Position numbers and translations under genes: made by a program
DNA from: Paracoccus alcaliphilus
Lineage (GTDB): Bacteria > Pseudomonadota > Alphaproteobacteria > Rhodobacterales > Rhodobacteraceae
Length of the DNA: 64,000 bases
Direction of reading: 5' to 3'
NCBI RefSeq assembly: GCF_028553725.1
Contig: NZ_CP067124.1
Coordinates: 434,001 to 498,000, forward strand
The notes under the pieces: model-generated
Database searches by the model: none
What the model was told of the DNA's origin: nothing
What the model saw: the letters and a program-made list of their open reading frames with translations, nothing else
Shown: in pieces, positions 1-64,000 of the stretch
Position numbering within the stretch: the first letter of the stretch is position 1
Layout of the letters: each line of letters opens with the position of its first letter

Positions 1-484
1 CCTTGGCCGGACGCCAGCCCTGCCAGAGGGGCTCATCGGTGGCAGGCAGATCTTTGACGAAAAGCTCCAGCGCCTCCAGCCCGGCGGCAAAGACAGCGTC
101 GGAAATGAGCTCAACGTATTTGCCCTGATCTTCCGGAGCCTCGTCGAATTCCGCCCACCATTGCACATAGGTGCCACCGGTTTTCGTGACCGGGATCAGG
201 TCGATCCCGGCACGGTAATCGGTGACAGGGAAGGCAGGGGTTTCGAAATTGTAGCTGAGGCCGTAGCGGCTATCGTCAAGCGACAGGAGTCGTTCGCGCA
301 CAAGCGTCCCGTCCTGCAGGTGGAAGGCGCGGATCACCCCGACCTGATCGGCGGGCGCGCCGGTTTCGATTTCACTGTCGCGGATCGCCGGATGCCATTT
401 CGGCAAGCCATTGAAGTCCCGGACCACAGCCCAGACCACTCCTGTAGGCACATTGATGATCCGGCTGGCAAAGGCGCGTGCCAT
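1..484 (-). CDS. SRPBCC (START/Bet v1-like) family protein, 3' end outside window
   Basis: Reading from the ATG at 484, the frame stays open to the window edge, so about 160 residues are visible and the C-terminus is missing. The start MARAFASRIINVP followed by VVRDFNGLPKWHP is typical of polyketide cyclase/dehydrase-like SRPBCC proteins, a helix-grip fold that binds hydrophobic small molecules. No catalytic residues can be assigned. AAGGA lies about 7 nt before the ATG. It begins 27 bp after the stop of the PEP-hydrolase-like gene on the same strand, so it is probably the next gene of the transporter operon. The ligand is unknown. Confidence 0.75.
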   Translation of the reverse strand, partial: MARAFASRIINVPTGVVWAVVRDFNGLPKWHPAIRDSEIETGAPADQVGVIRAFHLQDGTLVRERLLSLDDSRYGLSYNFETPAFPVTDYRAGIDLIPVTKTGGTYVQWWAEFDEAPEDQGKYVELISDAVFAAGLEALELFVKDLPATDEPLWQGWRPAK

Positions 485-511
485 AGCAATTTCCTTATTT
501 TCAGGGCTGGT

Positions 512-1351
512 TCAGAACGTCAGAGATTTGAAACGCCGGGTCTGGTCAACCAGCGCCAGTTCTGCCGGCAACCGCTCCATCGAGCTGGCACCATAAAAGC
601 CGTTGATCCCGGGCGCGTTGCGCAACACATATTCCGCATCCGAGGGCGACGAGATCGGTCCGCCGTGGCAAAGCACCAACACATCCTTGCGCACCACCCG
701 TGCAGCCTCGGCCCATTCCGTGATGTCACGCACACAATCATCCAGCGTGCGCGCGGTCTCGGCCCCGATCGAGCCGCCGGTCGTCAGCCCCATATGCGGC
801 ACGATGATATCGGCTCCGGCGCGGGTCATCGCTACTGCCTCATCGGCGGAAAACACATAGGGCGTGGTCAGCAGGTCTTTGGCATGTGCCGCCGCGATCA
901 TGTCGATCTCCAGCGCAAAACTCATGCCGGTCTCTTCGAGGTTCTGCCGGAAGACACCGTCGATCAGCCCGACGGTGGGGAAGTTCTGCACCCCGGAAAA
1001 TCCAAGCACCTTCAACTGGTCAAGGTGATGGTCGAGGATCAGAAAAGGATCGGTGCCATTGACCCCGGCCAGAACCGGCGTGTTACGGGTAACGGGCAGC
1101 ACCTCGCGCGCCATATCAAGAACGATTTCATTGGCGTTGCCGTATGCCAGCACCCCGGCAAGCGAACCCCGTCCGGCCATTCGGTAGCGCCCGGAGTTGT
1201 AGATCACAATCAGATCGATGCCGCCCTCTTCCTCGCATTTGGCGGATAGGCCGGTGCCCGCGCCACCGCCGATAATTGGCTGACGGCGGGCGGCCATATC
1301 TTGGAACCGCTCCATCAGGGCCTTGCGGTCGGGCACGTTTCTTCTGCTCAT
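512..1351 (-). CDS. phosphoenolpyruvate hydrolase-type TIM-barrel protein
   Basis: A 279-residue single-domain protein of the PEP_hydrolase/TIM-barrel signal-transduction family (PF09370). Family marks are [11 protein letters not shown] near residue 28, [13 protein letters not shown] near 48, [11 protein letters not shown] near 120 and [10 protein letters not shown] near 228. The ATG overlaps the stop of the upstream UPF0261 gene as ATGA, so the two are translationally coupled. In plant and fungal Tm-1-type proteins the same two domains occur in one chain, so they probably act together. The reaction is not established. The N-terminal half of the divergent regulator at 8182-9915 is a clear paralogue. 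Confidence 0.85.
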
Positions 1352-2544
1352 TGGATAGTCTCCCGGTAGTGACGCGCGACGTCCGCCGCAAAGGCGGGCG
1401 CGTTGATGTGATGCTCGGTCTCGATCAGCCGGCGGTTTGGCCCGGAACGGAAAGTCGCGCGGATCTCATCGAAAAGCGCCTGATCGGCCTCGGGGTCGTG
1501 GAATGGCATACCCGGCGCGTCGATGGCGGAAACACCGCCCAGCGGCAGAAAAAGCCGCACCTCGCCCTCGCAGTGGTTCAGCGCATCAGTGATGAAGCGC
1601 GCTATGGCACGATTTTCCGGGGGCGTGGTGCGCATCAGCGTGACCTGCGCATTGTGGAAGTAGAGGTTCCGGTCCCGGTATTTCTCCGGCACCGTTTCCA
1701 GCGCGCCGAAGTTCACCATATCCACCGCGCCGACCGAACCGACCCAGGGGCGGCGGGTGCGGGCAAAGACGCCGTAGCGATCCGTTGTGCAGGGGAAGAC
1801 GCCGCCCATCAGCAGGTCAGGCACTTCGGTTGCGGTGATATCAAGGGCCGCAGACAAAAGACCGGCCTCGACCAGCTTTTCCATCGACTGGCCGCCGGTG
1901 CCGGTGGCGTGAAAGACATAGGGCTCGATCTCGCCCGCGAGTTCCGCGCGCAGCTGGTCGATACACGTGGTGGTGACGCCGAACATGGTCATGCCGATCC
2001 CAGGCAGGCCACCCACATCTGCCGGGACCGGCCATTTCACCATCCCCGCGATGGCATGTGCCGCATTGCCGATCACCCGGCGCGAAATCGCATTCAGCCC
2101 CGCGACATCGGTCACCGAATACATCATGGCAATATCCGTCGGGCCGACATAGGGCGCGACATTCCCGGAGGCGACGGTGGAGACCATCAGCTTTGGCAGC
2201 GTCACCGGCAGCGCCCGCATCCCTTCGGTCACCAGCGCCGTATTGCCGGAGCCGCCGAGCCCCAACACTCCGCCGATATCCTCCTGCGCCAGCAGCCAGC
2301 GGGTGAGCGCCACCGCCATGCCGGAAACCGCCCGCCCGCGGTCCTCAAGACCGAGCGCCGCGCCCCGCCCTTCCGGATGACTGGCGGCGACCTCCTCGGC
2401 GCTGACATCGGCACCGGCGACGCTTGTTGCTGTCGAGACGTCGACCAGCCGCACCGGCACCCCCGCCGCACGGATCAGATCCGCCGCGAAACGCAGCTCA
2501 TCCGCCTTTGTGTCCATCGTTCCGATGACGAGAACCGTTTTCAT
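1348..2544 (-). CDS. Tm-1-like ATP-binding (UPF0261) protein
   Basis: A 398-residue protein starting [16 protein letters not shown], the diagnostic N-terminus of UPF0261/Tm-1-like proteins. Further glycine-rich motifs are [10 protein letters not shown] and [13 protein letters not shown]. The ATG at 2544 is preferred over an upstream in-frame codon because GGGGAGAAG lies just before it and the family begins there. It follows the LivF-type ATPase gene by 34 bp and overlaps the next gene by 4 bp. In tomato Tm-1 the N-terminal domain of this family binds ATP and viral replication proteins; the bacterial role is unknown, probably metabolic with the imported solute. Confidence 0.85.
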
Positions 2545-2578
2545 CTTTGCTTCTCCCCCCAAATTCCCTCCCTCAAAC

Positions 2579-3289
2579 TCAGACCCCCACACCCAACCAG
2601 CGCTGCTGCGCCGTCGGATCGCCGGCCAGCACCGCCGATGCCATCGGCTGGGTCAGCTGACCGTTCACCATCACCGCCACCTGGTCAGAGACCGAGGTCG
2701 CGACATGCAGCGCCTGTTCGATCAGTAAAACGCCCATCCCTTCAGCTGCGATCTGGCGCAGCACCTGGATAAGATGGTCGACGATAACGGGCGCGAGGCC
2801 CTCGGATGGTTCATCCATCACCACCAGAGCCGGGTTCATCAAAAGCGCGCGGGCAATGGCGACCATCTGCGCCTCGCCGCCCGAAAGCTGGTTGCCCCGG
2901 TTCTGGCGGCGCTCAGCCAGACGCGGGAACGTGTCATAGACGCGTTCAATCGTCCATGCGACATCACCGGGCGTGCCCGGCTGCGCCACAAGCCGCAGAT
3001 GTTCATGCACGGTCAGCGAGCGGAAAAGCCTGCGCCCCTGGGGTACCAGCGCGATCCCGGCGCGGGCGATGGTGGTCGGCCCTGTCCCGCGCAGCGCGCG
3101 CCCGTTCAGCCTGATCTCGCCCTTCTGCGCCGTGACCAACCCCGCAATCGCTTGGCAAAGCGTGGTTTTCCCCATGCCATTGCGCCCCACGATGGACAAA
3201 GGCGCGGCCCCCAACTCCAGCGAGACGCCTTGCAGAATATGTGCCTTGCCGAAATGGACATGCAGGTCCGAGATTTGCAAAAGGCCCAT
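2579..3289 (-). CDS. livF-like: branched-chain amino acid-type ABC transporter ATP-binding protein (LivF family)
   Basis: A 236-residue ATPase of the hydrophobic amino acid uptake (HAAT) family. It has Walker A GRNGMGKTT near residue 36, signature LSGGEAQMVAIARALL near 139 and Walker B ALVVMDEPSEGLAP near 158. It would couple ATP hydrolysis to transport at the inner membrane with the LivG-type partner. Its start codon overlaps the LivG stop by one base (TGATG), indicating coupled translation. The solute cannot be read from the ATPase; amino acid, amide or short organic acid are all possible for this family. Confidence 0.92.
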   Translation of the reverse strand: MGLLQISDLHVHFGKAHILQGVSLELGAAPLSIVGRNGMGKTTLCQAIAGLVTAQKGEIRLNGRALRGTGPTTIARAGIALVPQGRRLFRSLTVHEHLRLVAQPGTPGDVAWTIERVYDTFPRLAERRQNRGNQLSGGEAQMVAIARALLMNPALVVMDEPSEGLAPVIVDHLIQVLRQIAAEGMGVLLIEQALHVATSVSDQVAVMVNGQLTQPMASAVLAGDPTAQQRWLGVGV

Positions 3290-4059
3290 CAGTGATGCCC
3301 TCCGCCAAGGTAGATCTCGCGCACCACGGCATTGTCGGAAATGCGGCCGGGAAGGTCTTCGGCAACCACGCGGCCATCTTTCATCACGGTGACCATATCG
3401 GCATTCCTGAGCGCCACATCCATATCGTGTTCGATGAGAACAAGGGTCAGATCGCGCGGCAGACCGGCAAGGATGCGGTTCAGTTCGGGGCGCTCAGCAG
3501 CGGAAAGGCCTGCGGCGGGCTCGTCCAGCATCAGAACTTTTGGCTCCGCAGCCAGCGCCATGCCGATCTCGACCTGGCGGCGCTGGCCATGCGACAGATC
3601 GCTGACATCGCGGGACAGCAAATGGCTGATCCGCATTCGTTCGGCCGTAGCGCGCGCCTGTGCCAGCGCCACGTCTCCCCTGCGCGGGCGCAAAAGCGAC
3701 AGCCGGTTCGTCCGCATGCCGCGCACCGCGAGATAGAGGTTTTCTTCGACATTCAGCCCGTCGAAAAGGAGCGAGGTCTGATAGGTGCGCCCCATCCCAC
3801 GCCGGATCCGGTGCTGCGGGCGCATGCGGGTGATATCTTCGCCAAAAAGCGAAATCGTGCCAGAGGTCGGCGGGAAATCACCAAGTAACGTATTGAAAAG
3901 AGTCGTCTTTCCAGCACCATTTGGCCCAAGGATCGCGCGGCGCTCACCGCTCGCGATGGCAAGCGTAACATCGGCCACCGCCCTCAGGCTGCCAAAGGTA
4001 CGCCCGACCGCGCGTAAATCAAGCGCTGGCGGTGCGGCGGTGTTCTGGACGGATCTCAT
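3289..4059 (-). CDS. livG-like: branched-chain amino acid-type ABC transporter ATP-binding protein (LivG family)
   Basis: A 256-residue ATPase with Walker A GPNGAGKTT near residue 46, signature LSHGQRRQVEIGMALA and Walker B VLMLDEPAAGLSAAE. The long insert after Walker A that ends in RIRRGMGRTYQ is characteristic of LivG rather than LivF. It forms the ATPase pair with the next gene. It is separated from the upstream binding-protein gene by 72 bp that contain a strong hairpin, which may lower its expression relative to the binding protein. Confidence 0.92.
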   Translation of the reverse strand: MRSVQNTAAPPALDLRAVGRTFGSLRAVADVTLAIASGERRAILGPNGAGKTTLFNTLLGDFPPTSGTISLFGEDITRMRPQHRIRRGMGRTYQTSLLFDGLNVEENLYLAVRGMRTNRLSLLRPRRGDVALAQARATAERMRISHLLSRDVSDLSHGQRRQVEIGMALAAEPKVLMLDEPAAGLSAAERPELNRILAGLPRDLTLVLIEHDMDVALRNADMVTVMKDGRVVAEDLPGRISDNAVVREIYLGGGHH

Positions 4060-4087
4060 CGCAACCTCTTCGGGAACAGGACAGGGT

Positions 4088-4115
4088 CCGGGCCGGGGAT
4101 GATGTCCCGGCCCGG
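4088..4115 (-). promoter_or_regulatory. intercistronic hairpin after the binding-protein gene
   Basis: A perfect 10-bp inverted repeat (CCGGGCCGGG / CCCGGCCCGG) with an 8-nt loop sits between the binding-protein stop and the LivG start. There is no T-run on either side, so it is unlikely to be a full terminator. In ABC operons such hairpins commonly protect the binding-protein mRNA or partly attenuate read-through. That role is inferred. Confidence 0.6.
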
Positions 4116-4131
4116 CAGCGTCACAGGGGGA

Positions 4132-5391
4132 TCAGGGCGCGCAATCAGGGTTATCGCGCGAGGGCGCCCCAAGCGCGAGGAAGGCTTCTGTCTCCATCCC
4201 GAGGCTTTGCGAAACCCCTTCGGTCTTGCCGAAGGCTTTGGTCCGCATGGTGCCGTCATCATTGATGATCTCGGTCAGGAAGATATCGGAAATCGCCTGA
4301 CGGTTGCTGTCGAGCGAGACCTTCGCCCCCACCGGATTGACGAACTCAACCTTCGCCAGCGCCTCCTGGAAGGCTTTCTGATCACCTGACAGATCACCGC
4401 CGATCTCTTCCAGCGCCAGCAGCACCGCTTTGGTATTGGTGTAGTAGTTCACGCCGTGGATCGACGGGCTTTCAAACCCGTCCGGGAATTTCTCGCGATA
4501 GGTGGCGACGAATGTGGTCCAGTCCTCATCATCAATCACATCGGCAATCGGACCTGCCGCAACCATCCCCTCCATCAGCCGCTGATGCGGACCACGGGCG
4601 GAAAGCAACGTCTGGTCAGCGGTAATCGAGCCACCCATGATCGGCAGCTCGCCCCCGTTCTGCGCATATTCGGTCAGGAAAGCGAGCGCATCAGTGCCGC
4701 CCTGCACCACCAGAAGCCCATCAGAATCCGCCGGGATCGAGGTGATGATCGATGCAAAATCAGTTGTGTTCAGCGGTGACCAGAGTTTGGTGACCTTACC
4801 ACCCGCCGCGCAATATTCATGCATGAAGCCAAAGACCTGCGCATAAGGGAACGCATAGTCTGCCGCCACGATGGTCACATGGCGCAACCCTTTTTCGTTA
4901 TAGGCATGGCTGCCCAGGCCCGCCATCCACTGGGTGCCTTCGGTATTGAAGCGGAAGAAGTTCTCCGAGACATCGCGCAGGGTCGCATCCGCCGCCGCCG
5001 CCGAGCCATTCACAAAGGTCTTGCCGGGCACCGTTTTGGAATAGTCGCGCAGCGCCATACCCTCGGCGCCCGACAGCGGACCGATCACGATATCAACGCC
5101 ATCCTGTTCGATCAGCTTCCTCGCCCGCGCCAGCGCGACATCGGCCTGGGCGTTGGAGCTTTCGCGGATCCATTCGATCTTCTTGCCGTTGATCTCCCAG
5201 CCGACTTCTTCAAAGGCCAGTTCCATCATGCGGTAGGCATCCTGGCCGCCGGTGGCAAAGGGCCCCTCCAGCGTAGTGACCGAGCCGATCCGGATCACAT
5301 CGTCCTCGGCGAAGGCCGGGCTGCCAAAGGCGGCGAAAAGGGCAATCGCTGCGACCATCGGCCGGAACGGGTTGGTTTTGACAGCTTGCAT
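4132..5391 (-). CDS. ABC transporter substrate-binding protein (LivJ/LivK type)
   Basis: A 419-residue periplasmic protein. The chosen ATG at 5391 has GAGGAAAAC directly upstream; two longer in-frame starts would lie across this ribosome site. A signal peptide (MQAVKTNPFRPMVAAIALF, cleavage near AFA/EDD) is followed by IRIGSVTTLEGPFATGG and VDIVIGPLSGAEGMALRDY, typical of type I periplasmic binding proteins of the Leu/Ile/Val/amide family. It would deliver the solute to the LivH/LivM-type permeases. It sits in mid-operon, between the permease and ATPase genes. Ligand unknown. Confidence 0.92.
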   Translation of the reverse strand: MQAVKTNPFRPMVAAIALFAAFGSPAFAEDDVIRIGSVTTLEGPFATGGQDAYRMMELAFEEVGWEINGKKIEWIRESSNAQADVALARARKLIEQDGVDIVIGPLSGAEGMALRDYSKTVPGKTFVNGSAAAADATLRDVSENFFRFNTEGTQWMAGLGSHAYNEKGLRHVTIVAADYAFPYAQVFGFMHEYCAAGGKVTKLWSPLNTTDFASIITSIPADSDGLLVVQGGTDALAFLTEYAQNGGELPIMGGSITADQTLLSARGPHQRLMEGMVAAGPIADVIDDEDWTTFVATYREKFPDGFESPSIHGVNYYTNTKAVLLALEEIGGDLSGDQKAFQEALAKVEFVNPVGAKVSLDSNRQAISDIFLTEIINDDGTMRTKAFGKTEGVSQSLGMETEAFLALGAPSRDNPDCAP

Positions 5392-5413
5392 GTTTTCCTC
5401 CCTCATGCGTGCT

Positions 5414-6406
5414 TCATCCTTGGTTGCCAGGGCGCTCCTCAACACCCCGGTAGAGCTTGCGCATCTGACGGCGGGCGCTTTGGATCAGGCCCGGCACCCC
5501 ATCGGGCGACAAAAGGACAATCCCCAGGAAAACCATACCGATCAGGGTGTTGAATCGATCGCGGTCATAGATCGAGGCCGCGAATGTATCGAGCAGCGTA
5601 AAGATCAGCGCGCCGATGAAGGCGCCGGCCGGGTGGCGCATCCCCCCGATCACGCACATGACCAGAATATTGACGGTCGCCCCCATGCCGATTGAAGCGG
5701 GCGTGATGCCGATATTGTAAATCGTCACCATGATACCGCCGACACCCGCGATGAAGCCCGCCACTGCGAATGCCATGACGCGATGCAGCCCGGCGTCAAA
5801 ACCAAGCGCGGAGACCCGGCGAGGATGGCTGCGCAGCCCCTGCAAGACCAGCCCGAAGGGCGTCTTCACCAGCCAGAGCACCGCCAGATAAAGCATGGCC
5901 GCAATCGCCAGCGCGGTCAGGTAAAAGACCAGCGGATCGCGTAAAGGCAGGCCCAGCACCTCAGGCCCCAGCACATTGCGGATACCCTCATAGCCATTCA
6001 GAAGCGCGGTATTGGCCTGGGCGAAAAGGCTGCCCCCCACCGCCAGCGCCAGTGTGATCATCAGAAGATAGATGTCATTGGTGCGCATCGAAATCATGCC
6101 CACCAGCAGACCGGCAAGGGTTGCCGCCAGCAGCGCCAGCGGAATCGCCACCGCGTAAGGCAGTTGCGCGCCATTCGCCGGCACCGCCTCGGGCACGGTG
6201 ATCGCGATGGTATAGCCCGCCACGCCCGCGATCATCGTTTGCGCCAGCGAGACAAAGCCGCCATAGGTCGCCAGAAAGGTCAGAGACAGCGCGATGATGC
6301 CGTAAACCAGCGTGCGGCCAAGGATATTCATCAGCCAGAAGTCGCTCAGCAGCAGCGGCGCCGTAAGGAGGCAAAGCCCGGTGATCAGATGCAGCGCGCG
6401 GATCAT
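5414..6406 (-). CDS. livM-like: branched-chain amino acid-type ABC transporter permease (LivM family)
   Basis: A 330-residue polytopic permease. The start MIRALHLITGLCLLTAPLL overlaps the LivH stop as ATGA. Family marks are ALSLTFLATYGGFVSLAQ, FGLVLQGLRSHPRRVSALG and the ending FLGIVLLSPDGVPGL. Roughly ten hydrophobic segments are visible. It pairs with the LivH-type permease to form the membrane channel. It ends 22 bp before the binding-protein start. Confidence 0.92.
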   Translation of the reverse strand: MIRALHLITGLCLLTAPLLLSDFWLMNILGRTLVYGIIALSLTFLATYGGFVSLAQTMIAGVAGYTIAITVPEAVPANGAQLPYAVAIPLALLAATLAGLLVGMISMRTNDIYLLMITLALAVGGSLFAQANTALLNGYEGIRNVLGPEVLGLPLRDPLVFYLTALAIAAMLYLAVLWLVKTPFGLVLQGLRSHPRRVSALGFDAGLHRVMAFAVAGFIAGVGGIMVTIYNIGITPASIGMGATVNILVMCVIGGMRHPAGAFIGALIFTLLDTFAASIYDRDRFNTLIGMVFLGIVLLSPDGVPGLIQSARRQMRKLYRGVEERPGNQG

Positions 6407-7287
6407 TTCGCCGCCCCCATGATACCCTGCGGCCGGATCGCCAGCGTCGCCACCATGATTGCGAAGGTCAGGATGACCGACCAGGTCGGGAAGAGGGCCA
6501 GCCCCCATTGCTCGGCCAGCCCGATCAGCAGCGCGCCAACCGCAGTGCCGCCGATCGAGCCCATGCCGCCCACGATCACCACCACCAGCGAGGACAGCAG
6601 AAACCGCGTATCGACCCCAAGCGCCACCGGCTGCGCCGTTGCGCCGATCACGCCGCCAAGCCCCGCCAGCGCTGCACCGAGCGCAAAGACCAGCGCAGAG
6701 GTCAGGGGCACATTGATGCCGCAGGCCGCCAGCATCTCGCGGTCATCGACACCCGCGCGCACCATGATCCCAAGTCTGGTGCGGTTCAGGATCAGCCAGA
6801 GGCCAACGCCCACCGCCAACGCCGCAATGACCTGGAACAGGCGGAAAAAGGGATAGCGTCCGACACCCGGCAGTACCACCGGCCCGAACAGCGCATCAGG
6901 GGCAAAGAACTGGAACGGCGAGCCGCCGAATTGCGCAAGGATCTGATCGGCAATGATGATCGAAAGGCCGATGGTCACCATTGCCTGGCGCAGTTCCTGG
7001 CCCTGCATCCAGCCGAGGAAGGCGACCTGCATCACTATCCCCGTCAGAGCCGCCGCCGCCATCCCTGCAAGGATCGCCAAATACCAAGCATAAGCGAATG
7101 TCGCGTCATTAGCATAAAGCGGATCATAGACCGCATAACCGACATAGGCCCCGATCAGATAGAGCGATCCATGCGCCATATTCACCGTGCGCATCAGGCC
7201 GAAGATCAGCGAAAAGCCGCAGGCAACGATGAAATACAGCGCGGCAAGAGTCACACCATTGAGTGTGACGGTCAGAAACCAGGCCAA
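6403..7287 (-). CDS. livH-like: branched-chain amino acid-type ABC transporter permease (LivH family)
   Basis: About 294 residues, the first gene of the operon. The family region starts WFLTVTLNGVTLAALYF and contains FSLIFGLMRTVNMAHGSLY and SSLVVVIVGGMGSIGGT, classic LivH motifs. I prefer a TTG start at 7287 because GGGGGAGAA lies 8 nt upstream and it matches the usual N-terminus. An ATG at 7377 in the same frame would add a 30-residue charged leader with a poor ribosome site. The longer reading would also cover an inverted repeat that looks regulatory. Confidence 0.88.
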   Translation of the reverse strand: MAWFLTVTLNGVTLAALYFIVACGFSLIFGLMRTVNMAHGSLYLIGAYVGYAVYDPLYANDATFAYAWYLAILAGMAAAALTGIVMQVAFLGWMQGQELRQAMVTIGLSIIIADQILAQFGGSPFQFFAPDALFGPVVLPGVGRYPFFRLFQVIAALAVGVGLWLILNRTRLGIMVRAGVDDREMLAACGINVPLTSALVFALGAALAGLGGVIGATAQPVALGVDTRFLLSSLVVVIVGGMGSIGGTAVGALLIGLAEQWGLALFPTWSVILTFAIMVATLAIRPQGIMGAAK

Positions 7288-7354
7288 GGCAAAATTCTCC
7301 CCCGCGCGCAGAGGCAGTACCGCCGCACGTCTCTTTTCAGCATTCAGGACAAAG

Positions 7355-7381
7355 GCCAATGAGGTTCCTCTCCCCATTGGC
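7355..7381. promoter_or_regulatory. inverted repeat in the leader of the transporter operon
   Basis: GCCAATG, 13 nt, CATTGGC: a perfect 7-bp dyad about 70-95 bp upstream of the proposed LivH start. A further ATTGG follows at about 7387. Position and symmetry fit an operator for the divergently encoded regulator at 8182-9915. This is inference from symmetry only. Confidence 0.4.
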
Positions 7382-7435
7382 TCTCTATTGGTTGCATGGG
7401 ACTGCGGAAGTGAGTAGTGGCCTTTTGGCAGAATG

Positions 7436-7453
7436 ATGGGTAAAAATGGGTAA
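7436..7453. promoter_or_regulatory. two direct copies of ATGGGTAA, 10 bp apart
   Basis: Identical octamers start at 7436 and 7446, one helical turn apart, 28 bp before the proposed start of the divergent gene at 7481. Such phasing is usual for activator or repressor half-sites. They may be the binding site of the TIM-barrel/AAA+/Fis regulator. No sigma-54 promoter with proper spacing was found in the intergenic region. Confidence 0.35.
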
Positions 7454-7480
7454 TTTCTCGCATGCCAGATGAGGCGCAGA

Positions 7481-8185
7481 ATGGGTCTGCCCTATGATTC
7501 CCCCTGCCCTGCGAGGCATATGCCGGGGCAACAATGGCGGCTCTCCAGCCGACCGGCGGGCGATACAGCATGGCGCGAGATCGTTTGCCCGGGGCTGGCG
7601 CTGTTGCCGCAGGGCCATGAAGAAACCGCAGCCCTGCTGCCGCTGACCGATCTGAACGGAGCAGCGCTTGGTTATTGCCGGGATCGGATCCGGGCGCGGG
7701 ATCAGGATCAGGGAGGAGCACTCGCCCTGATGATGTCGGACCCGTTTCTGAACCCGGCCCGCATCGCCGATACGCTGCGCGATGCGGGCGTGGACACCGT
7801 GTTCAACTGGCCAAGCTGCCAGGTCCTTGACGGGGATACCGCACGCGCCGTGGCCAGTGCCGGGCTTGGCGTCGCGCGCGAGGTGGCGCTGATTGCCGAA
7901 TTCACCGCGCTAGGGTTTCAGACGCTCGGTCTCGCCAGGGGCGCGGGCCATGGCGCCTTGATGGCCGGGGCGGGCGCGACGCAGATCGTGCTCCATCCCG
8001 GGGTCTCCTTGCGCGACTGGCGCAGCCGGGCCATGTCGGCCCGACTTATGGAACAGGAAATGCGCGCCGCCTCAGAGCAGGGGCTTCCCTTTCTCGTATT
8101 CCGCCCGCGTGGCTATGGCAGTGAACTTGACACGCTGATCGCGCGCGGCGCGGGGGTGGTGTCCCTCGGGGACAGGGCCGCATGA
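7481..8185 (+). CDS. degenerate TIM-barrel protein, paralogue of the PEP-hydrolase family
   Basis: A 234-residue protein. The ATG at 7481 is chosen because GAGG lies about 7 nt upstream; another in-frame ATG at 7469 lacks this. The segment VFNWPSCQVLDGD near residue 110 aligns with [10 protein letters not shown] of the enzyme at 512-1351, and VAREVALIAEFTALGFQTLG aligns with the following helix, so this looks like a diverged third copy of the barrel. The glycine-rich N-terminal strand motif and NSGRYRM are not recognisable, so catalysis is doubtful. Its stop overlaps the next start as ATGA, so it is coupled to the regulator. Confidence 0.6.
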   Translation: MGLPYDSPCPARHMPGQQWRLSSRPAGDTAWREIVCPGLALLPQGHEETAALLPLTDLNGAALGYCRDRIRARDQDQGGALALMMSDPFLNPARIADTLRDAGVDTVFNWPSCQVLDGDTARAVASAGLGVAREVALIAEFTALGFQTLGLARGAGHGALMAGAGATQIVLHPGVSLRDWRSRAMSARLMEQEMRAASEQGLPFLVFRPRGYGSELDTLIARGAGVVSLGDRAA

Positions 8186-9915
8186 TCTCCGACGACAGCC
8201 GCCGCAGCCTGATTGCCCGCGCCGAACGCCGCCTTGGGTCCGGCGAGCCGCTGGTCGGCGCAGCGGTGGGCGCGGGGCTTGCAGCCCAGGCAGCCGTTCA
8301 GGGCAGTGCGGATTTCATCCTTGCGCTGAATGCCGGGCGCTACAGGATGATGGGGGCGGCATCGATTGCAGCCATGCTGCCTTTGGCCGACGCCAATGAT
8401 TTCACGGATGATTTCGCGCAGCGCGAGATCCTTGGAACGGTGGCTGTTCCGGTCCTGCGCGGTGTCTCGGCCTTTGACCCCCGCCTTGATCTGGCACGGC
8501 TTGCCGCCGTGACGCGACAGGCAGGCTATGCCGGCATCGCCAATTTCCCCACCGTCATCCATCACGATGGTCAGTTCCGTCAAGCGCTGGAAGAGGCAGG
8601 CATGGGGTTTTCGCGCGAGATTGCCCTGATGCGCGAGGCGCGGGCGGCGGGGCTCGCCACTCTCGCCTATGTCAAAACTCGTGACGAGCTGGAGGCCATG
8701 ACTGAGGTCGGCCCGGATGTCCTTTGCCTGAATTTTGGCTGGAATGCCGGGGGCATGCGCGATGTCGCGCAGGAATTCACCCTTGACGAGGCTGCCGACC
8801 GCGCCCGCCATATGTTCCGTCAGCTGCGGCGGACGAACCCCGATATCCTGTGTCTGCTCGAAGGTGGGCCGATCATCAGCCCCGGGGATATGTTCCGCGT
8901 CTGGCAAAGCTCCGAAGCCGATGGCTATCTCGGCGGATCGACGCTTGACCGGATGCCGCTCGAACGCGCGATCATTGAGGCCACGTCGGCCTTCAAGACC
9001 GTGGGTGCGCTGCGCGCCGCTGAGAGTTCGCGCAGCCGCACTCTGACCGAGGTGCGACGGCTGACCGGGATCTTTGGCCATTCCGATAGTATGAACCACG
9101 CGGTTGATCAGATCAGCCGGCTCGCCGGGCTGGAAATGCCGGTGCTGGTTCTGGGAGAGCCGGGCTCTGGACGGATCAATATCGCGCGCAGCCTGCATAC
9201 GCTCAGCCGCCGCGCGGGCGGACTGCTGCAGGTCACCGCCGAGAAGGTCAATCGCGACCCCGAGGCCATCCTGCTGGGCCGGGGACGCGCCGATCGGCGC
9301 GCGGCGCTTTTGCGGCGCGAAGGGGGGACGCTGATCTTCTCCGACGCCGGACAACTACGACCCGAGGCGCTGCAGATCATCCACGACTGGGCCGAGACGA
9401 CCGAACCCGGAGCAGAGCGCAGCCGCGCCATTCTGATCGGCAGATCGGCGACTGAATTCGACCGCGAGACCCTGCGCCTCTTTCGCGCCGCACTGATCGA
9501 AATCCCGCCCTTGCGAGACCGGCCGGAAGACATCCTGCCTTATCTGCGCCAGTTCCTCATGCTGCTGACTGGACCCGTTGCCGCTGGCCCGCGCCCGGAG
9601 ATTTCGCCCGACGCACTCAGGCGGCTGCTTTCCCATTCCTGGCCCGGCAATATCCGCGAGTTGCGTCGCGTGGCGGAAGGCGCGCTGGCGCGGATGCGCG
9701 GCAATGTGATCAGCGCGACCGAGCTTGCGGGACTGATCGACGGCCCCGACACCGAGCCAGCCCCCGCCGCCACGGCGCAGGTCACTGATGAAGCTGAATG
9801 GCTTCTCGATGCCCTGCGCCGCAACCGTTTCCGCAAGGGCGACACCGCGAACTTCCTCGGGATATCGCGCAAAACGCTCTATAACCGTATGAAAGCGCTC
9901 AGAATCGGGAAATGA
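8182..9915 (+). CDS. TIM-barrel/AAA+/Fis-HTH transcriptional regulator
   Basis: A 577-residue three-part protein. Residues 1-265 are a PEP-hydrolase-type TIM barrel (LNAGRYRMMG, IANFPTVIHHDG, LEGGPIISPGD). Residues about 290-510 are an NtrC-like AAA+ domain, with a P-loop variant GEPGSGRINIARSLH, GGTLIFSDAG in the Walker B place, RDRPEDILPYLRQF and SWPGNIRELRRVAEGAL. Residues 545-577 are a Fis-type helix-turn-helix ending NFLGISRKTLYNRMKALRI. The P-loop lysine, the Walker B acidic pair and the GAFTGA loop are all altered or absent, so classical sigma-54 activation is unlikely. It probably senses a metabolite through the barrel and controls the divergent transporter operon. Confidence 0.85.
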   Translation: MISDDSRRSLIARAERRLGSGEPLVGAAVGAGLAAQAAVQGSADFILALNAGRYRMMGAASIAAMLPLADANDFTDDFAQREILGTVAVPVLRGVSAFDPRLDLARLAAVTRQAGYAGIANFPTVIHHDGQFRQALEEAGMGFSREIALMREARAAGLATLAYVKTRDELEAMTEVGPDVLCLNFGWNAGGMRDVAQEFTLDEAADRARHMFRQLRRTNPDILCLLEGGPIISPGDMFRVWQSSEADGYLGGSTLDRMPLERAIIEATSAFKTVGALRAAESSRSRTLTEVRRLTGIFGHSDSMNHAVDQISRLAGLEMPVLVLGEPGSGRINIARSLHTLSRRAGGLLQVTAEKVNRDPEAILLGRGRADRRAALLRREGGTLIFSDAGQLRPEALQIIHDWAETTEPGAERSRAILIGRSATEFDRETLRLFRAALIEIPPLRDRPEDILPYLRQFLMLLTGPVAAGPRPEISPDALRRLLSHSWPGNIRELRRVAEGALARMRGNVISATELAGLIDGPDTEPAPAATAQVTDEAEWLLDALRRNRFRKGDTANFLGISRKTLYNRMKALRIGK

Positions 9916-9923
9916 GCGGGCAC

Positions 9924-10142
9924 TCAGACAGCGGCCCAGGCCGCGATCGCGGCTTCGGCCACGTCGCGATCCTGGGCCGACGTGCCCGAAGAAATGCCGA
10001 TCCCGCCCACAGCCTCGCCTTCAAGATAACCAGCAAGCCGGGCCGTCATAAGCCGGAGCCATGGCGTGGTAAGCGGGATCGCCCGCATTTTGTGCATCGA
10101 CCCGAAGCGCCATGCGCCACAGCGGCGATCGTGCCCCGCCAT
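9924..10142 (-). pseudogene. C-terminal remnant, possibly of a GlcG/HbpS-type haem-binding protein
   Basis: The last residues of this minus-strand frame, LEGEAVGGIGISSGTSAQDR followed by an Ala-rich end, resemble the C-terminus of GlcG/HbpS-family proteins (consensus like VVGAIGVSGGTSEQDE). The preceding part does not continue the family and no start or ribosome site fits. Together with the truncated gene at 10046-10312, which overlaps it in another frame, this looks like a recombination scar. The assignment is tentative. Confidence 0.4.
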
Positions 10143-10312
10143 GAGCCGACCAGCCTCCCGCGGTTCATGACGTCATAGGCGTCCGCGTAGGGCGCGTCTG
10201 GATCGACGGTCTGGGCCGCGGCCTGCGGGACGAACGCGAGGGTCGGCAAGGCAAGCGCACAGATGAGCGCGCAATTTTTCAACCACGGCATCACCGTCCG
10301 ATAGCCTACCAT
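10046..10312 (-). CDS. small secreted protein, probably truncated and out of frame at its 3' end
   Basis: The ATG at 10312 has AGGGGG about 8 nt upstream. The first 35 residues are a good signal peptide (core ALICALALPTLAF, cleavage near AAAQ), followed by VDPDAPYADAYDV. After about residue 60 the sequence becomes Gly/Arg/Cys-rich and loses coding character, and it overlaps the remnant at 9924-10142. I read this as the 5' part of the last gene of the secreted-protein cluster joined to foreign sequence around 10090-10170. Function unknown. Confidence 0.5.
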   Translation of the reverse strand: MVGYRTVMPWLKNCALICALALPTLAFVPQAAAQTVDPDAPYADAYDVMNRGRLVGSWRGTIAAVAHGASGRCTKCGRSRLPRHGSGL

Positions 10313-10365
10313 ACACGTCCCCCTTTCAGAGCGCCCGATACCGGTGCGCCCGCGAATTCCCCGTC

Positions 10366-10908
10366 TCAATCGGCCTTGCGCAATGCGGTATCGAACGTGC
10401 CCTCGACCGGCAGGCAATTGCTCGTGTCGGCTTCCGCGAGCAAGCTGTCCCTGCGGCAGAGGACGGCCGAGAAGCGGCCCTGCGCGCTGCCCCCATCTTC
10501 CAGGGAAAGCCTATCGAAGACGACTTCGGGTGCCGTCCCGCTGTCTTCGCCGAGATAATAGGGCGGGCTCATTCCTTCCGGCCACCAGGAAATGGTCGTT
10601 TCCATGATCGAGGCGGACGCGTCGCTCCCCATCAGCGAAACCTCGATCGTCAGGACGTTGCGCATGAGGCTGTCGGCCTCGGGGTCGTGCGCCTGTATCT
10701 GGATAGAGGTCACCGGGCCGAAGGATCGGATCTCGGCCGTCGATGTTCCCTCCGATGGTACATTGAGCGTTTCGCCGGAATAGGCCCTGTCGCCGATCGT
10801 CGCCTCGACTGAACCCATCGCCGTTTTCGCGATTTGCGCCAGTGCAGGTTGCGCCAGGCACAGGGTGAGGCCGAATGCTGCCAGGATAGGCGCTTGATAC
10901 AGTTTCAT
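10366..10908 (-). CDS. secreted protein of unknown function
   Basis: 180 residues. The ATG at 10908 is preceded by AGGA, 8 nt away. A signal peptide (MKLYQAPILAAFGLTLCLA, cleavage near ALA/Q) leads into a Ser/Glu-rich mature domain with two cysteines that could form one disulphide (VLCRRDSL and TSNCLPVEG). No known domain was recognised. It follows the SH3-type secreted protein gene by 22 bp and is probably co-transcribed with it and the von Willebrand A gene. Confidence 0.7.
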   Translation of the reverse strand: MKLYQAPILAAFGLTLCLAQPALAQIAKTAMGSVEATIGDRAYSGETLNVPSEGTSTAEIRSFGPVTSIQIQAHDPEADSLMRNVLTIEVSLMGSDASASIMETTISWWPEGMSPPYYLGEDSGTAPEVVFDRLSLEDGGSAQGRFSAVLCRRDSLLAEADTSNCLPVEGTFDTALRKAD

Positions 10909-10930
10909 TGAAGAAGTCCTTTTTATGCGC

Positions 10931-11785
10931 TTACGGGTACGACCAGCCATCGTGCTCGATGCGGAAGATGCGCAAGGGTGCGTCGGGCCGAGTGGTGTCT
11001 CCGCGCAGGCGGAAGACGGCCGTGTGCGTCTGGCCGAAATTCTCGACCTCGACATTGATCGTGATCATGCCCCGGAACATGGGTTGATCGGGGTCCGGCA
11101 TCGGCTCGGAAACCGTGCCCTGGAAATCCTGCGCGCCAATGAGCAGGTCCGCGCCGGGCGGGCGGGATCGTAGCGCATCCCTGAATTCACTGGAGAAAAA
11201 CACATCGGGCGCGGCCGGATCGCGATGGCTCACCCCACGAGCAGGATCATCATAGGCATATAGCGCCGCAACGAGCCCACGCGCGTGTTCGATCAGTTCG
11301 TCGCCTGACCACGCGTGAGGACCGGCCGTGGGCGCGGGAAGGATCTTTTCGACATCCACCACCTCCTCGGGCTCGTCATACCCTCCGCCATTCCCGAAAA
11401 GGACGTCATCATCGAAATCGGCGATCAGATAGCGTTGCGCCACCCAGCCTGCCTTGCTCAAATCGGCTGAACGCATCAGGCACCAACTCGGCGGAAGGGC
11501 GTCGATCTCCGCGTTGGTCATCACCGAAAAATGCGCCATCGTGTAAAACGGAACGCAGGTGATCTGCTGCAGGCCCCGCTCGTCATGCGCGAAGGTTTCG
11601 ATAACCGGATAATTGGTGCCTGGACCCATCCGAACATTGAGTACGTCATTGGCCGGAACGACGGTCACCCGCCAGGCATCCGGGCCGGATGCGTCGGCAT
11701 GGGCGGCGGAGGCGAAGCAGGGCAGCACAAGAACGGCGGCCGCCACAGCAAGCCCTTGAGACTTTTTGGGAAGAAACATGGTCAT
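10931..11785 (-). CDS. secreted protein with N-terminal SH3-like (SH3b) domain
   Basis: 284 residues with a signal peptide (LAVAAAVLVLPCFASAAHA). The segment VLNVRMGPGTNYPVIETF at about residues 48-65 is a textbook bacterial SH3 (SH3b) start, a fold that usually binds cell-wall peptide or other surface ligands. The C-terminal half (ALYAYDDPARGV, FRGMITINVEVENFG) is not recognised. The start overlaps the stop of the von Willebrand A gene as ATGA; a second ATG two codons later could also serve. Role in a periplasmic or surface assembly is inferred from the neighbours. Confidence 0.75.
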   Translation of the reverse strand: MTMFLPKKSQGLAVAAAVLVLPCFASAAHADASGPDAWRVTVVPANDVLNVRMGPGTNYPVIETFAHDERGLQQITCVPFYTMAHFSVMTNAEIDALPPSWCLMRSADLSKAGWVAQRYLIADFDDDVLFGNGGGYDEPEEVVDVEKILPAPTAGPHAWSGDELIEHARGLVAALYAYDDPARGVSHRDPAAPDVFFSSEFRDALRSRPPGADLLIGAQDFQGTVSEPMPDPDQPMFRGMITINVEVENFGQTHTAVFRLRGDTTRPDAPLRIFRIEHDGWSYP

Positions 11786-14064
11786 TCCACCTCCACAATG
11801 GCGCGGCCAAGAACAACCTGCCCGCTGATATCGAGATACCGGACCTCATAGCGGCCCGGTTCATTTGGCATGGTCAATTCGAGTGTCGTTTCCTCAGCGA
11901 TACGATGAGCTTCGATCCAGCTGAAATCGGCCTGATCGGCCCGGGCAAGCGCCAGGCGCTGGTCGGCGCTGCCGGCACCACCGGACCAGGAAACGGTGAT
12001 TATCTCGCCAGGGCTGGCCTGCGAAGGAACGACCAAACCGACACCGTCATCAAGCGGAGCGTCAGCCCCTACGACTTCCAGCATGCGGCTGGAAACCGTG
12101 CGGTCGCCCTCCTGCAGAACATATCTGATCTCGTAAAGGCCTGGCTCCGCGGGCGCGTCGAGGTCACCCTCAAGATTATCCCTGACGCGCATATAATCCC
12201 GATAGGTACCCTCGTCGGCGCCAGCCGGGACGATGGTGATATAGTCCTGGGGGTGAATGGCCATAGACCAACTGATGCGCAGCGGTGTTTGCGCACGCGC
12301 CACGTCCGGGCCATTCAGGACAACCTCCGCGGCGACGACCTCCACAGGCCTCGAAACCAGGGTCCTTGATCCCTCGTTCAAGACATAACGGACCTCGTAG
12401 ACACCGGGTTCGGCCGGGGCCGTCAGGCTGTTTTCCGTGTCCTCGCGAACGCGTTGGTAATTGGTGTAGGAGCCCTCATCTGCGCCAGCGGGAACGATGG
12501 TCACGTAGTCCTGCGGGTGATTGGAGGACGACCAGGAAACAGAGAACCGCGCCCCTGTCGTGACCGCCTTCGGGGCAGAAATGGAAATCTCGGCCTCGAC
12601 CACCTCCACCGGGATCGATGCCAGCGTCCTCGATCCCTCGTTTAGCACATAGCGTACTTCGTAAAGTCCCGGGTCGGCTGGAGCGACCAGGCTGTTTTCG
12701 GTTGTCTCGCGCACCCGCTGGTAATTGGTGTAGCTCCCTTCATCGGCGCCAGCAGGAACGATGGTGACATAATCCTGCGGATGGACCGAGGATGACCAGG
12801 AAACAGCAAAGCTCGCCCCTGTCGTGACCGTTTCCGGGGCCGAAACGGACATCTCGGCCTCGACCACCTCCACCGGGATCGAGGCCAGCGTCCTCGACCC
12901 CTCATTGAGCACATAGCGCACTTCGTAGAGACCAGGTTCGGCTGGAGCCACCAGTCTGTTTTCGGTGGTCTCGCGCACCCGCTGGTAATTGGTGTAGCTC
13001 CCTTCATCGGCGCCAGCCGGAACGATGGTAACGTAGTCCTGCGGATGGATAGAGGATGACCAGGAGACGATAAAGTTGGCACCCGTCGTGACTTCATCGG
13101 GTGCAGAGATGGTGACTTCGGCCTCGACAATTTCCATCGGGGCAGTGCCAAGCACGCGCCTGCCGTCGTTCAGCACATACCGCACCTCGTAAAGCCCGGG
13201 CTCGGCGGGCGCAGTCAGGCTACCCTCTGTGTCGCCGCGCACCCGCTGGTAGTCGCCACGGGAGTTCTCATCCGCCCCAATGGGAACGATGGTGACATAA
13301 TCCTGCGGATCGATCGCGGACGACCACGAAACGGCGAAGCTGGCGCCGGTGACGACCGTAGCGGGCGCTTCGAGCTCGATGTCGGCGTCGACCTGGTGTT
13401 CAGGCTCGGGCTCCGGTTGGGATGGCAAGAGCGGCTCAAGGTGCACGGCGCTCTGCACCAGGGCGAGGGCATCGCGCAGGTCATCGGCGTCTTGCGCGGG
13501 AACAAAGACCCCGCCGGTATTTTCTGCAATGCAGGCAAGGCCTGCGTGTTCTTCTTCGGTCAGATCAAAGCCGACCACATGGGCGGTGAAGTTGACGCCC
13601 TGCTGCGCCAGTTCCGCCGACAGCGCGCAAGGATCGGCTTGGCAGGTTTCCAATCCGTCCGAGATCAGGATCACGGTCGCCTGTGTGTCGCGATACGAAA
13701 GCAGTTCGGCGGCCTGACGAACGGATTCGGTGAGCGGCGTACGCCCGCGCGGCGTGACCCCGTTGACCGTCGAAACGAAGGCGGACCGGTCCAGCGGGCC
13801 CGGTGCAATCAGGGTCTCGATGTCGGAGCAGTCACCTTCGCGCCGGTGCCCATAGGCCATGAGCCCCACATTGGCGTCCTCAGGCCAGGTGGCGATGAGA
13901 TCCCCAATGACCTCGCGCGCTATCTCGACCTTGGCGACTCCATCGATCTGCCCCCACATCGATCCGGAACCGTCGTAAACGATCACCACATCCTCGGCTG
14001 CCGATACAATCGACGGCTGGGAGAGCGTGGCGAGCGCCAGCGACAAGACGGCGAACAGTCTCAT
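11782..14064 (-). CDS. von Willebrand factor A protein with five 88-residue tandem repeats
   Basis: 760 residues. The ATG at 14064 has GAGGAA 6 nt upstream and opens a signal peptide (MRLFAVLSLALATLS, cleavage near VSA/AE). The vWA domain follows at once: DVVIVYDGSGSMWGQ carries the DxSxS metal site, with TPLTESVRQA and ILISDGLETC as the other metal-site elements. After an acidic linker come five repeats with core HPQDYVTIVPAGADEG and PGLYEVRYVL, and a sixth shorter, diverged unit at the C-terminus. It is probably an exported adhesion or assembly protein; its partners are the adjacent membrane and SH3 proteins. Confidence 0.85.
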   Translation of the reverse strand: MRLFAVLSLALATLSQPSIVSAAEDVVIVYDGSGSMWGQIDGVAKVEIAREVIGDLIATWPEDANVGLMAYGHRREGDCSDIETLIAPGPLDRSAFVSTVNGVTPRGRTPLTESVRQAAELLSYRDTQATVILISDGLETCQADPCALSAELAQQGVNFTAHVVGFDLTEEEHAGLACIAENTGGVFVPAQDADDLRDALALVQSAVHLEPLLPSQPEPEPEHQVDADIELEAPATVVTGASFAVSWSSAIDPQDYVTIVPIGADENSRGDYQRVRGDTEGSLTAPAEPGLYEVRYVLNDGRRVLGTAPMEIVEAEVTISAPDEVTTGANFIVSWSSSIHPQDYVTIVPAGADEGSYTNYQRVRETTENRLVAPAEPGLYEVRYVLNEGSRTLASIPVEVVEAEMSVSAPETVTTGASFAVSWSSSVHPQDYVTIVPAGADEGSYTNYQRVRETTENSLVAPADPGLYEVRYVLNEGSRTLASIPVEVVEAEISISAPKAVTTGARFSVSWSSSNHPQDYVTIVPAGADEGSYTNYQRVREDTENSLTAPAEPGVYEVRYVLNEGSRTLVSRPVEVVAAEVVLNGPDVARAQTPLRISWSMAIHPQDYITIVPAGADEGTYRDYMRVRDNLEGDLDAPAEPGLYEIRYVLQEGDRTVSSRMLEVVGADAPLDDGVGLVVPSQASPGEIITVSWSGGAGSADQRLALARADQADFSWIEAHRIAEETTLELTMPNEPGRYEVRYLDISGQVVLGRAIVEVE
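12068..13390 (-). repeat. five tandem 264-bp coding repeats in the vWA gene
   Basis: Marker stretches such as TCCTGCGGATGG recur every 264 bp (about 12246, 12510, 12774, 13037 and 13300), giving five in-frame units. The three central copies are nearly identical at DNA level over long stretches, while the outer ones have drifted. This pattern indicates recent duplication or gene conversion and makes the repeat number likely to vary between strains. Confidence 0.85.
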
Positions 14065-14087
14065 GACGAATTCCTCATATTGTCCTG

Positions 14088-15062
14088 TCAGGCAGGTTGG
14101 GCACTGGCATCGGGCTGAGGCTGGCTGCCAGCTGCACGCGCCTTGAGTTCGCGGAACTTCTTGGACATCTGCTCCAGTCGTGCATCCCATTCAGGATCTG
14201 GCTGCTGGCCTTCGATGGTCTTGAAATAGACCTGCATCAGGCAAGCGATGGCGAACGGCTCGAGCAGCGCCGCCTTGAACGCCCAGGCGAACAGAAGCGC
14301 GAAAACGAACCCGCCAGCCGCCCAAGCGCCGGGCATCAGGTAGACAATCAGCGCCGCGGGCGCGAGCATTACCAGGAAAACCACAAAGCTCAGGAGATAG
14401 ACGATGATAGCCAGCCAGGCGGCATTCTTGAGCATCACCTTGTAGTTCTGCCCATAGAGCACCAGCGCGTCCTTGGCCGAGCCCCAGGGATTGGTCGAGC
14501 CGGTCCGGATCGCGTAGGCAAGGATCACCTCGTCGATGAACCCGACGGCCACTTGCAGAAAGGCATGCAGAATGCCAACCAACTGCCGGGTGCCCGGTAT
14601 CGGCAGTATGGAGAGGATGCCTCGGACCAGGCCGGTAATTGCCCCCAGCACGCCCTTGATGAGTTGATCGACCGCGAACAGCACGCTGGCCTGGGCGAAC
14701 CGCTCCGTCACGACGACTCTGCCATGCTCAATCTGCGAGCGCCCCTCAGGCATCGGCTTGCCGTCGATCAGTTCGACCAGCACGGCGATATGGCCAGCCT
14801 TGACGATGTAGAGGATGTATTCGCGCGCCCAGTACATGACGGCTCCGACAAGGCCGAAACCGATCAGGCCGCCCCAGAAGGTCGAACCTGCCTGAAATCC
14901 GGAATCGCCAAATGCGCCGACCCCGAACCCGATCCCGGCACCCGCTCCCGTCACAAGAATATAGGCCAGCGTGATCCCGAAATAGACCGCCATCCTGAGC
15001 ACGACGAAAGGCAGGGTCTGCATCATCAGACCCATCGCCCTGCCAACACTAAAATCCCACAT
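14088..15062 (-). CDS. polytopic membrane protein of unknown function
   Basis: 324 residues from the ATG at 15062, with GGAGG close upstream. At least six hydrophobic segments can be seen: LPFVVLRMAVYFGITLAYIL, a Gly-rich pair near residues 45-85, one near 150-175, and NAAWLAIIVYLLSFVVFLV with the following segments. The C-terminus is a charged, Pro/Gln-rich cytoplasmic tail. No family recognised. It ends 23 bp before the vWA gene and probably forms its membrane partner. Confidence 0.75.
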   Translation of the reverse strand: MWDFSVGRAMGLMMQTLPFVVLRMAVYFGITLAYILVTGAGAGIGFGVGAFGDSGFQAGSTFWGGLIGFGLVGAVMYWAREYILYIVKAGHIAVLVELIDGKPMPEGRSQIEHGRVVVTERFAQASVLFAVDQLIKGVLGAITGLVRGILSILPIPGTRQLVGILHAFLQVAVGFIDEVILAYAIRTGSTNPWGSAKDALVLYGQNYKVMLKNAAWLAIIVYLLSFVVFLVMLAPAALIVYLMPGAWAAGGFVFALLFAWAFKAALLEPFAIACLMQVYFKTIEGQQPDPEWDARLEQMSKKFRELKARAAGSQPQPDASAQPA

Positions 15063-15172
15063 GCATCCTCCGTTTACGCCCGCTCTTGTCTGGCGAGCTT
15101 CCTGAAGGTATCCCAACTCTAGGCTGGATTGAGAATAGAGCATTTGCTCTATTGACAGAGCAGAATGGGCAG

Positions 15173-16168
15173 TTACTTCCCGCCAGCAAGTGTCGCGAGC
15201 TGCGCTTTACTGGAAATGCCGAGCTTTTCGTAGATACGAACAATCTGATTGCGCACGGTGGAGGGCGATGTGCCCAAGACACGCGCGACTTGCTTGGTGG
15301 TCATGCCCGATGCGAACAATTCGGCGACCTCACGCTCTCGGTGAGATAGGCCTGAAAGGCCCAGGTGGATCGACAGGTGGACGAAATAATTGCTGCCGAA
15401 TGGGGACAATCGAACATCCAGCATTTCGCCCCGCCAGCGCTTGCCACGTCTAAGCGTGCCCATGACGTGAGCGGGTAGGTGCACTATGCGTCCACCCCAT
15501 TCGTGTTCGGCAAGATCGTGGAACGGACCGTGAGCCGAAAGCACGTAGCCCTCCCGGTCCACCAGCGCGACAGCTTCATGCTCCATGGCAGCGCGCCCAG
15601 CCCAGAGCTCCCGATTCATACGCAGCGCCTGGGACAGATGCGGCATAAGCATCTGCTTGAACATGCGCTCGGTGTCGGAGAAGGTCATCGGCCTGTCATC
15701 CGCGCAAAGTCCCACGAAGCTGACATAGCCGTCAGTTTTTTCACCGACGATGGTGGCCATCATGTGCGAGGCGTCGAAGCGCCGCCAATGCTCGTTGTAG
15801 GCCAGACTTGTGCGATAGTCCGGAACGTCATCGAAGCGGGCCGTCGCGCCTAGACGATTGAGTGTCAGGTCGCAGAAGGCGTCCTCCTGGGCGACAGAGT
15901 CCCACTCGCCCAATATCGCCTCGCTTTGGTTGAGAACGGTGAGGTCCGTGACCAGTCGGCCATCGGCCCAGCCACCACCCCACACCCCGAAATCGAAGGG
16001 AATGAAGCGCTGCAGGTTTTTCAGCACGCGGAGACGGAGTTCGTCGGGCGTACATTCCGAGGCGTCATGGTAAAGTTCCAGCAGAAATTCGCTGACTTCT
16101 AGTGCGTTCCCCGTTCCCCCCATCGCGACCGGCGCCACTCCCTGTAAATGCTCTGTGCCAGCAAGCAT
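15173..16168 (-). CDS. LuxR-family transcriptional regulator
   Basis: 331 residues. The C-terminal 60 residues form a LuxR/GerE helix-turn-helix: LSHREREVAELFASGMTTKQ followed by VARVLGTSPSTVRNQIVRIYEKLG. The N-terminal 250 residues are not an obvious autoinducer or response-receiver domain; no phosphorylatable aspartate context is seen. It is encoded 110 bp upstream of the membrane/vWA cluster in the same direction and may control it. The start is uncertain: the ATG at 16168 has no clear ribosome site and an internal ATG at 16123 is possible. Confidence 0.85.
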   Translation of the reverse strand: MLAGTEHLQGVAPVAMGGTGNALEVSEFLLELYHDASECTPDELRLRVLKNLQRFIPFDFGVWGGGWADGRLVTDLTVLNQSEAILGEWDSVAQEDAFCDLTLNRLGATARFDDVPDYRTSLAYNEHWRRFDASHMMATIVGEKTDGYVSFVGLCADDRPMTFSDTERMFKQMLMPHLSQALRMNRELWAGRAAMEHEAVALVDREGYVLSAHGPFHDLAEHEWGGRIVHLPAHVMGTLRRGKRWRGEMLDVRLSPFGSNYFVHLSIHLGLSGLSHREREVAELFASGMTTKQVARVLGTSPSTVRNQIVRIYEKLGISSKAQLATLAGGK

Positions 16169-16466
16169 ATACAGAAGACGGAAAAATCTAAATGCTCAGG
16201 AGGAAGAAAGAGCCCGATGCGGTTGGTCTTCGTGACAAACTCTCGCGCAGCACTCCAAATGCCCGAGCCTGCCGCCGGACGGCCGGACCATGGCGCTGGC
16301 CGATGTTGGCGAAGTTGCCAAGCAAGTCAAGGCGGTTACGGGGATCATATCGACCAGTCGGGGGCGCAGAAGATCGTCCTGTTCAGGGGTAAGCGCGACG
16401 CCGATCCCCTCCTGCCATTTTTGAGTTGATGCCTTCATTCTCCGCTGGACATGTGCAGCGGAGGTT

Positions 16467-16907
16467 TTGGATTTGGAGAGAGACGGCAAAATGGGCGTCC
16501 AATTGGACGGCTCTATAGGCGTCGGGGTCTCGCGGCTTGAGGTGATCGGGGGGCCAAGCGGTCGTCGGCGGCGGACGAAGGCAGAGCGGGCGCGGATCGC
16601 GGCGGAGAGCATGATGCCCGGGGTGACGGTCGCAGATACTGCGCGCAAGCACGGCACGACCCGCTGGCAGATTTACGATTGGCGCAAGCAGATACGCAAA
16701 GGTAATTTGGTGGTGCCCGAAAGCGTGGCGGCCTTGCCGTTCTTCGCGGAACTGGTGGTTGATGACAGCGCGACTGAGGCTTCGGCGGCCGTCCCCGGGT
16801 CTGATCTCGAAATCGTGGTGGGCGACATCGTCATCCGCGCGGGTCCTGGTGTCGACGAGGGCCAACTGACCCGGGCAATCCGCGCGGCACGGGCAGCGGC
16901 GTCGTGA
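16467..16907 (+). CDS. tnpA: IS66 accessory protein TnpA
   Basis: About 146 residues. It has a helix-turn-helix of the transposase-8 type: IAAESMMPGVTVADTARKHG then TTRWQIYDWRKQIRKG. The start is either TTG at 16467 or ATG at 16491; the ATG gives MGVQLDGSIG and is perhaps more likely. The stop overlaps the tnpB start (GTGATG), as usual in IS66. Confidence 0.88.
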   Translation: MDLERDGKMGVQLDGSIGVGVSRLEVIGGPSGRRRRTKAERARIAAESMMPGVTVADTARKHGTTRWQIYDWRKQIRKGNLVVPESVAALPFFAELVVDDSATEASAAVPGSDLEIVVGDIVIRAGPGVDEGQLTRAIRAARAAAS

Positions 16908-17260
16908 TGTTCGGCCAGGGCGGCCCGGTGAAGGTCTTCGTGGCGACCCGGCCTGTCGACTTTCGCAAGGGGATCGACGGTCTGGCACTGGCGGTGCAGG
17001 AGATGTTCGGGATGGACCCGTTCTGCGGAGCCGCCTTTGTGTTCCGAGCGAAGCGGGCGGATCGGATCAAGCTCTTGATCTGGGATCAGACCGGGATGGT
17101 GCTGGTTCACAAGCGGCTCGAGGGCGGCAAGTTCGTCTGGCCACAGGTGCGCGACGGGGTCATGCGCATGTCCGGAGCGCAGTTTGCAGCGCTGTTTGAG
17201 GGCGTGGATTGGCGGCTGGTCCGACCCGAACGGGCGCGGCGCCCGCTGGCGGCGGGGTGA
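16904..17260 (+). CDS. tnpB: IS66 accessory protein TnpB (Orf2-like)
   Basis: 118 residues with the highly conserved IS66 Orf2 motifs VFVATRPVDFRKGIDGLA and KLLIWDQTGMVLVHKRLEGG. It is required for IS66 transposition together with TnpA; the biochemical role is unknown. The start overlaps the end of tnpA. Confidence 0.95.
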   Translation: MMFGQGGPVKVFVATRPVDFRKGIDGLALAVQEMFGMDPFCGAAFVFRAKRADRIKLLIWDQTGMVLVHKRLEGGKFVWPQVRDGVMRMSGAQFAALFEGVDWRLVRPERARRPLAAG

Positions 17261-17328
17261 CTGGCAGGCTGCGTCGAAACGCCTGTTTTTGCTGGCCTGC
17301 AAGGGCATCCTGTGATTCACTTCCCGCC

Positions 17329-18894
17329 ATGGAAACAGCTGATCTTGCGCGCGAAAACGCCCTGCTGAAGGCCCGCCTCGCCGAGGTGGAGGCGACGCTG
17401 GCCGAGACGCAAGAGGCCAATCGGCGGCTGCAGGATATCCTGCACGCGGCGCAGCGCGAGAAATTCGGCAAGCGCTCCGAAAAGCTCTCGCCCGACCAGT
17501 TCAACCTGCCCCTGGAAGATGCCGAATTTGCTCAAGGTGTGCTCGAGGCAGCACAAGAAAAGGCCGAAGCGGCGATGCAGCGGGCGCGCGGGGAAACACC
17601 CCGCAAGCCCAAGCGCAACCGCGGGCATCTGCCGTCCCATCTGCCTCGGGTTGAGCGCGTGATCGAGCCTGCCAGCACGCTCTGTCCCTGCGGTTGCGGC
17701 GAGATGTCCAGGATCGGGGAAGACGTGTCCGAACGTCTCGACGTGATCCCCGCCCAGTTCCGGGTGCTGGTCACGCGGCGCCCGAAATACGCCTGCCGCC
17801 GTTGCTCGCAAGCTGTCGCGCAGGCCCATGCCCCCGAGCATGTCGTGCCCGGCGGGCTGCCCACGGAACTCTTCATCGCCTGGATTATCGTCTCGAAGTT
17901 CGGTGACCACCTGCCGTTTTATCGGCAGGCCGAGATCTTCAAGCGGCAAGGGATCGATCTGGACCGCGGCACACTCGGCAACTGGGTCGGGCGCGCCTGT
18001 TTCCACCTGATGCCCGTCATCAACCAGATGCGTGCCCATCTGCGTGGCGCAGACCGCATCTTCGTGGATGAAACCCGCGCGCCGGTGCTGGAACCGGGCC
18101 TGAAACGCACCAAGAGCGGATTCTTCTGGGCCGTCGTATCCGATGATCGCGGCCATGGCGGGGCTGGCCCACCCATCGTGCTCTTCCACTATGCCCCTGG
18201 CCGGGGTAAGGCGCATCCGCTGAACTTCCTCGCCGGATACCACGGCCGCTTCCTGCAATGCGACGCCTACCAGTCCTACAACGCGATGACCGAGATCGCG
18301 CGCGACAATGGCCCGTGGCAACTGGTCTATTGCTGGACCCATGTCCGCCGCCGCTTCGTAAAGCGCTTCGAGAGCGATGGCTCACCCATTGCCGAGGAAA
18401 TGCTGCGCCAGATCGCGCTGCTTTATCAGATCGAGAAGTCCGTGCGGAGCAAGGAGGCCGCTATGCGCCTTGCTGCCCGGCGTGAGCATTCGGCCCCGAT
18501 CATCGCGGCGCTGAAACCCTGGCTGGAAGCCCAACTCTCGCGCATACCGCAGAAATCCCAGCTTGCCGAAGACATCCGCTACTCCCTCGCGCACTGGCCC
18601 GGACTGATCCGCTTCCTCGAGCACGGCATGCTGGAGCTCGACACCAACCCGGTCGAGAACCAGATCAGGCCGATTGCCCTGACAAGAAAAAATGCACTCT
18701 TCGCCGGGAATGAAGTCGGCGCCGAAAACTGGGCTATGCTCGCCTCGCTGGTCGCTACCTGCAAGATGTCCGACGTGAACCCGGTCGACTATCTCGCCGC
18801 CACACTGCGCGCCATCCTCGACGGTCACCCACAAAGCGGTATCGAAGACCTCATGCCATGGCGCTTCAACCAGCCGTCAAGCCTCGCAGCATAG
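17329..18894 (+). CDS. tnpC: IS66 transposase TnpC
   Basis: About 521 residues. N-terminal coiled coil (LARENALLKARLAEVEATLA), then the zinc-ribbon-like CPCGCGEM, then the DDE domain with IFVDETRAPVL, LQCDAYQSYNAM and a glutamate in the helix ending DTNPVENQIRPIAL. The C-terminus LPWRFN-type motif (LMPWRFNQ) is typical of the family. The ATG at 17329 is chosen over an upstream frame extension that lacks family similarity. Confidence 0.95.
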   Translation: METADLARENALLKARLAEVEATLAETQEANRRLQDILHAAQREKFGKRSEKLSPDQFNLPLEDAEFAQGVLEAAQEKAEAAMQRARGETPRKPKRNRGHLPSHLPRVERVIEPASTLCPCGCGEMSRIGEDVSERLDVIPAQFRVLVTRRPKYACRRCSQAVAQAHAPEHVVPGGLPTELFIAWIIVSKFGDHLPFYRQAEIFKRQGIDLDRGTLGNWVGRACFHLMPVINQMRAHLRGADRIFVDETRAPVLEPGLKRTKSGFFWAVVSDDRGHGGAGPPIVLFHYAPGRGKAHPLNFLAGYHGRFLQCDAYQSYNAMTEIARDNGPWQLVYCWTHVRRRFVKRFESDGSPIAEEMLRQIALLYQIEKSVRSKEAAMRLAARREHSAPIIAALKPWLEAQLSRIPQKSQLAEDIRYSLAHWPGLIRFLEHGMLELDTNPVENQIRPIALTRKNALFAGNEVGAENWAMLASLVATCKMSDVNPVDYLAATLRAILDGHPQSGIEDLMPWRFNQPSSLAA

Positions 18895-18942
18895 GGCCGC
18901 AACGTCGCGCTTACGTTCAGGGGTGGGAGAATGGGGCTTCAT

Positions 18943-19295
18943 CGGTGACCTGAAATTGCAAGGTTTCTGGCCAAAGCATACGAAACCCTGCAATCCAAAG
19001 CGAACAAAACCGAAGCTTCAGCATGCAAAATCAATGCCGTAAGGGTTATTCAGACCGGACTGATTAGCGAGAGGCAGCTTTGATCTCTGAGCGGTCATAT
19101 GCTGCATCACGCGCAAAGGTCTGTTTTATTGTTTTAGCCAAACATCCGCGTCATTTAGTGCTGAAGAAGACGCGCCAAATAGCGCTGGAGGTCACACATT
19201 TCCGTGTAACGCCGGACTGTATCCTATGGGTGTACCCAAAAGATACAGCACTACGGCAGGCTGCCTTCAGTCGACACGGAAAATTGTTCCTTTGC
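18943..19295. other. intergenic region between the IS relic and the defence operon
   Basis: About 350 bp of lower GC content. A 75-codon open frame on the plus strand (19080-19307) has no ribosome site and no recognisable similarity, so I do not call it a gene. No terminator with a T-run was found; the palindrome at 19296-19327 follows. Confidence 0.5.
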
Positions 19296-19327
19296 TCGAC
19301 AAGGTGATCAACTGATCACCTTGTCGA
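19296..19327. promoter_or_regulatory. perfect 32-bp palindrome across the DUF499 stop codon
   Basis: Arms TCGACAAGGTGATCA and TGATCACCTTGTCGA (15 bp each) are separated only by AC. The DUF499 stop codon (19308-19310, minus strand) lies inside the left arm. As RNA it would form a very stable hairpin at the 3' end of the defence operon, but without a U-run. It could be a transcript-end stabiliser, a rho-independent-like signal, or the scar of a duplication. Confidence 0.7.
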
Positions 19328-22300
19328 TGAAGCCCAATGTTGAAGCGTTTTCTGTCAGCGTTCTGACCTTCGACCGATCTAGGCCAGAAGGTACCTCGGC
19401 ATCGATCTCCAGGCGGAGTGTGACCTCGGCGCCAGGGACCGTTGTCAGCTGCTCCACGATCGCCTCAACGATTTGGGCCATATCTCTCGCAGGGCGGTCA
19501 GCCGAGATCATGACAGTGCCTTGGAACCTTGTTGGGTCTTTGGGCGCTTCGGGGGCTGGACCCACTGGGTCCGTGGTCCCGCCTTCACGCTCCCCGTCGG
19601 CTGTTGTTGGCGAGACTGGGGCACCAGATGAAGTTATCGAGGTGCTGGTGGTCCTTTCCGCTTGAGCAGGTACTTGTTTTGCTCTCGCGGCTTCAGCGAC
19701 AGTCGGCCTTACAATGACGCTGTCAGCGTCGATCGTGACGGCCGCGCTTCCTGCGCTTTCGATGGAAAGCCCACGATATTCGCTCTGAGCTTCATCGTAA
19801 GTTTCAGCATACGCGAAGGGGCCCGCCACCATTTGCGCAATCGAAGAACGAACGCAGCGGATCAGGGTATCCCGATCTTTCAGCCTGGGCAGGTAAGTGT
19901 ATCGGTTCAGGTATTCCCAAAGGTCTTTGAGATGCAGGTGGTCGCGATCGTTCCAGATATATTTTTCCAGCTCTCGGTTCAGGCGCTCCGGGCCAATCTC
20001 CGGAAGAAGAGCCTCTTCGCTGACGAGCTTCTTGCTTGCTCGGCTCAAAAGGCCATCCTGAGCGGGAATACGGGCCGATGAGAAGCCGACGTCGGTCTGG
20101 GCGCTGTCCTGATAAGGATAGATCAGGAAAGCCCATGTTTCCTTGAGCCTTGTCTGAACGGTCTCCTTGGCTTCCTGAGCCTTGTCTTTGGCGAGAGACA
20201 TCTCGCTGGACTTGAGGTCCAGGCGTCCGCTGTTCGCATCTCGAACGATCCCATCCCATGCCAGAAGAGAACGCATGGCGTCTTTCAGGTTATCGAGCTG
20301 ACGGGCGTCCGCAGCCAGGAAGACCAAGGTATTGCGATAGACGCGGGGCGTTGAGCCACGTTGAAGCAGGATGTCCTTCACTTCCGTCATCGCATCCGAG
20401 TTGTCTCGGCCATTGTGCGGATGCGCCACGCCAAGAACCACGGCACGGACACCGCCCGCCTCATCTGGCACAGCTGCGGAGCTGTCCGGGGCAACCTGGA
20501 CGGCATCGAAGTTTCCACGATCGGCAATGCCGTTGATGTAGGTCGACAGGGCCTTGTCGATTTCGACAAGGACAAGCGCCTCTTCGAGTTGACCCGCGCG
20601 ATCCGCAGCTGCGCGATTTAGGCTCGGCGACATCGAGTACCAGTATCGACCGAGGTCACCATGCATGAACTTGGCTTGGTTGGTCAGACGGCGCAGTGCA
20701 TCGCCGAAAATTGCAATCTTCTCGCCTGGCTGCACGACCCCCAAGTTAATCTGTTTATCATCGAGGCCTTTATTCTCAGAAGAATACAGTGGGGCAGTCC
20801 CCATGAACACAGTCCGCGCAACTCTGCGAGTGGCCGAGTACTTGTTCAGGTTCGGAGCGGCCTGATCGACCCTGTATGGTGTCGAAGACGTGCCATCAAT
20901 GTCGCCCGCAATGATCGCCTGCCACGACGGGTCCAGATAGTGCAGAAGCTCGGGCTCCACCCGTTCAGAACTGATGGACACACTGCCCGGCATGATCATG
21001 ACGGAAGGATCGCCGGACATCCAAAGCTCATGGATGACCTGGGCCATGAGACGCAGAACACCGCGTGTCCGCTGGAATTTCTCAAGCGACCCCCAAGCGG
21101 TGTAGAGCTGATCGAACAGGTCCGGATGGATCGGATAGGCCTTCTCCAGTTTCCGGCGGTAATCTTCGTCCGCACAGCCGAGCGGGAAGTCATTCGGGCT
21201 CTCTCGATACAGCTTCGCAAACTGCTTCAGGGTGTTATCGCGATGACGATAATTGTCACTCGGGATTTCCCGGAACAGGCGACGCCGGACGATCTCGTAG
21301 CTTTCTTCCTGCGACGCCGGTCGCCATGAGCTTTCGACACGGCTGAAGGTCTGTTTCAGACGAGCCAGAGCTTCCTGCCCCCCCTCACCGCCGACCTCGA
21401 TCTGAGAGGCAGGCAAGGAGGCGACCAACAGCGTTTGCGGTGCGGCTTTCACCGCCTCGGTCAGCGCTTGGACAAAGGACAGGTTCGCGTCGAACGAACC
21501 GGACGGCAGCCCCTCGATCTTGTATATCTGGCGCAGGTAGGCGACCCATTCGTCGATCAGGATCAGACAGGGGGAGAATTTGTTGAAGATCTCTTCCAGC
21601 AGGTTCGAGCCTGGTGCGATACCGCGGGCATCGTTTTCCGCGATCATGTCGAAGCCAGCTTGACCGCCAAGCTGCCATGCCAGCTCGCCCCAAGTTGTCT
21701 TGATGACCTGCCCACCTTCCAGAGTGATGACGTCCTGCGGGCCGCGCGACGTTCCGACCAGAACGGCGCGATTGACCTTCTCGGGGACATCCAGCCCGTT
21801 GCGCGACAGCAGCTGATCGAGGCCCGGCAGATCGCCGACACGGGTTTGCCCGGCCATGTGATAGAGCGCCAGCATCGAGTGCGTCTTGCCACCGCCGAAG
21901 TTGGTTTGCAGCTCGACCACCGGATCACCACCGGCACCCGACAGGCGCTTAGCCGCGCCTTTGAGCAGGGCGCTCAGGCCCTCGGTCAGATAGGTCCGGC
22001 TGAAGAACTCGCGCGGATCACAGTATTCCTGCGCCGCCGTCCCTTTGTGGACCTTGGCAAGGTCAGCGGCGAACTCGGCCTGCTGGAACTCGCCGGTCGC
22101 CACGTCCTGATGCGGCTCCACCACTTCGCGCCAGGGCAGCAGGCCCGAAACGGTCTCGGTCGAAATCGTTGTGGAACTGCTCCTCTTGCGCTCCTCGTTC
22201 CGGGCAAGCTCGGTGAACTTGGTCCGCAGGATCGACTCCCGCATCTTGCCGATCTCGTCGGCGCTGTCCCCGGCGCTCACCGCGTCGAGGATGCGGCGCA

Positions 22301-22640
22301 TGCTGTCCAGCGCCCGTTCCGCATCGTCGTAGGAGAACTTGCCATCATGGGCGAGCTTGTTGCGGACGTCGATCAGCTCGTTGACGATCGAGCGGTGCGT
22401 CCGGTCCAGAACGTCGCGAAATGCCTCGTTCCAGAGGCGCTCCATGATCTTCAGAAGCTTCTGCGTGTCGAGCGCGAACTTGCCGTTGGATTCCGGCCGC
22501 CATTCGGGGAAGCGCGAGATCACATCTTGCGGCCATCCCTTGCCCATCCCCGCTTCGAGCCGTTGCATCACGAAGGGCTGAAGGCCCTTCTGCATATGCT
22601 CCATCCCCTCGAACACATATTGGCGCGTGCTTTTTGCCAT
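19308..22640 (-). CDS. DUF499 AAA+-type ATPase of a putative anti-phage system
   Basis: 1110 residues. Walker A NFGGGKTHSML lies near residue 247 and Walker B CLILIDEWVAYLRQI near 362; the N-terminal block EYCDPREFFSRTYLTEGL precedes the P-loop, as in DUF499 proteins. The C-terminal 200 residues are Thr/Pro-rich then end in a compact basic domain. DUF499 proteins are repeatedly found beside DUF1156 methyltransferases in defence islands. Here it is the last gene of the operon, 12 bp after the DUF1156 gene. Probable role: ATP-driven remodelling or loading partner of the modification enzyme; this is inferred. Confidence 0.88.
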   Translation of the reverse strand: MAKSTRQYVFEGMEHMQKGLQPFVMQRLEAGMGKGWPQDVISRFPEWRPESNGKFALDTQKLLKIMERLWNEAFRDVLDRTHRSIVNELIDVRNKLAHDGKFSYDDAERALDSMRRILDAVSAGDSADEIGKMRESILRTKFTELARNEERKRSSSTTISTETVSGLLPWREVVEPHQDVATGEFQQAEFAADLAKVHKGTAAQEYCDPREFFSRTYLTEGLSALLKGAAKRLSGAGGDPVVELQTNFGGGKTHSMLALYHMAGQTRVGDLPGLDQLLSRNGLDVPEKVNRAVLVGTSRGPQDVITLEGGQVIKTTWGELAWQLGGQAGFDMIAENDARGIAPGSNLLEEIFNKFSPCLILIDEWVAYLRQIYKIEGLPSGSFDANLSFVQALTEAVKAAPQTLLVASLPASQIEVGGEGGQEALARLKQTFSRVESSWRPASQEESYEIVRRRLFREIPSDNYRHRDNTLKQFAKLYRESPNDFPLGCADEDYRRKLEKAYPIHPDLFDQLYTAWGSLEKFQRTRGVLRLMAQVIHELWMSGDPSVMIMPGSVSISSERVEPELLHYLDPSWQAIIAGDIDGTSSTPYRVDQAAPNLNKYSATRRVARTVFMGTAPLYSSENKGLDDKQINLGVVQPGEKIAIFGDALRRLTNQAKFMHGDLGRYWYSMSPSLNRAAADRAGQLEEALVLVEIDKALSTYINGIADRGNFDAVQVAPDSSAAVPDEAGGVRAVVLGVAHPHNGRDNSDAMTEVKDILLQRGSTPRVYRNTLVFLAADARQLDNLKDAMRSLLAWDGIVRDANSGRLDLKSSEMSLAKDKAQEAKETVQTRLKETWAFLIYPYQDSAQTDVGFSSARIPAQDGLLSRASKKLVSEEALLPEIGPERLNRELEKYIWNDRDHLHLKDLWEYLNRYTYLPRLKDRDTLIRCVRSSIAQMVAGPFAYAETYDEAQSEYRGLSIESAGSAAVTIDADSVIVRPTVAEAARAKQVPAQAERTTSTSITSSGAPVSPTTADGEREGGTTDPVGPAPEAPKDPTRFQGTVMISADRPARDMAQIVEAIVEQLTTVPGAEVTLRLEIDAEVPSGLDRSKVRTLTENASTLGFIDKVIS

Positions 22641-22652
22641 CTCAAATCACCT

Positions 22653-25448
22653 TCAAATATCCATGCGGGTCTGGCGGTTCTTGTCGGTCACGTGAATCGT
22701 GGCCGCCAGCCGGGTCAAATCTGTCCAGACGGCGATCAGGCCGTTGTAGGAGGTCGCCTCCTTCGCATCCTGGCGCTTGTTGCCGCAGACGTCGTAGAGG
22801 TAATAGGCAAGGTCCTTGACCGTCTCGGCCCGCTCGCTGCCGATCTTCTTCAGCAATTCTGCAGCCGCATATTCGCCGTCATTTTCCAGCGTGCGGATCA
22901 GGTGCTGGCAGGCCTCCCAGATCGTAAAATGATCATCGGTCTCGGGGTCCCACTCGGGGTCGATCTCGTCGCGCTTGAAGATGCGTACGCTCCCGGCCGA
23001 GCTCTCGACGATCCCGGCATGTTTGACACTTTCGACCGAGATGCCGCGCGCCGTGGCGATGCTGTTGGCGGTGCCATACTCGCCCTTGTCGAACCCGTGC
23101 TGCTGGAACCAGGTCGCGGTAAAGCGTGTCTCGGCATCGAACTCGCCATGCAGGTCGTTCAGATATTCGTCCAGCTGGGTGTTGATCAGTTGCAAGGCCG
23201 TCTTGACCGTCATCGGGCTGTCGTCTGCTTCAAGCACGGCGGCATACCGAGAGAACACACCCATGCCGGGGCCGATAGCCGATTGCGGCATGTCTGCGGG
23301 AGAGACGTTGGCAGCCTGAAGCTCGGCAATAGCTGGCGGAAGCTCTCGCTTCAGCGTGCGGATGAACTCGGCCCGAGTAACAGATTCAGCAGTCGCGTCC
23401 TTTTTGCGACAGACGAGGACTACTGAGTTGGCTAGGGCATTAGTGCCTTTGGCAATTAGGCGCCCTGGACTCTCTGTTCGAATTGGCCAAGTGCCAAGTA
23501 CTGAAAACCCCGCGGAAATAACTGCCTGCAGAAAAGTGGCCCAACCCGTTGAGCTAACCCCCTCTTGATCAACCTCGCTTTGCTTGAATGCGTAATAGAT
23601 CGTAGCGGGGATTGCTGTGGAGCTTCGCTCTGCCATACGTGCAATCGCTGCCGTCATCCCTTCCAGAAAGAAGCGCTCAGCGGCATCATTACCCCCATGC
23701 CGGTATGGAGTGGCTACTAACTCTTCAGTCTTCGGTGTAGCCAAGACGCCAAAAAGATCTGGAAAGGTGGGTTTCAAAGACTGCTTCAGCCAGCAGTAGA
23801 AGAAGTCTGAAAGGTCAGCATAACCAATATTGTCATAATATGGCGGATCAGACGAAATAACGGTCCCAAACTCATACTGAACCTCTCCGGCGTTTATTTG
23901 ATTCACTGATCCGAAACCACGAGCGGGAAAGTCAGCGACAGATTTGCTGATTTTCTCTATTGGTGTGAGCCAGTTTCCTCCTGAATTGGAGAAAAAATTT
24001 ACTTCCGCATAATCCCAAACCATTGGGATAGCCTGCCGAGCAAATGTCTCACGCAATGCACCGCGATCACTCATCCAGCTTGTCACAGTTGATCCGAGGT
24101 TGGTCAATTTTGATATCGCAAATGCCAAGTAGACACTCACGGCTTCGGCGTAGGCCTTCCCTCCCGTCCCCCCGTCTCTTATAGGGGTAGGATCGGAGCC
24201 ATGGTATTCTATGGCATCATTTTCGATCTGTTCGCGCGCCAGATGTACTAGATCGGTGAAGGTATTGAGCGCAACAAGTTGGCGATCAGTAAATAAGTCT
24301 CCAAACGTTTCCATTCCGTAGGCTGGCGGCGAAAACCATCGCGGATTTTTCGGTTGAAGTTGTTCTGGCTTCCAATCGGGAACTGCACATCTTGCAATGT
24401 CCTCATGGGTCTTGGAAGGCGAAAAGTAAAGGCGCCCACCTTTGCCTTCCCCGACGATGGCGATGAGTACTTGGCCTAGCTTCCCGGCTTTACCTGCAGA
24501 AGTAATATGTTTTGCGGTAATCGCAGTATCCGACATCAAACAACGAAAGTTACTTCCGCGACCTGCCTTAGTTCCCGATTTTGCTGTAGCTAACTCCGCC
24601 TTGGTCCCACCATGACGAACATTGTAGGAAATTGTTTTGGTCTTGCGGTCCACAACTGGTTCGATCCAGGCTTCCTTTCCGCTTCTCGAGCTGAGCAAAA
24701 AGCTTGACGTAATGGGAACCTGTACGTCTGAAAACGCAGGATCTGGGCTCGGAACAGTGCGCGCCCAAATCCAAGCAATTACAGTTGCCGTTCCACCACC
24801 TTGTTCTTTTGGTAGGTCCACTTTGGGGTAAAGATGTCCTATGCGCTCCCAAGCCTTCTCGCGCATCCATTCCCCATAGTATTTCACATCCTCGGCCAGC
24901 CCTTCGGAGTTGCGATAGAAGGACCGGTCCTTGATGCCCGGATGGATCGGCTCCAAGTCCTTGAACTTCGGCGGGATCTCGATCATCGCCTTGCCGATCA
25001 TCACCGCCACCGGGTTCAGGTCCGACCCATAGGCGGGCAGGCCCAGGCGCTGCGCCTCCAGCGGGATCGACCCACCCCCCGAGAATGGGTCATAGACCGG
25101 CGGCATCTCACCCCCGCAGCTGCGTCGGATTTCCGCCCGCGCCCGCTCCAGAACTTCCTCGTTGGTCGAGTTCTCCCATTTCACCAGCTCCTCGATGATC
25201 TGGAACAGGCGCTTGCGCTCGGCCTCCACCGCCTCTTCGGTCGGGAACTGATCCGGGTGGCTGGAGGGGTCATCCACCAGCTGCGCAAATAGCACCGCCC
25301 GACACGCCGCCAACGGCCGCCGCGCCCACCACTGGTGCAGCGTGCTGGGATGCCCATGCCGGATCGACTTCTCCCGCGCCGAAGCCGCATTGATCGCTTC
25401 CAGCGGGATCGCGACTTCGATCAGCTTCTTTTTATAAGTTTGGGTCAT
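22653..25448 (-). CDS. DUF1156 DNA methyltransferase-like protein
   Basis: 931 residues. The N-terminus has the DUF1156 signature HGHPSTLHQWWARRPLAACR (residues 31-50). A SAM-binding motif I, DPFSGGGSIPLEAQRLG, begins at residue 120, and a catalytic motif IV, DPPYYDNIGYADL, lies near residue 532; DPPY points to amino-methylation of adenine or cytosine. Its start overlaps the ASCH stop as ATGA and it lies 12 bp before DUF499. GC content falls in the middle third (about 23400-24830), where the target-recognition part would be expected, which suggests domain exchange. Target sequence unknown. Confidence 0.9.
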   Translation of the reverse strand: MTQTYKKKLIEVAIPLEAINAASAREKSIRHGHPSTLHQWWARRPLAACRAVLFAQLVDDPSSHPDQFPTEEAVEAERKRLFQIIEELVKWENSTNEEVLERARAEIRRSCGGEMPPVYDPFSGGGSIPLEAQRLGLPAYGSDLNPVAVMIGKAMIEIPPKFKDLEPIHPGIKDRSFYRNSEGLAEDVKYYGEWMREKAWERIGHLYPKVDLPKEQGGGTATVIAWIWARTVPSPDPAFSDVQVPITSSFLLSSRSGKEAWIEPVVDRKTKTISYNVRHGGTKAELATAKSGTKAGRGSNFRCLMSDTAITAKHITSAGKAGKLGQVLIAIVGEGKGGRLYFSPSKTHEDIARCAVPDWKPEQLQPKNPRWFSPPAYGMETFGDLFTDRQLVALNTFTDLVHLAREQIENDAIEYHGSDPTPIRDGGTGGKAYAEAVSVYLAFAISKLTNLGSTVTSWMSDRGALRETFARQAIPMVWDYAEVNFFSNSGGNWLTPIEKISKSVADFPARGFGSVNQINAGEVQYEFGTVISSDPPYYDNIGYADLSDFFYCWLKQSLKPTFPDLFGVLATPKTEELVATPYRHGGNDAAERFFLEGMTAAIARMAERSSTAIPATIYYAFKQSEVDQEGVSSTGWATFLQAVISAGFSVLGTWPIRTESPGRLIAKGTNALANSVVLVCRKKDATAESVTRAEFIRTLKRELPPAIAELQAANVSPADMPQSAIGPGMGVFSRYAAVLEADDSPMTVKTALQLINTQLDEYLNDLHGEFDAETRFTATWFQQHGFDKGEYGTANSIATARGISVESVKHAGIVESSAGSVRIFKRDEIDPEWDPETDDHFTIWEACQHLIRTLENDGEYAAAELLKKIGSERAETVKDLAYYLYDVCGNKRQDAKEATSYNGLIAVWTDLTRLAATIHVTDKNRQTRMDI

Positions 25449-25852
25449 GCGAGTGCCTTTACAGCTTCGTCTTCTGCTAGGGCATCAGATACGCGTTGAT
25501 CGAGGGCGACCCAGATGACGGCGCCGCTCTTGTGGGTGTAGGGAATAGGCCGGTGAAGTCTGACGGCGTTCGACATGATCCAGGCATGTCGGTGTCGCGC
25601 GAATTTACCGGACAGGAATGTCTCGGGCGGGATGTGATGCTTGTCCTGGTTGTCGAGCATCTTCTGATCCGACAGCGGGCCATCCGCGCCTACCATGCGA
25701 GCCACGCCGACGACATGGCCGCTGCCTTTCTTGACGAGACCGATCCAGCCGCGCTGCTTGGCAGAGGTGCTCCGCATCTCCCATGTTTTCTCTCCCCTCA
25801 TGATCTTGCTGATCCAGGGTTCGTCGATGATGAGAGCTTTTTCGATTTTCAT
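25445..25852 (-). CDS. ASCH-domain protein
   Basis: 135 residues. MKIEKALIIDEPWISKIMRG followed by KTWEMRS is the classic ASCH (PUA-like) start, in which the K-x-WE-R elements line the nucleic-acid or modified-base pocket. It overlaps both neighbours by 4 bp (ATGA at 25849-25852 and at 25445-25448), so it is translated in lockstep with the helicase and the methyltransferase. ASCH proteins bind RNA or modified nucleotides; in a modification operon it could read the methylated base. That role is inferred. Confidence 0.85.
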   Translation of the reverse strand: MKIEKALIIDEPWISKIMRGEKTWEMRSTSAKQRGWIGLVKKGSGHVVGVARMVGADGPLSDQKMLDNQDKHHIPPETFLSGKFARHRHAWIMSNAVRLHRPIPYTHKSGAVIWVALDQRVSDALAEDEAVKALA

Positions 25853-28800
25853 GCCGGCGCCTCTGCCCGCTCCAGCAGGCGTTTGATATTAAACTGAATT
25901 GCGTTCTGATCGAACGGCGGTTCACGCGAGTCAAGCGCACCGCGGACATACCTCGGGGCTGCGGTGAACCCCTCTTTGACCTGCACGATGGCGAGAATGA
26001 ATTTCTCGGGTTCGTGGAGCGATGTGATGATCTCCTGCCGGGTCAGCATCACCGTGTCCGCACCGTCGATCCGGCCTTTGACCTCAATGAACCGCATGTG
26101 GTTGGTGGCGGGGTCGAATGACGCGATGTCGTAGCCGATCTTTCGGGCCGACACGTCCTCGGGTTCGTTTCCAAGAGCGCGCTCGGCTGCCATGACGGCA
26201 CTCATTGCCTTCAGCTCGATCGCGCGGCGGGCCTCAGGATCTTCGGAGAAGCCACTGGGCTTGGCCGAGCTGCCCTTGCTCAGGAGCAAGCCTCTCGGGA
26301 CCACGACCATGCCGCCCCGGACGCGCGGCGGCTGGGACGTGATGAACCGCTCCTGTTCGATCAGCTCAAGACGGCGGCGCAGGCGTTCGGCGAGGTCCTC
26401 CGCCCTGCGTTCTGCGTTGCGCCAGTTGGACCGGACCTTCTTGCCCGCCTTTTCCTCTTCCTTCAGTTCGGCTGCGCGAGAATCCCAATAGTTGATCTCT
26501 TTCTTCAGCCGGGCTTTGACCTCGCTCTCGACCTTGTCGATCTCCGGGAGGCGCCGCTCGCGTACTTCGGCGACATGGCCTTGGGCAAGCTCGATGGTCG
26601 CGTATTGGACCACGCGCTTTTCCAGATCTGCCGTGAGCCAGGGGGCACTGATCTCTGTCTGAACAGACGCAATCTCTTCCGGTGTCGCGGCCCGCAGGTT
26701 CAGGTGCGGCGCGATCCCGGCATCATGGATTTCGCCTGCCTGATTGACCGTTGCGAACTGAAGCTTCTGCGAGACGAGGTTGGCATTGCCTGCGTGACCA
26801 GGACGCCCGTCCTGCACCGAGTGCTCCAGCAAGAAGAGGGCTTCGACTGCCGTACCGTCGTCCGTGTCGTCGACCAGCACAGCCCCTTGCTTCATCAGAT
26901 GATCGTTCTGCTCGCGGACGATACTGATCACCGCGTCCAGCAAGGGGTGCCCCGGATAGACGAAAGCCGCCACCGGCTGCTGGTTGATCTTCGACTTCTC
27001 GAAGCAGATCCGTTCGTACTTCTTCTGGATCGGTGCTCCTCCACCGATCTGGCGGTCCCGTTCCCGGATGATGAGCGGGACGTGGGTGATTTCCCAACGG
27101 CCTTCTTCGCGTCGCTTGATCTGCCCGCCAAGGCGCTGGAACGCCTCGACAAAGAAACTCTGGATGTGGTGCGGTTGGAGACGTTGCGCTTCGGCCTTCT
27201 CCATCGCGATCCGGAGCTCCTGGACTTGAGCCGCTGGCATCGTGTCGTTGGTGAGTTGCCGCTTCTGGAGAAGGGTCAGAAGGTGGCTCTGATCGACTGC
27301 GCCGTCGACTGCCTTGTAGAGGCGGGCCTTAACGTCCTCATCGTCGTTGTACTGGATCGCTTCCAGCAGCAGGTCTCGAAGCGGGCGATCCTCGAAAAGC
27401 TCGCCCAGGACGTCATAAACCCGTCCGCCCAGAGCCTCACGGGCGGCTTCCAGTTTTTCGAGCAGGCGGGCATAGACGTCGCCTTCGCGGGTGTCCTTCG
27501 CGACGAGGTTCCAGAGGTGGCATACCTCGGTTTGCCCGATCCGGTGGATACGGCCGAACCGCTGCTCGATCTTGTTCGGGTTCCACGGCAGGTCATAGTT
27601 CACCATCAGGTGCCCGCGCTGAAGGTTGACGCCTTCCCCCGCAGCATCGTTCGCAATGAGGACAAGCATGTCCCTGTCCTGCATGAAGCGCTCGACGACC
27701 TTGCGGCGCTCTTCCCGCGTCACTCCCCCGTAGATCACGTCCACTGCATCGGGTTTGCCGAGGCGCGCGGTCACCTTGTTGCGGAGGTATTCGAGCGTGT
27801 CCTTCGGCTCGGTGAAAATGATCAGCTTGCGACGATGCCCGTCAGGATCGAGCATCAGATCATCATCAAGGATCTTGTCGAGTTGCTGCCATTTGGTGTC
27901 GTGCCCGGAATGCAGGACACGAAGAGCCATGCCCTCCAGACCTTTCAGGGTCTCGACCTCGATTTCCAGCTGCTCGGCCGTCTCGGCACTGGTAGCGCTG
28001 GTCGAGATCAGGTCTTCCATCTCGTCGATTTCGTCCTGACCATACTCATCCATATTGGTCAGCAGGTCTTGGTTGACCTTGGGCTGTGCGAAGCCCGCTC
28101 GGTCACTCTTGGCCGCAAGTCGCACTTCGCTCAGCTCTGCCTCAAGCCGTTCACGGCGACGCTTCAGGGACTGGTAGATTGCAGCGGGGCTTGAGGCCAA
28201 GCGCCGCTGAAGGATCTGCAACGCGAAGCCGACGTTGTTCTTCTTGCGTCCATCGGTTTCGGCGAACCGCAAGACGCGGTTCATCTCGTCACGGACGTAG
28301 TCCGTCACGGCGGTATAAAGTTCAGCCTCTTCAGGGGAGAGGTCGTATTTGACTGTGTAGGCGCGGCGCTCGGGGAAGAGCGGCCGACCGTCAAACCGTA
28401 GCAGCTCTTCTTTGGTCAGGCGGCGCATCATGTCCTCGACGTCAGCGACATGGACACCGTCCCGGAAGCGACCTTCGAACCGGTCGCCGTCCAGGAGAGC
28501 CATGAATAGCTGGAAGTCGCGTTCTTTGCCGTTGTGCGGTGTGGCCGACATCAGCAAGAAGTGACGGCAGACATGTCCCAGCTTCTGCCCAAGCTGGTAG
28601 CGCTTGGTGTACTTCGCCTCACTGCCGAAGAACGTCGCGGACATTCGATGGGCTTCGTCGGCGATGATCAGGTCCCATTCGGTCGACTTAAGGAGCTTTT
28701 CTTGAAGCTCTTCATTGCGTGCCAGGACATCCAGTCGAGCGATCATCCTGTTGCAGTCGTTGAATGGATTACCCGATCGGGAGCTCTCGATCATGTCTCG

Positions 28801-29349
28801 GCTCAGGATGTCGAATTCCAGGCCGAACTTCTCTCCCAGTTCATCTTGCCACTGTTCGACAAGACTGCCCGGAGCGACCACCAAGCACCGCTCCAGATCA
28901 CTGCGAGCGATAAGCTCCTTGATCAAGAGGCCAGACATGATGGTCTTCCCGGCACCGGGATCGTCGGCCAGTAGGAAGCGCAACGGTTGCCGAGGCAGCA
29001 TCTCCCCGTAGACCGCAGAAATCTGGTGGGGAAGAGGATCGACCTGGCTGGTATGGATCGCGAGATAGGGGTCGAAGAAATGGGCTAGTTTGATGCGGTT
29101 TGCCTCGGTCACCAGACGCAAGAGAGCGCCATCGGCATCGAATGACCAATTCCGACCTGCGGATTGGACATCAAGGCGATGTTCATCGTCGCGATAGATT
29201 GTCGTTTCAGCGACCGATCCGCTTGACTGCCGATATACGACGTTGACAGCTTGGTTGCCGATCCATTCGACAGAGACCACTTCCACGGCGCCGCCGGGCA
29301 TGATGCCAGAGACACGCCCGCCAGGTTTTATGTCTTCAAGTTTTATCAT
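25849..29349 (-). CDS. SNF2-type helicase with C-terminal DUF3883 nuclease-like domain
   Basis: 1166 residues. Helicase core: motif I FLLADDPGAGKTIMSGLL near 135, motif II DEAHRMSATF near 232, motif III LMSATPHNGKERDF, and the C-lobe with LIANDAAGEGVNLQ and QRFGRIHRIGQTE, all typical of SNF2/RapA-like translocases. A charged coiled-coil stretch follows (about 960-1030). The C-terminal 120 residues contain GYDIASFD and RFIEVKGRID, a D...ExK pattern of DUF3883, related to PD-(D/E)xK nucleases. It resembles DISARM DrmD in layout, but the other DISARM core genes (DrmA, DrmB, DrmC) are absent here. Start has no strong ribosome site. Confidence 0.88.
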   Translation of the reverse strand: MIKLEDIKPGGRVSGIMPGGAVEVVSVEWIGNQAVNVVYRQSSGSVAETTIYRDDEHRLDVQSAGRNWSFDADGALLRLVTEANRIKLAHFFDPYLAIHTSQVDPLPHQISAVYGEMLPRQPLRFLLADDPGAGKTIMSGLLIKELIARSDLERCLVVAPGSLVEQWQDELGEKFGLEFDILSRDMIESSRSGNPFNDCNRMIARLDVLARNEELQEKLLKSTEWDLIIADEAHRMSATFFGSEAKYTKRYQLGQKLGHVCRHFLLMSATPHNGKERDFQLFMALLDGDRFEGRFRDGVHVADVEDMMRRLTKEELLRFDGRPLFPERRAYTVKYDLSPEEAELYTAVTDYVRDEMNRVLRFAETDGRKKNNVGFALQILQRRLASSPAAIYQSLKRRRERLEAELSEVRLAAKSDRAGFAQPKVNQDLLTNMDEYGQDEIDEMEDLISTSATSAETAEQLEIEVETLKGLEGMALRVLHSGHDTKWQQLDKILDDDLMLDPDGHRRKLIIFTEPKDTLEYLRNKVTARLGKPDAVDVIYGGVTREERRKVVERFMQDRDMLVLIANDAAGEGVNLQRGHLMVNYDLPWNPNKIEQRFGRIHRIGQTEVCHLWNLVAKDTREGDVYARLLEKLEAAREALGGRVYDVLGELFEDRPLRDLLLEAIQYNDDEDVKARLYKAVDGAVDQSHLLTLLQKRQLTNDTMPAAQVQELRIAMEKAEAQRLQPHHIQSFFVEAFQRLGGQIKRREEGRWEITHVPLIIRERDRQIGGGAPIQKKYERICFEKSKINQQPVAAFVYPGHPLLDAVISIVREQNDHLMKQGAVLVDDTDDGTAVEALFLLEHSVQDGRPGHAGNANLVSQKLQFATVNQAGEIHDAGIAPHLNLRAATPEEIASVQTEISAPWLTADLEKRVVQYATIELAQGHVAEVRERRLPEIDKVESEVKARLKKEINYWDSRAAELKEEEKAGKKVRSNWRNAERRAEDLAERLRRRLELIEQERFITSQPPRVRGGMVVVPRGLLLSKGSSAKPSGFSEDPEARRAIELKAMSAVMAAERALGNEPEDVSARKIGYDIASFDPATNHMRFIEVKGRIDGADTVMLTRQEIITSLHEPEKFILAIVQVKEGFTAAPRYVRGALDSREPPFDQNAIQFNIKRLLERAEAPA

Positions 29350-29403
29350 GGCAGGTCGTGTCCGGTTTCAAAAGCGTTTGATGCAGAGTGTCATGGCCTA
29401 GCG

Positions 29404-30276
29404 TCATGTGGTGCCCCTCATCTGTTCGAGGAGTTCGGAGGGGCCGGTGAGAATGATGTGTTGCTGATGAGCCGGTCGAGCGTTGGCAGGCGTATCAAGA
29501 CCCAGCCGCTTCAAGGTGTAGAACAGCATACTTTTGCGAACTTCGAGTTGAGCGCGGCCGCCGGTCATTTCGTAGTCAAGTTCAACAGCTCGCCGTTGTG
29601 CATTGGACAGATCGGGATGAGGGCCGACTTCCAACATGATGCTCATGCACCAGTCGAGATCGCTGGAAGGATCGACGCCGTCGTCATCGAGCGGTTGGAC
29701 TTCGAGTATCCGACTGATCACGAAGTCCCGGAAGCCGTCCGCAGAAAAGCAAAAGGCGCGGCAGTGCCATCGGAAGCCGTCAAAGCAAAGAGCGTGGGGT
29801 GAGATGGATCGCTCTTTCGGTTCGTCGGCTGACATCGACTGGTAAGTGATCTTTAGCCGCTTCTTCGCGTCGATTGCTCTCAAAATGGGGCGCAATGTCT
29901 CAGGCTTCACGCCGCGCGATGGGATGGGCGGGGAAAATACATCTGGGATCAGGGCATATCGTTCAGCATTCTGGATGCAGGCGCCGCGTGAAATCCCCAT
30001 TAGATCATTGAGGTAGAGTGAGGCGTCTGGTGTTTCGTATTGAGGGATGAACATCGTTCCCATGGCATAGGTTTTGGCATGGGGATCGTAGACGATGTTA
30101 TCGGGATGGTCCCGTTTGTATGCGTTAATTTCTTTGGATGCCTGTGCCCTTGAGAGGTCAAAAGCTCCCATCAAGTCTGGCAGCCCGAGCTGACCTACCC
30201 AATAGAGGCGGTGCTCGATGAAAGCGCGACGGCGCTGTGACGTCCACTGTGTTCGGTTATGCTGCGACTGTTCCAT
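29404..30276 (-). CDS. BrxR/CapW-type WYL-domain repressor
   Basis: 290 residues from the ATG at 30276; the longer open frame upstream is not family-like. The N-terminal winged helix starts RRRAFIEHRLYWVGQLGLPD and is followed by DLSRAQASKEINAYKRDHPD and IVYDPHAKTYAMG, exactly the layout of BrxR/CapW regulators. The WYL domain follows (ITYQSMSADEPKERSISPHA, FRWHCRAFCF) and a WCX-like C-terminus. Such proteins repress defence operons until an infection-linked ligand is sensed. It is first in the operon, 54 bp before the helicase gene. Confidence 0.9.
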   Translation of the reverse strand: MEQSQHNRTQWTSQRRRAFIEHRLYWVGQLGLPDLMGAFDLSRAQASKEINAYKRDHPDNIVYDPHAKTYAMGTMFIPQYETPDASLYLNDLMGISRGACIQNAERYALIPDVFSPPIPSRGVKPETLRPILRAIDAKKRLKITYQSMSADEPKERSISPHALCFDGFRWHCRAFCFSADGFRDFVISRILEVQPLDDDGVDPSSDLDWCMSIMLEVGPHPDLSNAQRRAVELDYEMTGGRAQLEVRKSMLFYTLKRLGLDTPANARPAHQQHIILTGPSELLEQMRGTT

Positions 30277-30332
30277 TACCACGCCACGATAGATGTCATC
30301 TTGAGATGGGTCTACATTTAAGATCCATTTTT

Positions 30333-30350
30333 CTGTGTTATGCTGCACAG
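30333..30350. promoter_or_regulatory. candidate operator of the WYL repressor
   Basis: CTGTG, 8 nt, CACAG: a perfect 5-bp dyad centred about 65 bp upstream of the repressor start, in an AT-richer stretch. BrxR/CapW proteins bind inverted repeats at such positions. It also overlaps the last codons of the broken peptidase frame. Symmetry and position only. Confidence 0.4.
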
Positions 30351-30751
30351 TGTTTCGTCCCCTTGTGAGCATCAGCGCCTCGGGCTGCTTGAAAGTGTGC
30401 CCATCCTGAAAGGCCACGAGATCGTGCCCATTCAGGACCATCTTCCGGAGACAAGGTGACGATGACGAATTCGCCTTCCCGACTTCTGTCCGCCGGATCA
30501 GTCGAGTTTGCCGCATAGACGTCGGTAACCGTCCGATCCTCTACGGTGAAATCGGCGGTCGGCAACGCATCATCCGGGATCGTGCCGGAATAGCGAATTG
30601 CCACCGCAACGAAGCGTAACCCGTCCCCGAAAACTTCGGTGATGGCGGTCGCCTCCTGCGCGCTGATATCGCGCGCCAGAACCGGTGCACCCATCGTGAC
30701 AAGAAGCCCGGTCGAGGTCAGGCCGAGAACAAATATACGACGCGACGGCAT
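30338..30751 (-). pseudogene. 5' fragment of a secreted alpha/beta-hydrolase-type peptidase gene (COG4099-like)
   Basis: The ATG at 30751 has AAAGGAC upstream. It encodes a signal peptide (RRIFVLGLTSTGLLVTMGAP) and then a short Ig-like module, VAVAIRYSGTIPDDAL to GEFVIVTLSPEDG, typical of the N-terminus of predicted peptidases of the COG4099 type. The hydrolase domain that should follow is missing; after about residue 97 the frame runs into the promoter region of the defence operon. This marks the right edge of that insertion, near 30440-30460. Confidence 0.6.
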
Positions 30752-30799
30752 GGCTGTCCTTTCGATTCGGTCCGGTTGGAGGACTATGCCCCTAATTAT

Positions 30800-30816
30800 G
30801 GTACTATATTGGTATC
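30800..30816. promoter_or_regulatory. TetR-type operator-like site before the broken peptidase gene
   Basis: GGTACT, ATATT, GGTATC. It matches the perfect site at 31678-31694 in the left half and spacing, with one diverged half. It lies about 50 bp upstream of the peptidase start at 30751, so the same regulator probably once controlled that gene. Confidence 0.45.
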
Positions 30817-30974
30817 GTAAATAGTAAATATGTCGGGAATGCCCGCGACCCCGCCCGCCAACAATGTCTCACCGCGGCGGTATCGCCCGAAAGCGCATCT
30901 GGATGACGTGCGAAATCGAGTGCCGACTACCGCGACGTTCTCGGAATCCTTCGAGAGATTGAGCAATTCGACGG

Positions 30975-31622
30975 TCAGCGCTGGTCTTCCGTACGGATGC
31001 CTCGCAGGAAAATCGCCAGGCGCTTCTTGATGTGGTCGATTCTCATCACGCGCTCGCTACGATTGGCTAGCCTCCGGCGCGGCAGCAACGCACCAAAAAC
31101 GATGTCCATCAACATGCCCGCGTGAACGAGAGGATCGTCCACGACCATCCGGCCCTGTCGTGCCTGCACCAGCAGCCATTCGATCAACTCTTCACGCGCG
31201 CGCAGGATATTGTTTTCGTAAAGATAATCGGAGAGATCGGGGAACTGCGTCGATTCCCTGGCAATAAGGTTGAGAATAGCTTCCCGTTCCCGTTCGGCCT
31301 GCTCATCGATGTCCAGACGGAATATCCTGACCAGCGTGTCGAGCATCGGCAGCTCCTCCTCCGCGGGCCTCGGCAAATCAAGAATCAGATGCCGGTTTCC
31401 CTGGATGACGGCCGCGAACAACTCTGTCTTGTCGTCGAAAAACTCGTAGATCGATCGCTTCGAAACCCTGGCTCTGGCGGCGATGATCGCGGTGGTCGTT
31501 CTGGCGAAACCCTGTTCGACGAAAGCCTCGTGCGCTGCTTTCACGATAGTGCGACGGCGCTCATCATCGCTGACGCGTCTGGGTCGCCCACGCCGGGGCG
31601 GCTCGTCCGGGTTGTAGTTCAT
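30975..31622 (-). CDS. TetR-family transcriptional regulator
   Basis: 215 residues. N-terminal helix-turn-helix: IVKAAHEAFVEQGFARTTTA followed by IIAARARVSKRSIYEFFDDK, the standard TetR pattern. The C-terminal ligand domain (residues 70-205) resembles the TetR_C_33-like group but the ligand is not known. It is divergent from the O-methyltransferase at 31812; the shared intergenic region has a perfect palindrome that is the likely operator. Confidence 0.9.
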   Translation of the reverse strand: MNYNPDEPPRRGRPRRVSDDERRRTIVKAAHEAFVEQGFARTTTAIIAARARVSKRSIYEFFDDKTELFAAVIQGNRHLILDLPRPAEEELPMLDTLVRIFRLDIDEQAEREREAILNLIARESTQFPDLSDYLYENNILRAREELIEWLLVQARQGRMVVDDPLVHAGMLMDIVFGALLPRRRLANRSERVMRIDHIKKRLAIFLRGIRTEDQR

Positions 31623-31677
31623 TTCCCTCTCCTGAATGGCAGATGGCAGATTGACAAGGGCATCTCGCGGGAATCTC

Positions 31678-31694
31678 GGTACTTATTTAGTACC
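31678..31694. promoter_or_regulatory. TetR operator candidate in the divergent promoter region
   Basis: GGTACT, TATTT, AGTACC: a perfect 6-bp dyad, 17 bp long, 56 bp upstream of the tetR start and about 120 bp upstream of the methyltransferase start. Length and symmetry fit TetR-family operators. Confidence 0.6.
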
Positions 31695-31811
31695 ATATAT
31701 CGGAAGTTGACGGTTCTCAAGTCTGCCGCTTTGCAAATGCAGCGCCCGGTATAACTGCGCGACTTGCCCCTTCCCGCGAAAAAGGCAGCCGATCAACACA
31801 AGGAACACGAC

Positions 31812-32507
31812 ATGCATCAAGATTCCACCCCCTCCACACGCGGTTCAAGCCCGATCCGCGACAATCGCATCCGCTCTGTCATCGAGCGCATGAACGCCTC
31901 GCGAAACAGCCCACCACGCGCCGGATCAAGGCCAGGTTCGGGCTCCACACGCAATCCTGAGGATTTTGCGGATATCGGATTTTCGATCCATCCCGACCAA
32001 GGCGACCTCATTTACCTGCTGTGCAGGGGTATGGGCGCCCATCGGGTGGTGGATTTCGCCACTTCCGTCGGCATGTCCACGCTCTATTTTGCAGCCGCGA
32101 TGCGCGACAATGGCGGTGGGCATGTGATCGGCGCCGAGCTGGTGCCGGCCAAGGTCGATACCGCGCGGCGAAACCTTGAGGAAGCCGGGCTTGCCGAATA
32201 TGCGGATATTCGCGTGGGCGACGCGCGCGAGACCCTGCGCGACCTCGGCGGGCCAGTCGATTTTGAATTGATCGACGGCTGGCCGCTGCCCGATGGCCCG
32301 TCACTCGCCCGTCAAGTTATCGAGATCGTCGCGCCGCAACTGCGCGTCGGTGGCTATGTCATGAATGACAATGCCGAACCTGATTTCCTCGACTATATCC
32401 GCGATCCCGCGAATGGCTTCATCTCGGTCACCCTACCGATCAAGCGCGGGACGGAACTGGCCCTCAAGATTGCCGAACCGGCGCTGGTCGAGCCCCGGAA
32501 GACGTAA
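31812..32507 (+). CDS. O-methyltransferase (class I SAM-dependent)
   Basis: 231 residues from the ATG at 31812, which has AAGGAAC upstream. The order of motifs fits the COG4122 O-methyltransferase family: DFADIGFSIHPDQGDLIYLL, then SAM motif I VVDFATSVGMSTLYFA, motif II HVIGAELVPAKVDTARRNL and DIRVGDARETL. The first 40 residues are Arg/Ser/Pro-rich and not conserved. Probably a small-molecule methylase under the divergent TetR regulator. The 168 bp that follow (32508-32675) contain no convincing gene. Confidence 0.8.
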   Translation: MHQDSTPSTRGSSPIRDNRIRSVIERMNASRNSPPRAGSRPGSGSTRNPEDFADIGFSIHPDQGDLIYLLCRGMGAHRVVDFATSVGMSTLYFAAAMRDNGGGHVIGAELVPAKVDTARRNLEEAGLAEYADIRVGDARETLRDLGGPVDFELIDGWPLPDGPSLARQVIEIVAPQLRVGGYVMNDNAEPDFLDYIRDPANGFISVTLPIKRGTELALKIAEPALVEPRKT

Positions 32508-32675
32508 GATGCCATCCCTGCGGGCGATGTCCGACCGACGCGGCGATGCCGTGCGTATCTGGGTTCACGCGCGTTTGCCCGCGCCAATCCGGATGCGACC
32601 GGGGATATTGGCTTTGAACACTTCATCCGCGTCGGGAATCCGAGGCATCTGAACGCGGCGTCCGTGGGCGGCCGC

Positions 32676-33635
32676 TCAGATGGTCTGTGGTTGGTAATCG
32701 CTGGCCGCGACGGGCATGACCGATTTCAACAGGGCGATGGATTTTTCCAGACCTTCGAGGCTGTTGAGCAGAACGTCCTCATGTTCGACCGACAACCAGC
32801 CGTCATAGCCGCTCATCCGCAGCCGATAACAGAACTGACGCCACCATTCTTCGCCATGTCCGAAGCCAAGCGTGATGAAGGACCAGCTTCGCGCCGGAAT
32901 ATCCATCAGCGAGCCGCTTTCCAACAGCGAGGTCGTCGCCTGCACGGGCGCGTTCAGGAAGGTGTCCTTTGCATGGACGTGATGGATCGCATCGCCCAGG
33001 ACCTCGGCGGCAATCAGCGGATCGGCCCCCATCCAGAACAGATGCGACGGGTCCAGATTGGCGCCGATGACCGGCCCCACCGCCTCGCGCAGCTTCAGAA
33101 GCGTGGGAACATTATAGACGCATTGGCTGCCATGCAGTTCCAGCGCAATCTGCTCGACGCCGCAATCCCGGGCCAACGTGGCGATCTCGGACCAGAAAGG
33201 CAGCAGCTTGTCCTGCCACTGATAGCGCAGGATATCCTGCGTTTCAGGCGGCCATGAGGAGACGACCCAGTTCGGCATCAGATCACCTTCGCGCCCGGCA
33301 GGCAGGCCCGACATGGCGCAGATCTTCGTAATGCCCATCTCACCCGCGATCCGGATCGTATCTTTCAGGCATTCGGCCTGTTGCGGCTGCGTGGGGTGCA
33401 GCGGATTGCCATTGGCGTTCAGCGCGATGATTTCCAGCCCGCGATCTGCGAAAGCCTTGGCAAAGGTCCGGCGCGCCTCGGCGCTGGTTTTCATCGCGGC
33501 CAGATCGAAATGCGGCGCAGTGGACCAGCCGCCGGTATTGACTTCGACACCAGCCAGACCCATGCGCGCGGCATGGTCCAGTACCTCGGAAAAAGACAGG
33601 CCACCAAGGCTGTCGGATACAAAGCCAAGCTTCAT
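32676..33635 (-). CDS. sugar phosphate isomerase/epimerase family protein (xylose isomerase-like TIM barrel)
   Basis: 319 residues. Start MKLGFVSDSLGGLSFSEVLD; metal-site elements ALELHGSQCVYN, GANLDPSHLFWMG, HHVHAKDTFLN and WLSVEHEDVLL are those of AP-endonuclease-2-like sugar isomerases and epimerases. Its start overlaps the stop of the dehydrogenase gene (ATGA). With a Gfo/Idh/MocA dehydrogenase and a sugar ABC transporter it would act in catabolism of a sugar or cyclitol such as inositol; the substrate is not fixed by sequence. Confidence 0.9.
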   Translation of the reverse strand: MKLGFVSDSLGGLSFSEVLDHAARMGLAGVEVNTGGWSTAPHFDLAAMKTSAEARRTFAKAFADRGLEIIALNANGNPLHPTQPQQAECLKDTIRIAGEMGITKICAMSGLPAGREGDLMPNWVVSSWPPETQDILRYQWQDKLLPFWSEIATLARDCGVEQIALELHGSQCVYNVPTLLKLREAVGPVIGANLDPSHLFWMGADPLIAAEVLGDAIHHVHAKDTFLNAPVQATTSLLESGSLMDIPARSWSFITLGFGHGEEWWRQFCYRLRMSGYDGWLSVEHEDVLLNSLEGLEKSIALLKSVMPVAASDYQPQTI

Positions 33636-34651
33636 GTAAAGTGTTCCTTGCGATAGAACGACGGCCTTTCAGCCATTTCGACAGTGGTCCGGCAACCTCG
33701 GGACAGCGCGCGCATGCCTGTCTCGGCGACAATGGCGGCGGCATAACCGTCCCAGCAATCCGCAGCCGAGGCGGGAAATTCGCCGGTCTGGACAAAGGTC
33801 AGAAAGGCCCGGTTCTGGCGGCGATACGCCTCGCCATAACGTGGGCGCCAGTCGGGGGCGTGGGCGATGATCTGCGCCAACGGCAGATCCAGACGGCTGT
33901 GGCTTGGCGTATTCAGGGCAATACTGCCCTTTTCTCCGACCAGCTCGCCGCGCACGTCATAGCCGTAAGCCGCATTGTTGTTGATCTCGATATTGACCAG
34001 TTGGCCATCATCGGTCTCCAACACCATGAAGACGGGCGCCACCAGCGCGTCGGACCGCTTGGGCTGGAATGCCGAGATCGCGGTGAAGTCGATCCCGAGG
34101 ACAAATCGCGCCACGTCGAATTCATGCGGGGCCGAATTGGTGATGGCCATCGCGGCGGTGAAATCCGCTGCGGGGTTTTCCATATTGCGGTGGAAATTAT
34201 GCATCATCAGCGCCCGCCCCAGCACCCCCGTCGCCAGCGCCGCCTTCATTTCGACATAGGATTGATCGAAACGCCGCATGAAGCCCAGCTGGACGAGGCG
34301 ACGACCTGCGGCGATTTCGGCAGCGATCACCTCAAGACATTCCCGCGAGGATTGCGACAGCGGCTTTTCGCACAGCACCGGCTTTCGGGCACCGATACAG
34401 GCCAGCGACAGCGTGGCATGGGTGCTGTCGGGGCTGGCGATGATCACCGCATCGACATCGGCGCGATCGACCACCGCCCGGGCATCGGTGGCGGTGTGCA
34501 AGGCACCGCAGGCATCCGCAACCCGACCGGCGCGTTCAACGGAGGGGTCGCAGATGACCTGCAAGGTCGCGCCGGGCAGATCCTCGGCCACGATCCGGGC
34601 ATGGTCGGCGCCCATGATGCCGGCGCCGATCACGGCAATTCTGACTGTCAT
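33632..34651 (-). CDS. Gfo/Idh/MocA-family NAD(P)-dependent oxidoreductase
   Basis: 339 residues. Rossmann start RIAVIGAGIMGADHARIVAE, then ADVDAVIIASPDSTH and KPVLCEKPLSQS (the conserved Glu-Lys-Pro element), and a C-terminal domain with NSAPHEFDVARFVLG holding the catalytic histidine. Members such as inositol 2-dehydrogenase oxidise a cyclitol or sugar hydroxyl. It overlaps the epimerase start by 4 bp and follows the permease by 28 bp. Confidence 0.92.
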   Translation of the reverse strand: MTVRIAVIGAGIMGADHARIVAEDLPGATLQVICDPSVERAGRVADACGALHTATDARAVVDRADVDAVIIASPDSTHATLSLACIGARKPVLCEKPLSQSSRECLEVIAAEIAAGRRLVQLGFMRRFDQSYVEMKAALATGVLGRALMMHNFHRNMENPAADFTAAMAITNSAPHEFDVARFVLGIDFTAISAFQPKRSDALVAPVFMVLETDDGQLVNIEINNNAAYGYDVRGELVGEKGSIALNTPSHSRLDLPLAQIIAHAPDWRPRYGEAYRRQNRAFLTFVQTGEFPASAADCWDGYAAAIVAETGMRALSRGCRTTVEMAERPSFYRKEHFT

Positions 34652-34679
34652 GCCTGTTCTTTCCCCTCAAGATGCGCCC

Positions 34680-35654
34680 TCAGCGAGTGATGGCCCATTT
34701 GCGCAGCCGACGGTCGCCATAGGCCGCCCCCACCACGATCAGGCCCAGAAGCAGCATGAACCACTGCGGCTTGACCCCCATCACCACCAGATAGGACTGG
34801 ATCGAGGACAGCACGAACGCCCCCATCAACGCCCCCAGCAGCGAGATCCGGCCCCCGGCCAGCAGACAGCCGCCCAGGACGCAGGAGGCGATCGCCTGCA
34901 GCTCCATCAGCCGCCCCATCGAACCGTCGGCAAAGCCCAGCTTGCCCGCCTCCAATGTGCCCGCAAAGGCCGCAAGGACGCCGCAGACAATGAAAACCGA
35001 CAGCTTGATCCGGTCAACGCGAATGCCGCGCGAATGGGCGCTGGCGGCAGATCCGCCAACCGCCAGCAGCCGGTTGCCGAAGGGCGTCATCTTCAGCACG
35101 ACCGACAGCACCACAAGGATCACCAGCAGCCAGATCAACGCGGTGTTGAAACCCAGAACATCGCGCCCGCCAAGCACCCCATAGATGAAGCCATCCCGCG
35201 CATTATAGGGAACCGAAAAGGAAAACCCTTCGGTCAGCGCAATGGCAATACCGCGAAAGATCATCAGACTGCCAAGGGTGATGATCAGCGACGGCGTGCC
35301 GGTGCGGGTGATCAGCAGCCCGTTGAACGTGCCAATGGCCGCGCCGACCGCAACGGCAGCCAGCATCGCCAGCCAGGGGTCGATCCGGACCGCCAGCCAC
35401 AGATAGACCAGCGCTCCCATCCCGAAGGTCGATCCGACCGAGATGTCGATCTCACCCGTGCCGATGACCAGCGCCACACCAAGCGACATCAGCCCCAGCG
35501 TCGCCGTGACCTGAAGGATCGAGGCGATGTTGTAGATATTGGCCCATCGCCCGTCCGAAGTGACTGCAAACAGCAGTACCAGCAACACCGCAATCAGGAA
35601 AATGCCGATCTCGGTATGTCGCAGGACAATGGGTTTGAGAGCGGAAAGAGCCAT
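34680..35654 (-). CDS. sugar ABC transporter permease (RbsC family), second copy
   Basis: 324 residues with about 9-10 membrane segments. Family marks: LGLMSLGVALVIGTGEIDIS, then VGSTFGMGALVYLW, and GTPSLIITLGSLMIFRGIA. It is a paralogue of the permease at 36448-37404, so the transporter is probably a permease heterodimer. Its start overlaps the ATPase stop by one base. Confidence 0.92.
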   Translation of the reverse strand: MALSALKPIVLRHTEIGIFLIAVLLVLLFAVTSDGRWANIYNIASILQVTATLGLMSLGVALVIGTGEIDISVGSTFGMGALVYLWLAVRIDPWLAMLAAVAVGAAIGTFNGLLITRTGTPSLIITLGSLMIFRGIAIALTEGFSFSVPYNARDGFIYGVLGGRDVLGFNTALIWLLVILVVLSVVLKMTPFGNRLLAVGGSAASAHSRGIRVDRIKLSVFIVCGVLAAFAGTLEAGKLGFADGSMGRLMELQAIASCVLGGCLLAGGRISLLGALMGAFVLSSIQSYLVVMGVKPQWFMLLLGLIVVGAAYGDRRLRKWAITR

Positions 35655-36430
35655 CAGACCGCCCCCCGCTTTTCGACCTTGCGACCACCCTGCCGGATCA
35701 CCTCCTCCAACTCATCTGCGGTCATGGAGTCGGTCGAGGCGTCCTCGATCTTTTCGCCGTTCTCCATGATGACAACGCGGTCGGCCAGTTTGTGGACCTG
35801 AAAGATGTCGTGGGTGATATAGATCACCAGCAGACCCTGTTCCTTCAGCTGCACGGCCAGTTCGTTCACATGCTCGCGCTCGCGCACGGACAGGTGGTTG
35901 GTCGGCTCGTCCATGATGACGACGCGGTTCTTGAACTCGACCGCGCGGCCGATCTTGACGGATTGGCGTTCGCCGCCCGACAGGCGTTCCACCTCGTCAT
36001 CGGCGGACACGTTGTCGCGCAGGCCGAATTCGCGGATCACGCGGGTGGACATGTCGCGCATCTTGCCGAAATCGAGGAAGGGGATGCCCAGCACCTTCTT
36101 CACCGGCTCTCGTCCCAGATAGAAATTGCGGGCGATGGACAGGTTGTCACACAGGCCGACGGATTGCTGGATCGTCTCGATACCGTTGTCGATGGCCAGC
36201 TTGGGGTGGAATTCCTTCACCTGCTTGCCGTCGAACCAGACTTCGCCCGATGAGGGCTTGTGAATGCCGCACAGCACGCGGATCAGCGTCGTCTTGCCCG
36301 CGCCGTTGTCGCCAACCAGCCCGACCAGCTCGCCGGAATGGAAATCGACGGAGACGTTCTTCAGCGCATGAAACGCGCCAAAATAGAGGTCCAGGTTCTT
36401 GACCTGAATAAGGGGTTTTTGCGGTGCCAT
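35654..36430 (-). CDS. sugar ABC transporter ATP-binding protein, single-cassette type
   Basis: 258 residues from the ATG at 36430; a longer open frame upstream overlaps the permease and is not coding. Walker A GDNGAGKTT near residue 40, signature LSGGERQSVKIGRAV and Walker B RVVIMDEPTNHLSVRE. Classical ribose-type ATPases have two cassettes; this one has a single cassette, as in fructose/FrcA-like systems, so it would dimerise. Neighbours give the permeases and binding protein. Confidence 0.92.
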   Translation of the reverse strand: MAPQKPLIQVKNLDLYFGAFHALKNVSVDFHSGELVGLVGDNGAGKTTLIRVLCGIHKPSSGEVWFDGKQVKEFHPKLAIDNGIETIQQSVGLCDNLSIARNFYLGREPVKKVLGIPFLDFGKMRDMSTRVIREFGLRDNVSADDEVERLSGGERQSVKIGRAVEFKNRVVIMDEPTNHLSVREREHVNELAVQLKEQGLLVIYITHDIFQVHKLADRVVIMENGEKIEDASTDSMTADELEEVIRQGGRKVEKRGAV

Positions 36431-36447
36431 TCGGAGCTCCTCCCGTG

Positions 36448-37404
36448 TCAAACGCTGCGCCCGAAACGGCGCGCCAGTTTCTGGTTGAAGATCACCGCCA
36501 CGATCAGGACGATGCCGACGAAGGTGATGAACCACGAGGACGGTGCGCCCAACGCGATCAGCTGATAGCGAAAGCCGGTAACGATGAAGGCGCCCATCAC
36601 CGCACCCACCAGCGAGCCGCGCCCGCCCGACAACAGACAGCCACCAATGACCGCCGCCGCAATCGCCTCCAGTTCCAGCAGATCGCCCAGAGTGACGTGG
36701 GTCTGCGGACGGTCCGCCAGCGTGACGATGCCCGCAAAACCCGCCAGCAGCGAACACAGCATGAAGGCCGCGATCTTGACCCGGTCCGTGCGCACGCCGC
36801 GCGATTCCGCGCTGTCCTCGCTGCCGCCGGTGGCCAGCAGATGGTTGCCAAATCGGGTTGCCAGCAACAGAAGATTCAGGGCGATGCAGATCAGGATAAG
36901 CCAGAAGATCGCCGCCTCGATACCGAACAGCTCGCCTCCCAGCAGCCGCGTGACCGGATGCATCCGTGCCTCGGGTGCGAAGTTGTGAACCGAGCCTCCG
37001 GTCCAGACATAGATTATCCCGCGCACCGTAAAGAGACCGCCCAGTGTCACGATCATCGACGGCAGCTTGCCCTTGACCACGGCGACGCCCTGCAGAAACC
37101 CGATGACCAGAGCGATCAGAAGCGCCGCGACCATCGCACCGGAAACACCCAGATCGGGGGTGAGAGTGATGAAGGCCACCCCCGTCAGCCCATAGACCGA
37201 ACCGACCGAGAGGTCGATTTCCTTGGAAATGATGACCAGAGCCTGGCCCATGGCGATCAGGCCCAGAATGGACGTGAAGTGAACCACGTTCGCGATGGTC
37301 GCCCGCGACCACCATCCGGAGAAGTCGATCAGGGTAAAGGCCAGAAGCATGACGGCGACGCCGATGAGCGCGCCGAAGCCCTGACCGTGCGTAATCTTGT
37401 GCAT
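36448..37404 (-). CDS. sugar ABC transporter permease (RbsC family), first copy
   Basis: 318 residues, polytopic. Marks: ILGLIAMGQALVIISKEIDL, then SVGSVYGLTGVAFI and KLPSMIVTLGGLFTVRGIIY. It lies between the broken binding-protein gene and the ATPase gene, 17 bp before the latter. Whether it is still expressed is uncertain because the operon's first gene has lost its 5' half and promoter. Confidence 0.92.
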   Translation of the reverse strand: MHKITHGQGFGALIGVAVMLLAFTLIDFSGWWSRATIANVVHFTSILGLIAMGQALVIISKEIDLSVGSVYGLTGVAFITLTPDLGVSGAMVAALLIALVIGFLQGVAVVKGKLPSMIVTLGGLFTVRGIIYVWTGGSVHNFAPEARMHPVTRLLGGELFGIEAAIFWLILICIALNLLLLATRFGNHLLATGGSEDSAESRGVRTDRVKIAAFMLCSLLAGFAGIVTLADRPQTHVTLGDLLELEAIAAAVIGGCLLSGGRGSLVGAVMGAFIVTGFRYQLIALGAPSSWFITFVGIVLIVAVIFNQKLARRFGRSV

Positions 37405-37454
37405 GGTAGGGTCCGTTCTTTCATGGGGCGCGAAGGCGCCGTGAGGATCGGTCA

Positions 37455-37477
37455 GGGGCGGCCGTCAGGGCCGCCCC
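37455..37477 (-). promoter_or_regulatory. intercistronic hairpin after the binding-protein gene
   Basis: Perfect 9-bp arms GGGGCGGCC / GGCCGCCCC with a 5-nt loop, placed 15 bp after the stop of the binding-protein gene. No T-run. It is in the same place as the hairpin in the first transporter operon and probably stabilises or attenuates the transcript. Confidence 0.6.
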
Positions 37478-37491
37478 CTCGATGCGAAACC

Positions 37492-37995
37492 TTACCAGGT
37501 GTTCTGTTGCTCATACGCCTGATCGCCGAAGACGCTGCGCACCAGATCGGCCCACTGATCGGCTTTTTCGCTGTCGATGATATTCGGTCCGGTCAGGATA
37601 TCGCTTTGCGGCGCATAGCCGAAACGCTTGTTCCAATAGAGCCATTCCATCGGCGCATAGCCTTGCAGCCAGAACCCCTGACTGTTGGTCGCCAGCACAT
37701 GACCCTCGCGGACGCCCTCGATCGAAACCGGCCCCTCATCGACGGTCAGAATGGTCATGCCCTCATCATCGACATCGGGGCTCAGCCCCATGTCGTTGGC
37801 CACGCCCCAGGCCCAGGGGGCCGACCAGCCCGCCACGGTAAAGATGTAATTGGTATCCGTATTCGCCTGCAGGAAGGATTGCAGCGTATTGCGCGCGGTT
37901 GCGGGCTCGGCGCCGATGAACAACTCGTCAAACTGTGCGCCTGCGGCCTCCATCGCGTCCTTCATGCCTGCGCAGCGTTGCTTCAGCCCCTGATG
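37492..37995 (-). pseudogene. sugar ABC transporter substrate-binding protein, N-terminus lost
   Basis: The last 168 codons of a periplasmic binding protein (type 4 sugar-binding): KQRCAGMKDAMEAAGAQFDE, NYIFTVAGWSAPWAWGVAND and GFWLQGYAPMEWLYWNKRFG. The reading frame enters directly from the end of the IS5 element at 37996; the signal peptide and the first lobe are missing and are not found on the other side of the element. The transporter is therefore probably non-functional unless another binding protein substitutes. Confidence 0.88.
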
Positions 37996-39044
37996 GGCTT
38001 TGTTGCGCAAAAGGTGCTTTGGGTATAGTTCCCCTTTCCTTGGATAGACTTATCCTGCTGGCATTGTCATGGGCGTGCCGAGAGCTGTGTAACGGTTCAT
38101 GACGGCGCAGCGGATTTGGATCTCCGCGACCTGCCGGTCGAAGTCCCGCGCCATGAGGCTCTGACCCAGACGTTTTACACAATGCATCTTTGCCTCGATG
38201 CGGCTTCGGCGGTGATACCCGCTCCATCGTCGCCAGATCGCCGGGCCGAGGTATTTGACGGCCCGGAGGATTTCGTTGCGGGCGCGGGCGCCGGCAGTTG
38301 TCGGCTTCCAGGGTTGGGCATTCTTGCGCGGCGGGATGATCGCCTCTGCCCCTCGATCTGCAATTGCGTCATGGCACTTGCGGGTATCAAAAGCCCCGTC
38401 GCCAGTCACGGAGCCGATATCCTCATCGGATGGGATCTGGCTGAGCAATTCCGGTAGCATCGGCGCATCACCGATATCGCTCCCGGTCGCCTCGACGGCC
38501 CGCACCTCCAGCGTTTCCTCATCGACCGCGATGTGAACCTTGCGCCAGATGCGCCGCCTGGTGCCACCGTGCCTGCGGGCATTCCACTCGCCTTCGCCCT
38601 CCGCCTTGATGCCGGTGCTGTCGATCAGCAGGTGTAACGGGCCGTTGCCACCCCGATAGGGAATATCCACCGTCAGGGTCTTCTGTCGGCGGCATAGCGT
38701 GCTGTAATCCGGAACCGCCCAGTCCAGCCCTGCCAGACCGAGCAGACTTTCGACAAAGCCCGTCACCTGCCGCAACGGCATGCCAAACTGCACTTTCAGC
38801 GTCAGGCAAGCCTGGATGGCCGCATCGCTGTAAGCTTGCTGGCGGCCTCGTTTGCCGCTCGGAGGCGGCGACCAGATCATCGACGGATCAAACCAGATCG
38901 TCAGCGAGCCACGTCGCTTCAGGGCAGAATTATAGGACGACCAGTTCGTGGTCTTGTATCTCGTCGGGGTCCAGCTGCTCATGCCCAAAGGTATCACGCT
39001 GGATTCGCAAGATGAATCCCGTCAGCCATTTGCGCAACAAAGCC
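37996..39044 (-). mobile_element. IS5-family (IS903-type) insertion sequence
   Basis: 1049 bp, bounded by inverted repeats GGCTTTGTTGCGCAAA at 37996 and its complement ending at 39044. It has one transposase gene filling the element. No matching target duplication is seen: the flanking 9-mers are CCCCTGATG and TACGTCTAG. Both flanks are gene fragments that do not join, so a deletion or recombination between copies has probably occurred at this element. Confidence 0.92.
38050..38985 (-). CDS. IS5-family transposase
   Basis: About 311 residues from the ATG at 38985 (MSSWTPTRYKTTNWSSYN). DDE residues: LHLLIDSTGIKAEGEGEWNA, SVTGDGAFDTRKCHDA and the helix RSRIEAKMHCVKRLGQSLM with the final Glu. 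RRGSLTIWFDPSM near the N-terminus is typical of the IS903 subgroup. The frame is intact. Confidence 0.93.
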   Translation of the reverse strand, partial: GMSSWTPTRYKTTNWSSYNSALKRRGSLTIWFDPSMIWSPPPSGKRGRQQAYSDAAIQACLTLKVQFGMPLRQVTGFVESLLGLAGLDWAVPDYSTLCRRQKTLTVDIPYRGGNGPLHLLIDSTGIKAEGEGEWNARRHGGTRRRIWRKVHIAVDEETLEVRAVEATGSDIGDAPMLPELLSQIPSDEDIGSVTGDGAFDTRKCHDAIADRGAEAIIPPRKNAQPWKPTTAGARARNEILRAVKYLGPAIWRRWSGYHRRSRIEAKMHCVKRLGQSLMARDFDRQVAEIQIRCAVMNRYTALGTPMTMPAG

Positions 39045-39045
39045 T

Positions 39046-39219
39046 ACGTCTAGCACCACGAGTCGGCGAGCCGCAGATAAGAGCCAAGCGCAGCGGCACG
39101 GCAAACGGAAGCGTACCCAACAGCAGTTTCAGGACCCGACCGCTGATGAACCTCTCGGAATTGATGACCTGGTGCGAAAACTGTCACGTCTCGGGCGCGT
39201 CACGCGGCAAGGAGATTGA
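39046..39219 (+). pseudogene. C-terminal tail of an unknown gene cut by the IS5 element
   Basis: An open plus-strand frame runs from the IS end to TGA at 39217-39219, encoding a basic tail and then DPTADEPLGIDDLVRKLSRL. The ribosome site of the next gene, AAGGAG, lies inside its last codons, so the two were translationally coupled. The body of the gene has been removed, and the family cannot be told from the tail. Confidence 0.5.
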
Positions 39220-39222
39220 GAT

Positions 39223-41313
39223 TTGGAATTTCGCATCGCCGATACCTTCACCGACAGCCTCGCCCGTCTGACTGCGCAAGAGCAGAAGGCGGCCAAGACG
39301 ACCGCGTTTGACCTGCAACTAGACTCAACCTCGAACGGGCTGTCCTTCCACAAGCTCGACCGCGCCAAGGACAAGAATTTCTGGTCGGTACGGGTGAATG
39401 CCGACATCCGGATCATCGTGCATCGGACACCCGCCAGCGTCCTGCTGGTCTATGTCGATCACCATGATGACGCCTATAAATGGGCCGAACGGCGCAAGAT
39501 CGAGCGTCACCCGACCACCGGCGCGATGCAACTGGTCGAGGTGCGCGAGCGGGTTGAAGAGGTCGAGATCTTCAAGCCGAAGGACGTGATCGCCACTCCG
39601 GAGGCGATCACCAAACCCGACGCCCTCCTCTTCGACAACCTGCGCAAGTTCGAGCTGATGGCCTTTGGTGTGCCCGAGGAATGGGTGAACGATGTCCGCG
39701 CTGCGACCGAGGACACGCTGTTCGACATCATCGAGCATTTGCCGCAAGAAGCGCAGGAAGCGCTACTGAAACTCGCCGTGGGCGAGAAACCGCAGCCGCC
39801 CGAACCTGTGCCGGCCGAAGCTGATCCCTTTGCCCATCCCGACGCCCAGCGCCGTTTCCGCGTGCTGACCAATGCCGAGGAACTGAAGCAGGCGCTGGAT
39901 TATCCTTGGGACAAATGGGCGGTGTTCCTGCACCCGGCCCAAGCCGACCTCGTCGAGCGGAACTTCTCGGGTCCGGCGCGGGTTTCGGGCTCGGCCGGGA
40001 CAGGAAAAACCATCGTGGCCCTACACCGGGCGGTCCATCTCGCGCGCGCCAATCCTTCCTCCACCGTTCTGCTGACCACGTTTTCAAAGCCGCTGGCGAA
40101 TGCTCTGCGCAGCAAGCTGATCAGCCTTGCGGGCAACGAGCCCCGAGTCTCGACCCGGATCGTCGTGAACGCAGTCTCGGCGGTTGGCTATGACCTCTAT
40201 TCCGAGCGGTTCGGGCAGCCCCAGATTGCCCCTGCCTCCCTGATCAAGTCGCTGATCACCAAGGCCGCTGCCGAGGTCGAAGGGCACCGGTTCTCGACCC
40301 ATTTCCTGATCGGAGAGTGGAACGACGTCGTCGATGCCTGGCAACTGCGCTCCTGGGAAGAGTATCGTGACGTGTCTCGGCTGGGCCGAAAAACGCGAAT
40401 CGGTGGCAAGCAGCGCGAAGCCCTGTGGTCCATCTATGAGCGGGTCCGTGCAGGGCTGGCAGAGCGGGGTGTTGTGACCTGGTCGGATATCTTTGGTCGC
40501 CTGGCGGACAGCTTCATCCAGAGCGAATCACGGCCCTTCGACTTTGCCGTGATTGACGAGGCACAGGATCTGGGTGTCGCCGAAGCACGCTTCTTTGCCG
40601 CGATGGCGTCCGGGCGCAATGATGGGCTCTTCTTTGCGGGAGATCTTGGACAGCGCATCTTTCAGCAGCCATTCTCGTGGAAGGCGCTTGGCCTTGATGT
40701 TCGCGGCCGCTCTCACACGCTGCGGATCAACTACCGCACGTCGCACCAGATCCGAACCCATGCTGATCGGCTTCTTCCCTCAACCGTTTCGGATGTGGAC
40801 GGCAATACAGAAGGGCGGCGTGGCACGGTGTCCATGTTCGACGGACCGCCACCCATGGTGTTGGCCTGTAGCGATGTCGATCACGAATGCCGCGCAGTTG
40901 CAGGCTGGATCTCGGATCGCCTGAAGGAGGGCAGTACGCCTCACGAAATCGGCCTCTTCGTGCGATCAAACGCGGAACTGAAACGTGCACGCACTGCGGC
41001 GAAGGCAGCGGGCGTTCGGTTTGTCGAGCTGAATGAGAAGATCGAAGTAGAGGACGGCGCAGTCGCAATCAGTACGATGCACTTCGCCAAAGGACTCGAG
41101 TTTCGGTCTGTAGTGGTCATGGCCTGCGACGACGAGGTGATCCCGGAATCCGAGCGGATCGAGTCCGTTGCCGATGACGCCGACCTCGAGGAGGTCTACA
41201 ATACCGAAAGACACCTGCTCTACGTGGCCTGCACGAGGGCCAGAGATCACTTGCTGGTCACGGGCGTTGCCCCGGTATCGGAGTTTGTCGACGACTTCCT
41301 CGAGGATCGCTGA
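39223..41313 (+). CDS. RelE/ParE-domain–UvrD helicase fusion
   Basis: 696 residues from a TTG start at 39223, with AAGGAG 8 nt upstream. Residues 1-95 are a RelE/ParE-superfamily fold: MEFRIADTFTDSLARL, LSFHKLDRAKDKNFWSVRV and NADIRIIVHRTPASVLLVYV. Residues about 225-690 are a superfamily 1 helicase: motif I GSAGTGKTIVALHRAV near 255, motif II FAVIDEAQDLGV near 441, motif IV-V LRINYRTSHQIR and ISTMHFAKGLEF, motif VI LLYVACTRARDHLL. Fusions of a toxin-like RNase fold to UvrD occur in defence islands. Probable role is phage defence or nucleic-acid quality control; not established. Confidence 0.85.
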   Translation: MEFRIADTFTDSLARLTAQEQKAAKTTAFDLQLDSTSNGLSFHKLDRAKDKNFWSVRVNADIRIIVHRTPASVLLVYVDHHDDAYKWAERRKIERHPTTGAMQLVEVRERVEEVEIFKPKDVIATPEAITKPDALLFDNLRKFELMAFGVPEEWVNDVRAATEDTLFDIIEHLPQEAQEALLKLAVGEKPQPPEPVPAEADPFAHPDAQRRFRVLTNAEELKQALDYPWDKWAVFLHPAQADLVERNFSGPARVSGSAGTGKTIVALHRAVHLARANPSSTVLLTTFSKPLANALRSKLISLAGNEPRVSTRIVVNAVSAVGYDLYSERFGQPQIAPASLIKSLITKAAAEVEGHRFSTHFLIGEWNDVVDAWQLRSWEEYRDVSRLGRKTRIGGKQREALWSIYERVRAGLAERGVVTWSDIFGRLADSFIQSESRPFDFAVIDEAQDLGVAEARFFAAMASGRNDGLFFAGDLGQRIFQQPFSWKALGLDVRGRSHTLRINYRTSHQIRTHADRLLPSTVSDVDGNTEGRRGTVSMFDGPPPMVLACSDVDHECRAVAGWISDRLKEGSTPHEIGLFVRSNAELKRARTAAKAAGVRFVELNEKIEVEDGAVAISTMHFAKGLEFRSVVVMACDDEVIPESERIESVADDADLEEVYNTERHLLYVACTRARDHLLVTGVAPVSEFVDDFLEDR

Positions 41314-41543
41314 GCAAAGCAGCAGCCTCCCCCCTCGGCATGGTTCCTCCCCGGCGCTGACCCTCTACGGGGGGGCGCAGCGCGGCATTTCGCTAGCGAC
41401 AGGCAGTTTCACCGGGGAATCCAGGCGGAAGCCACCTGCCGCGCGGCCTTCGGAAAAGCGACTCATTATCAAAGGCTTGCGGAATCACGATCGGGACTCG
41501 CTGGATTCTTTTGCGGAATCCAGGGAAGCCAGTTCGGGGAAGC
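41314..41543. other. intergenic segment left of the IS3 element
   Basis: 230 bp with no convincing gene. It contains two imperfect copies of GGAATCCAGG (about 41415 and 41514) near GGAAGCCA, and runs directly into the IS3 left end. Similar GGAAGCCA/CCACC words occur just right of the element (42815-42860), so the target region itself was repetitive. Confidence 0.45.
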
Positions 41544-41561
41544 TGACCTGCCACTGAACTT

Positions 41562-42491
41562 TCATCCAACGGCGACCTGAGCCCGGTTTTTGTTTACGCC
41601 TGTTGGCGCGGGTTGAGCAATCGCCCGGCGCGCGGAGCTTTCATCTCGCGCAGCGGGTCGGGCGATTGCGGCGGTCAGGGTCCGCGCGTAGTCAGCCGGG
41701 GCCTGGTAGTCCAAGGCCGAGTGCGGGCGTTCGGTGTTGTAGTCGGCAGCCCAGGCGGCGATCACGATACGGGCATGGGCCAGGTTGCGGAACATGGTCT
41801 CGTTGAGCAGCTCGTCCCGCATCCGCCCGTTGAAACTTTCCACAAATCCGTTCTGCATCGGCTTGCCCGGGGCGATGTAATGCCACTCAATGTCGCGATC
41901 GGCGGCAAAGGTTAAGATCGCGTTACTGGTCAGTTCGGTGCCGTTGTCAGAGACGATCATCCCGGGCTTTCCGCGGCGTTCGATCAGGGCGGCCAGTTCT
42001 CGCGCCACGCGCCGCCCCGAGATTGAGGTGTCCGGGATCGCCGCCAAACATTCCCGGGTCACGTCATCGACGATGTTCAGCACCCGGAATCTTCGCCCGC
42101 AATCGAACTGGTCATGGACGAAATCCAGCGACCAGCGTGCATTGGGCCGCGCCTCGACCAGGATAGGGGCCCGTGTTCCGACCGCCTTGCGCCGCGCCTT
42201 CCGCTTGCGCACCGTCAGCCCTTCTTCGCGGTAGAGCCGATAGATCCGATTGATCCCCGAGGGCTCGCCCTCGCGGCGCAGCAATACGAACAAGCGCCGG
42301 TAACCGAACCGCCGGCGCTCGTTGGCCAAGTCCCGCAACCGACCGCGTAACGCCGTATCCGGCGCGCGTCGGGATCGATAGCGGATCATCGTTCGATCCG
42401 CGCCGACGATGTGACAGGCCCGCCGTTCCGAGAGGCCATGCTCGGCCCGAAGATACGCAACGGCTTCACGCTTCACGGCGGGCCCTACCAC
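41562..42491 (-). CDS. IS3 transposase OrfB (integrase catalytic part)
   Basis: 309 residues in the -1 frame relative to orfA. rve/integrase [26 protein letters not shown] and [20 protein letters not shown]. The GTG at 42491 is only the first codon of the open frame; the natural product is probably the OrfAB fusion made by slipping at A AAA AAG (42497-42491). Confidence 0.93.
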
Positions 42492-42751
42492 TTTTTTGCA
42501 ACCAGGTCCTTCATCGCCGCCAGATCCAGCATCTGCTCGGCCAGCAGCTTCTTCAGCTTGGCGTTCTCATCCTCGAGCCCCTTCAGCCGCTTCGCCTCCG
42601 ACACCGTCATGCCGCCGAACTTGGCCTTCCAGTTGTAGAAGGTGCCTTCCGACATGCCGTGCTTCCGGCACAGGTCAGCGCACTTCGCGCCTGCCTCATG
42701 CTCTGCCAGGATGCCGATGATCTGTTCGTCCGTGAATCTCGTTCGCTTCAT
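42485..42751 (-). CDS. IS3 transposase OrfA (helix-turn-helix part)
   Basis: 88 residues. [20 protein letters not shown] and [20 protein letters not shown] are the IS3 OrfA helix-turn-helix, followed by a leucine-zipper coiled coil ([20 protein letters not shown]). It ends VAKKW in the slippery A6G run. Confidence 0.93.
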
Positions 42752-42935
42752 TGTCCGTCCTCAAGTTGGGCCGGACTCTAATCGCATCTGGAGGAAAAAT
42801 CCCGGGGCAGGTCAAAGCCACCCCGCCGGAAGCCAGCCAGTGGAAGCCACCCTCCAGGAAGTCGTTGAATCCGCGGTCATTTTCTATTTGACAGACCTGC
42901 CCCCGTTGACCTACCCCTTGATCATCGAAGAATTG

Positions 42936-42967
42936 CGCCCGGAGGAATCCCCTCGCGGGCGTTTTTG
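42936..42967 (+). terminator. rho-independent terminator
   Basis: CGCCC + GGAGG pair with CCTC + GCGGGCG around a 5-nt loop, followed by TTTTTGTTTT. It would stop transcription coming from the left, next to the first prophage gene. The stem has one bulge. Confidence 0.65.
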
Positions 42968-43059
42968 TTTTCCTGCCATTGCGGATCCCGATCCTGATGC
43001 AGCCCTTTCCGGCCGCGCGTCTCGGCATGACCGCCCTTCCCCCGGATGAGACCCACCCC

Positions 43060-44322
43060 ATGGACCTGGTGTTTTCACCAAGCCAGATCGAGACCTGGCC
43101 TCTCGACCGGCTGCGCCCCTATGCCCGCAATGCCAAGATGCACGGCACCGACCAGGTGGCCAAGATCGCCGCCAGCATGGCGAAATTCGGCTGGACCGTG
43201 CCCTGCATGGTGGCCGATGACGGCGAGCTGATCGCGGGCCATGGCAGGGTGCTGGCAGCCACCATGCTTGGGCTGACCGAGGTGCCGGTGATCCGGCTGG
43301 GCCATCTCGACGAGGCCGAGCGCCGGGCCTACCGGATCGCCGACAACAAGCTCACCGAACTGGGCGAGTGGGACGAGGCCATGCTGCGCGACGAGATCGC
43401 TGGGCTGTTGGCCGAGGATTTCGACCTGACGCTCTTGGGCATCAGCGACGATGACCTCGACGCGCTGCTGCGCGATCCCGAGGCGCTGGGCGGCGATGAT
43501 CCGGTCGAGGGCGAGGACGATGTGCCCGAACCGCCGGTCACGCCGGTGTCGGTGCCGGGCGACCTGTGGCAGCTGGGCCCGCACCGGCTGATCTGCGGCG
43601 ACAGCACCGCGGGTGATGTGGTCGGGCGGTTGCTCGGCGATGTGAAGCCGCTGCTCATGGTCACCGATCCGCCCTATGGCGTGGAATACGACCCAAGCTG
43701 GCGCAATCAGGCGGGCGCGGCGAAGACCCGGCGCACCGGCAAGGTGCTGAACGACGACCGCGCCGACTGGCGCGAGGCATGGGCACTGTTCCCCGGCGAC
43801 GTGGCCTATGTCTGGCATGGCGCGCTGCATGCAGCGACCGTTGCCGACAGCCTGGTGGCGGCGGGTTTCGCCATCCGCTCACAGATCATCTGGGCCAAGG
43901 ATCGCCTCGTCCTCAGCCGCGGCGATTACCACTGGCAGCACGAACCCTGCTGGTATGCGGTGCGCGCCAAGGGCAAGGGTCACTGGGCCGGCGACCGCAA
44001 GCAGACCACTCTGTGGCAGATCGCCAATCGCGATCAGGACGCGGACACCGTGCACGGCACCCAAAAGCCGGTCGAATGCATGCGCCGCCCGATTCTGAAC
44101 AATTCCAGCCCCAGCCAGGCGGTCTATGAGCCCTTCATGGGATCCGGCACCACGCTGATCGCGGCCGAGACCACGGGGCGGGTCTGCTTCGGCGTCGAAC
44201 TGAACCCGACCTATGTCGATGTCGCCGTTGAACGCTGGCAGGCCTTCACGGGCGAGGAGGCGGTGCTGGCGGAAGCCGGCGAGAGTTTCGCCGCCCTCAA
44301 AGCCAAGCGGCTGGCGGCATGA
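43060..44322 (+). CDS. phage ParB-like/DNA methyltransferase fusion, DPPY type
   Basis: 420 residues from the ATG at 43060 (longer in-frame starts to 42979 exist). Residues 1-130 are a ParB/Sulfiredoxin-like N-terminus: LDRLRPYARNAKMHGTDQVA and DDGELIAGHGRVLAATMLGL. The C-terminal part is a beta-class amino-methyltransferase with MVTDPPYGVEYDPSW (motif IV) before EPFMGSGTTLIAAETTG (motif I). DPPY suggests N6-adenine methylation. It overlaps the start of its paralogue by 4 bp. Likely role: protecting phage DNA from host restriction. Confidence 0.9.
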   Translation: MDLVFSPSQIETWPLDRLRPYARNAKMHGTDQVAKIAASMAKFGWTVPCMVADDGELIAGHGRVLAATMLGLTEVPVIRLGHLDEAERRAYRIADNKLTELGEWDEAMLRDEIAGLLAEDFDLTLLGISDDDLDALLRDPEALGGDDPVEGEDDVPEPPVTPVSVPGDLWQLGPHRLICGDSTAGDVVGRLLGDVKPLLMVTDPPYGVEYDPSWRNQAGAAKTRRTGKVLNDDRADWREAWALFPGDVAYVWHGALHAATVADSLVAAGFAIRSQIIWAKDRLVLSRGDYHWQHEPCWYAVRAKGKGHWAGDRKQTTLWQIANRDQDADTVHGTQKPVECMRRPILNNSSPSQAVYEPFMGSGTTLIAAETTGRVCFGVELNPTYVDVAVERWQAFTGEEAVLAEAGESFAALKAKRLAA

Positions 44323-45650
44323 ACGCGCCCCTCCTGCCCGGGCGGATCGAGCATTGGTCGCTCGCGCGCCTGCGGCCTTACGCCCGCAACGCCAAGATTC
44401 ATGACGCCGACCAAGTGGCGAAGATTGCTGCCAGCATGGCCGAGTTCGGCTGGACCGTGCCCTGCCTTGTCGCCGCCGATGGCGAGTTGATCGCGGGTCA
44501 TGGCCGTGTCCTGGCGGCCGCGCAGCTGGGGCTGGCCGAGGTGCCGGTCATCGTGCTCGGCCCTCTGACCGAGGCGCAGCGGCGGGCCTATCGCATCGCC
44601 GACAACAAGCTGACGGAACTGGGTGGGTGGGACGAGGCCCTGCTGCTCGAGGAACTGCGCGGGCTGATGGCCGACGACTTCGATCTCGGCCTGATCGGCA
44701 TTCCCGAGGATGAGCTGAACGCGCTGCTGCACACTGCCGATGACGACCGCGCGCCGATCGACGATGACACGGCCGACAGCATCCCCGAGGCCCCGGCCGA
44801 GCCGGTCACCCGCCCCGGCGATATCTGGCAGATCGGGCATCATCGGCTGATCTGCGGCGATGCCACCGACCCTTCCGTGGTCGCGCGGCTGATGGTGGGT
44901 GCGCAGGCGTCGCTGCTGTTCACTTCCCCGCCCTATGCACAGCAGCGCGATTATGGCGCAGCCAAGGAAAAGATCGGCGATTGGGATGCGCTGATGCAGA
45001 GCGTCTTCGCCGCCGCGCCGGTCAGCGCCGATGCCCAGCTGCTGGTCAACCTCGGCCTTGTCCACCGCGATGGCGAATGGATCCCCTATTGGGAAGGCTG
45101 GATCGACTGGATGCGCGCGCAGGGCTGGCGGCGCTTTGGCTGGTATGTGTGGGACCAGGGGCCCGGCCTGCCCGGCGACTGGAACGGGCGGCTTGCCCCC
45201 TCACACGAGTTCATCTTCCACTTCAACCGCGCGCCCCGCAAACCCAACAAGACGGTCCCGTCCAAACACGCGGGCGAGATCCTCGGCGGCGGCGGGCTGC
45301 GCGGCGCCGACGGTCGGGTGAACGCCAAGACCGGCGCCGGCAACGCCATCCAAAGCCACCGTATCCCCGACTCGGTGCTCCGGATCATGCGCCACAAGGG
45401 CGGGCTGGGCGCGGCGGGATCGCATCCGGCCGTTTTCCCCGTGGCGCTGGTCGAGGCCGTGCTGGAAGCCTTCACCGATCCGGGCGATCTGGTGTTCGAG
45501 CCGTTTTGCGGCTCCGGCACCCAATTGGTGGCCGCCGAACGCGCCGGGCGGCACTGCTTTGCGGTGGAACTGGACCCCGCCTATTGCGACGTCGCAGTAC
45601 GGCGGTGGGAGCTGGCGACGGGACGGAAGGCCACAATGGCCACGAATTGA
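44319..45650 (+). CDS. phage ParB-like/DNA methyltransferase fusion, SPPY type
   Basis: 443 residues, a diverged tandem paralogue of the previous gene: LARLRPYARNAKIHDADQVA, DGELIAGHGRVLAAAQLGLA, then LLFTSPPYAQQRDYGAAKEK and FEPFCGSGTQLVAAERAG. The catalytic motif is TSPPY rather than DPPY, which in this class is usual for N4-cytosine methylases, so the pair may modify two different bases. It starts in an ATGA overlap with its neighbour. Confidence 0.9.
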   Translation: MNAPLLPGRIEHWSLARLRPYARNAKIHDADQVAKIAASMAEFGWTVPCLVAADGELIAGHGRVLAAAQLGLAEVPVIVLGPLTEAQRRAYRIADNKLTELGGWDEALLLEELRGLMADDFDLGLIGIPEDELNALLHTADDDRAPIDDDTADSIPEAPAEPVTRPGDIWQIGHHRLICGDATDPSVVARLMVGAQASLLFTSPPYAQQRDYGAAKEKIGDWDALMQSVFAAAPVSADAQLLVNLGLVHRDGEWIPYWEGWIDWMRAQGWRRFGWYVWDQGPGLPGDWNGRLAPSHEFIFHFNRAPRKPNKTVPSKHAGEILGGGGLRGADGRVNAKTGAGNAIQSHRIPDSVLRIMRHKGGLGAAGSHPAVFPVALVEAVLEAFTDPGDLVFEPFCGSGTQLVAAERAGRHCFAVELDPAYCDVAVRRWELATGRKATMATN

Positions 45651-45980
45651 CGCCCCGGAGGAAGTGCCCGAGTGACTGCTATGCGGACGAAGCGGTCATT
45701 CGAGCGGTGATCTGAGGAGGCCGCAAACTGCGCTGAGGTGCCTGTGTAGGCGAAAGTCTGTGTGCGGGACGGAGGCGCATCCGACAGCTTGCCGCTTTGG
45801 TCTAGTACAAGTCCTTGTGCGTCATGATATTCTGAAACCCGTGAGTGGCAGGAAAAACCAAGTGCTGTGTATACTGGTAAGACGAATCGGCTAGCGCCCG
45901 AGGCGATCGGTCGAAGCGGTTGCGCTGCCGCTATTCTTAACTGGAAATTTTTCGGCACAACTGCCACGAAAAAAGAAACC
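45651..45980. other. non-coding stretch before the low-GC gene pair
   Basis: About 330 bp without a supported gene. It probably holds the promoter of the next two genes; AT content rises from about 45800 on. No clear hairpin or operator was seen. Confidence 0.4.
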
Positions 45981-46658
45981 ATGATTAGAAACTATTCTGA
46001 TGTTATTGTTGCGGTCTCGGCCGCTCTAGTTGCGGTCGGCGCGACGTTTGAATCATGGATCGGACTACCCCTATGGCTCCGTCTTGTCACAATTGCTGTC
46101 GTCGGCGTACTTGTCGTTTGGTTCTCCGCACCCAGATTCCTGCCCGCCATTCCTGAGCAAACCGCCGGTTTCCGGCCTCCGAACGCTGCAAAGGCCGAAC
46201 CGAGCAAGAAGAAATGGATACCCGCAGCAATAGTATTTTTTCTGATTAGTTGCGCCCTTGGTGGAATGGCGTGGCTGTCAACTGCACGGCTTGCGATTGT
46301 CGCCACGTCTTTCAAACGCGGCGATAGCGCCTATCTCAAACTTGAACCCGCCTATGTTTCATCTGATGTGATTGTTAATCTCAGGAGCGGCTGCGAGTAC
46401 TCTGAACAGTCAGCAAGAGTAATTCGAATAAACGAAACCCTGTCGAACGAGCAGCTTCTGGTCTCTGGTTTTTCAGGCGGTCAACTGGTCGAAATAAACT
46501 GCACCTCCAGCCGCATCTTCGACGCTCGCGACATCGAGATCAGTAAAGGAAATGCGTCTTTGATGTTTGCGGCGGAGCGAACGAAGCTAAGATTTATGGT
46601 CGTACTAGGAGGACTTTTGCTATGGGTATTCGGATTGTTGCGTTTACGGGCCTTGTAG
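45981..46658 (+). CDS. membrane protein of unknown function (phage-borne accessory gene)
   Basis: 225 residues from the ATG at 45981; the open frame upstream is not protein-like. Two hydrophobic segments at the N-terminus (DVIVAVSAALVAVGAT, LVTIAVVGVLVVWF), one near 80-100 (AAIVFFLISCALGGMAWL) and one at the C-terminus (LRFMVVLGGLLLWVFGLLRL). The extracytoplasmic part holds two cysteines. Its codon use and GC content are lower than those of the flanking phage genes, so it looks acquired. The next gene overlaps its end by 37 bp. Confidence 0.7.
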   Translation: MIRNYSDVIVAVSAALVAVGATFESWIGLPLWLRLVTIAVVGVLVVWFSAPRFLPAIPEQTAGFRPPNAAKAEPSKKKWIPAAIVFFLISCALGGMAWLSTARLAIVATSFKRGDSAYLKLEPAYVSSDVIVNLRSGCEYSEQSARVIRINETLSNEQLLVSGFSGGQLVEINCTSSRIFDARDIEISKGNASLMFAAERTKLRFMVVLGGLLLWVFGLLRLRAL

Positions 46659-47197
46659 CTTTCTCTTGCGCGCATTCTGCAAATGCGCAGAACTGGCACC
46701 CGGGAAGCGTGGTTGATCGTACATCAAACGCAGGTATTGAGGCGGAAGTTTCTGCTTGGAGTCCGGCCACGAAGTGGGTGAAAGACGCCAATCCTTGTCC
46801 GCTACTTGATGGTGAGCTTGTTGATTCGACTCAATCCACTGGCGGCGAATTCCAAGTCGGAATTCCATCAGATCGATCACTATATTCTGTTGTCTACTGC
46901 AGTAACGATTACCATCCGGCGATTATGATCCATCTGAGGAACGGCCCATCGGGAAGCCCAACCTCCCCTCGCCCTATGAGATTGCAAGGGATTTCCAATG
47001 ATGTGGTTGCAATCGACGCAACGGATCTGGCGATTTTTGCTCTGAACCAACTTGCTTATCTGCGAAGCATTGATCCCGAGAGCTTTGATTCCGCGATGGG
47101 CGACTATGCCGAATTGATCGCAGAGATCGACGGTACCTCGGCGGAAGCCTTTTCCAGTTTGTCCGCTGTTGTTGCTAGCTGGGCGACCGAGTTCTAA
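46622..47197 (+). CDS. secreted protein of unknown function (phage-borne accessory gene)
   Basis: 191 residues. The ATG follows AGGAGG by 9 nt, a strong ribosome site inside the end of the previous gene. Signal peptide MGIRIVAFTGLVAFSCAHS, cleavage near ANAQ. The mature part has a beta-rich segment (GGEFQVGIPSDRSLYSVVYC) like surface Ig-type modules and a helical C-terminus. No family recognised. With its membrane partner it may be a lysogenic-conversion or superinfection-exclusion pair; inferred from place and type only. Confidence 0.7.
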   Translation: MGIRIVAFTGLVAFSCAHSANAQNWHPGSVVDRTSNAGIEAEVSAWSPATKWVKDANPCPLLDGELVDSTQSTGGEFQVGIPSDRSLYSVVYCSNDYHPAIMIHLRNGPSGSPTSPRPMRLQGISNDVVAIDATDLAIFALNQLAYLRSIDPESFDSAMGDYAELIAEIDGTSAEAFSSLSAVVASWATEF

Positions 47198-47363
47198 GTG
47201 GAGCCATCTCTCGATCTTAGTCGCAACATCTGAAGTCGACATTCACCGCGCATGCAGGATAAACGACGGGGGAACAACCCAGTCTTTTGACGAACGAGTG
47301 GTATGTGAGCGTTTGCCCGTAGATTGCGCCTACGGCATCGGTAGCAATGGGCTCTTCGCGACG

Positions 47364-47912
47364 TCAACAGATCCGATAAACTGTCCCCCGACCCTCGACC
47401 TTTTCCGTAGTGATGGACAGGCCCAGCTTCTTCTTCAGCCCGCCCGAGATCATCCCTCTCGCGCTATGCGTCTGCCAACCCGTCGCTTCGACGATCTCAG
47501 CAATGCTGGCACCCTCGGGGCGCTGCAGCATGGCGATGATCTGCGCCTGCTTGGTGCCAGCGCGGATGGCGACGGGTTTCGCGGTGCCGGCCGTCTCAGA
47601 CGCCGGCGTCGGTTTCACCTTGCGCGCGCTGGCAACGGCGCTGTCAGCATTCGGCTCGATGCCGATGACCTCCAGCCCGGCCTCGGTGGTGATCAGCGTG
47701 GTGCCATGGCCATCGCCGGTCTCGCGCCAGACCGGTTCGCCGCGGCGCAGATCGGCTTCGACCTCCTCGAGCCACCCATGGGCCATCATCCGCCCGACAG
47801 CCATCTTCGCGGCGGCCCCGGCCAGCCCCTTGGGCAGCGGCAGGGCCAGATTGCCGGGGCGGGCGGCGGCGCGGGTCAGGATCAGCCGCTGAGTCTCAGT
47901 GAGGGCGGTCAT
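47364..47912 (-). CDS. DUF3489 family protein
   Basis: 182 residues. The C-terminal KQAQIIAMLQRPEGASIAEI and GWQTHSARGMISGGLKKKLG are the DUF3489 winged-helix-like motif, common beside alphaproteobacterial prophage terminases. The N-terminal part (TETQRLILTRAAARPGNLAL) is a second helical domain. Encoded opposite to the late genes; overlaps the start region of the small gene upstream (ATGA). Probably a DNA-binding regulator. The 166 bp on its left (47198-47363) show nothing. Confidence 0.85.
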   Translation of the reverse strand: MTALTETQRLILTRAAARPGNLALPLPKGLAGAAAKMAVGRMMAHGWLEEVEADLRRGEPVWRETGDGHGTTLITTEAGLEVIGIEPNADSAVASARKVKPTPASETAGTAKPVAIRAGTKQAQIIAMLQRPEGASIAEIVEATGWQTHSARGMISGGLKKKLGLSITTEKVEGRGTVYRIC

Positions 47913-48142
47913 TCTGTATATTCCCCTTCGTGGAAGGCGGCGTCGGTGATCTGGCAGAGCAGGCTGGCGTAATGTTCGAGTGTGCCGACATGGCCCCAGT
48001 TCACCTCGTCGGGGCTGGCGATGAAGTGGTCGGCGCTGAGGGCGGCGATACGGGAAATCATGGCGTCAATCTCGGCCTTCTTCGTGATGAAGGCGGCGAG
48101 GGCGGCGTCGCGGTTGCGTTCGGCTCTCTCGGTGCGGGTCAT
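47909..48142 (-). CDS. small conserved phage-associated protein
   Basis: 77 residues, MTRTERAERNRDAALAAFIT and NWGHVGTLEHYASLLCQITD. Small acidic helical proteins of this kind often precede DUF3489 genes in related prophages. It is the first gene of a two-gene minus-strand unit divergent from the terminase genes. Function unknown. Confidence 0.75.
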   Translation of the reverse strand: MTRTERAERNRDAALAAFITKKAEIDAMISRIAALSADHFIASPDEVNWGHVGTLEHYASLLCQITDAAFHEGEYTE

Positions 48143-48225
48143 GGGCTGGCGTCCTTGGGGCTGGGTTGCATCTCTTCCGTGCCATCAGAATCGCTCTACC
48201 GTGAAGTGTAATCAACTGAATAAAC

Positions 48226-48240
48226 AGCAATATCATTGCT
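48226..48240. promoter_or_regulatory. palindrome in the divergent promoter region before the terminase genes
   Basis: AGCAAT, ATC, ATTGCT: perfect 6-bp arms in an AT-rich stretch between the minus-strand regulator pair and the late genes. A candidate operator for late-gene control. Confidence 0.4.
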
Positions 48241-48261
48241 TTGATCGGATTGGACAGCGCC

Positions 48262-48798
48262 ATGGAGGGAATGAGCGAACGCGAATACGCCGCCCATGCC
48301 GGCCTATCGCGCGGGGCGATCCAGAAGGCGCGCAAAAGCGGGCGGCTGGTGATCTATGGCGATGGGTCGATCAATGCTGCCGCGTCTGATGTGCGGCGGG
48401 CGCAAATGACCGACCCCGACCAGCAGCGCCGCAGTATCGGTGGTGATTCCGGATTTTCCGGCCCAGCCGACAGTTCGTCCTATCTGAAAGCCCGCACCGC
48501 GCTGACCGTCTATCAGGCGCAGGAACGCCAGCTGGCGATCCAGAAGAAGAAGGGCGCGCTGGTCGACCGCGCCCGGGCGGAAACGCTGGTGTTTCGCCTC
48601 GCGCGGCAGGAACGCGATGTCTGGGTGACCTGGCCGGCCCGGGTGGCGGCATTGATGGCGGCCGAAGTGGCGGCGGAGGTGGAACAGCAATCCGGCGAAC
48701 CGGTGACGATCGAGGCGGCGATCCTGCAGAGGGTGCTGGAAACCCATGTCAGAGCGCAACTCGACGCCCTCGCCGATCTCCGGGTTTCCCTCGGATAG
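48262..48798 (+). CDS. phage terminase small subunit-like protein
   Basis: About 178 residues. An N-terminal helix-turn-helix (SEREYAAHAGLSRGAIQKAR) would recognise the packaging site; the middle has a coiled region (LTVYQAQERQLAIQKKKGAL) and the end binds the large subunit in this family. The ATG at 48262 is likely; another at 48271 sits only a few bases after GGAGGG. It overlaps the large-subunit gene by 53 bp. Confidence 0.75.
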   Translation: MEGMSEREYAAHAGLSRGAIQKARKSGRLVIYGDGSINAAASDVRRAQMTDPDQQRRSIGGDSGFSGPADSSSYLKARTALTVYQAQERQLAIQKKKGALVDRARAETLVFRLARQERDVWVTWPARVAALMAAEVAAEVEQQSGEPVTIEAAILQRVLETHVRAQLDALADLRVSLG

Positions 48799-50785
48799 CA
48801 ACGATCTGACCGAAGGCCTCGACCTCGGCTTCGACGGCGCCGAGGACATCCTGCGGGTCTGGCGCAGCGGCATGCGGCCCGATCCGGACCTCACCGTGTC
48901 GGAATGGGCGGATGCGCATCGCTGGCTCAGCTCGCGCGCCGCAGCCGAACCGGGGCACTATCGCACCGCGCGCACACCCTATCTGCGCGGCATCATGGAT
49001 GCGCTGTCGCCCAGCCACCCGGCGCAGCGGATCAGCTTCATGAAGGCGGCACAGGTCGGCGCGACCGAGGCCGGCAACAACTGGATCGGCTTTGTGATCC
49101 ATCATGCGCCGGGGCCGATGTTGGCGGTGCTGCCAACCGTCGAAATGGCGAAACGCACCTCGCGCGGCCGGATCGACCCGCTGATCGCCGACAGTCCGGC
49201 CTTGCGCGAAAAGGTCAGCCCGGCCCGGTCGCGCGACGCCGGCAATTCGATGCTCTCGAAGGAGTTCCCCGGCGGCATTCTGGTGCTGACCGGGGCGAAC
49301 TCGCCGACTGGGCTGCGCTCGATGCCGGCGCGTTACATCTTCCTCGACGAGGTAGATGCCTATCCGGCCTCGGCCGACGAAGAAGGCGATCCGGTCACGC
49401 TGGCCGAGGCGCGCACCACCACCTTCGCGCATCGGCGCAAGGTGTTCATGGTCTCGACGCCGACGATCCGGGGCCTGTCGCGCATCGAGCGCGAGTTCGA
49501 GGCCAGCGACCAGCGGCGCTATTTCGTGCCCTGCCCGCATTGCGGTCATATGCAATGGTTGCAGTTCGAGCGGCTGCGCTGGGCGAAAGGCCAACCCGAC
49601 ACCGCCGCCTATCATTGCGAGGGCTGCGAGACACCCATCGCCGAGCATCACAAGACCCGGATGCTGGAGCGCGGCGAATGGCGGGCGACCGCCATGTCCG
49701 CCGATCCGCATGCCATCGGTTTCCACCTCTCGGCGCTCTATTCGCCCTTGGGCTGGAAGAGCTGGGGCCAGATCGCGCGGGAGTGGCTGGCGGCACAGGG
49801 ATCGGAAGAGATGCTGCGCGCGGCGCGCAACACGCTTCTGGGCGAGACATGGGTCGAGTCGGGCGATGCGCCGGAATGGCAGCGGCTGGCGGATCGCCGG
49901 GAAGTCTATGGCGGCGCGCAGATCTCGGCGGGCGGCTTGTTCCTGACCGCCGGCGCCGACGTGCAGAAAGACCGGATCGAGGTCGATGTCTGGGCCTGGG
50001 GCCGGGGTCTGGAAAGCTGGCTGGTCGATCACATCGTCATTCCGGGCGGGCCCGACAATCCGGCCTGCTGGGACAAGCTGACGGCGTTGCTCGGCCAGAC
50101 ATGGGCCTGCGCCAATGGCGCGGTGATGGTGATCGGCAAGCTGGCCATCGACACCGGCTATGAAGCCCCGGCGGTCTATGCCTGGGCGCGCAAGGCAGGG
50201 TTCGACCAGGTCGCACCGGTCAAGGGTCTGGAAGGCTTCAACCGCTCGGCCCCGGTGTCGGGCCCGACCTTCGTCGATGCCACTATCGGCGGCAAGCGAT
50301 TGCGGCGCGGCGCACGGCTGTGGTCGGTGGCCACGGCGACGTTCAAGACCGAGACTTATCGCTTCCTGCGCATCGAACGGCCGAGCGACGAAGACCGCGC
50401 GGCTGGCATGCTGGACGCACCCGGCACGATCCACCTGCCCGGCTGGGCCGATACCGAATGGCTGAAGCAGCTGGTGGCCGAACAGCTGGTGACCGTGCGC
50501 AACAAGCGCGGCTATGCCCATCAGGAATGGCAGAAAATGCGCGAGAGGAACGAGGCTCTGGACTGCCGGGTCTATGCCCGCGCCGCCGCCTGGATCATGG
50601 GCGCGGATCGCTGGGACGAGGCCACCTGGCGGCGGCTTGAGGCGCAGGCCGGGGTGGCGACCCGCCTGCCTGCGGCCAACCCGGTTGATGCCACACCACC
50701 CGATCCGGCCCGGCCCAAGGCCGGAACCCTGACCACGCCGCGCCGGAAGCGGCGGGCCTATACCCCGAACTTCATGAGGGACTGA
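48746..50785 (+). CDS. phage terminase large subunit (lambda gpA family)
   Basis: 679 residues. GpA-type marks: FMKAAQVGATEAGNNWIGF (deviant P-loop), ARYIFLDEVDAYP (Walker B), a zinc-type pair CPHCGH ... CEGC around 255-285, and the nuclease domain with WAWGRGLESWLVDHIVIPG. It cuts concatemers and drives DNA into the prohead. The first about 35 residues, which overlap the small subunit, are variable; the start could be later. Confidence 0.93.
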   Translation: MSERNSTPSPISGFPSDSNDLTEGLDLGFDGAEDILRVWRSGMRPDPDLTVSEWADAHRWLSSRAAAEPGHYRTARTPYLRGIMDALSPSHPAQRISFMKAAQVGATEAGNNWIGFVIHHAPGPMLAVLPTVEMAKRTSRGRIDPLIADSPALREKVSPARSRDAGNSMLSKEFPGGILVLTGANSPTGLRSMPARYIFLDEVDAYPASADEEGDPVTLAEARTTTFAHRRKVFMVSTPTIRGLSRIEREFEASDQRRYFVPCPHCGHMQWLQFERLRWAKGQPDTAAYHCEGCETPIAEHHKTRMLERGEWRATAMSADPHAIGFHLSALYSPLGWKSWGQIAREWLAAQGSEEMLRAARNTLLGETWVESGDAPEWQRLADRREVYGGAQISAGGLFLTAGADVQKDRIEVDVWAWGRGLESWLVDHIVIPGGPDNPACWDKLTALLGQTWACANGAVMVIGKLAIDTGYEAPAVYAWARKAGFDQVAPVKGLEGFNRSAPVSGPTFVDATIGGKRLRRGARLWSVATATFKTETYRFLRIERPSDEDRAAGMLDAPGTIHLPGWADTEWLKQLVAEQLVTVRNKRGYAHQEWQKMRERNEALDCRVYARAAAWIMGADRWDEATWRRLEAQAGVATRLPAANPVDATPPDPARPKAGTLTTPRRKRRAYTPNFMRD

Positions 50786-51000
50786 TGGACCTGGAACGTA
50801 TGCAGGCCCTGCTCATCGCGCTGCAGGAAGCCCGCTTCGCCGGGCTGCGCAGCGTCAGCTATGACGGCAAGACCGTGACCTATGGCTCGGACGCGGAACT
50901 GGCGGCGGCGATCCGGGATCTGGAAGCCCGCATCGCGGTGGCCAGCGGCGCCTCTGCACGTCGCCGCCGCTGGGGCACGGTCGCGGCGAAGGGGTTGTAA
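50785..51000 (+). CDS. head-tail joining protein (gpW family)
   Basis: 71 residues, MDLERMQALLIALQEARFAG, then SVSYDGKTVTYGSDAELAAA: the compact gpW fold that plugs the portal for tail attachment. Its start overlaps the terminase stop (TGATG). Confidence 0.85.
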   Translation: MDLERMQALLIALQEARFAGLRSVSYDGKTVTYGSDAELAAAIRDLEARIAVASGASARRRRWGTVAAKGL

Positions 51001-51003
51001 GCC

Positions 51004-52515
51004 ATGGTGTTCGACGCCTTCCGCGCCCGCCTCGGCACGATCATCGGCGGGTTCGATGCCGCGCAATCGCATCGCCGCCTGCGCAGCTTCCGTGCCAGCC
51101 GCGCGCATGTGAACACGCTGATCGCCGCCTCCGGCGAGACCATCACCGCCCGGGCGCGCTGGCTGGTCAGGAACAACGGCTATGCCGCCAACGCCGTCGA
51201 TGCCTTCGCCAACCATGTCGTCGGCGACGGCATCAAGCCCTCGTCGAGGATCGCCGACGCTGCCTGGAAGGAGGCATTGCAAAAGCTCTGGCTCGACTGG
51301 ACCGACGAGGCCGATGCAGAGGGGCTGACCGATTTCTACGGCATCCAGCGCCGGGCGGCGCGCGAGGTGTTTCTGGCCGGCGAGGTCTTCCTGCGCATCC
51401 GCACCCGTCGGCCCGAAGACGGGCTCACTGTGCCGATGCAGCTGCAGATGCTGCCCTCGGAAATGCTGCCGATGGACATGAATCGTAGCCTGCCCGGGTC
51501 GGGGTCGATCCGGGCAGGGATCGAGTTCGATGGCATCGGGCGGCGGGTGGCTTATCACTTCCTGCGCCGCCACCCGGGCGACCTGACCGATCCGGGGCTG
51601 GCGGGCGAAACCGTCCGGGTTCCGGCCTCGGAGGTGATCCACATCCTCGATCCGGTCGAGGCAGGCCAGCTGCGCGGCGTCTCGCGCTTTGCCGCCGCCG
51701 TGGTGAAGCTCTTCACCCTCGATCTCTACGACGATGCGGAACTGGAGCGGAAGAAGACCGCCGCCATGTTTGCGATGTTCATCACCTCGCCCGCCCCCGA
51801 AACCGCCCTCGACCCAGCCGAAGACGATCTCGAGGTCGAGCCGGGCCAGGTGGTGCGGCTCGACCCGGGCGAGGACGTGACCACGCCCTCGACGCCGGAC
51901 TCGGGGTCAACCTATGAGCCCTTCCAGTACCGCACGCTGCTGCAGATCGGCGCGGCGCTGGGCGTGCCCTATGGCTATCTGACCGGCGACACCGCGAAGG
52001 GGAATTTCTCCAACACCCGCATCGCGCTGATCGACTTTCGCCGCCGCATCTCGGCCTTCCAGCACTCGGTGATGGTCTACCAGCTTTGCCGGGCGGTGTG
52101 GACGCGCTGGATGGACATGGCGGTGCTGGCGGGCGTCCTCGACCTGCCCGGTCATGGGCGGGATCGGCGCGCATCCCTCGCCTGCGACTGGCTGCCGACC
52201 AAATGGGACTGGATCGACCCGGCCAAGGATGCGGCGGCGGAAATCCTGCAGATCGAGGCGGGGCTGAAATCCCGCAGCCAGGCCATCGCCGAGCGTGGAT
52301 TTGACGCCGAACAGGTCGACCGGGAAATCGCCGCAGAACGCCAGCGGGAGGCGGAGCTGGGACTCGACTTCCGGCGGCCGGGATCACCGGCGCAGGCGGC
52401 TGGTCGCGGCTCTGGGACGGGCGACACGGAAGACCAGCAGGCCGACGCGCAGGACAATGACAATCAGGACGATGAGGGCGAGGACCGGAAACCCCCGCGT
52501 CCGGAGGAGGGATGA
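51004..52515 (+). CDS. phage portal protein (lambda gpB family)
   Basis: 503 residues. Marks: ARARWLVRNNGYAANAVDAF, FYGIQRRAAREVFLAGEVFL and ALGVPYGYLTGDTAKGNFSN. It forms the dodecameric ring through which DNA passes. The C-terminus is a long acidic Asp/Gln-rich tail. It overlaps the protease start as ATGA. Confidence 0.93.
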   Translation: MVFDAFRARLGTIIGGFDAAQSHRRLRSFRASRAHVNTLIAASGETITARARWLVRNNGYAANAVDAFANHVVGDGIKPSSRIADAAWKEALQKLWLDWTDEADAEGLTDFYGIQRRAAREVFLAGEVFLRIRTRRPEDGLTVPMQLQMLPSEMLPMDMNRSLPGSGSIRAGIEFDGIGRRVAYHFLRRHPGDLTDPGLAGETVRVPASEVIHILDPVEAGQLRGVSRFAAAVVKLFTLDLYDDAELERKKTAAMFAMFITSPAPETALDPAEDDLEVEPGQVVRLDPGEDVTTPSTPDSGSTYEPFQYRTLLQIGAALGVPYGYLTGDTAKGNFSNTRIALIDFRRRISAFQHSVMVYQLCRAVWTRWMDMAVLAGVLDLPGHGRDRRASLACDWLPTKWDWIDPAKDAAAEILQIEAGLKSRSQAIAERGFDAEQVDREIAAERQREAELGLDFRRPGSPAQAAGRGSGTGDTEDQQADAQDNDNQDDEGEDRKPPRPEEG

Positions 52516-53840
52516 TGCACCACATGCAAATCGCCCAGCGCGTCTTCAACACGCCGCTGATGGTCGATCCCGCCAAGGCGCTGGCCTTCCTCGCCGGCCT
52601 CGGCCCCCGGATCACCGGCAGCGAGATCAGCGTGGCAGGGCTGGAGATTGCAGCCGAGGATCAGGTTGAAGCCACCCTGCCCGCCCGCGCCTCGCTCTTC
52701 GGAGAGGACCTCGCCCAGCGCCAGGCGCGGAACGGCAGCCAGCCCTTTGCCGTGGTGAACGGCATCGCCGTGATCGAGATCGCCGGCACGCTGGTCCATC
52801 GCGGCGCCTGGATCGGGCAATCCTCGGGCTTGACCTCCTATGAAGGCATCGCGGCGCAGCTTTCGGCGGCGCTGGCTGACCTCGCCATTCGCGGCATCGC
52901 GTTGGATATCGACAGCTTCGGCGGCGAGGTGGCGGGGGCCTTCGATTTGGCCGACCGCATCCGGACGGCCCGGAGCGTGAAGCCGGTCCATGCCTTCGTC
53001 GCCGATCACGCCCTCTCCGCCGGCTATGCCCTGGCCTCGCAGGCCGATCGCATCATCCTGCCCCGCACCGGCGCGGTGGGCAGCATCGGCGTTGTCGCCA
53101 TGCACAGCGACATGAGCGGGGCGTTGGATCAAAAGGGCATCGCCGTGACGCTGATCCATGCCGGCGCCCGCAAACTCGATGCCAACCCGTACCAGCCGCT
53201 GCCCGAATCTGTGCGCGCCCGGATCGCGGGCGAGCTCGAGGATCTGCGCCAGCTCTTTGCCGAGACCGTGGCCGAAGGTCGGGGCCAGCGCCTCGACACC
53301 CAACGCGCGCTGGGCACCGAAGCGGCCGTGTTCCGGGGCGAGGCGGCGGTCTTTGCCGGTCTCGCAGACGAGGTCGCCGATCCGGTCACCGCCTTCCGTG
53401 CCTTCGCCGCCGCGTCCCGCGGCACATCCACCCCCAGAGGAAAGGCTTTCCTGATGACCAATATTCCCGAAGACCATGCCGCACCAACCGCCGCGCCGGC
53501 CGCAAATCCTGCGCCGGCCGCCAGCCTCGCGCCGGAACCGGCGCCGAAACCGGCGGTCTCAGCGCCCCAGGCGGAAGCGGCACCCTCGCCCGAAGCCATC
53601 CGCGCCGAGGCGGCGGAAGTGGCGCAGGTCTGCGCGCAGGCCGCCCGCCTCGGCGTCAGCATCGACGCCGCCGATGCGCTGACGCGCGGCATCAAGCCCG
53701 AGGCCCTGCGCGCGAAGGTCCTGGCCGATCTCGCTGCTCGCAGCGATGCCGCCGGCATCATCGCCACCGCCCCAGCGGCCGGGGCGAAGGAAAGCCCCAT
53801 CGTGGCGGCGGCAAGGAAATCGGCCGCAACGTCGCGCTGA
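52512..53840 (+). CDS. prohead protease/scaffold (S49, lambda gpC type)
   Basis: 442 residues. Peptidase S49 (ClpP/crotonase fold): ALDIDSFGGEVAGAFDLADR, ADHALSAGYALASQADRI with the likely serine, and GARKLDANPYQPLPE with the likely lysine. After about residue 310 comes an Ala/Pro-rich stretch and a helical C-terminus that would serve as scaffold. The short gap to the next gene (53841-53935) shows no further gene. Confidence 0.92.
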   Translation: MMHHMQIAQRVFNTPLMVDPAKALAFLAGLGPRITGSEISVAGLEIAAEDQVEATLPARASLFGEDLAQRQARNGSQPFAVVNGIAVIEIAGTLVHRGAWIGQSSGLTSYEGIAAQLSAALADLAIRGIALDIDSFGGEVAGAFDLADRIRTARSVKPVHAFVADHALSAGYALASQADRIILPRTGAVGSIGVVAMHSDMSGALDQKGIAVTLIHAGARKLDANPYQPLPESVRARIAGELEDLRQLFAETVAEGRGQRLDTQRALGTEAAVFRGEAAVFAGLADEVADPVTAFRAFAAASRGTSTPRGKAFLMTNIPEDHAAPTAAPAANPAPAASLAPEPAPKPAVSAPQAEAAPSPEAIRAEAAEVAQVCAQAARLGVSIDAADALTRGIKPEALRAKVLADLAARSDAAGIIATAPAAGAKESPIVAAARKSAATSR

Positions 53841-53935
53841 TCCCGGCCCCCGCGACGACAGCGGAAATTACCGTCGCGCAGATCGCCGCGCGCGCAGCGC
53901 AGCGCCCCACTCCTCATCAACCCGGAGACCGAACC

Positions 53936-54316
53936 ATGGCCGTCCTGACGCAACCGCCCGGTATGGGCGATGTCCTCAAATACGAGCTCAACCCGAACTA
54001 CACCCGCGAGGTGGTGACCCTGCTTGCCGGCGCCAGCTACCCGGTCGGCGCGGTGCTGGGGAAGATCACCGCCAGCGGCAAATACACCCTCTCGGCCGCC
54101 ACCGGCGCGGACGGGGCCGAGACCGCCGTCGCGGTGCTGCTTTACGCCTCCGACGCCACGCTGGTCGACGCCACCGGCCTCGTCCTTGCCCGTGGTCCCG
54201 CCATCGTCTCCCGCGCTGGCCTCGTCTTCGACGCCAGCATCGATGACGGCACCAAGACCGCCGCAAAGATCACCGAACTGGCCAGCGCCGGCATCATTGC
54301 CCGTGACAGCGCCTGA
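53936..54316 (+). CDS. head decoration protein (lambda gpD family)
   Basis: 126 residues: LKYELNPNYTREVVTLLAGA, YPVGAVLGKITASGKYTL and VLLYASDATLVDA are the gpD-type (HDPD) beta-tulip pattern. It trims and stabilises the expanded capsid. Located, as expected, between protease and major capsid genes. Confidence 0.9.
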   Translation: MAVLTQPPGMGDVLKYELNPNYTREVVTLLAGASYPVGAVLGKITASGKYTLSAATGADGAETAVAVLLYASDATLVDATGLVLARGPAIVSRAGLVFDASIDDGTKTAAKITELASAGIIARDSA

Positions 54317-54373
54317 CACCGGTCACCCAGCCTGGCCCTGCCGCGCCTTCCCCTCATTCCCCGGAGTCTTCCC

Positions 54374-55396
54374 ATGACCATCACCCGCAACCCGTTCGAT
54401 GCCGGCGGCTATTCGCTGGCCGAGATGACGCAGGCGATCAATATCCTGCCCAATCTCTACACCCGCCTCGGCCAGATTGGGCTGTTCCGTTTCGAAGGCG
54501 TCAGCCAGCGCTCCGTCATCATCGAGCAATATGAGGGCATCCTCAGCCTGCTGCCCTCTGTGCCCCTCGGCGGTCCTGCGACCGTCGGCACGCGCGAAGG
54601 CCGGTCGATGCGTTCCTTCGCACTGCCATGGATCCCGCATGACGATGTGATCCTGCCGGCGGACATTCAGGGGGTGCCGGCGCTGGGGGTCTCGGACGCC
54701 GCCGATCCGCTGGTTGGCGTCATGAGCCGCAAGCTGATGCTGATGCGCCGCAAGCACGCCCAGACCCGTGAATACATGGAGATGAACGCCCTGCGCGGCA
54801 TCGTGAAGGACGGCGCCGGGACGACCCTCTACAACTACTTCACCGAATTCGGCCTGACCCAGATCTCGGTGGATTTCCTGCTCGGCACCGCCGGCACCAA
54901 TGTTCAGGGCAAGGTCCGCGAAGTGCTGCGCGCCATCGAGGACAATCTTTTGGGTGAGGCGATGACCTCTGTCCACGCGCTGGTCAGCCGCGAGTTCTTC
55001 GACAAGCTGATCAGCCATGCCAAGGTGGAAGAAGCCTACAAGTTCTATGCCGCCACCGGCGCCCAGCCCTTGCGCGAGGACATGCGGCGCAATTTCCCCT
55101 TCGCGGGCATCCTCTTCGAGGAATATGCCGGCGCGGTGACGCTCTCCACCGGCGCCCCAGAACGGTTGATCCCTGCAAGCGAAGGTATCGCCTTTCTCTT
55201 GGGAACCATGGACACCTTCACCACCTATGGCGGCCCGGCGAACCTGCTGGAGGCGGCCAATACCATGGGCCTGCCACTCTATGCCCGCCAGCATCTCGAC
55301 GAGAAGGGCCGCTGGATCGACCTGATGACCGAAGCCTCAATCCTGCCGGTCAACAAGCGCCCCCGGCTGGCCGTTCGTCTGCACACGTCGAACTGA
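54374..55396 (+). CDS. major capsid protein (lambda gpE family)
   Basis: 340 residues. NPFDAGGYSLAEMTQAINIL near the N-terminus, RKHAQTREYMEMNALRGIVK in the spine helix and VSREFFDKLISHAKVEEAYK are hallmarks of gpE-like HK97-fold capsid proteins. 57 bp after the decoration gene. Confidence 0.93.
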   Translation: MTITRNPFDAGGYSLAEMTQAINILPNLYTRLGQIGLFRFEGVSQRSVIIEQYEGILSLLPSVPLGGPATVGTREGRSMRSFALPWIPHDDVILPADIQGVPALGVSDAADPLVGVMSRKLMLMRRKHAQTREYMEMNALRGIVKDGAGTTLYNYFTEFGLTQISVDFLLGTAGTNVQGKVREVLRAIEDNLLGEAMTSVHALVSREFFDKLISHAKVEEAYKFYAATGAQPLREDMRRNFPFAGILFEEYAGAVTLSTGAPERLIPASEGIAFLLGTMDTFTTYGGPANLLEAANTMGLPLYARQHLDEKGRWIDLMTEASILPVNKRPRLAVRLHTSN

Positions 55397-55408
55397 CGGG
55401 CAACGCCC

Positions 55409-55723
55409 ATGTCCGTCTTTGCCGCCGCCATGGACCGCATCTTCGCCCATGCCGCCATGGCGGTCCCCGCGCTCTGTATCTCGGCCAGCACGTCGGAGGA
55501 GCGCCCTATCCGGATTATCCCCCGCGCCCCGGATCGCGTCACCGATTTCGGCGCCGGCCGCTTTGTCAGCGATACGATGGCGGTGGATGTGCGCGTCGCC
55601 GACCTGCCGGAACCGCGACCGGGCGATCTGATCGTCATCGGCACGGACAGCCATGTCATCCAGGGAGAGCCACTGCGCGACCGCGAACGGCTGATCTGGA
55701 CCTTGGACCTGCGACCAGCATGA
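55409..55723 (+). CDS. head-tail joining protein
   Basis: 104 residues, MSVFAAAMDRIFAHAAMAVP and GDLIVIGTDSHVIQGEPLRD. Size and position just after the capsid gene fit the gpFII-like head-tail connector group. Its last codon region overlaps the next start (ATGA). Confidence 0.75.
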   Translation: MSVFAAAMDRIFAHAAMAVPALCISASTSEERPIRIIPRAPDRVTDFGAGRFVSDTMAVDVRVADLPEPRPGDLIVIGTDSHVIQGEPLRDRERLIWTLDLRPA

Positions 55724-56346
55724 AGCTGAAGCTCGAGATCACCGATATCGCCAGGCTGATGCAGGCGGAAATCGCCGCTGGCGAAAAGGCTGTGTCTGCC
55801 GCGATCAAGGATGCCGGCACCGGCCTCAAGACCGCCTGGCGCGGCCAGATCAGCGGCGCGGGGCTTGGCCCGCGACTTGCGCGCACCATCCGCTCCGAGA
55901 CCTATCCGAAAGCGCGGCCCAGCCTGAACGCCGCCGCGCTGGTCTGGTCGAAGGCCCCGGTGATCATCTCCGCGCATGATACCGGACCCCTGATCCGGTC
56001 CCGGGGCGGGCTGTGGCTGGCAATCCCGACCGAGGCCGCCGGCAAGGGCCGGCGCGGCAAGCGCCCGACCCCGCAGAAATGGGAGGCCAGGACCGGGCTG
56101 AAGCTGCGCTTCATCCCCCGCCGAACCGGCCCCAGCCTGCTGGTCGCCGAGGGGCGGCTGAACAGCAAGGGTCGCGCCGTGGCATCCCGTTCAAAGACCG
56201 GGCGCGGGCTGACCAGCGTGCCGATCTTTCTCTTGGTCAGGCAGGTCAAGCTGCGCAAGCGGCTCGATCTGGCAAGGGAGGCGGAGCGGGCGGTGAATGG
56301 CCTGCCGGAGAAAATTGTGGCCGGATGGCTCGACGGAAAGGTCTGA
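55720..56346 (+). CDS. DUF6441 family phage protein
   Basis: 208 residues: KLEITDIARLMQAEIAAGEK, IKDAGTGLKTAWRGQISGAG and PIFLLVRQVKLRKRLDLARE. It is basic and is found at the neck position in alphaproteobacterial phages; probably a neck or tail-completion protein. The rest of the late genes resume at 57014 after a toxin-antitoxin module on the other strand. Confidence 0.8.
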   Translation: MKLKLEITDIARLMQAEIAAGEKAVSAAIKDAGTGLKTAWRGQISGAGLGPRLARTIRSETYPKARPSLNAAALVWSKAPVIISAHDTGPLIRSRGGLWLAIPTEAAGKGRRGKRPTPQKWEARTGLKLRFIPRRTGPSLLVAEGRLNSKGRAVASRSKTGRGLTSVPIFLLVRQVKLRKRLDLAREAERAVNGLPEKIVAGWLDGKV

Positions 56347-56361
56347 CCCTCCCTTACCTCG

Positions 56362-56652
56362 TCAATAACCCGCCTCGCGCTGATGGCGCACGGCCAATAC
56401 CACCGCCGTTTCGCCATCAAACCGGTAGAGAGAAACGTAACCGCTGTCGCCAAAGGCGATGAGCCATTCACGGAATTCCGGCTCCATGTCCTCGACCGGT
56501 CGCCCGACGCCAGGTTGATCGCGCAGGATGTTCATGCCCTCGCGGATGGATTTGGCCGCACGGCGGGCGGCATCGGGATTCTTGTCGGCAAGGAAGCGGT
56601 AAAGCCGTTCGACATCTCGCAGTGCCGCGGGCGACCAGATCAGTTGTGGCAT
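56362..56652 (-). CDS. RelE/ParE-family toxin
   Basis: 96 residues: QLIWSPAALRDVERLYRFLA, RDQPGVGRPVEDMEPEFREW and YVSLYRFDGETAVVLAVRHQ are the standard ParE fold marks. It is preceded by the ribbon-helix-helix antitoxin gene, which it overlaps by 13 bp. ParE toxins poison DNA gyrase, RelE toxins cleave mRNA; this one is closer to ParE by eye. Confidence 0.88.
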   Translation of the reverse strand: MPQLIWSPAALRDVERLYRFLADKNPDAARRAAKSIREGMNILRDQPGVGRPVEDMEPEFREWLIAFGDSGYVSLYRFDGETAVVLAVRHQREAGY

Positions 56653-56924
56653 TCAGGAGCTGCCGCGTCTTCGCCTGCTTCCAATCTGGCGAGCCAAGCA
56701 TCGGCTTCGTCATGGGTGACATGCTTGCCAGTCGCCTGATATTCCTGCCACGCCTGAAGCCCCGCCTGACGAAACGCCTCACGCTTCTCTTCGCGCTCGA
56801 CGAACTGCGACACGGCCTCGCGCAGCATCCAATGGGTGGAGCGATCCTTCGCATCCGCCAGCCGCTTGAGGCGGTCGCGGGTATCCTGATCGAGCTTCAC
56901 GGCAACGGGGCGGACGGCATTCAT
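56640..56924 (-). CDS. CopG/ParD-type antitoxin
   Basis: 94 residues: VAVKLDQDTRDRLKRLADAK is a ribbon-helix-helix DNA-binding start, and the C-terminal half (FRQAGLQAWQEYQATGKHVT) would wrap the toxin. First gene of the module. A small palindrome AGGTA-T-TACCT at 56951-56961 upstream may be its operator. Confidence 0.88.
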   Translation of the reverse strand: MNAVRPVAVKLDQDTRDRLKRLADAKDRSTHWMLREAVSQFVEREEKREAFRQAGLQAWQEYQATGKHVTHDEADAWLARLEAGEDAAAPECHN

Positions 56925-57013
56925 CGGGGCGGCTCCGAATGAGTATTCACAGGTATTACCTTTAGCATATCCGTGATGCCCGCAGAAGTCACAATCAAGC
57001 CAAGGCCTGAAAA

Positions 57014-57436
57014 ATGCCCACCATCCGTGAAACCATCGTCGCCACGCTGCATGCGCGGCTGCTGCCGCTTGCCGCCACCGTCCTGCGTGACGAGGTGCTG
57101 CCAGAACGGATCCCGCCTTCGGGGCTGATCATCCTGCGTGACGGCGAGCCGGGGGAACCGGAAGTCACGCTGTCGCCGCTGCGCTACCATTACCAGCACC
57201 GGGCCGAGCTTGAGGTGATCGTGCAGGCCGGAACCGGCCGGGCCAGCGCCTTTGACGCACTGATCGCCGCCATTGGCGCAGCGCTGGCGGCTGACCGGAC
57301 GCTGGGTGGGCTCTGCGACTGGGTCGAGCCGGAGGCCCCGGCCTCGGTCGATCTACCCGTCGAGGGCGCTGCGGCGCTGAAGGCGGCGGTGATCACCGTC
57401 GTGTTGCATTACACCACCACCGGCCCCCTGGCCTGA
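57014..57436 (+). CDS. tail terminator-like protein
   Basis: 140 residues: TIRETIVATLHARLLPLAAT, IPPSGLIILRDGEPGEPEVT and YQHRAELEVIVQAGTGR. Size, fold pattern and place just before the tail tube gene fit the gpU/minor tail terminator group. Resumes the plus-strand late operon after the toxin-antitoxin module. Confidence 0.72.
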   Translation: MPTIRETIVATLHARLLPLAATVLRDEVLPERIPPSGLIILRDGEPGEPEVTLSPLRYHYQHRAELEVIVQAGTGRASAFDALIAAIGAALAADRTLGGLCDWVEPEAPASVDLPVEGAAALKAAVITVVLHYTTTGPLA

Positions 57437-57462
57437 CTCCCCACATTGACAAGAGGTTCCCC

Positions 57463-58407
57463 ATGGCACGCGCACAAGGCGCGCGGTCGCAACTCGCGGC
57501 TGCGTTCGAGACTGTCTATGGCACGGCCCCGGCCGGCGGCTTCACCCGCATGCCCTTCGCGGCATCCACGCTCAGCGCGGAACAGCCCCTGCTCAGTTCG
57601 GAACTGCTGGGCTATGGCCGCGATCCGCTGGCCCCGGTCAAGGATGCGATCACCGCGGATGGCGATCTGACCATCCCCATCGATGCCGAGGCGTTCGGCT
57701 TCTGGCTCAAGGCCACCTTCGGTTCCCCCGTCACCACCGGGGCCAGCCCCGGCCCCTACACGCACAATTTCGAGACCGGCAACTGGACCTTGCCCAGCAT
57801 GGCGATCGAGACCGGCATGCCGGAGGTGCCGCGCTTCGCCATGTATTCCGGTGTCATGGTCAACCAGCTTAGCTGGACCATGCAGCGCTCGGGCCTGCTG
57901 ACCGCCAGCGCGCAGCTTGTGGCGCAGGGTGAGGCGGTCGCCAGCACTTCGCAGGCGGGAACACCCACCGATTACGATTTGCGCCGGTTCGGGCATTTCA
58001 ACGGCTCGATCGAGCGCGACGGGGTGGCGCTGGGCAACGTGATCTCGGCCCAGATCACCTATGCCAACAATCTCGACCGGATCGAGACCATCCGCAACGA
58101 CGGCATGATCGACGGCGCTGATCCGACCATCGCCGCGCTGACTGGTCAGATCGAAGTTCGGTTCGCCGACATGGTGCTGATGAACCAGGCCATCGCCGGG
58201 ACGCCTTGCGAGTTGGAATTCGCCTACACGCTGGCTTCCGGCGAGAGCCTGACCTTCACCGCTCATGCGGTCTATCTGCCCCGTCCCCGCGTCGAGATCA
58301 GCGGGCCGCAGGGGGTGCAGGCCACCTTCGACTGGCAGGCCGCGCGCGATCCGATCACCAGCCGCATGGCGACCATCACCCTTGTCAACAGCATCGAGGA
58401 ATACTGA
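57463..58407 (+). CDS. tail tube protein
   Basis: 314 residues: GARSQLAAAFETVYGTAPAG is the usual N-terminus of this long-tail tube family; the C-terminal part PRPRVEISGPQGVQATFDWQ is also family-like. It forms the tail shaft. 3 bp before the tail chaperone gene. Confidence 0.88.
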   Translation: MARAQGARSQLAAAFETVYGTAPAGGFTRMPFAASTLSAEQPLLSSELLGYGRDPLAPVKDAITADGDLTIPIDAEAFGFWLKATFGSPVTTGASPGPYTHNFETGNWTLPSMAIETGMPEVPRFAMYSGVMVNQLSWTMQRSGLLTASAQLVAQGEAVASTSQAGTPTDYDLRRFGHFNGSIERDGVALGNVISAQITYANNLDRIETIRNDGMIDGADPTIAALTGQIEVRFADMVLMNQAIAGTPCELEFAYTLASGESLTFTAHAVYLPRPRVEISGPQGVQATFDWQAARDPITSRMATITLVNSIEEY

Positions 58408-58410
58408 TCC

Positions 58411-59081
58411 ATGATCCGCCTGAACCTCTCGACCGCCCCGCGCTGGATCGACCTTCTGCCCGGCCTGCGGCTGGAAGTCGCCCCCGTCACCACCGCCATC
58501 ATGGCCTCGGCGCGATCCGATGCCAGTCTCGACAACCTCGACCCGGATGCGCCGAAGGAGGTGCTGGCCGTGGCGATGGCAAAGGCCGTCGCGCGCCAGG
58601 TGGTCACCGGCTGGGAAGGCGTCGGCGATGATGCCGGGGATCCCGTGGGCGTCACGCCCGAGGGCATCGACGCGCTGCTGGATATCTGGCCGGTGTTCGA
58701 GGCGTTTCAGGCCGAGGTTCTGGGGCCGCATCTGGTTCTGGATTCGGAAAAAAACGGCTCCGCGCTCTCGCCGAATGGCACTTCGGCGGGGGCGACCGAT
58801 ACTGCGAATCCTGCACCGGACGATGTGCTGACTGCCCACAGCGCCTGAACGCGCCCGAAACGCACGAAGGCTGGCAGGTCTGGGATCTGACCGGGCGTCT
58901 CAGCGGGCAGACACGAGCAATCCCCGGCGCGGTTCTCGGCTGGGATATGGGCGCGGCTCTGGAAATGGGCCGCGCCCTCGGCATTGCGCCGGTGGCGGTC
59001 GCCGAACTGCTGCCAGTGATCGAGGCCGTGATGATCCGAAAAACCAACGAACAGATCGAAGAGAGCGGCAGGGATGGCTGA
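58411..59081 (+). CDS. tail assembly chaperone with programmed -1 frameshift (G/GT type)
   Basis: The zero-frame product (58411-58848, 145 residues; RLNLSTAPRWIDLLPGLRLE) carries the slippery heptamer A AAA AAC at 58749-58755. Shifting -1 there gives a reading that continues to the TGA at 59079-59081: RLRALAEWHFGGGDRYCESC, then TGRCADCPQRL and ETHEGWQVWDLTGRLSGQ. This is typical of the extended chaperone of related phages, with a C-x2-C-x3-C-x2-C cluster. The downstream frame has no start of its own. Both products would be needed, as for lambda G and GT, to load the tape measure. The tape-measure ATG overlaps the end. Confidence 0.85.
58749..58755 (+). promoter_or_regulatory. -1 ribosomal frameshift heptamer
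   Basis: A AAA AAC in the frame GAA AAA AAC, the optimal X XXY YYZ pattern. The GC-rich sequence that follows could form the stimulatory stem. Confidence 0.8.
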
Positions 59082-61482
59082 GAAAAAAGTCTCCGTTCGG
59101 CTTGTGGCCGAGAACGGCCGGCAGGTCCGCGCGGAACTGGAAGGCGTCGGCGATGGCGGCGCGCGCAGCTTTCAGCGCCTGTCGGCCGAGGTGGACAATA
59201 CCGGCGTCATGCTGCGCCGTCTCGCCAGGATCGCCGCCGGGGTGCTCAGCATCCGGCAGGTGGCGCAATATGCGGACACATGGACCGACCTGCGCTCACG
59301 CGTCGATCTGGCGACCGGGTCGCAGGAGCGCGGCGTGGCCGTCATGGACCGCCTCGCCCAGATGGCCCGGCGCACCTATTCCAGCCTCGAGCAGACCACC
59401 GAGTCGTGGCTGGCGAACAGCACCGCGCTGCGCGAACTCGGCCTCTCGACCCGCGAGAGCCTCGATTTCACCGAAGCGCTGAATAACGCCATGGTGGTCT
59501 CGGGCGCGAAAGCCGAGCGAGCGGCATCGGTCCAAAACGCGCTGTCCAAGGCGATGGCGCTGGGGTCGCTCCAAGGCGTCAATCTGAACACCGTGATCCA
59601 GACCGGCGGGCGGGTGGCGGAACTGCTGGCCGAGGAACTCGGCACCACGGTCTCGGGCCTGCGCGAAATGGGAAAACAGGGCCTGATCACCGGCGACGTG
59701 ATCCGCACCGCGCTGGTCGGCAATCTCGAACTGCTGCGCGAGGAAGCCGACAGCATGCCCGCCACCATCGGCGATGCCTTCACCCTGATCGGCAACGCCG
59801 CCCTGCAACTGGTCGGCACCTGGGATCAGCTTCTGGGCGCATCTTCCATGGTCGCCGATGCCCTGATCCTTCTGGCCGACAACCTCGACCGGCTGGCGTC
59901 GATCGGGATTGCCTTCGCGGCCTTCATGGCCGGGCGCTGGGTTGCCGCTTTCGTCGCGGCGCGGCTGGCGACCTTCTCGCTCGCCACCGCTCTGACCGTC
60001 CTGCGCACCGCCATCATCCGCACCGGCATCGGCGCGCTGATCGTCGCGGCGGGCGAGTTAATCTATTAGTTTTCCTCACTGGTGAAATCGGTAGGCGGCA
60101 TCGGCACCGCGTTCAAACTGCTGTGGGGTGTGGCGAAGGAGAGCGCTGGCCGCATCGGCCTAGCGTTCCAGGCGGCATTCGCCCTGCTAAGCGCGGCATG
60201 GGAGGGCTATCGCGCGCTGGTGTTCACGGTTCTGGATGCCATCGTGAAGGGCACGGTGACCGCCGTTGACCGATATATCGCGGTCTGGGCTGGCGCGTTC
60301 GAGTCGGTCAAGGCGATCTGGGGGGTGCTGCCCGGCACCATCGGCGATTTCGCCTTTCAGGCCGCGAACGGCCTGATCGCCGGCATCGAGGCGATGCTGA
60401 ACGGCGTCGCCACCCGCATCAACAATTTCATCGGCGGCATCAACGCCGCCCTCGCCATGCTGCCGGAATGGGCCGTCGGCGAAGGGGGCGCGCAGATCGG
60501 CCTGCTGGACCCGTTCAACCTCGGCCGGATCAACAATCCCTTTGAGGGCGGTGCGTCCGCCGCCGGCGCTGCTGCCGCGGACGCCTTCGCGACGGCCTTC
60601 GATCAGACCTATGTTCGGTCCCCCGAACTGTTCGGCAATCTCGCAGATGAGGCGGCTGCGGCGGCCGCCGGATATCTGGACGCAGCGGGAGAACTCGCCG
60701 CCGCCACGGTCACGCCGCTGGAAAGCTGGCAGGCCCTGAAGGATGCCGTCATCGCGGTGGGCGAGAAAGGTGCGGATGCGCTGGATGACGCGGCCGATGC
60801 CGCCGACCGCGTGGCCGATGCGATGGACAAGACCAGCGGCGCTGCGGGCCGCGCGGGCACCGCCGGGCGCAAGGCGGGCAAGGACGCGAAGGACGGCGCG
60901 GACGAAGCTCTGCGAAGCTGGGATGCGGTGGCTAAATCGCTGGCCGACTATGCCGAGAAGGCGCGCAATATCGGCGGCGATATCGGCAACGCACTCGTGA
61001 ATGCCTTTCAGAGCGCCGAGAACGCCATCGGCGATTTCGTGAAGAGCGGGAAGCTGAACTTCCGCGATCTGGTCACCTCCATGCTGGCCGATCTGGCCAA
61101 GCTGGGCGCGCGGCGATTTTTGCTCGGCCCCCTGGCTGGTGTTCTGTCCGGGTTCATGCCCGGCCTCGGGGGCATGTCAGCCAGCGTCATGCATTCCGGC
61201 GGCATGGTCGGCGCGGGCGGGTCGAGCCGCATGGTGCCTGCCATGGCCTTCGCCAATGCGCTCCGGATGCACAATGGCGGCTGGGCCGGCCTGCGTTCGG
61301 ACGAGGTGCCTGCGATCCTGCAGAAGGGCGAGCGGGTGCTGTCCCGACGCGAGGCCGCCGGTTACGGCAATTCGGTCACCGTCAACATCACCGCCCGCGA
61401 TGCTGAGTCCTTCCGGCAGTCACGCGCCCAGATCGGGGCCGATATCGCCCGCGCGGTCGCCATGGGCAGGAGAGGCATGTAA
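59074..61482 (+). pseudogene. tail tape-measure gene with in-frame amber codon
   Basis: Two open parts, 59074-60069 and 60070-61482, are in the same frame and separated only by TAG at 60067-60069, within GELIY-stop-FSSLVKSVGG; homologues usually have Gln there. The N-terminal part has NGRQVRAELEGVGDGGARSF and the tail-length-protein block LAQMARRTYSSLEQTTESWL; the C-terminal part has Ala-rich helices and FQSAENAIGDFVKSGKLNFR, VLSRREAAGYGN. If unsuppressed, the tape measure is cut at 331 of about 802 residues, so the phage would be defective; amber read-through is the alternative. Confidence 0.85.
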
Positions 61483-62108
61483 TGGCGTTTCACGAGATCA
61501 GATTCCCGGACAATATCAGCCGGGGCGCGCGGGGCGGGCCGGAGCGGCGCACCCAGATCGTAGAGCTGGCCTCGGGCGATGAGGAACGCAACGCGTCATG
61601 GGCGAACAGCCGGCGGCGCTATGACGTGTCCTATGGCATCCGCCGTGCCGATGATCTGGCGGCGGTTGTCGCCTTCTTCGAGGCCCGGAATGGGCGGCTG
61701 CACGGGTTCCGGTTCAAGGACTGGTCGGATTACAAATCCTGCGCACCATCCGGCACCCCGGCTACGACAGATCAAGTGATCGGCACCGGCGACGGGACCG
61801 AGACAGCGTTCCAGATCGCGAAACGCTACACCTCCGGGGCGCAGTCATGGGTGCGGACGATCACCAAGCCCGTCGCCGGATCGGTGCGGATCGCGCTGGG
61901 CGGGGTCGAACAAGCTGCGGGCTGGGTGATCGATCCGGCCACCGGGATCGTCACCTTTGCCGCCGCCCCCGGCCCCGGCATCGCCATCACCGCCGGGTTT
62001 GAATTTGACGTTCCGGTGCGCTTCGACAGCGATGCGCTGGACGTGACCCTCAACATCGAGCGGCTCGGCTCGATCACCTCAATCCCGCTCGTGGAAATCC
62101 GCCGGTGA
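61482..62108 (+). CDS. DUF2460 distal tail protein (GTA g12-like)
   Basis: 208 residues: FHEIRFPDNISRGARGGPER, VSYGIRRADDLAAVVAFFEA and GRLHGFRFKDWSDYKSC are the DUF2460 (TIGR02217) signature. Its start overlaps the tape-measure stop (TAATG). In gene transfer agents this protein forms part of the distal tail plate. Confidence 0.93.
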   Translation: MAFHEIRFPDNISRGARGGPERRTQIVELASGDEERNASWANSRRRYDVSYGIRRADDLAAVVAFFEARNGRLHGFRFKDWSDYKSCAPSGTPATTDQVIGTGDGTETAFQIAKRYTSGAQSWVRTITKPVAGSVRIALGGVEQAAGWVIDPATGIVTFAAAPGPGIAITAGFEFDVPVRFDSDALDVTLNIERLGSITSIPLVEIRR

Positions 62109-62110
62109 TA

Positions 62111-62635
62111 TCAGCCCTCGCCAATCAGCGCCCGCGCGTCCTTGATGCGCAGAAACAGCGTCATCGGCTCCAGCACCGTCTCGGCAAAACCGGCCCCGAC
62201 ATAAAATGCCTTGGCACGCTCGTTCAGGGCGTGAACCAAAATGGCCGCGATGCCGACCTCATGCGCCGCCGCCGTGATCCGCAGCACGGCATCGCGCAGC
62301 AGTGCCCGGCCGAGACCATTGCCCTGCTCAGACACATCCACCGCCAAACGCCCCAGAACGATGACCGGGATGGGGTCGGGCATATTCTGCCGCAGCCTGC
62401 GGGGTGCCAGATCGTGGCTGACCGATCCGGCCGCCAGCGCATAGAAACCGACGGCCCGCTGGCCCCGGCACAGCACATAGGCCCGCGACGCGCCAGACAC
62501 CTGATTGGCGCGGGCTTTGCGCTTCAGCCAAGTATCAAGCGTCGTTGCCCCGGATGCGAAGCCGTCGATCAGATGATCGTCACTCAGCGGCACGGGCGCG
62601 CGTAAGGGCTGCATACCCTGCGTCATCTCTCCCAT
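62111..62635 (-). CDS. GNAT acetyltransferase toxin (TacT-like)
   Basis: 174 residues: DHLIDGFASGATTLDTWLKR at the start and VIVLGRLAVDVSEQGNGLGR with ALLRDAVLRI as the acetyl-CoA loop. GNAT proteins paired with DUF1778 antitoxins acetylate aminoacyl-tRNA and block translation. Overlaps the antitoxin gene by 13 bp; minus strand, inside the phage late operon. Confidence 0.9.
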   Translation of the reverse strand: MGEMTQGMQPLRAPVPLSDDHLIDGFASGATTLDTWLKRKARANQVSGASRAYVLCRGQRAVGFYALAAGSVSHDLAPRRLRQNMPDPIPVIVLGRLAVDVSEQGNGLGRALLRDAVLRITAAAHEVGIAAILVHALNERAKAFYVGAGFAETVLEPMTLFLRIKDARALIGEG

Positions 62636-62916
62636 GGCGCGGGCGTGGCCAGCAGCTTGCCCAGCCGTTCATTCGGCGCAGGCGGTGCATCGAGCTGTGC
62701 CATGAAGGCGCTGAACTGCTCGGCATCCAGTCGGAATGCGGTGCGGTCGAGCAACGCATCCTCAGCCGCCTGTCGGCTGGCCTCCATCATGAACTCCGAG
62801 CGGTTCTTGCCAAGGGCTGCTGCGGCACGGTCGATCAGATCGCGGTCACGCGGGGTGACGCGAAGATTGATCAGTGAACGACGCGGGGCGTCCTCCTTGG
62901 ATGTTACGGCGGCCAT
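62623..62916 (-). CDS. DUF1778 antitoxin (TacA-like)
   Basis: About 97 residues from the ATG at 62916, which has AGGAGG 8 nt upstream. RRSLINLRVTPRDRDLIDRA is the ribbon-helix-helix of DUF1778, AAAALGKNRSEFMMEASRQA continues it, and the C-terminus would cover the toxin. First gene of the pair. Confidence 0.92.
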   Translation of the reverse strand: MAAVTSKEDAPRRSLINLRVTPRDRDLIDRAAAALGKNRSEFMMEASRQAAEDALLDRTAFRLDAEQFSAFMAQLDAPPAPNERLGKLLATPAPWER

Positions 62917-62946
62917 GGCGCGCCCTCCTGCGATGAATTGAACCAT

Positions 62947-62971
62947 AATGTAAAGACACATGCTTTACATT
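62947..62971. promoter_or_regulatory. operator candidate of the toxin-antitoxin module
   Basis: AATGTAAAG, 7 nt, CTTTACATT: perfect 9-bp arms, about 30 bp upstream of the antitoxin start, in an AT-rich island within GC-rich phage DNA. A ribbon-helix-helix antitoxin would bind such a dyad for autorepression. Confidence 0.65.
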
Positions 62972-62994
62972 TCAAGCTGCGACTGGACCAGACG

Positions 62995-63879
62995 ATGAAA
63001 AGCCTCGCCCCTGACCTGCAATCGCATCTGGACGATGGCACAACGACGCTGGCGTGGTGCTGGCGGATTACCCGCGCCGACGGAATGACCCTCGGTTTTA
63101 CCGATCATGACCGGGCGCTGGCCTTTGGCGGCACCGATTTCGAGCCGGAAAGCGGGCTGTCGGCTTCGGAGATCCGCGCCGGGTCCGATCTGTCGGCGGA
63201 TTCGCAGGATGCAGAGGGCGCGCTGACCTCGGATCGGATCACCGAGACCGATATCCTCGACGGGCGCTGGGACAATGCGCTGGTCGAGGTCTGGCGGGTG
63301 AACTGGGAAGCCCCCGGCCAGCGGGTGCTGATCCGGCGCGGCTCGATCGGCGAGTTGCGGCGCGGGCGCGTGGCCTTCGTGGCCGAGGTCCGCAGCCTGG
63401 CGCATGTGCTGGGCCAGACGGTCGGTCGGGTATTCCAAGGCACCTGCGATGCCGCGCTGGGCGACTCCCGCTGTGGCGTGAACCTGAACGATGCCGCCTA
63501 TACCGGGACCGGCGCGGTGGTCGATAGGGTCCGCGACCGGGCCTTCACGGCTTCGGGCATCGGCGGCTTCGCCAGCGGATGGTTCGCCTTCGGCTATCTC
63601 GAATGGACCTCGGGGCCGAACAGCGACCGGCAGGCCGAGATCATGCTCCATGAACTGGCATCCGGCATCGTCACCATCACGCTGCTGGAAGCGCCGGTGC
63701 GCCCCGTCGGAGGCGGCGATGCCTTCACCATCCGCGCGGGCTGCGACAAGCGCAGCGCGACCTGCACGGCGAAGTTCGCCAACATCCTCAACTTCCGCGG
63801 CTTCCCGAACATCCCCGGCCAGGACGCGGTGATCCGCTATGCCACCGCCGATGGCGGGCATGAAGGGGCGGTGCTGTGA
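62995..63879 (+). CDS. DUF2163 tail protein (GTA g13-like)
   Basis: 294 residues from the ATG at 62995. MKSLAPDLQSHLDDGTTTLA, TLGFTDHDRALAFGGTDFEP and GTCDAALGDSRCGVNLNDAA are the DUF2163 (TIGR02218) signature. It lies between DUF2460 and NlpC/P60, as in gene transfer agents, although the toxin-antitoxin pair separates it from the former here. An in-frame ATG at 62938 would start inside the operator. Confidence 0.92.
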   Translation: MKSLAPDLQSHLDDGTTTLAWCWRITRADGMTLGFTDHDRALAFGGTDFEPESGLSASEIRAGSDLSADSQDAEGALTSDRITETDILDGRWDNALVEVWRVNWEAPGQRVLIRRGSIGELRRGRVAFVAEVRSLAHVLGQTVGRVFQGTCDAALGDSRCGVNLNDAAYTGTGAVVDRVRDRAFTASGIGGFASGWFAFGYLEWTSGPNSDRQAEIMLHELASGIVTITLLEAPVRPVGGGDAFTIRAGCDKRSATCTAKFANILNFRGFPNIPGQDAVIRYATADGGHEGAVL

Positions 63880-64000
63880 GGCCCGCCAGCGCAAAGAAGG
63901 TGGTGGCCGCCGCGCGCGGCTGGCTGGGCACCCCGTATCACGATCAGGCCAGCGTCCGGGGCGTGGGCTGCGACTGCCTTGGCCTCGCCCGCGGCATCTG
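63876..64000 (+). CDS. NlpC/P60 family tail peptidase (GTA g14-like), 3' end outside window
   Basis: GTG start at 63876 inside the previous stop (GTGA). About 41 residues are visible: VVAAARGWLGTPYHDQASVR and GVGCDCLGLARGI, with the catalytic Cys in CDCLG. TIGR02219-type tail-associated murein hydrolase, used for crossing the cell wall. Confidence 0.88.
   Translation, partial: MRPASAKKVVAAARGWLGTPYHDQASVRGVGCDCLGLARGI

Follow-up and report, generated by a model that had tools for sequence, protein, structure and literature searches.

Hma and BREX-related systems

The Hma defence system was named in 2021 and is defined by three genes encoding a helicase (HmaA), a methylase (HmaB) and an ATPase (HmaC); 1,638 instances were counted, and the system often co-occurs with Septu (Payne et al., 2021; PMC8565338). 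The same core genes were recorded in 2013 (PMC3710099) and, adjoining EVE genes, in 2020 (PMC7641849). Type-1 BREX-related (Type-1 BR) systems, found in 2,446 taxa, were analysed in 2026 (PMC12839542). Their HEPN-fused form has a DUF499 ATPase with an N-terminal HEPN domain, a DUF1156 methylase and a Snf2 helicase with a C-terminal PD-(D/E)XK nuclease, and has neither DUF3780 nor PglZ. A further feature of Hma/Type-1 BR systems is a TUDOR domain at the helicase N-terminus. The same analysis cites Liu et al. (2024) for phage defence conferred by the helicase, reports nucleases embedded within or near BREX and BR loci and, in its accessible text, mentions ASCH once, fused to DUF3780 in Type-2 systems. 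BREX itself (Types 1 and 3) has methylase, ATPase and, in Type 3, helicase homologues in common with these systems, and WYL (BrxR) regulators occur with it. The archaeal COG1743-DUF499-SWI2/SNF2-EVE operons (Bell et al., 2020; PMC7641849) combine the same three core families with a PUA/ASCH-superfamily partner, which was proposed to discriminate modified bases. In the REase-ASCH operons with Orc/Cdc6 (PMC10853773), the predicted defence locus combines ASCH with a nuclease and an ATPase of the Orc/Cdc6 type.

A predicted complete Hma operon in Paracoccus alcaliphilus

The stretch of P. alcaliphilus DNA analysed here (64,000 nucleotides, referred to as the window) contains an operon of five minus-strand genes, all of which are intact and open. 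The first encodes a WYL protein (29404..30276; Pfam WYL; 290 amino acids from the likely start). Although the first in-frame start of this gene is at 30516, a start at 30276 is supported by alignment with CapW, whose residues 1-288 pair with residues 1-287 counted from there. Near full-length similarity to the solved CapW and BrxR proteins (PDB sequences 7tb6, E = 7.8e-58, and 7t8k, E = 1.5e-46) makes it a regulator of the CapW/BrxR type. It is followed by hmaA (25849..29349; 1166 amino acids), encoding a Snf2-type helicase with a C-terminal PD-(D/E)XK nuclease (NOV_C/DUF3883) and the motifs DDPGAGKT, DEAH and, in the nuclease, GYDI..FIEVK, and by a gene for an ASCH-domain protein (25445..25852; 135 amino acids). 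The fourth gene, hmaB (22653..25448; 931 amino acids), encodes a DUF1156 methyltransferase with the motifs DPFSGGGS and DPPYYD, and the last, hmaC (19308..22640; 1110 amino acids), a DUF499 AAA+ ATPase with a Walker A (NFGGGKTHS) and a Walker B motif (LILIDEW). At the N-terminus of HmaC lies a HEPN_Swt1 domain (22275..22607; residues 12-122, 98.6 bits in Pfam), whose RX4H motif (RNKLAH) is kept in all 16 aligned HmaC rows. The Pfam domains found among the five proteins were thus NOV_C, DUF1156, DUF499, HEPN_Swt1, ASCH and WYL. DPPY motifs are typical of amino-methylases, and the DPPYYD motif of HmaB presumably fits an enzyme of this kind. HmaB is given as an m5C methylase in PMC8565338 and as an N6-methylase in PMC12839542.

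A sequence-only reading of the window had taken the operon for an incompletely described system of modification and restriction genes. The profile search of the five proteins against defence-system models, with which that reading had proposed to check its claim, found a complete known subtype, the outcome it had itself named as contrary. The PADLOC models matched HmaA with 1579.9 bits over residues 1-1165, HmaB with 1235.7 bits over nearly the whole model and HmaC with 974 bits over residues 167-1104, the HEPN part lying outside the latter match. The claim of an undescribed system therefore fails. By its genes, the operon is a complete Hma system, equivalent to HEPN-fused Type-1 BR, behind a CapW/BrxR-type WYL gene: the Snf2 helicase with C-terminal PD-(D/E)XK, the DUF1156 methyltransferase and the HEPN-fused DUF499 AAA+ ATPase are all present. 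The modification-plus-restriction character and the BrxR/CapW-type regulator that had been proposed held up, as did the distinction from complete BREX: PglZ gave no match in the whole genome (the positive control matched in 2 of 14 named genomes). The distinction from DISARM stood at the level of the five proteins. DrmD is a distant relative of HmaA (406 bits, compared with 1580 for the HmaA model), the DrmA and DrmD models matched HmaA only and far below the HmaA model, and neither DrmB nor DrmC was among the PADLOC matches listed for the five proteins (25 of 51 for HmaA). The Type-2 BR markers DUF3780 and HKD (PLD) were absent from the five proteins (Pfam, E ≤ 0.01); the NCBIfam PLD-helicase model reached 168.6 bits with HmaA (cut-off 1100), the best stretch being residues 336-648 in the helicase part.

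The window differs from the three-gene definition of Hma (PMC8565338) by the ASCH gene between hmaA and hmaB and by the WYL gene in front, and from Type-1 BR as described in the accessible text of PMC12839542 by having ASCH in a Type-1 locus. WYL genes were detected in at least 12 of 44 Hma loci with a home-made HMM, which undercounts since it missed the annotated WYL gene of L109 and a cut-off one in L099. The ASCH gene, which the sequence-only reading had called unusual, is indeed the part for which no published description was found, as no account of ASCH in Type-1 BR or Hma turned up in the main texts of the open-access literature. The archaeal EVE operons resemble the window in gene families and carry EVE instead of ASCH; in the Orc/Cdc6 operons ASCH is fused to the REase, and HmaA and HmaB are not named in the accessible text of PMC10853773.

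Regarding layout, the same reading was accurate: five minus-strand genes occupy the positions it gave, three of the four junctions are overlapping or at most 12 bp (WYL-helicase 54 bp, two 4-bp ATGA overlaps, DUF1156-DUF499 12 bp), and the flanks consist of IS debris and a gene broken at the insertion edge. The HEPN_Swt1 domain was absent from its description. An IS66 transposase gene (17209..18894, plus strand) lies at the left edge and a fragment of an EstA-type esterase gene (30338..30751, minus strand; 137 amino acids) at the right. Among 41 genomes of the genus, eight, one of them the window's own, matched the fragment; in the seven others the open frame is 428-498 amino acids long and the match stops between residues 104 and 114 of the fragment, in six of them at 105 or 104, which therefore places the island junction at about 30437. 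GC content in 2-kb windows is 0.53-0.62 across the operon; elsewhere it is mostly 0.60-0.70, with a dip to 0.57-0.58 at 45-48 kb. Given the IS66 on one side, the truncated esterase on the other and the lower GC, the island is plausibly an insertion, whose exact left limit was not located. A possible operator or element end is a 16-nt inverted repeat (30404-30437; 88% with a 2-nt gap) that lies upstream of the WYL gene, at the edge of the island.

Elsewhere in the window, a UvrD-like helicase gene (39223-41313, plus strand; 696 amino acids) with a weak HigB-like match near its N-terminus adjoins a transposase gene (38050-38997). It is 79% identical to a gene lying in the same stretch as an ASCH-B3/type III-like restriction locus (L082), and is possibly part of a second defence locus in the window.

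The junction between hmaA and hmaB is a preferred cargo site

HmaB matches (E ≤ 1e-100) were found in 16 of 398 genomes of a phylum sample, 12 of 394 of a family sample and 13 of 385 of a class sample. These 38 different genomes gave 41 loci including the window (own 1, family 12, phylum 17, class 11), and the core gene order is the same in relatives. The hmaA-hmaB junction was measurable in 31 of the 41 loci (all except L053, L054, L059, L061, L063-L066, L105 and L107), with the near-duplicates L050 and L051 both counted and L062 and L078, which have cut HmaB genes, included. At least one open frame was present at this junction in 23 loci and none in 8; among the family sample with the window, the slot was filled in 12 of 13. 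ASCH occupied it in 3 of 31 loci (the window, L068 and L104), a count from which five loci found with ASCH as query (L002-L006) were kept out. Other slots contained Septu PtuAB (L057, L098), a GmrSD-like GmrSD_N/HEC-05 protein (L076), a TmtA/sacsin-like ATPase (L077, L099 and, in part, L062), NYN (L050), DUF4145 (L055), HEC-08 (L058), PDC-S06 with PDC-M38AB (L060), or an AAA ATPase with similarity to PD-T4-4 and AriA together with a small protein (L072). Several fillers had no Pfam family at E ≤ 0.01; among the slot proteins without a Pfam match, those of L073, L074 and L078 have PD-(D/E)XK-like motifs as judged by eye only.

On plasmids, 57 records matched HmaB, of which 40 were listed and ten places examined; with one duplicate (L108, of L099) removed and L029 added through ASCH, ten loci resulted. 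The slot was filled in six of these (L029, L109, L111, L115, L116, L117), empty in two (L110, L112) and ambiguous in L114. In L113 (2367-11647 of Thermus thermophilus HB8 plasmid pVV8) hmaA is inverted, a Fic gene stands between it and hmaB, and HicAB and HTH genes precede hmaC.

The hmaB-hmaC junction served as control. With HEPN-type HmaC it measured 13-93 bp in 19 of 20 loci found with HmaB and 659 bp in the remaining one (L107). It holds several genes in the plasmid loci L113 and L115, spans 6.6 kb in L057, and is 415-2335 bp long in L050, L051, L058, L061, L063, L064 and L106, which lack HEPN homology and in which the HmaC N-terminus and an insert are indistinct in their shares of the gap. 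Because the control junction is short in 19 of 20 loci yet carries genes outside the HEPN-type group, hmaA-hmaB is the preferred cargo site in this group and not the sole one. The Hma system is already known; what we did not find described, in the main texts of the open-access literature, is the slot at this fixed place and its ASCH cargo.

Slot gene and HmaB region differ between near-identical operons

One comparison was with L073, which shares 94.5% DNA identity with the window in hmaA and about 91% in the 5' and 3' parts of hmaB and in hmaC. Two stretches with sharp DNA breakpoints could not be aligned (blastn). One is the slot, which here begins roughly 33-43 nt ahead of the stop codon of hmaA and reaches the first codons of hmaB; the other covers hmaB codons of approximately 250-530 (23859..24698, minus strand), the exchanged core of the presumed target-recognition region. 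Residues 251-530 of the two HmaB proteins are 41% identical. L005 and L071 (HmaA 97.0%, HmaC 98.1% identical) show the same two-stretch pattern, with ASCH in one and a 131-amino-acid slot protein in the other. L004 and L078, sisters on the HmaA tree (branches 0.0045 and 0.0077), have ASCH and a 217-amino-acid slot protein, respectively; the HmaB of L078 is cut, and its stretch contains no HmaC. Three pairs with nearly identical HmaA thus differ in slot gene. L002 and L003 (HmaA 98.5%, HmaC 99.4%) both have ASCH, and their HmaB regions are 44% identical. Since this pair keeps ASCH and differs in the HmaB region, while the other pairs differ in slot gene, the two look like separate exchange units.

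Over a larger set, protein alignments were made from 20 loci (19 HmaA, 17 HmaB and 16 HmaC rows after short or missing proteins were dropped). In all 120 pairs of the 16 loci having both HmaA and HmaB rows, the presumed target-recognition core of HmaB had a mean identity of 43.8%, compared with 87.8% for residues 1-245. Mapped on a 41-row tree of HmaA, the slot content requires a minimum of 24 changes and the ASCH state a minimum of 8. This is a quick tree without shuffled control; its rows were partly picked through ASCH, and ten branches, including those of L104 and L101, were flagged as long. It left out L051, L106, L113, L114, L117 and the unmeasurable loci. The HEPN part may be a third exchanged unit: among L002-L077, HmaC residues 1-150 are 44-79% identical to the window in most relatives and 80-92% in L004 and L067, in which the remainder of HmaC is at most slightly closer to the window than in other relatives.

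The ASCH protein of the slot

Assignment of the slot protein to ASCH is based on a Pfam match over cut-off, homology to TTHA0113 and the ASCH fold. ASCH proteins have a GxKxxExR-type motif, found here as GEKTWEMR at residues 20-27, in which K22, W24, E25 and R27 are invariant. In the family sample, ASCH matches (E ≤ 1e-5) occurred in 7 of 394 genomes, and five of the six hits of a search with the protein itself are Hma loci (L002-L006). In some related slots a B3-type DNA-binding domain is fused to ASCH or encoded directly after it, and in L082 an ASCH-B3 gene stands between the restriction and methylase genes of a type III-like locus. The window protein most likely binds nucleic acid, and its ligand is perhaps a modified base in DNA. 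A stray remnant in genome G638 (L081, 9581-9915) consists of ASCH residues 68-134 directly followed by the first 44 hmaB codons and looks like a relic of an Hma operon of the ASCH type; the other Hma locus of this genome is L078, cut, with a different slot gene and apart from the remnant.

Proposed mechanism and alternatives

The explanation that we favour, with some confidence, is an operon resembling a restriction-modification system in which HmaB sets specificity and an exchangeable slot holds a nucleic-acid-binding ASCH protein. The analysis itself showed the gene content with its motifs, the slot and the exchange of both its gene and the HmaB region, and, for ASCH, the selection acting on it, the fold and the B3 partners in relatives; complex formation, the specificity role of HmaB and every activity of ASCH are inferences. 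HmaB would use its target-recognition region to methylate host sites; in a complex that includes the HmaC ATPase it would also recognise unmethylated sites on incoming DNA, which the HmaA helicase and its PD-(D/E)XK nuclease would then destroy. The HEPN domain of HmaC is perhaps a last-resort RNase, the WYL protein would control expression of the operon, and ASCH in the slot may help the complex to recognise DNA that escapes HmaB, or may mark self.

A more doubtful alternative, though the most serious one, is that ASCH is an independent effector, an RNase or base hydrolase that provides a second line of defence from within the slot. The known or candidate defence modules in other slots (Septu PtuAB, PDC-S06/PDC-M38, HEC-08, HEC-05/GmrSD-like, TmtA/sacsin-like, NYN) are consistent with this, and so is an ASCH gene 80% identical to that of the window in a place without Hma (L007, 10001-11531), beside AAA_17 ATPase and GNAT genes on the other strand; ASCH and AAA_17 with GNAT-EVE operons were reported by Bell et al. 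(2020; PMC7641849). Moreover, ZmASCH, an RNase according to the title of its paper, is nearly as close in fold to the window protein as dsDNA-bound ASCH. Against this, the recurrent B3 partner and the position of ASCH-B3 in L082 point to DNA recognition.

It is unlikely, in our estimation, that HmaC is the main reader of the invader, by way of its variable wHTH and RRM-like regions, and that HmaB serves self-protection alone. A contribution of the DUF499 ATPase to recognition is proposed in PMC12839542, and in many relatives HmaC varies most at residues 951-1050. In the pair of the window and L073, however, each block of 50 residues as far as residue 1100 is 94-100% identical in HmaC, and the last ten residues are 70% identical, while HmaB 251-530 has diverged; a separate HmaC specificity would leave modification and restriction mismatched. 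If HmaA and HmaC stay unchanged while the HmaB region is replaced, HmaB should serve both activities and probably sets the specificity of both, as BrxX serves both in BREX (PMC11842806).

That ASCH has a regulatory role or is simply a neutral passenger seems more improbable still. The protein is small and variable in presence, and slots may be empty, but its dN/dS of 0.055-0.082 means that it is under purifying selection, and its gene overlaps each neighbour by 4 bp (ATGA). Together with the changes of ASCH state on the HmaA tree, this suggests repeated, selected acquisition. A defence system unrelated to Hma, for which only the first impression from sequence spoke, is ruled out for practical purposes by the nearly full-length PADLOC matches to all three core proteins and the relatives with the same gene order.

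An extension of the favoured explanation is speculative and rather improbable as a whole: the hmaA-hmaB junction would be a general plug-in site trading immune modules, HmaB would trade its target-recognition region independently, and ASCH, alone or with B3, would be a sensor of modified DNA that redirects HmaA to phage DNA in which the HmaB sites are masked by the bases. If this is true, one operon would give both methylation-sensitive and modification-dependent restriction. Hma/Type-1 BR is common, and its recognition mechanism is presented as a proposal (PMC12839542). Operons that form nearly identical pairs differing only in the HmaB region, or in this region and the slot gene, are natural experiments on the target reader and on the contribution of the slot that require no engineering, and the slot is a place to seek new accessory immune genes.
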